A stretch of 22,241 nt of DNA from a virus. The notes under the pieces are model-generated. The model was not told where the DNA came from. It ran no database searches and worked only from the letters and a program-made list of their open reading frames with translations. The translations under genes were made by a program, and so were the position numbers. The stretch is from the IMG/VR virus record IMGVR_UViG_3300035670_001341, positions 1 through 22,241 of that record, one strand, 5' to 3'. Shown one piece after another: positions 1 through 22,241 of the stretch; position 1 is the first letter of the stretch, and the number at the start of each line of letters is the position of its first letter.

Positions 1-1
1 A

Positions 2-3000
2 TTAGAAAACTTTACTGGTAGTGCATTAATTAGTGCTAGTGTGGATGGTGCAACGATTACTTTTGAAAAGGGTGATGGTTCTACATTTGATTTAGCAATT
101 ACTGCATCAGTTGGTTCAGTAGATTGGAATAACATAACTGATAAACCATCTGGATTAGTTTCAGGTAGTGAACAAGTAGTTAGTATCCTTACATCAGTAA
201 ACGCATACACTTCATCTGCAGATGCTAAGTTTGCTACGATAGGAACTCAATCAGGTAGTTGGGGTGGTGGTGGAGATGTAACTGCATTAAATGCTTTTAC
301 TGCATCACAAGAAACAAAGAATACTACTCTTGCATCATACACAGGTAGTGTAGATACAAAATTTACTACTATTGGTTCTCAATCAGGTAGTTGGGAGAAC
401 GTACCTTTAACATCGTTAAATGCGTTCACTTCTTCACAAGAAACAAAGAATACTACATTAGGTGGTGTTACTGCTTCTCTTCAACAACAATTAACCAACA
501 TAGGTTCACAAAGTGGAAGTTGGGTAACTGAATCAGAAACAGGTAGTTTCGCAAGAGTAGATGTATCAAATACATTTACAACATCACAAACTATACAAGG
601 TGGATTGAATGTTACTGGTACTATTACTGCAAATGAGATTCATACAATTATTGAATCATCTTCGGTAATATATTCATCAGGTTCGAACATATTAGGTGAT
701 GCTGCAGATGATACACAAACCTTAAATGGTTCAGTAAACGTAGTAAATCAATTAACTGCAAGTGGATTACATTATCCAACAGCAGATAACGGAGCAAAAT
801 CATTTATTCAAACGGATGGTAATGGTAATCTATCTTTACAATATGTAGATGCTGTATTTGAGACAGTAAGAAATATGAGTGGCATTGCATTATCAAAAGG
901 TACACCAATTTATATTAGTGGTAGTACAGGAGATAATGGCAATGCCTATGTAGCAGATGCAGCAGATGCAAGTAAGATGCCAGCAATGTATATTGTAGGT
1001 GAAGACCTTGCAATTGGTGCTACTGGTATTGCATTATGTCATGGATTAATTGAAGGTGTAAATACAACTGGATATACTGCAGGAACAATTATATACGTTG
1101 CTGAAGGTGGTGGTTGGACATCATCTCGCCCATCAGGTTCTGCATCAGTAGTACAAGTATTAGGTGTAGTTCAATTCGAAGGTGTAGGAGGACAAGGTGT
1201 AGTAGTAAATCAATTAGAAGCAACTTTACCAAACTTACAAACAGGTTATGCTTGGGTAGGTAATGGTGGTAATCAACCAACTGCAACTCCAACATCATCA
1301 TTCGCATCTTTAACTGATTTAAGTTCTTTGAATGCATTCACTGCTTCACAAGAAGTATTAAATGCACAATTCGCTGATACTGGTTCAAATGCATTTATCG
1401 GTAATCAAACTATTACTGGTACATCAAAACAAACATTCAATGAACCAGGTGATAATCAAGAAGTACAAGTAGTAAAGGTAAATTCATTTACTGATTCTAA
1501 CGGATACTCTCTTGCTAATAACACATGGGGTTGGTATCACTACAATAGTGAAGGACACGAAGGATTTGCATCACAACTATACACTGCAGATTATGCATAT
1601 GGTTCAGCATTCTTCCACGACCCAGAAAAGTGGGAGTATATCTTATTCCCATCAGGTGCAGCATATGATACAAATAAATTTGGTTTATACGATGTAGGTG
1701 GTACACAAACAAAGTTCGTAGTTCAAACAGACAATATTGAATTGACTGGTAGTGTTAAATTAACTCCAGCATCAGTTTCTACTAACGCACAATACCCTTT
1801 AACATTCATAAGTGGTACTACAATATCAAAAGATAGTGTAGATACGTTAGTATATAATCCATTTACTAATCAATTATTGTTAAGTGCATCAACAGGAACT
1901 GCAAACGTTTCACCAAATGCAATAACATTTACATCAGGTAGTGGTGCATATGGAACATACGCATCGACAGTTAGTAAAGTTCAAATACAAAGTTCAGTTG
2001 AAGGTGGTGGTGTAATTGGTATAAGTGGTAATCCATCAAAGATTGGTGCACCTTCTTTAACCAACTCTACTAAACCAGGTATTATTGCATTGAGTAGTTC
2101 TGCACAACCTTATGTTGCGATTGAATTACAAAACTCATCTTCATTTACTGATGGTAGAGTAACATTCCCACGTAATGTAGCAATGTTACAAAACTTAGAA
2201 ATCACTGGTAGTTTAACATCTTCTTTACAACAAGGTTATGTTTGGGTAGGTGATTCAAATGGTAAAACTACAACAGTAGCAACTTCATCATTTGGTGGTG
2301 GAGGTACAACTGATATTACTGCATTAAATGCATTCACTGCTTCACAAGAAGTATTAAATGCTAAAACTGCATATACTGGTTCTAATACATTTACAGGTAA
2401 TCAAACCATTAATGCCAACTTAGTTGCTAATAAAGTAAGTGCATGGAACTTTGATAGTATATTCTTAGGTTCTCAATTAGGTGGAACTACTGCAAATGGA
2501 ACGTTCTTCGGATATGGTTCTACTGATTATCAATTTATAGTTGGTGCATATGCAGGTGGGTTTGATAGCGAATTAAAGATTACTGCAAATAGTTCTGGTA
2601 TTGAGTTTGGTGATTTCAATGGTAGTTCATATCCATCATGGTTAAAATTAAACCCAAATACAGGTGCTAATTCTGCACCAATCTTCACAAGAGGATTGGT
2701 TGTAACTGGTAGTACAGACTTATCATCTACACTTACAGCATCTTTACAACAAGGATATGTTTGGGTAGGAGATGCAAATGGTAGAACAACAACAGTTCCT
2801 ACATCTTCATTCGGTGGAGGTGGTGCAGCATTCCCTTATAGTGGAAACGCAGTTATTACCGGTTCATTAGGAATTAGTGGTAGTATGTTTGGTGGAGTTG
2901 TATCGTTGACGGTAACATCTAATACTGCATCAATTGATTTCTCTGCAGGTAATATGTTCTTATTAACTTTACCATCAGGTTCAACAACATATTTTGAACC

Positions 3001-3208
3001 AACAAATATTAGACAAGGACAAACGATTAATATTCAATTAACACAACAAACACCTGGTACTGGTAGTGTATCATTCGCTCCTTCAATTAAGTTTGCAGGT
3101 GGTAATGATTATCAAGCAACAGCAACAGGTTCAGCAATTGATTTAGTATCATTAGTAAGTTTAGACGGAACTAATGTATTGGCTACTTCAATTAAAAACT
3201 TTTTATAA
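2..3208 (+). CDS. Modular tail fibre protein 1 (5' end outside window)
   Basis: The reading frame is open to the left edge, so at least 1068 residues are visible and the true start lies upstream; a GTG at 41 is only an internal codon. The protein is rich in Ser, Thr, Gly and Asn and built of short repeats: four copies of LNAFTxSQExxN, three copies of a 24-residue GYVWVG module and one ESSSV module. The stretch near nt 860-1230 (VRNMSGIALSKGTPIYISG) resembles a domain common in phage fibres. The last ~105 residues (SIDFSAGNMFLLTLPSGST, then GQTINIQLTQ) match the end of fibre 2 and look like a C-terminal beta cap. The repeats suggest a trimeric fibre shaft carrying binding domains at the virion tail. 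Only 3 nt separate it from the propeller gene. Fibre identity is firm; the receptor and exact position are unknown. Confidence 0.85.
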   Translation, partial: LENFTGSALISASVDGATITFEKGDGSTFDLAITASVGSVDWNNITDKPSGLVSGSEQVVSILTSVNAYTSSADAKFATIGTQSGSWGGGGDVTALNAFTASQETKNTTLASYTGSVDTKFTTIGSQSGSWENVPLTSLNAFTSSQETKNTTLGGVTASLQQQLTNIGSQSGSWVTESETGSFARVDVSNTFTTSQTIQGGLNVTGTITANEIHTIIESSSVIYSSGSNILGDAADDTQTLNGSVNVVNQLTASGLHYPTADNGAKSFIQTDGNGNLSLQYVDAVFETVRNMSGIALSKGTPIYISGSTGDNGNAYVADAADASKMPAMYIVGEDLAIGATGIALCHGLIEGVNTTGYTAGTIIYVAEGGGWTSSRPSGSASVVQVLGVVQFEGVGGQGVVVNQLEATLPNLQTGYAWVGNGGNQPTATPTSSFASLTDLSSLNAFTASQEVLNAQFADTGSNAFIGNQTITGTSKQTFNEPGDNQEVQVVKVNSFTDSNGYSLANNTWGWYHYNSEGHEGFASQLYTADYAYGSAFFHDPEKWEYILFPSGAAYDTNKFGLYDVGGTQTKFVVQTDNIELTGSVKLTPASVSTNAQYPLTFISGTTISKDSVDTLVYNPFTNQLLLSASTGTANVSPNAITFTSGSGAYGTYASTVSKVQIQSSVEGGGVIGISGNPSKIGAPSLTNSTKPGIIALSSSAQPYVAIELQNSSSFTDGRVTFPRNVAMLQNLEITGSLTSSLQQGYVWVGDSNGKTTTVATSSFGGGGTTDITALNAFTASQEVLNAKTAYTGSNTFTGNQTINANLVANKVSAWNFDSIFLGSQLGGTTANGTFFGYGSTDYQFIVGAYAGGFDSELKITANSSGIEFGDFNGSSYPSWLKLNPNTGANSAPIFTRGLVVTGSTDLSSTLTASLQQGYVWVGDANGRTTTVPTSSFGGGGAAFPYSGNAVITGSLGISGSMFGGVVSLTVTSNTASIDFSAGNMFLLTLPSGSTTYFEPTNIRQGQTINIQLTQQTPGTGSVSFAPSIKFAGGNDYQATATGSAIDLVSLVSLDGTNVLATSIKNFL
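629..730 (+). repeat. 34-codon fibre module, copy 1 (ESSSV type)
   Basis: This is an in-frame module of exactly 34 codons with the core ESSSVIYSSGSN followed by GD and DTQTLNG. It recurs at the same length twice in fibre 2. Protein identity is high but synonymous positions differ widely, so the copies are old or came from different sources. Confidence 0.85.
1232..1303 (+). repeat. 24-codon fibre module, copy 1 (GYAWVG type)
   Basis: This is the most diverged of three 72-nt in-frame modules in fibre 1, reading LQTGYAWVGNGGNQPTATP then TSSF. It sits just before an LNAFTASQEVLN repeat, as copy 2 does, so the two units travel together. Confidence 0.7.
2222..2293 (+). repeat. 24-codon fibre module, copy 2 (GYVWVG type)
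   Basis: This 72-nt in-frame module has the core LQQGYVWVGDSNGKTTTV and ends TSSF before a GGGG linker. It is nearly identical in protein to the copy at 2741-2812. Confidence 0.85.
2741..2812 (+). repeat. 24-codon fibre module, copy 3 (GYVWVG type)
   Basis: This 72-nt in-frame module has the core LQQGYVWVGDANGRTTTV and ends TSSF, then GGGG, directly before the C-terminal part of fibre 1. Differences from copy 2 are mostly silent. Confidence 0.85.
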
Positions 3209-3211
3209 GAT

Positions 3212-4318
3212 ATGATTGCACCGATAGCGTTTGAAAATAATACATTTCCAGAACAAGATTTAAAAGTATTTAGTTCTTTTGAATGGGAGCAGTGGTCAAA
3301 AGCTGCTTCTCAATTCAATACTACTAATTTTGAATACGATACAACTACAACTAGAATTGGTGGTAATTATGGAAGTGGTTTTGCAAAATGGAATGGTGCT
3401 GCGTTAGCACCAAATGGTAAAATATATGGTGCACCACACGTTAGAACTGATGTTCTTATTATAGATACTTTTACTGATAGTGTTACAACAACAGGAACAG
3501 TAAATTCTTCCAACGAAGGTGCATTTTATGATAAGATTACAAAACACGTATTCGGATTTGGTGCTAATGGATTTAAGATAGACCCATTGACAAATACAAC
3601 AACTAATTTAAATGGGCCTGCTAATAGACAAGGTGGCCCATTACAAGGATTCGATGGTGATAAGGTTTATACAATCGGAACTGCCTTTACAACCGGTGTA
3701 TATGAATATTCTATTCAAGCTAATTCAGCAACACTTAAACAAAGTATTGGAACGGATAGAGGTAGTTTAGGTACGTTAGGACCTAATGGTAAATGTTATT
3801 GGGCTCCAGGTAATCAACCAAACTATTACGTTTATGACCCTGTTGCTGGTACAGGTACTACATTTGGTTCAGCACTTGCAGATAAACAATTTACACAAAC
3901 TTTATATTTTGATGGATACATTTATTCGTTTCCATATGAAAATAATACTATAATTAGAATCAATCCATATAAGAATATTACGGAAACTATCTACACATAT
4001 GGTACTAATCCTAGATGGACTGGTGGTGGTACTATCGGTATGGATGGTAGAATATATGGTGTTGCTGGAAATAATGATGTAAATGGACAATATGTAAGAT
4101 GGTATGACCCACGCACAAATACTGCAGGTGATATCCTTATTGGTAATTCCGATAAATCATATCAAACTATATCGATGGGAGCAATGGGTGATTTATACCT
4201 TATCCCTTGGGTAGGTGGATACGTTCAGAAATTAGCATTGGTTAGAGGTAGTGGATATGCACAGAAAGTAATACAAGAATATAATAGAGATGGTAGATTT
4301 AAACCAACATTAGGATAA
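3212..4318 (+). CDS. Seven-bladed beta-propeller tail-associated protein
   Basis: This 368-residue protein contains seven repeats of the pattern G-x-hydrophobic-Y, a short loop and a strand ending in (I/Y)DP. They lie at about residues 62-85, 103-125, 144-168, 186-210, 229-252, 272-300 and 320-343. Examples are APNGKIYGAP, GPNGKCYWAP and GMDGRIYGVAG. Seven such repeats predict a closed propeller, a fold used for binding or, less often, glycan cleavage. No catalytic motif is evident. The gene follows the fibre after 3 nt and precedes a small beta protein, so a role at the fibre tip or in receptor binding is inferred. The first ~50 residues fall outside the repeats and may attach it to the virion. 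The fold is fairly sure; the function is not. Confidence 0.7.
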   Translation: MIAPIAFENNTFPEQDLKVFSSFEWEQWSKAASQFNTTNFEYDTTTTRIGGNYGSGFAKWNGAALAPNGKIYGAPHVRTDVLIIDTFTDSVTTTGTVNSSNEGAFYDKITKHVFGFGANGFKIDPLTNTTTNLNGPANRQGGPLQGFDGDKVYTIGTAFTTGVYEYSIQANSATLKQSIGTDRGSLGTLGPNGKCYWAPGNQPNYYVYDPVAGTGTTFGSALADKQFTQTLYFDGYIYSFPYENNTIIRINPYKNITETIYTYGTNPRWTGGGTIGMDGRIYGVAGNNDVNGQYVRWYDPRTNTAGDILIGNSDKSYQTISMGAMGDLYLIPWVGGYVQKLALVRGSGYAQKVIQEYNRDGRFKPTLG

Positions 4319-4319
4319 T

Positions 4320-4550
4320 ATGAAACAATTTATAATAAACATCGGAGATAATTGGGATAAAAGTTTACCACTTAAAATAGAATGGGCATTCAGTATTCCA
4401 ATATTTGAAGAAACTACTGATTATATAATAGATGGTAATCAAATAACATACAACATAGAATTAGATGATACTACTATTGGATTTTATGTAATTTTAAAAG
4501 TATCACAAAATGATAATGTAATTTATAGAGAATATCATACTATTAATTAA
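4320..4550 (+). CDS. Small beta-rich protein of unknown function
   Basis: This 76-residue protein starts 1 nt after the propeller gene through a TAATATG junction, so it is probably translationally coupled to it. It alternates hydrophobic and polar residues (YIIDGNQITYNIELDD, then GFYVILKVSQNDNVIYREY), as expected for a small beta-sandwich, possibly Ig-like. It has no signal peptide and no membrane segment. No family is recognised. Its place at the end of the fibre-propeller group suggests an accessory or chaperone role for the adhesin, which is only inference. Confidence 0.6.
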   Translation: MKQFIINIGDNWDKSLPLKIEWAFSIPIFEETTDYIIDGNQITYNIELDDTTIGFYVILKVSQNDNVIYREYHTIN

Positions 4551-4587
4551 AAAAAATACAAAAAAATTTAATACAGAATACACACAC

Positions 4588-4596
4588 ATTGTTAAA
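4588..4596 (+). promoter_or_regulatory. ATTGTTAAA intergenic motif before the scaffold gene
   Basis: This lies in the 66-nt A/T-rich gap ahead of the scaffold-capsid pair, 20 nt before the start codon. The same nonamer precedes the genes at 17509 and 19574, and close variants precede those at 7062 and 13701. A promoter element is possible but unproven, because spacing to the start codon varies. Confidence 0.3.
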
Positions 4597-4616
4597 ATTA
4601 AAAACAAAATAATATT

Positions 4617-5342
4617 ATGACCTCAAACATCGTACTAAAAAAGATAATGACATTACTTTCTTTGGAAACAAAGAATGAAGTTGCATTAACTTACGCAAGA
4701 CTAAAAGATGGAACTATTTTGGAATCTCCTACATTTGATGTGGGTGAACCCGTTGAAGTAGTTTCAGAAGATGGTACTAAAACACCAGCACCAGATGGAG
4801 AGCATGAGATTGCATTGAAAGATTCAGAAGGAAACGAAACAATCATCAAAGTTATCACAAAAGATGGTAAGATTGAAGAAAGAGAAAACGTTGAATTAGA
4901 AATCGTTGATGTAAAAGATATTCCTCAGGCAAACCAAAAGGATGAAGCAAATGATGTACCAACTGCAGAAGGTTCAGTAACCTCTGGTTCAACTAAATTA
5001 GCTGAAACTGAATTACCATCAGGAGATGGTGTTGAAGAATCAGTTGAACCAATGCCAGAAGATACTGATAAAGCAGAACCAGAAGAAAAGACTGAAGAGA
5101 TGAAGGCTTATGAAAAACTTTCATACCGCATCGAAGAGTTAGAAAAGAAAATCGCTCAAATGGAAGAAGTTAAAGAAGAATCTGATATCGAACCTGAAGA
5201 GGTAGATGAAGAAGATGAACTTCCTAAATTAGATGGAGCACCAACTGAAAAAGTAAGTGGTAACACAAAACTTTCATCAGTTAGAACAAAGGAAAAATCA
5301 GCGAGTACACAAAATCGCTTTTTAGAAAAATTATACAAATAA
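4617..5342 (+). CDS. Capsid scaffold-like protein
   Basis: This 241-residue, very acidic protein lies immediately upstream of the major capsid gene, the usual position of a scaffold. Residues 1-~95 form a beta-rich head (ALTYARLKDGTILESP, GEPVEVVSEDG). Residues ~105-160 are a disordered Glu/Pro/Asp stretch. A predicted coiled coil covers about 160-190 (YRIEELEKKIAQMEE), and the last ~35 residues turn basic and end RFLEKLYK. An acidic body, a coiled coil and a basic C-terminus that could bind capsid protein are typical of scaffolds, which guide procapsid assembly and then leave or are cleaved. Only 19 nt separate it from the capsid gene. The assignment rests on composition and position, not a diagnostic motif. 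Confidence 0.65.
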   Translation: MTSNIVLKKIMTLLSLETKNEVALTYARLKDGTILESPTFDVGEPVEVVSEDGTKTPAPDGEHEIALKDSEGNETIIKVITKDGKIEERENVELEIVDVKDIPQANQKDEANDVPTAEGSVTSGSTKLAETELPSGDGVEESVEPMPEDTDKAEPEEKTEEMKAYEKLSYRIEELEKKIAQMEEVKEESDIEPEEVDEEDELPKLDGAPTEKVSGNTKLSSVRTKEKSASTQNRFLEKLYK

Positions 5343-5361
5343 TAAAAACAAACTTATCAAA

Positions 5362-6336
5362 ATGAGAAAGAATCAAAATTTCGCAACAATCGCTCAGCCA
5401 ACTATCGCTAACTCAACGTATAGCGGTGAAGCAGCTAGTGGTTTTATCGCAGCAGCGTTATTGTCTGCTAAGACTCTTGATAATGGATATGTAACTATAA
5501 TGCCGAACGTTAAGTACAAATCTGTTATCCAAAAAGTATCAGTAGATAACATTATCTCTGATGCATCTTGTGATTTCCAAGCAAATGCTTCTGCATCTAT
5601 CGCTGAGAGAATCATCGAACCAAAGGAATTACAAGTTAACTTACAATTATGTAAGGACGAATTTGTACAATCATGGGAAGCAATTTCTTTAGGATATTCT
5701 GCTTTCGATGAAATTCCAAAATCATTCACAGACTATTTAGTATCTTATGTAGGTGGTAAAGTAGCTGAAGCAACTGAATTATCAATTTGGGGTGGTGCAA
5801 CTGCTACAAATGGTGAATTCGGTGGTTTCGAAACTATCTTATCAGCTTCAGTAGCAGCAGGTACAGGTGTAGTTGCAGCAACTTCAGGTTCTACAATTAT
5901 CTCTGGTTCAATCACTTCTGCTAACGTATTAGATAAATTAAACTCTATCGTAGACTCTATCCCTGATACAGTATATGGTAAAGAAGATTTATTGTTATAC
6001 GTTCCAACTAACGTAGCAAAAGCTTACCAACAAGCATTAGCAGGTGGTGCTATCGGAGCAAACGGATGGAACAACCAATTAAACGTTGGTGAAAAACCAT
6101 TCAACTTCAATGGTATCGAAATCGTACATTGCCCAGGTATGACTGCATCTAAAGTAGTTGCAGCACAAAAATCTAACTTATTCTTCGCAACCGGATTGCT
6201 AAGTGATTACAATCAGGTTAAGGTGTTAGATATGGCAGACTTAGACGGTAGCCAAAACTTCCGTATTATTATGAGATATACAGCTGGTACACAAGTAGGT
6301 GTATTATCTGATGTAGTTTACTACGGAGCTTACTAA
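5362..6336 (+). CDS. Major capsid protein (HK97 fold inferred)
   Basis: This 324-residue protein has the length, composition and position expected of an HK97-fold capsid subunit. It is mixed alpha/beta, with a helix-like stretch at about residues 117-135 (FDEIPKSFTDYLVSYVGGKV), a Gly/Ala/Ser-rich middle and a C-terminus RIIMRYTAGTQVGVLSDVVYY typical of capsid proteins of Bacteroidetes phages. It follows the scaffold and is followed directly by a hairpin terminator. By eye it uses more C-ending Asn, Phe and Ile codons than the fibre genes, as expected for the most highly expressed virion gene. It ends with a double TAATAA stop. The N-terminal region may be trimmed by the protease at 19574. Confidence 0.85.
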   Translation: MRKNQNFATIAQPTIANSTYSGEAASGFIAAALLSAKTLDNGYVTIMPNVKYKSVIQKVSVDNIISDASCDFQANASASIAERIIEPKELQVNLQLCKDEFVQSWEAISLGYSAFDEIPKSFTDYLVSYVGGKVAEATELSIWGGATATNGEFGGFETILSASVAAGTGVVAATSGSTIISGSITSANVLDKLNSIVDSIPDTVYGKEDLLLYVPTNVAKAYQQALAGGAIGANGWNNQLNVGEKPFNFNGIEIVHCPGMTASKVVAAQKSNLFFATGLLSDYNQVKVLDMADLDGSQNFRIIMRYTAGTQVGVLSDVVYYGAY

Positions 6337-6356
6337 TAATCAATTTCAAAATTAAT

Positions 6357-6382
6357 GGGTGAGATTAATTTCTCACCCTTTT
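6357..6382 (+). terminator. Rho-independent terminator after the capsid gene
   Basis: A perfect 8-bp stem, GGGTGAGA with TCTCACCC, closes a 6-nt loop TTAATT and is followed by TTTT. It starts 20 nt after the capsid stop codon and ends 26 nt before the tail tube gene. It would lower transcription from capsid to tail genes. Confidence 0.85.
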
Positions 6383-6408
6383 AATAACTTAAAACAAAAC
6401 TCAATACT

Positions 6409-6945
6409 ATGGCTTGTAATTTAACACAAGGAAGACAAGAAGTTTGTAAGGAATCAGTAGGAGGTTTACAAGGTGTTTACTTTTTAAACTTTACAACAGG
6501 TTCTTTCACAAAGAACGCAAGTGGCGAAGTCACTGCTCTTCCATCAGGTAGTACCGTGTACTATTATGAATTGAAAGGTACAAGTGCATATACTGAAACT
6601 GTAAACTCATCTCGTGAAAATGGTACAACTTTCTTTAATCAAGAATTAACTCTTAACTTAAAGAAATTGACTAACGAAATGACAACACAATTGAAATTGA
6701 TGGCATACGGCAGACCACAAATCGTTGTATGGACAAAGCAAGGTGATGCGTTATTAGTAGGTGAAACCGAAGGTGCTGATTTAACTGCAGGTACTATCCA
6801 AACGGGTGGAGCAATGGGTGACCTTTATGGTTATTCTGCAACATTCACTGGACAAGAACAATTACCAGCAGCATTCTTATCTGGTTCAACTACAACTAAT
6901 CCATTTGCTGGATTAGGTACTCAACCAACAATTGTGTATAGTTAA
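6409..6945 (+). CDS. Probable major tail tube protein
   Basis: This 178-residue protein is beta-rich, with motifs like those in tail tube proteins of Bacteroidetes siphophages: TVYYYELKGTSAYTE, FFNQELTLNLKKLTNEM, then LMAYGRPQIVVWTKQGDALL and GYSATFTGQEQLPAAF near the end. Tube proteins stack as hexameric rings around the tape measure. The gene is flanked by two hairpin terminators (6357-6382 and 6967-6998), which suits an abundant product transcribed on its own. No sheath gene is visible anywhere in the window, supporting a non-contractile tail. The codon choice resembles the capsid gene. A minor tube or another major tail protein is the main alternative. Confidence 0.7.
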   Translation: MACNLTQGRQEVCKESVGGLQGVYFLNFTTGSFTKNASGEVTALPSGSTVYYYELKGTSAYTETVNSSRENGTTFFNQELTLNLKKLTNEMTTQLKLMAYGRPQIVVWTKQGDALLVGETEGADLTAGTIQTGGAMGDLYGYSATFTGQEQLPAAFLSGSTTTNPFAGLGTQPTIVYS

Positions 6946-6966
6946 TCTATATTCACTTTACATATT

Positions 6967-6998
6967 AAAACCCACTTCATCATCGGAGTGGGTTTTTT
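6967..6998 (+). terminator. Rho-independent terminator after the tail tube gene
   Basis: CCCACTTC pairs with GGAGTGGG (one T-G wobble) around the loop ATCATC. The flanking AAAA and TTTT extend the stem, and a run of six T follows. It starts about 20 nt after the tail tube stop codon, so the next gene probably needs its own promoter. Confidence 0.85.
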
Positions 6999-7021
6999 AT
7001 TTCACAACTTTTTCGTTTCTA

Positions 7022-7030
7022 TTTGTTAAA
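7022..7030 (+). promoter_or_regulatory. TTTGTTAAA motif between terminator and next gene
   Basis: This variant of the recurring ATTGTTAAA motif lies between the tail tube terminator and the gene at 7062. A promoter is expected there because the terminator isolates the downstream genes. The same 9-mer also occurs inside genes (near 21050 and 22018), so confidence is low. Confidence 0.3.
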
Positions 7031-7061
7031 GCTATAGATAAATCAACTTAAATACGGCCTA

Positions 7062-7424
7062 ATGCTAACTTATTATATATCTGGAAGTAACGGATTCACC
7101 ATTAGAACCCAACCAACCGCCTCAAATGAGTTTACCCTATCTTTACAAGATATGAGTAGAAACTACAATTTGACTGGTAGTTTAACATCTGCATCATTCG
7201 AAGGATATGAATCATTCTTATCATTCACTGCTAGTATTAGTGGTGCAATAGTTGGTTCTGAATATCGTGCAACTCTTTTAAATAGTGGTAGTGTTTCTCC
7301 AATATGGCATGGTAGTATTCAGGTATTTGCATCACAATCAGTTGATAAGAGTGAGTATAAAACACAAAATGATGGATATATCTCATATACAGGCTCTTCT
7401 AACGAATATATAATTTTAACGTAA
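7062..7424 (+). CDS. Small conserved phage structural protein
   Basis: This 120-residue beta-rich protein has short aromatic and Ser/Thr-rich segments (MLTYYISGSN, YESFLSFTASISGAIVGSEY, IWHGSIQVFASQ) and ends SSNEYIILT. It resembles small proteins found next to portal or tail genes in uncultured aquatic phages, but no function is known to me. It is the first gene after the tail tube terminator and runs into the portal gene through a TAATATG junction, so the two are probably cotranslated. A small virion or assembly role is inferred from position only. Confidence 0.65.
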   Translation: MLTYYISGSNGFTIRTQPTASNEFTLSLQDMSRNYNLTGSLTSASFEGYESFLSFTASISGAIVGSEYRATLLNSGSVSPIWHGSIQVFASQSVDKSEYKTQNDGYISYTGSSNEYIILT

Positions 7425-7425
7425 T

Positions 7426-8694
7426 ATGAAACAACAACAAAATCTTTCAGTTTTAAACTTGTCAAGAATGGATGTTCCTATCATAACGGAGGATACAAAG
7501 ACTCGTTATAATTGGGTACCAGTAGGAATCAACGGACACGATGATTATTTTGATGCTATAACTGAAGCGTATAACACATCTACAACGAACGCAGCATGTG
7601 TTGAAGGTTCTGCCGATTTAATTTATGGTAAGGGTTTAACTACTGCCGATGTAACATTCGAAGAGGATTTAGCAAAGTTATTACCAGGAGAAGATGTAAG
7701 AAAGGTTGCATTTGATTTAAAATTATATGGTAATGCAGCATTCCAAGTGTTTTGGAACGATGACCACACAAAGATAAAGAAATTCTATCATATTCCAGTA
7801 CAAACCCTTCGTGCAGAGAAATTATACGAACATACAAAGATTCAAAACTATTTCTATTGTACTGATTGGAATGATTTTAAGAAACAAAAAGAGAAAATCA
7901 AAATTCCTTCATTTGGAACATCTAATGAGAAATTAGAAATCCTTTACATTAAGGAATACGAACCAAATAGATACTACTATTCATTACCAGATTGGGTATC
8001 TGCATTACAATTTTCATTTGTAGAAGCAGAATTATCTAATTTACATTTCAATAATATTGAGAATGGTTTCTTACCATTAGTAATGATTAATATGAATAAT
8101 GGTGTTCCTGCACCTGAAGAAAGAGAAACAATCGAAGCAATGATTACCTCTAAATTCACAGGAACTCGTAATGCTGGTAGATTTATGTTATCATTTAACG
8201 ATGATGCAGCAAACAAACCAACATTAGATGCAATCAATATTGATAACTTGCATGAAAAGTACCAATACGTTGCAGAATACGCACAAGATAGAATCTTAGT
8301 TGCACATAGAATAGTTTCTCCATTACTTTTTGGTATCCGTACTGCAAATAATGGTTTCTCATCACAAAGTGAAGAGATGAAAACGGCCTATTCTATTTTC
8401 CAAACGATGACAATACAACCATTTCAGAACATCATCTTGAATTTTATTTCTGATGCCTTATTGAATGGTGGTTGGGGTAAAAAAGACCTGTCATTCGAAC
8501 AATTAACCCCATTAGTCATCCTTTCTACTACAGCAGAAGAAACTGGACAAACTATTGCAGAGGTAGAAGAAGATGTAAACGAACAAATGGAAAGTGGTGA
8601 TACAACAGAAATGGGATATAACCACATCCAAATGGAAGAAGAACCAAAATATTTGAGAACAACTCAACCATTCTTTAAAACCGAATTTGAATAA
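7426..8694 (+). CDS. Portal protein
   Basis: This 422-residue protein has the length and layout of siphophage portals. An N-terminal alpha/beta region (TEAYNTSTTNAACVEGSADL) is followed by a segment like those of the portal core (KVAFDLKLYGNAAFQVFWND, KKFYHIPVQTLRAEK). Then come the stem region and a C-terminal helical part (RILVAHRIVSPLLFGIRT, SQSEEMKTAYSIFQTMTIQP) in which the HRI and LFG residues are typical. The portal dodecamer forms the DNA entry vertex and anchors the connector. The acidic C-terminus ends KTEFE. It overlaps no neighbour: the next gene starts after a single spacer base. Its position downstream of the capsid gene, not upstream, is unusual. Confidence 0.85.
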   Translation: MKQQQNLSVLNLSRMDVPIITEDTKTRYNWVPVGINGHDDYFDAITEAYNTSTTNAACVEGSADLIYGKGLTTADVTFEEDLAKLLPGEDVRKVAFDLKLYGNAAFQVFWNDDHTKIKKFYHIPVQTLRAEKLYEHTKIQNYFYCTDWNDFKKQKEKIKIPSFGTSNEKLEILYIKEYEPNRYYYSLPDWVSALQFSFVEAELSNLHFNNIENGFLPLVMINMNNGVPAPEERETIEAMITSKFTGTRNAGRFMLSFNDDAANKPTLDAINIDNLHEKYQYVAEYAQDRILVAHRIVSPLLFGIRTANNGFSSQSEEMKTAYSIFQTMTIQPFQNIILNFISDALLNGGWGKKDLSFEQLTPLVILSTTAEETGQTIAEVEEDVNEQMESGDTTEMGYNHIQMEEEPKYLRTTQPFFKTEFE

Positions 8695-8695
8695 T

Positions 8696-9214
8696 ATGAG
8701 CTACGCATTATTTATTACAAGAAACGATATCATTAAGAACTCACCACTACAAGGTGCGATAGATGCTGATGCACTATTACCCTTCGTTCGTACGGCTCAA
8801 GACAAGTATTTGAAGAATCTTTTAGGAACTGTCCTATTTGATTACTTGCAAGCACAGATTGAAGCAGGAACTTTTGGTAGTTTAAGTGAATATTATCAAG
8901 ACCTGATGAACCAACATATTAAGTATGTTCTTTTGTGGTATGCTTGTGTAGAGTATATACCATTCAGTTCAATTCAATTTAAATCTGCTGGTGCAGTAAA
9001 ACACTTATCAGACCAATCAGTTGCTCCTACAAAGAGTGAGATTGATTATCTTTTAAACAAAGCATTATCAAATGCAGATTATTACGCAACAAGATTACAG
9101 GATTACTTAATTGCATACTCCGTACAAATACCTCAATACTATGAGTCAGTAGGAAATGCAACACAAATTTTTCCTGATATGGCTAATCAATATTTTCAGG
9201 GACTTCAATTATAA
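8696..9214 (+). CDS. Head-tail connector-like protein (possible DUF6712)
   Basis: This 172-residue, mostly helical protein follows the portal directly. Its N-terminus (FITRNDIIKNSPLQGAIDAD, then LPFVRTAQDKYLKNLLGT) matches my memory of the DUF6712-type proteins of Bacteroidetes phages, which sit after the portal where gp6-like connectors are found. I chose the ATG at 8696 over a TTG nine bases upstream at 8687: it gives the TAATATG junction used throughout this genome and removes an overlap with the portal stop. Such proteins form a ring under the portal. The family name is recalled, not searched. Confidence 0.6.
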   Translation: MSYALFITRNDIIKNSPLQGAIDADALLPFVRTAQDKYLKNLLGTVLFDYLQAQIEAGTFGSLSEYYQDLMNQHIKYVLLWYACVEYIPFSSIQFKSAGAVKHLSDQSVAPTKSEIDYLLNKALSNADYYATRLQDYLIAYSVQIPQYYESVGNATQIFPDMANQYFQGLQL

Positions 9215-9220
9215 AAACTT

Positions 9221-10096
9221 ATGGCAAGTCAACAAATAGTACATAATAACGCTACAAACTTCTCTTTGTATTACAACGTTCTAAATTATTTTAAAACGAT
9301 AATGACGAACCACCCATCTATTGGACACGTAACACAAGGTGATGTTTTCAGTATAGATGATAGAGAATTTCCAATGTATCCCGTTGGTAATATCTTAGTG
9401 CAAGGTGCTAACTTTGGTAGTAACATAACTGAATATCAAATTCAATTGATTGTTGCTGATAAAACCAAATTAAAAAATGATGAATCAGAGGGTGAAACAA
9501 ATAGTCAAGAAATTCCGTACTATGGAGTGGATGATGTGGTTGATATACATGCAAATACTTTGAGTGTCCTGAATGATTTAACCTCATATACACAAAGGAG
9601 TGTAGAGGGGTTTGAAATCAACGGAGAGATAAGTTGTGAACCCTTTAAAGATAAGTTTGATAATGGACTGGCAGGTTGGTCCGCAACATTCGACCTGACG
9701 GTTCACAACGACAAAAATCGTTGTCTTTTTTTTTTAATTAATCCATCTGGAAGTTATTATAGAATAGAAGATTGCGAAACGGGTGATATATACAATGCAG
9801 TAACTGCAACAACTGGAAGTATCGGACAAGTATTTGCTACAAACATTTATCCAAGCTCTCAACCAATCAGTTACTTGCAGAATTATGAAAATATAAAATG
9901 TTTTACAATATTAGAAGAGATAACTGGTAGAGATAATTACGATTTCTACAATTTACCAATTCTATCAATACCTTACTACGATTTTGGAAATTGTGCATTA
10001 TGTGAATTATGGACATCACCAAAAGTGTGGGGTACAACACCAGAGAAGTGGGGTACAGGAGTTGATGTAGCATTAAGAAAGTGGCAATACACATAA
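9221..10096 (+). CDS. Neck or tail-completion-like protein with extra C-terminal domain
   Basis: This 291-residue protein has two parts. Residues 1-~168 form a region I recognise from marine phage genomes (FKTIMTNHPSIGHVTQGDVF, EFPMYPVGNILVQGANFG, VDDVVDIHANTLSVLNDLT, FDNGLAGWSATFDLTVHNDK), found near the connector and likely at the head-tail joint. After the T10 run (residues 169-172) comes an added part with DCETGDIY, GQVFATN, KCFTILEE and CALCELW, a cysteine layout like exchangeable adhesion domains of such phages. It ends with spaced tryptophans (WTSPKVWGTTPEKWGTG), perhaps the original C-terminus. The gene starts 6 nt after its neighbour with the leader ATAAAAACTTATGGC. Virion role likely; exact role uncertain. 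Confidence 0.6.
   Translation: MASQQIVHNNATNFSLYYNVLNYFKTIMTNHPSIGHVTQGDVFSIDDREFPMYPVGNILVQGANFGSNITEYQIQLIVADKTKLKNDESEGETNSQEIPYYGVDDVVDIHANTLSVLNDLTSYTQRSVEGFEINGEISCEPFKDKFDNGLAGWSATFDLTVHNDKNRCLFFLINPSGSYYRIEDCETGDIYNAVTATTGSIGQVFATNIYPSSQPISYLQNYENIKCFTILEEITGRDNYDFYNLPILSIPYYDFGNCALCELWTSPKVWGTTPEKWGTGVDVALRKWQYT
9725..9742 (+). other. T10 slippage-prone tract inside the neck-like gene
   Basis: Codon 169 (CTT) begins a run of ten T at 9726-9735, followed by AATTAAT. In the annotated frame it reads Leu-Phe-Phe-Leu-Ile-Asn. With one extra T the frame meets TAA after 173 residues; with one fewer T it meets TAA after 171. The zero-frame codons also fit a U-UUU-UUU slippery heptamer. Slippage in either direction would therefore make a short product ending at the domain border. 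Confidence 0.5.
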
Positions 10097-10114
10097 AATA
10101 AAAAAATATATAAG

Positions 10115-11833
10115 ATGAGTAATTTATCAAATTTATACATTTCACAAAGTTACCAGGGTTTATTACACTTAGGTACTAATCAATCCATTACGGCTTCAAT
10201 CGGACAAGGTTATGTTCAGATACAAGATGGTGTTGGAGCTTGGATGTCTGCATCTATTGATTCGAATGGTAATCTATATCTTGTGAATGATGTATCATCA
10301 TCTACAATCACTACAAACGATATCTATGTAGATAATGACCTAATTGTTTCTGGTAATTTAATTGTACATGAGAATGTAGAGTTGAAAGGAAACGTAGATA
10401 TCACAGGCAGTGTAACGATTAGTGAAAACCTTTTTGTAAGTGGAACAATCCATGCGTATGAGGTTATTACCTTAATTGAAAGTTCATCAGTAATTTTCTC
10501 TTCTGGTTCTAACGTAATTGGTGATTCTACATCTGATACTCAAACTATTGTAGGTCAAACTACTATTAGTGGAAGTTTAGGTGTAACTGGTACACAAACT
10601 AATACTGGTAATTTATTCGTAACAAACGAAATCTCATCTTCAACAATAAATGGAATTGGTAATGTAGCATTATATTCTCAATCAGTTGATTCTCGTTTAG
10701 ATTACTTAGAAGGGCCGTTCTCTACATCAGTAGATAGTAGATTAGACCAATTAGAATTTGATTCTGCATCACAAGATAGCCGTTTAGATAATATTGAAAA
10801 CTATACAGCATCTTTAAGAACTGCATTTACTGCAAGTGGAACTGATGTAAACTTTAATGGTAATATAAATGTAGTTGGTTCAATCAATGCGTATGAGATA
10901 CATACCATAATCGAATCAAGCAGCGTTATATTCTCTTCAGGGTCGAATGTTCTCGGTGATAATGTATCTGATACTCAAACTTTAAATGGAACTGTCACAA
11001 TCCCTAATACTTTGTTTGTAGCAGGTGTTGAATTTATTCCATTTAGTTCATCAGTTGATTATAGATTAGATAATTTAGAAGCATTTAGTTCTTCATTAGT
11101 TTTTGATTTTGTTACTCAAGCACAATTAACACAAACTGCATCAGTATTACAAACTAATATTGATAAGAAATTAGATTCTGCTTCATTCCAATCTTATACT
11201 TCTTCAAATGATGTATTGGTTGCAGGTAAATTAAATACATCTTCATTTGAAGCATATACAGCTAGTGTAGATACTAAATTTACTACAATTGGAACTTATA
11301 CAGGTTCTAATGATACAAAATGGAACACATTAGGTGGATATACTGCATCAGTTGATACTAAGTTCAATACAATCGGTAGTTATACTGCAAGTAACGATAC
11401 TAAGTGGAATACATTGCAAAATGTAACTGCATCTTTAATTAATGCAACTGGCTCTTATGCAACAACTGGTTCAAATACATTTATAGGTTCAAATACATTT
11501 GATGGTAGAGTAAATGGTAATTCAGTTTCAATGTCAATCTCTTCTGCTACTGCTAGTTTAGATTGTTCATTAGGTAATTTCTTTTATTTATCTATACCAT
11601 CCGGTTCAACACATCTTTCAGTAAGTAATATTATTGGTGGTCAAACTATTTCATTAAAAATAACACAACCATCAGCTGGATATGGTATTATAACGTATAA
11701 TACTGGTAGTATTAAATTCCCACAAAGTGCTGCACCTATTTTAACGAATAATGTAAATGCAGAAGATATAATAACGTTTGTTTCATATACAGAAAGTTCA
11801 TTATATGGAGTAATAACACAAAATTTAGTTTAA
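10115..11833 (+). CDS. Tail fibre protein 2
   Basis: This 572-residue fibre starts with a short attachment-like region (LYISQSYQGLLHLGTNQSI), followed by two ESSSV modules (residues ~114-147 and ~259-292). Heptad-like shaft repeats come next: SVDSRLDYLE, SQDSRLDNIE, SVDYRLDNLE, then alternating TASVDTKFTTIG and TASNDTKWNTLG. The C-terminal ~105 residues (SLDCSLGNFFYLSIPSGST, GQTISLKITQP) match the end of fibre 1. N-terminus, shaft and cap suggest a trimeric fibre. It follows the neck-like gene after an A-rich gap and runs into the third adhesin by a TAATATG junction. Shared modules with fibre 1 imply exchange by recombination. The receptor is unknown. Confidence 0.85.
   Translation: MSNLSNLYISQSYQGLLHLGTNQSITASIGQGYVQIQDGVGAWMSASIDSNGNLYLVNDVSSSTITTNDIYVDNDLIVSGNLIVHENVELKGNVDITGSVTISENLFVSGTIHAYEVITLIESSSVIFSSGSNVIGDSTSDTQTIVGQTTISGSLGVTGTQTNTGNLFVTNEISSSTINGIGNVALYSQSVDSRLDYLEGPFSTSVDSRLDQLEFDSASQDSRLDNIENYTASLRTAFTASGTDVNFNGNINVVGSINAYEIHTIIESSSVIFSSGSNVLGDNVSDTQTLNGTVTIPNTLFVAGVEFIPFSSSVDYRLDNLEAFSSSLVFDFVTQAQLTQTASVLQTNIDKKLDSASFQSYTSSNDVLVAGKLNTSSFEAYTASVDTKFTTIGTYTGSNDTKWNTLGGYTASVDTKFNTIGSYTASNDTKWNTLQNVTASLINATGSYATTGSNTFIGSNTFDGRVNGNSVSMSISSATASLDCSLGNFFYLSIPSGSTHLSVSNIIGGQTISLKITQPSAGYGIITYNTGSIKFPQSAAPILTNNVNAEDIITFVSYTESSLYGVITQNLV
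10454..10555 (+). repeat. 34-codon fibre module, copy 2 (ESSSV type)
   Basis: This is the first of two copies in fibre 2, with the core LIESSSVIFSSGSNVIGD and DTQ. It is exactly as long as the other copies and lies about 330 nt upstream of copy 3. Confidence 0.85.
10889..10990 (+). repeat. 34-codon fibre module, copy 3 (ESSSV type)
   Basis: This copy (IIESSSVIFSSGSNVLGD, DTQTLNG) is closer in protein to the copy in fibre 1 than to its own neighbour in fibre 2, yet uses different synonymous codons (for example AGCAGC where copy 1 has TCTTCG). Confidence 0.85.
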
Positions 11834-11834
11834 T

Positions 11835-13256
11835 ATGTATATACCTTTTTCTTATTTTGGTGGTGGTAGTAATTGTATAAATGCTACTGGTGGTATCACC
11901 GGTAGTTACATTAGTGGTAGCCAAGTATGGAAGTATCACAAATTCAATACTACTGGTTCTGCATCATTTGATATAATAAGTGGTAATACTAATAATGCAA
12001 AATTATTAATTGTAGGTGGTGGAGGTGCAGCTGGTAGATGTTCTACTGGTACATCCGTATCTTTTGATAACGCAGGTGGTGGTGGAGCAGGTGGTGTATT
12101 TTATGCATACAATCTTGCATTATCATCTGGTTCATATTCTCTTTATATTGGAGATGGTGGATTAGTGACTGGTTCAAATGGTGAAGATAGTTGGTTTCAA
12201 TATCCATATACTATTACAAATGATTCATATTATGTTTCAGGTGATAAAATAACAGCATATGGTGGTGGACATGGTGGTTATATCAATATTTCATCTACTA
12301 TAAGTCCATCATTAGTATCATCAGGTTCAGCAGGTGGATGGGTTTCATATGATGGAACTGGTGCATCATTGACTGGTTCTGCACCAGTATTTGGGCAAGG
12401 ATATCCATCTTCTAAACCATCAGACTATAATTTAAATGTTGCTGATAATAGAGCAGGTGGAGGTTCAGGTGCAGGAGGAGTTGGGGGTGTTATACCAAAT
12501 AGTCCAGAATTTCCTGGTAATGCTAAATTCTTTGATATTACGGGTCCATCTTCATCTATTGAAGTAGCTGCTGGTGGATGGGGTTATTCACAAGGAACTG
12601 GTGGTTCATCGGCATTAAGATTACCTGGATTTGGAGGTGATGCGGTAGTAAGAACTAATACAACATCTCGTGCAATTAGAGGAATATCTGGTTCGGTGTA
12701 TATTGCATATCCTGTTTGTGATTTAGAACTAACTTGTTCTCAATATGTAGTATATGGTGGTGCACTAGGTGGAAATTTAACTTACATTCCTTGTGGACAA
12801 AGTGAATTAGTAACATCTGCTATAAATCCAAATTATACAGGTTCTATTTGTGTTCAACAAGTAGATGGATACCCATCAGCATCTAACACAGTTAATGTAA
12901 TATTGACTGGTAGTTGTGATACATATATTCCATTACCAACTACTCCATTATGTAGTGGTAGTGAAGTACAAACTGCAACATATATTTACAATTTCCAATT
13001 TTTACAACAATGTTATCCTACACCATCATCTTGTCAACAAGTATTGGGTTTAGGTGGTACAATTACATACACTATGACAGATGGAACACCAGTTACTGCT
13101 AGTTATGGGTTAGGTTATGAATATACCGGCCAAATATGTGCAAGAGAATTTCCTGCACCTACTATTAGTTGTAATACTGGTGATTATTCGTTTGGTTCAT
13201 GTAGTATAACTAAAACTGACATTGTTTGTGGATACTATTGTTCAGGTTCAATATAA
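11835..13256 (+). CDS. Glycine-rich, cysteine-rich adhesin (fibre tip candidate)
   Basis: This 473-residue protein has two regions. Residues ~50-292 are glycine-rich with runs such as LLIVGGGGAAG, NAGGGGAGGVFY, YIGDGGL and RAGGGSGAGGVGG, closing with GSVYIAYP. This fits the glycine-rich domains of phage receptor-binding proteins. From about residue 295 on it holds about 13 cysteines in at least two related units, each with a YxxxGLGG or GGALGG turn, a beta strand, then TG(S/Q)IC. These units look like small Ig-like adhesion domains. There is no signal peptide, as expected for a virion protein. It is joined to fibre 2 by TAATATG and to the gp10-like gene by TAATAAATG. It is a likely receptor-binding tip; the target is unknown. 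Confidence 0.7.
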   Translation: MYIPFSYFGGGSNCINATGGITGSYISGSQVWKYHKFNTTGSASFDIISGNTNNAKLLIVGGGGAAGRCSTGTSVSFDNAGGGGAGGVFYAYNLALSSGSYSLYIGDGGLVTGSNGEDSWFQYPYTITNDSYYVSGDKITAYGGGHGGYINISSTISPSLVSSGSAGGWVSYDGTGASLTGSAPVFGQGYPSSKPSDYNLNVADNRAGGGSGAGGVGGVIPNSPEFPGNAKFFDITGPSSSIEVAAGGWGYSQGTGGSSALRLPGFGGDAVVRTNTTSRAIRGISGSVYIAYPVCDLELTCSQYVVYGGALGGNLTYIPCGQSELVTSAINPNYTGSICVQQVDGYPSASNTVNVILTGSCDTYIPLPTTPLCSGSEVQTATYIYNFQFLQQCYPTPSSCQQVLGLGGTITYTMTDGTPVTASYGLGYEYTGQICAREFPAPTISCNTGDYSFGSCSITKTDIVCGYYCSGSI

Positions 13257-13259
13257 TAA

Positions 13260-13646
13260 ATGAAAACACTAAAAGATTTAGCAGGATTATATAAAACCTT
13301 AGCTCAAACTAATTTGGTTACTGGTAAAACTCGTGCATATAAAACTGGTAATCTTTACACACAAGTAACTCAACGAAATAGAGCAGAAACAATGATTACA
13401 GAACCCTCAAAAGGGAAGTATGTAATCACTCTAAACTATGCACCAGATGGAGCAGAGTATGGTAAGTTTGTAGAAGAAGGAACATCTAAGATGGAAGCAA
13501 GACCTTTTGCAGAGAATGCTGCTAACTCACCCGAAATGAAAGTGGCAGTAGATGAGTTTATGAATGGTAAAGTTGATGAACTTTTAGTGGATTGGGAAGC
13601 TAAATTCTCCAAAGATATGAAGAAAATGGGTTTCGTAGTTAAGTAA
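13260..13646 (+). CDS. HK97-gp10-like tail-head joining protein
   Basis: This 128-residue basic protein carries YGKFVEEGTSKMEARPF followed by AENA at about residues 67-87. That is the signature of the HK97-gp10-like family (a 'yaxyvExGTxkmxarPF' block). Family members join tail to connector. The N-terminal half has LKDLAGLYKTLAQTN and RAYKTGNLYTQV, and the C-terminal helix is charged. Its start lies directly behind a double TAATAA stop of the adhesin gene. In most siphophages this gene lies right after the connector genes; here two fibre genes separate them, as if inserted. Confidence 0.75.
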   Translation: MKTLKDLAGLYKTLAQTNLVTGKTRAYKTGNLYTQVTQRNRAETMITEPSKGKYVITLNYAPDGAEYGKFVEEGTSKMEARPFAENAANSPEMKVAVDEFMNGKVDELLVDWEAKFSKDMKKMGFVVK

Positions 13647-13670
13647 CCCTTCAATACAAAACGATTTCTG

Positions 13671-13687
13671 TTGGTTAAATGTTAAAT
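13671..13687 (+). promoter_or_regulatory. TTGGTTAAATGTTAAAT motif before the distal tail gene
   Basis: This is a tandem GTTAAAT-GTTAAAT within the 54-nt gap upstream of the gene at 13701, a variant of the recurring ATTGTTAAA element. It ends 13 nt before the start codon. A promoter or leader element is possible. Confidence 0.3.
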
Positions 13688-13700
13688 TAATTAAATAATT

Positions 13701-14948
13701 ATGAGTATTGTCATAGTACAACAACCAGCAACTGCATCACTTTCACAATCGCCAATGGCGTATTCGTTTTACGAAAGTAATACTGCGGTATTGACAAGTA
13801 GTTCATTCCAATATATGTTGGATTTATACTATTGGACAGGTTCTAGAACTGATTCAGGTTCTATTCCTCAATATACGCTTGTAAAATATCCAAATAACGA
13901 TAATACTGGTATATTTGATGTTAGTAGAATTATTAACTCAACTTTAAATAGATTATCTATTTCATCTTTATCACAAGAGAATACTGAATGGGTTGCAGCT
14001 GATTTATATTACCAATATCAAAGTGGTAGTGTTTTTGTAACAGGTTCTAAACAAAGAAGTTTAACTTCCTTTGCAATGGATGGTTATCAGTTGTTTGAAG
14101 AAAGTGTTGGAGACCCATTATGGTTTAGTGATGACCATTGGCCTTTCTTATCAGGTGCACCAGCAACACAATCTCTTTTGCAAGAAAATGAAGTAAATTA
14201 TATTGGTGTATATTTTGGTAATCAAGGAACTACAACAGCTGGAGATAATTTACAACCAAATTATTTCACATACGATTTAAGTTTAGGATTTACCTTAAAT
14301 GAAACTTATACAGGTTTAACTACTGGTTCATCTGACCAACAAATATTCAATTTTGATTTAGGTAAGAATAATACAACTCTTGCACCTTATTGGAACTCAT
14401 TAGAATGGTTTATAGTTCATGCATATAGAAATGAAGGTGGAACTCTAACTGAATTGGGACAACCTTTAAAATACAATATTGTATGTAATCAAAAGTACCC
14501 TAACGTTCGTATAATGTGGAAAAATAGATTCGGTGAATTTGATTATTTTAACTTTAATATGGTTAATAGACAATCATTTTCAGTATCTCGTTCACAATAT
14601 CAACCACAAATTGGTACATTTAACGGAAGTTATTTAACATATAATCGTTATGATTCATCTATCTTAAATTATTTAGTAGATACTAAACAAGCAATATCTG
14701 TAAATACTAATTGGGTGAATGAAGGATATAATGATACGTTCAAACAATTATTAGTATCCGATGAAATATATTGGATATACAATGAACCATTATTCTATGC
14801 AGAATGGGGTGTTAGTAGTAATCCACAAGGTATTAGACCAATCACAATAAAAACAGATTCAATTCAATTTAAAACTGGTGTAGTTGATAAACTAATTCAG
14901 TATTCATTTGATTTCGATTATGGCCAATCATATAAACTAATATTATAA
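13701..14948 (+). CDS. Distal tail or baseplate-like protein
   Basis: This 415-residue beta-rich protein resembles tail-tip proteins I recall from Bacteroidetes phages, with the characteristic RIMWKNRFGEFDYFNFNM near residue 270, repeated aromatic strands and a C-terminus FDFDYGQSYKLIL. The N-terminal part (IVIVQQPATASLSQSPMAY, then FDVSRIIN) is like the start of such proteins. It precedes the hub-like gene by 1 nt (TAATATG), the arrangement expected for a distal tail protein next to the hub. It is placed upstream of the tape measure, whereas most siphophages have these genes downstream. The role is inferred from context and recalled similarity. Confidence 0.55.
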   Translation: MSIVIVQQPATASLSQSPMAYSFYESNTAVLTSSSFQYMLDLYYWTGSRTDSGSIPQYTLVKYPNNDNTGIFDVSRIINSTLNRLSISSLSQENTEWVAADLYYQYQSGSVFVTGSKQRSLTSFAMDGYQLFEESVGDPLWFSDDHWPFLSGAPATQSLLQENEVNYIGVYFGNQGTTTAGDNLQPNYFTYDLSLGFTLNETYTGLTTGSSDQQIFNFDLGKNNTTLAPYWNSLEWFIVHAYRNEGGTLTELGQPLKYNIVCNQKYPNVRIMWKNRFGEFDYFNFNMVNRQSFSVSRSQYQPQIGTFNGSYLTYNRYDSSILNYLVDTKQAISVNTNWVNEGYNDTFKQLLVSDEIYWIYNEPLFYAEWGVSSNPQGIRPITIKTDSIQFKTGVVDKLIQYSFDFDYGQSYKLIL

Positions 14949-14949
14949 T

Positions 14950-16959
14950 ATGGGTGTAAATTCATCAAAAGGTTTTAATTTTAAACTAATTGCGAGTGGT
15001 TCTCAATTAGATTTATTCCAAGATGAAACGATAACAATATCAAATAACGTAACTGGTCTTTTTGATATTGGTATTCTTCCATCTGATTTTACACGTCAAA
15101 TAACCATACCAGGTACAAAGAACAATAACGCGTTTTTTAAACACGTTTATGATATTTCGGTAGAAAACCCTTACCTATTCGCTACAAACGTAAAGGTGCC
15201 GGCTTATTTTGATTTTGATGGGTTCTATATCTCACAAGGATATCTACAACTTAACAAAGTAAATGTTCGTTCAAATAAATTTATTGAATCATATGAAATT
15301 TCCATCTATGGTACACTTTCATCATTCAGTAGAGATATAAATAAATTATACTTAACTGATTTATCAAACCTTTCAGCTTACAATCACACAGCATCTTATC
15401 AAAACATTGTAGATAGTTGGGATGGTAATTTATTTGATGGTGATATTGTCTATCCCTTTGCAGATTATGGAACTGGTTGGCAATTCACAAGTGGTGATGC
15501 TTACTTTGGTTTAGATGATAACGAAGGTGCAATCACAGTACAAGATTACAAACCAGCAATTAGAGCAAAGAAAGTATTAGATGCAATCTTTGAATTTACA
15601 GGATATACTTACACATCTTCATTCTTTAATCAAGATTGGGTACAAGATATCTATATGATTTGTAATAATTCACTTAAATATCCAGAGTTTGCAGGTATAA
15701 ACTTAGAAATAAATGGTGTTGCTAAGTGGGGTGCAATTAGTGGTAGTGGACAAACTGATTTAGTTATTACAAAATCAACACAAACAAACTTGCCGTGGTA
15801 TAATAGATTAAATGACCCTTCATCCGTTGTTGGTTCAGATGGAACTTATACAATTACTAAATCAACTGCATTAAGAGGTGTTTTAAATTTAGAAATAAAC
15901 TTATCAGGCTCATTAGGTGGACCTTCTTTAGAATTAAATGTATGTCCTACCGGTAGTTCTACTGCTGTTTCAACAACAGCATTAGTTAATATCAATAGTT
16001 ACTTTAATAAAAATACCTATGCAATGTTTGCTGAAGGTGCAAGTGCACAAAGTAGAACATATACTTTACAAACTGAATTTAATACATCTAAGATAGACCC
16101 AGGTACGTACAACTTTGCATTACAATGGGTCGACCAATTTACTGCACCTTATAATAATTTTGTATTTACATTAGACCCAGGTGGACAACCTAAATCTTAT
16201 ATTGAAATAAGAAAACAATTACAAGCTGCAGATGGTAGAATAATGGATATTCAATCGAATATGCCTTATGGTGAAAGTGGTATTAAATTAGTAGATTTTA
16301 TTAAAGGATTACAAAAGAAATTTAACTTAGTAATCTATCCAGATAATACAAAACAAAATCATTTTATTATTGAACCATTTAATAATTGGTATGATAAAGG
16401 TGAAATTAAAAACTTTGATAAATACATCAACTTAAATGAAATTATAGAAGTTGTTCCAGCAAATAATTTAGCAGTAAATAAATTAGAATTTGGTGATAAA
16501 TTAGGTAATGATTATATTGCTCAACAATTTCAAAAGGAGAATACACGTGAATTTGCTAAAACATATTATACAGATACTGAAAACTACTTTTCACAAGGTG
16601 AGTTTAAAGTTGAAACAACTTTTTCAGTAACACCATTATCTTATTTGAGTGGAACTGGTTTATCAGGTTCTGCTGAAGGTATTACACCTCCATCTAATCA
16701 GGTATATACTTACTACGTTGGTAATGCTGGATTTGGTAGTAATTATGATGCATGTAATAATACATCATATTTCCCTAATACTTTATATTCTAACGCATCA
16801 CCATTAACATCTGGTGATGTATTATATACTGATTATAGTTTAACAAATACATTCAATGGTGGTTATTCTATATGGAAATTTGTACCTTCAATCGGTTCAC
16901 AATATCAATCAATATTCATTTCATCAACTGGTGTAGTGGGTTCACCATCATTATGTTAA
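14950..16959 (+). CDS. Tail hub-like protein, N-terminal part
   Basis: This 669-residue protein begins with segments typical of large tail-tip proteins of Bacteroidetes phages (LFDIGILPSDFTRQITIPGT, FDFDGFYISQGYLQLNKVNV). A core follows around residues 430-560 (LVDFIKGLQKKFNLVIYPDN, HFIIEPFNNWYDKGEI, VNKLEFGDKLGNDYIAQQF). After TTFSVTPLSYLSG the sequence changes character: the last ~105 residues form a Cys- and aromatic-containing unit (YYVGNAGFGSNYDACNN, GDVLYTDYSLTN, ending SPSLC) of adhesion-domain type. The gene then stops, and what looks like the rest of the hub begins 12 nt later in the same frame. I infer that a domain insertion split the hub. The C-terminal unit may bind the host surface. 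Confidence 0.6.
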   Translation: MGVNSSKGFNFKLIASGSQLDLFQDETITISNNVTGLFDIGILPSDFTRQITIPGTKNNNAFFKHVYDISVENPYLFATNVKVPAYFDFDGFYISQGYLQLNKVNVRSNKFIESYEISIYGTLSSFSRDINKLYLTDLSNLSAYNHTASYQNIVDSWDGNLFDGDIVYPFADYGTGWQFTSGDAYFGLDDNEGAITVQDYKPAIRAKKVLDAIFEFTGYTYTSSFFNQDWVQDIYMICNNSLKYPEFAGINLEINGVAKWGAISGSGQTDLVITKSTQTNLPWYNRLNDPSSVVGSDGTYTITKSTALRGVLNLEINLSGSLGGPSLELNVCPTGSSTAVSTTALVNINSYFNKNTYAMFAEGASAQSRTYTLQTEFNTSKIDPGTYNFALQWVDQFTAPYNNFVFTLDPGGQPKSYIEIRKQLQAADGRIMDIQSNMPYGESGIKLVDFIKGLQKKFNLVIYPDNTKQNHFIIEPFNNWYDKGEIKNFDKYINLNEIIEVVPANNLAVNKLEFGDKLGNDYIAQQFQKENTREFAKTYYTDTENYFSQGEFKVETTFSVTPLSYLSGTGLSGSAEGITPPSNQVYTYYVGNAGFGSNYDACNNTSYFPNTLYSNASPLTSGDVLYTDYSLTNTFNGGYSIWKFVPSIGSQYQSIFISSTGVVGSPSLC

Positions 16960-16971
16960 AATAAAAACTTT

Positions 16972-17484
16972 ATGGCTAAGATTCCTATATACATTCCAAC
17001 TTTTATTTCAAGTATTAACTACAATCCTGCAGTGGTATATCCACGTTTATATTTTTACAATGGTAAAGTAGAATGTGAAACTTATTGGATGAAGAATGAG
17101 AGTAACGCTTCAATTTCTAAAACAGTATTTCCTTATTTTGACCATTACTCTGCAGAGAGTGGTAGTTTTGTAACGGAAGAAAGTAAAACATTACTTTTTC
17201 AGAATGAAAATCCAGTGTATGGAACAATCCCATCTGCTAGTTTATATACTGAATATTGGGATAAATACATTTCTCTTCTATACAATCCACGTACTCGTTT
17301 GATTAATGCAAAGGGAATTATTCCTCTTGCAGATTATTTTAAGATGGAATTAAATGATATTATACAATTCAAAGGTAATACCTATCATTTACGTGCAATA
17401 AACAATTATGATTTAAAAGAAGGAACTTGTGATATACAATTATTAGGACCAATATTACCAGGAGCGATTAATCGTACCTTATAA
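16972..17484 (+). CDS. Tail hub-like protein, C-terminal part (split gene)
   Basis: This 170-residue protein reads like the end of a hub protein and not a free-standing protein: IPIYIPTFISSINYNPAVVY, LYFYNGKVECETYWMKN, then LYTEYWDKYISLLYNPRTRL, IPLADYFKMELNDIIQFKG and IQLLGPILPG. It lies in the same frame as the preceding gene, separated by one TAA and four sense codons. It has its own good start: the leader ATAAAAACTTTATGGC almost repeats that of the gene at 9221, so separate translation is likely. It may rejoin the N-terminal part non-covalently, or stop readthrough could make a fused form. It is intact, with no internal stop or frameshift. Confidence 0.6.
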   Translation: MAKIPIYIPTFISSINYNPAVVYPRLYFYNGKVECETYWMKNESNASISKTVFPYFDHYSAESGSFVTEESKTLLFQNENPVYGTIPSASLYTEYWDKYISLLYNPRTRLINAKGIIPLADYFKMELNDIIQFKGNTYHLRAINNYDLKEGTCDIQLLGPILPGAINRTL

Positions 17485-17495
17485 ACTACATTCAA

Positions 17496-17504
17496 ATTGT
17501 TAAA
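17496..17504 (+). promoter_or_regulatory. ATTGTTAAA intergenic motif before the 48-aa ORF
   Basis: This exact copy of the recurring nonamer lies in the 24-nt gap after the hub C-terminal gene and 4 nt before the ATG at 17509. A location so close to the start codon would mean a very short leader if it were a promoter core. Confidence 0.35.
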
Positions 17505-17508
17505 TGAT

Positions 17509-17655
17509 ATGATTAAAGAAATTATAGACCTATTACAAATAAGTGATTTTTACGGAGAAAGTGAAACAATTGATATTGCAAAAGGAAAATATGCATATCC
17601 AAATACTTTAACCGAAGCATTAACTTTATTAAAACGAACATGGCATGGCAGATAA
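17509..17655 (+). CDS. 48-residue ORF upstream of the tape measure
   Basis: This short ORF (MIKEIIDLLQISDFYGESET, ending LLKRTWHGR) starts 24 nt after the hub gene and overlaps the tape measure start by 11 nt in another frame. It is preceded by the ATTGTTAAA motif. The predicted make-up is a helix, a beta turn with DIAKGKYAYPNTL and a second helix. Its place just ahead of the tape measure is where tail assembly chaperones usually sit, but it is far shorter than those and shows no frameshift site, so that role is speculation. The frame is intact and the overlap suggests translational coupling to the tape measure. Confidence 0.5.
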   Translation: MIKEIIDLLQISDFYGESETIDIAKGKYAYPNTLTEALTLLKRTWHGR

Positions 17656-19543
17656 TACTACAACATATAAAGCCGTAATTGATGCGGAAGTAAAGGGTGC
17701 TGATGAAATCAAAGATTTAGGTGATAAGACCGAAGAAACAGGTGATAAGTTCGTCAAACTCCAATTACAAATTCGTCAAACACAAAAAGATTTACAAGCT
17801 GCTGCAGCTGCAGGAGATAAAGTAAAGTTTGATAAGTTAAGAGCACAATTAGATGATTTGGAAGATGGATTAGAAAAAGTTCAGTTCCAATCAAAACAAT
17901 TTGAAGACCAATTAGCATCATTACCAGGTCCTGCAGGACAAGCTGGTGGAGCAGTTAAAGGTGTAAGTGATGCGTTTAAGTTATTACTTGCTAATCCAGT
18001 TATTGCTGTAATTGGTGCAATCATTGGTATTTTCTTATTATTTAAGAAATCATTAGAATCTACTGCTGAAGGACAAGAAACTCTTAATCGTATTTCCACA
18101 GCATTTGGTAAAATATTAGGACCAATCCTTGCAACTATTGAAAAGGTTGCACTTCCTTTATTTGAAGGTTTAGCATTCGTATTAGAAAAAGTTGGTGAAG
18201 GGTTTGCATTCGTTGCAAGAAAGATAGGTATTGCTGATTCTAAAATCAAAGAAGCATCTTCTGGAATTAAAGATTTTAAGAAAGCAAACGAAGATGCTGC
18301 AAAGGCTGCAAAGGATGCATCTGATAAAGCAGAAGCTGATGCTAAGAAGAAAGCAGAAGATGCTAAGAAACGAGCAGAGGAATCTAAACGTCAGGCAGAA
18401 GAAGCAAGAAAGAAGGCTGAGGAATTAAAACAAAAAAGAATTGAAGAAGCTAAATCTGCAATAGAATTAGCATCTAAAGCACAATCTGCAGAACAAAATC
18501 TTGCTAATGCAAGAAAGAAACGTTTTGATGATAGAATCGAAGAGATTAAAAACGAACAAGTTGAAGCAGATGTAGCATATAAAATTGAAGTAGATAGAAT
18601 TAATAATCTATTAAAGGTTCAGGGTCTTGCAGAGAAAGAAAGAAAACAACTTCTTATAGATAGAACTAATGCTGAGGCAAAGTATCTTGAGGATAAGAAG
18701 AAGATGGAAGGTGCCATCATCGAAGAAGAGAAGAAGAGAGCTGAGGAGAAGAAGAAAGAAGAAGAGAAGGCTGCAGAAGATAAAAAGAAAAAAGATGAAG
18801 AGGATGCTAAGAAGAGAGAAGAAGATGCTCAGAAATTAGCAGATGCAGAATCTCAAGCAAGAATGGATAAGGCTGCTAGAATCTATTCAGAATACGAATT
18901 ACAAGATACTCTAACTAAACAATCGTTCCAATCTCAAATTGATACTTTTGATAAGGTAAGAGAATTGGAAAGAGCAGATATGGTTGCAAAGATGGCATCA
19001 GCAGATGCTCTTGCAGCGTTTGATGCAGAAACTGCAAAGACAAGAGTTGATATTGAAAGAGCAGCAACTGAAGCTAAATTAGGTATTGTATCTAATGCAT
19101 TGGGAACTATTGCACAAGCAGTTGGTGAACAAACAGTTGCAGGTAAAGCACTTGCAGTTGCACAAGCAACGATTGATACTTACTTAGGTGCTACTAAGGC
19201 ACTTGCAACATACCCACCTCCATTTGGTGCTATTGCTGCAGGTACAGTTATCCTTGCTGGTTTATTAAACGTTAGAAAGATTATTTCTACACAAGTTCCT
19301 AAGATGCCAGGTGCAACAGGTGGAGGTGGTGGAAATGTTTCCACACCATCTATTCAGGCACCATCAGTATCATCACCACAAGTACCACAATTACAAGGTG
19401 GTGGTGCAATAAATCCAACAACACAAATTGCTGAAGGATTGAGTAGAGCATCAAACAAACCAATCAAAGCATATGTAGTTGGTACTGATATGAGTTCACA
19501 ACAAGCATTAGATAGACGTACTACATCAGCAGCAACGTTTTAA
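17645..19543 (+). CDS. Tail tape measure protein
   Basis: This 632-residue protein is mainly helical. It has an N-terminal helical region with QLQIRQTQKDLQAAAA (about 40-56), a hydrophobic segment at about 112-134 (LLLANPVIAVIGAIIGIFLL) and a long Lys/Glu/Ala coiled coil from about 208 to 390. A Gly/Pro/Gln-rich linker precedes a C-terminus KAYVVGTDMSSQQALDR that is typical of tape measures in Bacteroidetes phages. The tape measure sets tail length and carries a segment that inserts in the host membrane. At roughly 0.15 nm per residue the tail would be about 95 nm, which is inference. It starts inside the preceding small ORF. Confidence 0.85.
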   Translation: MADNTTTYKAVIDAEVKGADEIKDLGDKTEETGDKFVKLQLQIRQTQKDLQAAAAAGDKVKFDKLRAQLDDLEDGLEKVQFQSKQFEDQLASLPGPAGQAGGAVKGVSDAFKLLLANPVIAVIGAIIGIFLLFKKSLESTAEGQETLNRISTAFGKILGPILATIEKVALPLFEGLAFVLEKVGEGFAFVARKIGIADSKIKEASSGIKDFKKANEDAAKAAKDASDKAEADAKKKAEDAKKRAEESKRQAEEARKKAEELKQKRIEEAKSAIELASKAQSAEQNLANARKKRFDDRIEEIKNEQVEADVAYKIEVDRINNLLKVQGLAEKERKQLLIDRTNAEAKYLEDKKKMEGAIIEEEKKRAEEKKKEEEKAAEDKKKKDEEDAKKREEDAQKLADAESQARMDKAARIYSEYELQDTLTKQSFQSQIDTFDKVRELERADMVAKMASADALAAFDAETAKTRVDIERAATEAKLGIVSNALGTIAQAVGEQTVAGKALAVAQATIDTYLGATKALATYPPPFGAIAAGTVILAGLLNVRKIISTQVPKMPGATGGGGGNVSTPSIQAPSVSSPQVPQLQGGGAINPTTQIAEGLSRASNKPIKAYVVGTDMSSQQALDRRTTSAATF

Positions 19544-19559
19544 GATAAAGTAAACATAA

Positions 19560-19568
19560 ATTGTTAAA
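19560..19568 (+). promoter_or_regulatory. ATTGTTAAA intergenic motif before the protease gene
   Basis: This third exact copy of the nonamer lies in the 30-nt gap between tape measure and protease genes, with 5 nt between it and the start codon. Two of the three exact copies lie 4-5 nt from the ATG. Confidence 0.35.
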
Positions 19569-19573
19569 GTATT

Positions 19574-20608
19574 ATGAAATTATATGAACTTACAATAGAA
19601 GACCCGAACGTTGACGAAGTGATGGCCATATCATTGGTAGAAGCTCCGGCCATTGAATCTGATTGGGTGTATTTTAATAAAGATGAAATTGCTTTTGCAA
19701 AAGTAGATACAGAACAACGTATTTTATTAGGAGCAATCTTAATTCCAAATAAACGTATCCTAAGAGTAGATGGAGAAGGACAACCATATGAGGTATTCTT
19801 TACACCACAAACAATTAAGAAGTTAGCACAGAATTATCTTGCAAAGAAATATACTGATAAAGCAACATTAGAACACGATAAGAAAATCAAAGGTGTAACA
19901 CTTGTTGAGTCGTGGGTTAAAGAAGGAAAATTAGATAAATCAAACAATTACGGATTAAACTTACCAGAGGGAACTTGGGTAGGTATGATGAAGATAACTG
20001 ATGATAAGATTTGGAATGAATTCGTAAAGACAGGTAAGATTAAAGGATTCTCTATTGAAGGAGTATTCGAACATAAATTAGTTAAGGCTAGTAAAGATGA
20101 ATTGAAAGCTGAGTATTTGTTAAGTAAAATTAAACAAATTATCTTAGAAGCAAATCCATCATTAGTATCACCATCTTATAGTGGTGAGATACCTAATCCT
20201 GATGAAGATGAAGATAGATTCATATCTCCAGCATTATTAGAAGAAGGATGTCCAGAAGCAACTCAAAGTATTCCAGTAAACTTAGCTAATAGAGCTAATG
20301 CAGTAAAAATAGCACATTATGGGCCACTTAACCCAAATGAACCGAACGAAGATTATTGGAAGAAGAAAGCAGATATGTTTGAGGGAAACGTTGAATCCGC
20401 AAAGAAAGCATTATGTGGAAATTGTGCGTTTTTCATCCAAACCAAAAAAATGTTGGATTGTATTGCATCTGGTATAGGTGGAGAAGTAAAAGATGAGTGG
20501 GATACAATCCAAGCAGGTGATTTAGGATATTGTGAAGCATTTGATTTTAAGTGTGCAGCAAGTAGAACTTGTGATGCTTGGGTGACAGGAGGTCCCATAA
20601 CTGACTAA
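19574..20608 (+). CDS. XkdF-type prohead protease with C-terminal cysteine cluster
   Basis: This 344-residue protein has two domains. Residues 1-~170 match XkdF-like phage serine proteases (Peptidase_S78_2 type): a DEVMAISLVEAPAIE start, a candidate catalytic His101 (HDKKIKG), ESW at 112-114 and a candidate catalytic Ser160 in GFSIEG. This enzyme would cleave the scaffold and capsid N-termini during head maturation. A linker with PSYSGEIPNPDEDED leads to a C-terminal domain holding Cys281, 284, 296, 320, 327 and 333 (CGNCAFF, GYCEAF, CAASRTCDAWVTGGP). That spacing suits a metal or iron-sulfur site. The gene lies after the tape measure, far from capsid and scaffold, which is unusual. Protease assignment good; cluster chemistry unknown. 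Confidence 0.7.
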   Translation: MKLYELTIEDPNVDEVMAISLVEAPAIESDWVYFNKDEIAFAKVDTEQRILLGAILIPNKRILRVDGEGQPYEVFFTPQTIKKLAQNYLAKKYTDKATLEHDKKIKGVTLVESWVKEGKLDKSNNYGLNLPEGTWVGMMKITDDKIWNEFVKTGKIKGFSIEGVFEHKLVKASKDELKAEYLLSKIKQIILEANPSLVSPSYSGEIPNPDEDEDRFISPALLEEGCPEATQSIPVNLANRANAVKIAHYGPLNPNEPNEDYWKKKADMFEGNVESAKKALCGNCAFFIQTKKMLDCIASGIGGEVKDEWDTIQAGDLGYCEAFDFKCAASRTCDAWVTGGPITD

Positions 20609-20609
20609 T

Positions 20610-20948
20610 ATGTACGAAAATTCAGTTCATAATAAGATATATAAGTTTGAAAGTTATTCTGATTATCCAGAATCTGCATCAAACAATGCTAAAAGAGCAT
20701 TAGATTGGGCTGAAAAGAATGGATGGGGAAGTTGTGGAGAAGCAACAGGAAAACAAAGAGCTAACCAACTTGCAAATAAAGAACCAATTAGTAGAGATAC
20801 GATAGCAAGGATGGCTTCATTCAAAAGACATCAACAACACAAAGATGTACCCTATTCAGAAGGATGTGGTGGATTAATGTGGGATGCTTGGGGTGGAACA
20901 TCAGGTGTAGAATGGGCAATCAATAAATTAAAAGAATTGGATAAGTAA
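20610..20948 (+). CDS. Conserved phage protein of unknown function
   Basis: This 112-residue protein starts 1 nt after the protease (TAATATG). It has the blocks ASNNAKRALDWAEKNGWGSC, ISRDTIARMASFKRHQQHKD and SEGCGGLMWDAWGGTSG, ending VEWAINKLKELDK. I recall this set in many phage genomes, either free or attached to prohead proteases and portal-related proteins, so its place here fits a head-maturation partner. The two cysteines (SCGE and EGCGG) could bind metal or each other. No enzymatic motif is recognised. The function is unknown. Confidence 0.65.
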   Translation: MYENSVHNKIYKFESYSDYPESASNNAKRALDWAEKNGWGSCGEATGKQRANQLANKEPISRDTIARMASFKRHQQHKDVPYSEGCGGLMWDAWGGTSGVEWAINKLKELDK

Positions 20949-20949
20949 T

Positions 20950-21258
20950 ATGAACTCAACAATCGTAGGTAATAAACTTTATCAATTCCGTAAAAAGAAT
21001 TACATTTCATTTAGTGAAATGGTTGATATTGTCAAAACCAAATATGAATTTGTTAAAATATATACCACTAAACTAAGTGGTAGAAATATGGTTAGAGAAA
21101 TGTACACTACTGACCCTACTGGTAATCCACCTGTATATGATTATGAGGAAAGAGGATATTGGGTATTATGGGATAGAGATGCGAGTGGATATAGAACTGT
21201 TGTATTAAAGAATATAGAAAAAATAATAGTAGATGGTGAAACCATGTACGTTGATTAA
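20950..21258 (+). CDS. Small phage protein of unknown function
   Basis: This 102-residue protein starts 1 nt after its neighbour by a TAATATG junction. It begins MNSTIVGNKLYQFRKKNYIS, similar in style to the opening of the preceding protein (VHNKIYKFESYSDY), and has a central NPPVYDYEERGYWVLWDRD stretch and a C-terminal beta hairpin (TVVLKNIEKIIVDGETMYVD). No family is recognised. It lies between two conserved phage proteins in a tightly packed run, so it probably belongs to the same transcription unit. Confidence 0.6.
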   Translation: MNSTIVGNKLYQFRKKNYISFSEMVDIVKTKYEFVKIYTTKLSGRNMVREMYTTDPTGNPPVYDYEERGYWVLWDRDASGYRTVVLKNIEKIIVDGETMYVD

Positions 21259-21270
21259 ATAATAAACATT

Positions 21271-21582
21271 ATGCCAATCCCAAATCCAAAATCAGAAGAA
21301 ACAGAAGAACAATTTGTAAGTAGATGTATCGGTGAAATATACGATGAATACGGACAAGAACAATCAGCTGCAATTTGCTACCAAACATATCGTACTGAAA
21401 CGAATATGAGTGTTGCAAAAAGAATCAAAAGTTTATTAGGACAAGAACAAAAGTATAGAGGTATAAACCTTAAAGCAGTTGATTTAGGATTAGAAGATAG
21501 CTGCTGGCCTGGATATGAAGCAATTGGTACGAAAGAGTTAGATGGTAGAACTGTCCCAAATTGTGTACCCATAAAGGAATAA
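21271..21582 (+). CDS. Conserved phage protein with CWPGYE motif
   Basis: This 103-residue protein has two blocks. The first, PIPNPKSEETEEQFVSRCIG followed by AAICYQTYR, matches a short segment that recurs in phage head-maturation proteins, often written as P-P-E-x(5)-F-x2-RC. The second, at the C-terminus, is CWPGYEAIGTKELDGRTVPN then CVP. Four cysteines fall in the two blocks (RC, ICY, SCW, NCV), which may form a small metal site or disulfides. Both blocks are widespread in uncultured phages but have no known function to my knowledge. It runs into the next small gene by TAATATG. Confidence 0.65.
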   Translation: MPIPNPKSEETEEQFVSRCIGEIYDEYGQEQSAAICYQTYRTETNMSVAKRIKSLLGQEQKYRGINLKAVDLGLEDSCWPGYEAIGTKELDGRTVPNCVPIKE

Positions 21583-21583
21583 T

Positions 21584-21736
21584 ATGGAAACTAAATTACT
21601 ACAATTAGAATTGGATATGGAAAGAGCAAAAAGAGATATTGATGAAATCAGAGATATCGTAATTGCACTATCTTATACCATAAACGATATTGATAAAAAA
21701 ATAACAGCATTTTTAGATGGCAAAGAAAACAGCTAA
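21584..21736 (+). CDS. 50-residue predicted coiled-coil protein
   Basis: This intact ORF starts after one spacer base (TAATATG) and encodes METKLLQLELDMERAKRDID, continuing helical to LDGKENS. Heptad-like leucine and isoleucine spacing suggests a small coiled coil, perhaps oligomeric. It overlaps the next gene by 20 nt. The junction pattern and the tight spacing support that it is a real gene. No function is recognised. Confidence 0.6.
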   Translation: METKLLQLELDMERAKRDIDEIRDIVIALSYTINDIDKKITAFLDGKENS

Positions 21737-21845
21737 TTCAAATACAAAAGTTGGTTTCGGTAAAAAGAAATCTCAACCAACAGGTAAGACATCATACAAC
21801 AAACATAATCCAAAACCGAAAGCATATCGCGGACAAGGTAGATAA
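21717..21845 (+). CDS. 42-residue highly basic protein
   Basis: This intact small ORF encodes MAKKTANSNTKVGFGKKKSQ and ends SYNKHNPKPKAYRGQGR. It is about one-third Lys and Arg, so it is likely unstructured and able to bind nucleic acid or ribosomes. It starts inside the previous gene (20-nt overlap, different frame) and ends 50 nt before rpsU. The RGQG(R/K) tail is a pattern I associate with short proteins of Bacteroidetes phages, which supports it being a real gene. The function is unknown; its neighbourhood next to bS21 makes an RNA-related role worth testing. Confidence 0.55.
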   Translation: MAKKTANSNTKVGFGKKKSQPTGKTSYNKHNPKPKAYRGQGR

Positions 21846-21895
21846 TACCCATTAAAACGATTTTAAGCCGGCAAGAATAACAAAAAAATAAAAGA

Positions 21896-22132
21896 ATGAG
21901 TGTTTCATTAGTAGGAATTAAAAAAAGAGAAGGAGAGGATATTTCCTCTTTATTAAAAAGATTTAAGAAGAAGGTAGAATCATCTGGTCATCTGATTGAA
22001 TTAAGAGAAAGAAAATACTTTGTTAAACCATCAGCAGTTAAACGTGCTAGAAAGAATGATGTAGAGTTTAAACGTAAAGTAGAAAAGATATTGGAAAGAG
22101 AGAGAATGATAAAGGCTAAGAGTAAAATGTAG
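21896..22132 (+). CDS. rpsU: Ribosomal protein bS21, phage-encoded
   Basis: This 78-residue basic protein shows the bS21 core LLKRFKKKVESSGHLIELRE followed by FVKPSAVKRARKN and a Lys/Arg-rich helix. Bacterial bS21 is usually about 55-70 residues; the extra length is at both ends. It binds the 30S platform near the 3' end of 16S rRNA. The block aligns without gaps to Bacteroidetes bS21, and F58 falls where flavobacterial bS21 has Tyr54, reported (from memory) to help hide the anti-SD. The leader (21846-21895) is A-rich and has no SD. This is the only gene in the window ending in TAG; the 24 others end in TAA. It probably replaces or competes with host bS21 to alter translation during infection. 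Confidence 0.9.
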   Translation: MSVSLVGIKKREGEDISSLLKRFKKKVESSGHLIELRERKYFVKPSAVKRARKNDVEFKRKVEKILERERMIKAKSKM

Positions 22133-22195
22133 TTTTCTAAAACTACTCGATATATATTCATAGGGTAGTATATTCCTCCCGCCATTGGAACTACC
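22129..22195 (+). promoter_or_regulatory. Candidate RNA switch overlapping the rpsU stop codon
   Basis: Four short segments alternate and are mutually complementary: GTAGTTTT (22129-22136), AAAACTAC (22139-22146), GGTAGT (22164-22169) and ACTACC (22190-22195). Segments 1-2, 2-3, 3-4 and 1-4 can pair, so competing hairpins are possible. The 3-4 hairpin gains an inner stem TTCC/GGAA (22173-22176 with 22187-22190). The rpsU stop codon TAG (22130-22132) lies within segment 1. No T-run follows any hairpin, so this is not a simple terminator. The rest of the window, 22196-22241, holds no gene or motif I can support. Confidence 0.45.
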
Positions 22196-22241
22196 TCGAT
22201 TTACTTTTACTTAGTACAGGAAAAACCCCTTCATTTCTTTG

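Follow-up and report, generated by a model that had tools for sequence, protein, structure and literature searches.

A run of ten T at the domain border of a phage tail-terminator gene is conserved beyond the needs of the protein and of codon use, and very probably it is kept so that one gene supplies the short, undecorated protein as well as the long, decorated one. The window that we analysed comprises 22,241 nt of IMG/VR virus record IMGVR_UViG_3300035670_001341 (positions 1-22,241). Working from sequence, with no RNA, protein or read data, we consider it likely that terminator subunits of both kinds, plain and decorated, arise from this one gene by programmed transcriptional slippage. That two functional forms come from one gene is a stronger claim than any as to which machine slips.

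The anatomy of the site can be read directly from the sequence and is set out in Table 1. An earlier sequence-only reading had placed ten T at a domain border in this gene, and the window sequence has the run exactly there. The base before it is C9725, and with its neighbours the run makes up codons 169-172 of the ORF. Removing one T gives TTT TAA and an end after 171 residues, adding one T gives TTT AAT TAA and an end after 173 residues, and only the exact T10 gives 291, all as that reading had stated. Two runs of T9 or longer were seen in the window compared with 2.8 expected from shuffles that took account of DNA composition only. This count is not exceptional, so chance cannot be excluded from the window alone. 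The significance of the run rests on its relatives, that is on the presence of T10 in 208 homologous genes and on the lack of any synonymous change at codons 169-171.

Table 1. Features of the tail-terminator gene and its T10 run (window coordinates)
Feature	Position	Strand	Basis or remarks
Full-length 291-aa product (tail-terminator domain and C-terminal extension)	9221..10096	+	ORF, translation, structure model, fold matches
Tail-terminator domain, residues 1-168	9221..9724	+	Fold matches; short-only relatives end just past the domain
Inverted repeat ACAACGA-CAAAAA-TCGTTGT, putative RNA hairpin	9705..9724	+	Terminator-like; 1 nt before the run
T10 run, putative slippery site	9726..9735	+	In-frame CTT TTT TTT TTA; also holds U_UUU_UUA
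TAA stop for one-T-fewer mRNA (171-aa product)	9735..9737	+	Immediate stop by TAA/TAG/TGA in 45/45 clusters
TAA stop for one-T-more mRNA or -1 ribosomal shift (173-aa product)	9739..9741	+	Stop after 1-3 codons in 45/45 clusters
C-terminal extension, residues 173-291	9737..10093	+	Alignment, four invariant Cys; no Pfam family

An AlphaFold2 model of the 291-aa protein, built with 28 relatives (pLDDT 66.9), has two domains and a low-confidence joint at residues 165-176, exactly where the run sits. Structure comparison of this predicted model matched residues 14-163 to lambda gpU (3fzb; Z 12.3, rmsd 3.1 over 125 residues) and also to T5 p142, Mu, R4C, SaPI1 and Chi, and nearly all among the 50 fold matches listed are terminator, neck or connector structures. 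On the model, the fold of the N-terminal domain is that of a tail terminator, and the earlier description of the gene as neck-like was right as to place. Known tail terminators are hexameric rings at the upper (head-proximal) end of the tail (PMC11784142); for the protein studied here a hexameric ring is inferred and only the gene position is known. The portal gene and a DUF6712 gene lie upstream of the terminator gene, as do the capsid and presumed tube genes, and low-copy tail genes lie downstream. There are strong terminator-like intergenic hairpins at 6357-6378 (after the capsid-like gene) and 6967-6996 (after the presumed tail-tube gene).

The domain border is real, in that short-only relatives terminate 4-5 residues past the same Arg-Cys. 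The C-terminal extension had no match in a Pfam scan and none in the PDB by sequence. An alignment shows that its four Cys (185, 227, 258 and 261) are invariant in 28 relatives and are possibly metal-binding or disulfide-bonded; the extension belongs to no known family. Oversized terminator genes, all with T10, were seen at L055 (611 aa), L060 (1092 aa) and L142 (447 aa). At these three loci and at L102, glycine-rich repeats and T/S-rich linkers past the border resemble parts of tail fibres or adhesins.

The first search gave 50 loci, with long forms of 282-295 aa and short-only forms of 172-173 aa, some of 186 aa. Within this set T10 is present in every long form and there is no run in the short-only forms. 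The short relatives that the sequence-only reading had guessed at thus exist (172-174 aa), and some relatives encode the short form only. That reading had also called for a homopolymer to be sought at the same border in relatives; in IMG/VR, 208 long-form genes, which fall into 45 clusters at 80% identity, have exactly T10. A degenerate pattern that allowed every synonymous codon retrieved more than 120 contigs, one of them without T10. Additionally, a border-blind query with the C-terminal domain alone retrieved 70 contigs, of which 68 have T10, one T11 and one T9, and none is without a run. The long frame is broken in both variants: L206 (T9) has a product ending RCLFF and L176 (T11) one ending RCLFFFDNT, and these may be real or homopolymer errors. 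By tail-terminator protein no relatives were found in the phage isolate collection, and none were found in GTDB genomes. Portal matches among isolates were confined to the Nonlabens phages P12024S/L (36%) and, weakly, a Methanobacterium virus, and the tail-terminator profile gave no clear match when compared with P12024S. The isolate closest by portal sequence has a marine bacterial host, genus Persicivirga/Nonlabens.

Selection on the run is observed at the nucleotide level. Synonymous changes were counted among the run-bearing tips of a tree of 79 representatives, and codons 169, 170 and 171 had 0, 0 and 0, where the mean was 15.6 over 64 columns. For comparison, the conserved Phe codons 24, 142, 157 and 205 had 14, 21, 20 and 13 such changes. 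Leu172 switched between TTA and TTG 11 times on the tree but never to CTN, and CTN was not found at this position in the full IMG/VR scan. The peak of synonymous conservation in the gene spans codons 162-173. In 611 kb of related DNA there are 36 coding T7 runs, one T8, five T9 and 61 T10, and 59 of the 61 T10 runs are at the terminator-gene site.

The stops in the shifted frames are also under selection and are kept by varying codons. All 45 clusters have an immediate stop in the one-T-fewer frame. In the one-T-more frame a stop follows within 1-3 codons in every cluster (mean 1.3, compared with 6.6 expected), and none of 500 protein-preserving codon-shuffled sets had stops equally close. Where the first one-T-more stop is lost by a change of ATT to ATA, the next usually comes from CCT followed by AA, AG or GA. 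A small number of loci that are not cluster representatives reach the one-T-more stop only after five codons. G never follows TTG at Leu172 (Fisher p = 6e-4, with no correction for relatedness), which is relevant because G there would destroy the one-T-fewer stop. The shifted-frame tests count clusters as independent, and the clusters are not fully so.

These results bear on the suggestion that the run is a mere module-border sequence kept by recombination that exchanges the C-terminal domain, or merely a consequence of AT-rich codon use. The C-terminal regions are highly variable (L055, L060 and L142) and the GC content is 33%, as either would have it. However, coding T-runs drop in number with length, from T7 to T8, except at the terminator-gene site; there are no synonymous changes at the run although neighbouring codons vary; and the shifted-frame stops are selected. 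We give this explanation, which the last two results already disfavour, practically no weight.

The sequence-only reading had named relatives with this join but no homopolymer as an outcome that would refute it, and we searched all of IMG/VR exhaustively for genes that encode the peptide border but have the run broken in any way. Five contigs (L118 and L245-L248) have such long forms, and in every one of them a separate, tandem gene for a 174-residue plain terminator, ending RCLFELYPN, adjoins the long gene. This backs the idea that two forms are needed. All five are also without the CGT hairpin codon. No run-less long form is without the short gene, and T10 genes occur with it in 19 cases and without it in 190 (Fisher 1.2e-5, with no correction for relatedness). 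The run was lost independently three times on the tree, each time within duplicated lineages; as these make up 18% of branch length, the probability of this by chance is about 0.006 (0.178^3 = 0.006). A pair test on the tree had too few pairs to reach significance. That a dedicated short gene stands in for the lost run suggests, at the level of sequence, that the short product is probably needed by the phages and that the run is how most of them make it. Counting against this reading, the 19 loci that keep the run despite having a dedicated short gene are unexplained. L118 alone was dropped as a decisive case because a tandem short gene is present at 14 run-bearing loci as well; it is informative on account of the exhaustive scans for run-less forms and the tree. 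Loci at which T10 and a tandem short gene were seen together are L061, L079, L087, L093, L095, L119, L121, L122, L137, L152, L156, L157, L165 and L210.

The same data can be set against a replication-slippage contingency locus, in which populations would switch between T10 (decorated) and T9 or T11 (plain) genomes. Contigs with T9 and T11 do exist, but off states are usually numerous at phase-variable loci, and here 68 of 70 contigs from the unbiased search have T10. Moreover, a short gene in place of the run better fits a simultaneous need for both forms. We regard a contingency locus as highly improbable.

The inverted repeat lies directly 5' of the run, as in stem-loop-mediated slippage; that slippage depends on the stem is inferred. 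The hairpin has a predicted energy of -7.0 kcal/mol and 3 GC pairs. Most of its pairs are dictated by the protein sequence, and the selection signal is limited to the codons for Arg167 (CGN) and His162 (CAC). Summed over the 45 clusters, the hairpin energy is -243.7 compared with -36.8 (sd 11.9) under synonymous shuffling, the core stem is complete in 64% of clusters compared with 11% in the null, and Arg167 is CGN in 42 of the 45 clusters where about 20% would be expected. The energy of the hairpin across relatives, -2.4 to -8 kcal/mol, marks it as weak, and L083 has none.

The geometry of the hairpin and T10 is like that of an intrinsic terminator, with a U-tract in place and a weak, AT-rich stem. 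An intragenic attenuator formed by the hairpin and U10 would make the tail genes downstream less strongly expressed than the capsid and tube genes, and the gene order, with the capsid and presumed tube genes upstream and low-copy tail genes downstream, would suit this. However, the stem is weak, a U-tract does not require an unbroken T10, and attenuation leaves unexplained the stops in both shifted frames, the position at a domain border and the loss of the run only where a short gene has been added. An attenuator therefore seems improbable.

The main rival, which is not excluded, is programmed -1 ribosomal frameshifting at the in-frame U_UUU_UUA/G in the style of E. coli dnaX, to give the 173-residue short form. 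A perfect in-frame slippery heptamer (X_XXY_YYZ) is present in all 45 clusters, the -1-frame stop is kept, and the product would be nearly the same as that of slippage. The tail chaperone of the same phages also has a -1 arrangement like that of lambda G/GT, where the shift is ribosomal (PMC5009743). However, frameshifting needs only about seven of the ten T, yet codons 169 and 170 are invariant, and the stop in the one-T-fewer (+1) frame is kept too. The hairpin is upstream and touches the run, where it would lie under the ribosome. Additionally, RNA structure downstream of the run showed no excess (z +1.1 to +3.2, less folded than synonymous shuffles, in predictions that leave pseudoknots out of account), which argues against a simple 3'-stimulated ribosomal shift. 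We consider frameshifting unlikely and favour polymerase slippage because it accounts for why the run is a full ten T long, for the stop in each shifted frame and for the hairpin on the 5' side, but that the polymerase slips rather than the ribosome remains an inference.

We propose that RNA polymerase slips on the ten T in a share of transcripts, aided by the hairpin that the nascent RNA would form right behind the run; that this happens in vivo is inferred. An mRNA with exactly ten U, or with a change of three, would be translated into the full terminator of 291 residues, C-terminal domain included, and mRNAs of other run lengths would meet a prompt stop and give a plain terminator of 171 or 173 residues. 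In the terminator ring, which is hexameric in known phages, plain and decorated subunits may then be mixed, although both the mixed ring and the ratio of the two forms are inferred.

In a tail-chaperone-like gene of these phages all the homologues that we examined have T9-T10, and this is possibly a second slippage site. Neither this run nor the hairpin next to T10, nor the keeping of both shifted-frame stops across relatives, had featured in the sequence-only reading. The -1 frame after the run opens a conserved extension of 84-90 codons, on the plan of lambda G/GT. This gene is outside the window but is present in the near-identical sister genome L254. The chaperone run was seen at L254, L249-L253, L255 and L256 (near 1986-1996), and further at L059, L065, L083, L087, L116, L123, L143, L144 and L153. 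RNA-polymerase slippage on T9-T10 could be a general setter of structural-protein ratios in this widespread phage lineage, truncating the terminator so that plain and decorated subunits stand in a set proportion in each neck ring and extending the tail chaperone, but we offer this only tentatively and stop a little short of favouring it.

Transcriptional slippage has precedents in Thermus dnaX, Shigella spa33/mxiA and Roseiflexus IS630 (PMC5009743), and E. coli RNA polymerase has a preference for slipping on T runs at least 7 long (PMC6260861). As in dnaX of Thermus thermophilus (tau/gamma; PMC5009743), an A/T run of 9-10 lies in one long ORF with near stops in both other frames, and there would be full-length and truncated products. 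In contrast with dnaX, a cellular replicase subunit, the gene described here encodes a phage tail terminator and has an abutting hairpin, and some phage lineages have swapped the run for a duplicate gene. Roseiflexus IS630 (Penno 2015, in PMC5009743) likewise has an inverted repeat directly 5' of the run with terminator-like geometry, but with U5C5, a GC-rich stem and slippage that restores an extended product, where we find U10, an AT-rich stem and truncation. In Citrobacter rodentium tssM, where slippage is on A11, one structural protein has two length variants, and both forms and their ratio are needed (PMC4256274); there, in a bacterial T6SS, slippage gives the long form, and the abstract reports no abutting hairpin, whereas slippage here would truncate. 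The programmed frameshifts by which coat and tail proteins of phages gain Ig-like domains, in T3/T7 gene 10 and Listeria A118/A500/PSA (PMC5009743), also place a C-terminal decoration on a share of subunits. Those shifts are ribosomal and extending, whereas in this tail terminator the long product comes from the default frame and a shift would truncate it. The fold of residues 14-163 is shared with the lambda gpU, T5 p142 and Mu terminators (PMC11784142), but the extra C-terminal domain, the presence of which would be set by the proposed recoding, is not.

Among the papers searched, none combined transcriptional slippage with a tail terminator, and no report of recoding in this neck protein was found. 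Slippage that shortens the product has been described in a small number of cellular genes. In this large environmental phage group it appears to be fixed, and the lineages that lost the run and carry a separate short gene provide a natural control. This suggests that gene callers miss the second product of such genes. The proposed slippage also offers a testable route to how phages may come to decorate some subunits in a ring, and not others, with extra domains.

Follow-up and report, generated by a model that had tools for sequence, protein, structure and literature searches.

No ribosomal protein is encoded by phages more commonly than bS21, and the viral contig studied here encodes a bS21 that has an aromatic residue at the position of Tyr54 of the Flavobacterium johnsoniae protein and whose gene lacks a Shine-Dalgarno (SD) sequence. 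The question that this locus raises is what such a protein would do to the ribosomes of the infected cell, and whether the anti-SD of these ribosomes would stay hidden. The window, i.e. the whole 22,241-base stretch of DNA that was analysed, is a linear IMG/VR viral record. A preliminary description had placed a complete bS21 gene at the end of a phage structural module, and this was confirmed. That is, in a profile search the ORF at 21896-22132 matched PF01165 as a complete bS21 with 44 bits (curated cut-off 27), it also matched phrog_21469 (ribosomal protein S21), and the best PDB sequence matches of its product were the bS21 chains 9i5v_9 and 7jil_z. The AlphaFold2 model (pLDDT 87.5) has predicted helices at residues 16-30, 32-40 and 45-77 that fit bS21; Foldseek matches of the model to bS21 (8rd8, 4ybb) were weak, with E about 0.1.

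The bS21 gene is the last of a continuous late module on the + strand, comprising portal, capsid-like, neck and tape measure proteins and an XkdF-type protease (Table 1), and the module is common to the window and two IMG/VR relatives, L002 and L003. The bS21 proteins of these relatives are 94% (L002) and 75% (L003) identical to that of the window. The dN/dS is 0.14-0.22, and the gene is therefore under purifying selection. No close relative of the window bS21 was found in the phage collection searched. In L002 the operon ends at a hairpin terminator about 100 bases past bS21, followed by a helicase-like gene.

Table 1. Features of the window discussed in the text
Feature	Position	Strand	Evidence and remarks
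Probable major capsid protein	5362..6336	+	phrog_11320, weak phrog_1623 (virion structural protein); 25% to Nonlabens phage protein
Portal protein	7426..8694	+	phrog_33693 (1.4e-64); 36% to Nonlabens phages P12024
Tail tape measure protein	17645..19543	+	phrog_9483 and others
XkdF-type prohead protease, Cys-rich C-terminal half	19574..20608	+	PF14550, 57.5 bits; N-terminal part 36% to Nonlabens phages P12024
Basic protein of 42 aa with C-terminal YRGQGR, directly upstream of bS21	21717..21845	+	conserved in L002 and L003
SD-less, A-rich bS21 leader	21846..21895	+	TTTTAAGCCGGCAAG within it is conserved across the window, L002 and L003
bS21 (ribosomal protein S21) gene, 78 aa, ATG start	21896..22132	+	PF01165, phrog_21469, PDB matches, AlphaFold2
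Phe58 codon, aligned with Tyr54 of F. johnsoniae bS21	22067..22069	+	ungapped alignment, offset 4
3′ region of operon, hairpin terminator start cut by contig end	22133..22241	+	complete in L002: AAACCCCTTCCGTTTCTTTGGAGGGGGTTT

Some further properties of the module can be recorded here. The Cys-rich half of the protease is 58% identical to a protein of the Actinomycetia phage DSL-LC01 annotated as 'high potential iron-sulfur protein'. The 42-aa protein had no Pfam or PHROG match and was absent from the other bS21 phages looked at. The 3′ region after bS21 is conserved (L002 4236-4380); ATTCCTCCCGCC, which includes the anti-SD core CCTCC, occurs in this region of the window and of L002 but not of L003, and the L002 region folds more stably than its shuffles (z -2.9), largely owing to the terminator. 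An Rfam search around bS21 gave no match for a conserved RNA element.

The nearest or near-nearest cultured relatives of the portal, the capsid-like protein, the protease and a tail-module protein are the flavobacterial Nonlabens phages P12024L and P12024S, which are 35.6 kb long and have Flavobacteriaceae as hosts. In the phage collection, the portal, gene 14950 and the capsid-like protein had them as sole or best match (25-36% identity), and the protease matches them at 36% in its N-terminal part. Furthermore, A is frequent upstream of the window genes (68% at -3 and 64% at -13, against 36% overall). Such A-rich upstream positions have been reported for Bacteroidia (PMC9976891). The relatedness to Nonlabens phages, the SD-less leaders described below and the frequent upstream A together make it likely that the host is Bacteroidia-like and SD-blind. 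A flavobacterial host had been supposed at first; at that rank the assignment was not established, and what stands is the Bacteroidia-like, SD-blind host suggested by phage relatives and leaders. A portal search for prophages, confined to 247 genomes of the class Bacteroidia, gave 9 matches, the best at 29% identity.

The preliminary description had further held that the phage gene lacks an SD and so escapes the control exerted on host rpsU. The first part was borne out: GGAGG, GAGG and AGGA are all absent from the leader, its duplex with the 16S tail reaches -1.5 kcal/mol, and the extended SD of autoregulated rpsU genes is not present. The alternative flavobacterial SD (TGAGA, fitting an alternative anti-SD) was considered as well and is absent from the leader. 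The strong SD attributed to flavobacteria-type host rpsU also held, since 11 of 14 such leaders form duplexes of -16 to -18 kcal/mol with the 16S tail, in agreement with PMC9976891. A core SD precedes bS21 in 20 of 71 Bacteroidota genes versus 2 of 43 aromatic-type phage genes (Fisher p 0.0026, a value overstated by the relatedness of the rows). The escape part stood only in so far as the leader is without SD, but this is not special to bS21: core SD tetramers precede 3 of the 22 window genes versus 2 of 22 in the mock set, with a median duplex of -0.3 versus -2.1 kcal/mol, and the genes of Nonlabens phage P12024L give 3/38 versus 4/38. The idea that the missing SD is a special escape device was therefore rejected. 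SD absence is the norm of the whole phage, so that any escape from host control would be a by-product, and the phage bS21 leader is unlike that of regulated host rpsU and like those of the other genes of the phage.

The leader thus needs no special explanation, all window genes being SD-less, and this would suit an account in which the phage merely adds to the supply of a ribosomal protein that is limiting, assembled late and exchangeable, at a time of heavy late translation, with specificity unchanged and the missing SD without meaning. The loose binding and exchangeability of bS21 (PMC6375957) agree with this. We nevertheless regard it as improbable, as topping up would not by itself explain why residue 54 follows SD usage across phages (see below), although shared ancestry might.

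The leader carries a motif, TTTTAAGCsGGCAAG, that is conserved in the three phages. Its core AGCGGGCAAG, spotted by eye, is also present in the late-gene strand of L421, a phage related to the window whose bS21 (619-807, Tyr at 58) and late genes lie on opposite strands, and the motif may therefore be a relic. Other arrangements of bS21 and SD were seen elsewhere. One Bacteroidia-type phage bS21 (L341) has a strong SD, AAAGGAGGT, in a phage that is otherwise SD-less, which may copy the autoregulated arrangement of the host. Some SD-using phages (L249, L252-L262 and L437-L441) show the opposite of that arrangement, in that their own bS21 leader is SD-less (AAATTAAATTA). Moreover, some Bacteroidota genomes have a tandem duplicate of bS21 or a second copy of it without SD (L142 in G109, L169 and L184 in G204, L179 and L180 in G239).

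An aromatic residue at the Tyr54 position, as had been proposed from the sequence, was recovered in two ways. That is, phmmer aligned residues 9-60 of the query to residues 5-56 of 7JIL chain z without gaps, at a constant offset of 4 that puts F58 on Tyr54, and the multiple alignment has F58 in the same column. The alignment is of only moderate accuracy at F58, with an HMMER posterior of about 0.5-0.7, owing to divergence of the flanking helix (D55, V56). When the protein was aligned locally with each of the 82 aromatic-type hosts, F58 fell on Tyr in 53 cases, and 18 alignments stopped short of it. Among the 82 Bacteroidota bS21s with an aromatic, the Tyr54 column holds 77 Tyr, 4 His and 1 Phe; Arg occupies it in 85 bS21s from other bacteria, among them Chlorobi and Cloacimonadota. 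F58 is the sole aromatic of the 32-residue tail; L002 and L003 (the latter 75% identical) likewise have Phe there and L421 has Tyr, in a neighbourhood where many positions are variable. The contact helix differs from that of hosts, which mostly have K/R at 51 and, in 81 of 82, A at 52, so that the combination of K/R and A is not found in the window protein. In F. johnsoniae, Y54A derepresses SD mRNAs about 3-fold, and loss of the bS21 C-terminus halves translation of an SD-less mRNA (PMC9976891).

The divergence beside F58 (D55 for K/R, V56 for A) could mean that this residue is no working latch, in which case anti-SD sequestration would be weakened and infected ribosomes would start to recognise SDs. 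The placement of the protein outside Bacteroidia bS21 in the best trees (below) points the same way. The phage, however, has no SDs on its own genes that could benefit, and the conservation of an aromatic among variable neighbours in L003 and L421 argues against it, so that we give this reading little credence.

The N-terminal region bears on another possibility. V27, at F. johnsoniae position 23, is a phage-typical Val (Phe in 63 of 82 hosts, Val in 41 of 65 aromatic phages), and S29 and H32, at positions 25 and 28, are unlike the hosts, which mostly have K/R and V/T/I there. Chen et al. found phage-host divergence in this region (PMC9723584) and proposed that a divergent N-terminal helix near the mRNA path retunes mRNA choice in favour of phage over host transcripts. 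Sequence comparison, however, revealed no feature separating the phage leaders of the window from ordinary SD-less Bacteroidia leaders, and we consider such retuning unlikely here, though less so than a failed latch or a simple top-up.

The preliminary description spoke of the phage 'keeping' the aromatic, which implies descent from Bacteroidia bS21. In a 68-row tree the window protein and those of L002 and L003 fell outside the supported Bacteroidia group (98/92); with the position-58 column masked, the trio grouped with SD-using phages, E. coli and Cloacimonadota (96/88); and with L421 and more relatives added, it joined a phage-own family sharing SGHL(I/L)ELRERK (88/95). AU tests did not reject a placement with Bacteroidia (p 0.24, 0.24 and 0.16). 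The alignments comprise 64-72 columns, the AU tests were non-significant both ways, and the phages with Arg at position 58 (R-type) shifted between trees. Assignment of the protein to a known host clade was given up for this reason, the columns being too few. Except for L002, L003 and L421, the nearest relatives have Arg at position 58. 'Keeping' is therefore not established, given best trees outside Bacteroidia and AU tests that do not reject a Bacteroidia place. Re-acquisition of the aromatic would fit as well as retention, and the trees suggest that the window bS21 probably descends from the phage-own family.

We compared residue 54 with the SD use of all long ORFs in 48 bS21-encoding phage contigs of 12-22 kb, taking the first ATG of each long ORF as gene start, which is crude but affects all contigs alike. 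The 30 contigs with F/Y/W/H at 54 had an SD before 9.2% of 577 genes (mock 11.6%), versus 46.7% of 351 genes (mock 9.1%) in the 18 contigs with other residues (Mann-Whitney p 3.9e-5, uncorrected for kinship). To a large extent this association reflects the separation of Bacteroidia-type bS21 from the rest. Within the SGHLxELRERK family, the four members with F or Y (the window, L002 and L003 with F, L421 with Y) have an SD before 3 of 68 genes (mock 8), and the 25 Arg members before 231 of 368 (mock 28). There are exceptions. L423, whose bS21 (10001-10207) lies at the same end of the module and whose late genes match those of the window at 28-60%, has Arg at 58 and is yet SD-less (3/19, mock 2); it is either a clear counter-example or, as may be supposed, infects an SD-less host whose bS21 is of the Arg type, such as one of the Chlorobia. 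Three SD-less phages (L218, L226 and L232) have K/M at 54, against the rule, and L004, L005 and L219 have His at 54 yet use SDs. An independent-pairs sign test had no power, the changes being too few. The comparison suggests that residue 54 tracks the SD usage of the phage itself, as a lead and not a proof, with exceptions and few independent changes. One could go further and propose that a phage-own, non-Bacteroidia bS21 lineage gained a Tyr54-like anti-SD latch (F/Y) on moving to SD-blind hosts, its relatives in SD-using hosts having Arg, so that residue 54 would reveal the translation mode used by the host; we put this forward tentatively, as a doubtful but serious possibility.

The explanation that we prefer, by a modest degree of belief above even, is that the window belongs to a tailed, siphovirus-like phage infecting a Bacteroidia-like host and encodes a late bS21 that keeps host ribosomes SD-blind and stands outside the SD-dependent feedback on rpsU. 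This explanation draws on the observed gene, its position and purifying selection, the SD-less genome, the aromatic residue and the residue-SD association. As a late product, the phage bS21 would replace or supplement host bS21 on 30S subunits, where F58 would stack on the 16S 3′ tail like Tyr54 and leave the anti-SD hidden. Ribosomes would then stay tuned to the SD-less, A-rich phage leaders, sustaining their initiation. Because its own leader is without SD, the phage gene would lie outside the host feedback, and its synthesis, unlike that of host rpsU, would be independent of bS21-free ribosomes. In a host with SD-regulated rpsU, ribosomes filled by phage bS21 would turn rpsU off and reduce host bS21 synthesis. 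The helix around F58, unlike that of hosts, and the exceptions to the residue-SD association (L423, the K/M and the His phages) count against this explanation. Moreover, E. coli ribosomes carrying a pelagiphage bS21 retained about 5% of their activity in vitro (PMC6375957), and bS21 substitution can therefore do harm. If residue 54 does follow phage SD usage, phage bS21 would be suited to the way in which host ribosomes initiate, a single-residue comparison at 54 would be a direct test of bS21 control over anti-SD exposure, and a further prediction would be that an SD-less phage bS21 shuts down the SD-dependent rpsU gene of its host.

Neither the idea of takeover nor the finding of an aromatic at 54 is new. 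An aromatic at 54, late expression and ribosome takeover by bS21 were published for Bacteroidetes phages (Chen 2022, PMC9723584), among whose jumbo myophages the Tyr54 position is Tyr in 54 of 61, with a few His and one Phe; incorporation and purifying selection were also published (PMC6375957), and an interplay of phage bS21 with host autoregulation was speculated on earlier (PMC9976891). Like the phages of Chen et al., the window has bS21 near late structural genes, a predicted Bacteroidetes host and an aromatic at the Tyr54 position. Their phages, however, are large or jumbo myophages with bS21 on the reverse strand in the TerL/capsid region, whereas the window phage appears small, siphovirus-like and related to Nonlabens P12024, its bS21 closing the late operon on the same strand and lying outside the Bacteroidia-type group in the best trees. 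Compared with F. johnsoniae bS21 (7JIL; PMC9976891), the protein aligns without gaps over residues 5-56 and shares an aromatic at 54, but has Phe instead of Tyr, D and V for K/R and A at 51-52 and 14 more residues, and its leader is without the extended SD of F. johnsoniae rpsU. The R-type phage bS21s (L215, L249, L253, L426-L445) share the N-terminal half and SGHLLELRERK (47-49% identity in compared members); unlike the window they have Arg at position 58 and, except for L423, SD-using genomes. The bS21 of pelagiphage HTVC008M, likewise phage-encoded and under purifying selection but of alphaproteobacterial type, enters E. coli ribosomes and is the sole phage bS21 so shown in the literature examined (PMC6375957). 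Against this background, three points are apparently new as far as the literature was searched: the occurrence in a siphovirus-like phage, the probable origin from a phage-own lineage, and the association of residue 54 with the SD usage of the phage.
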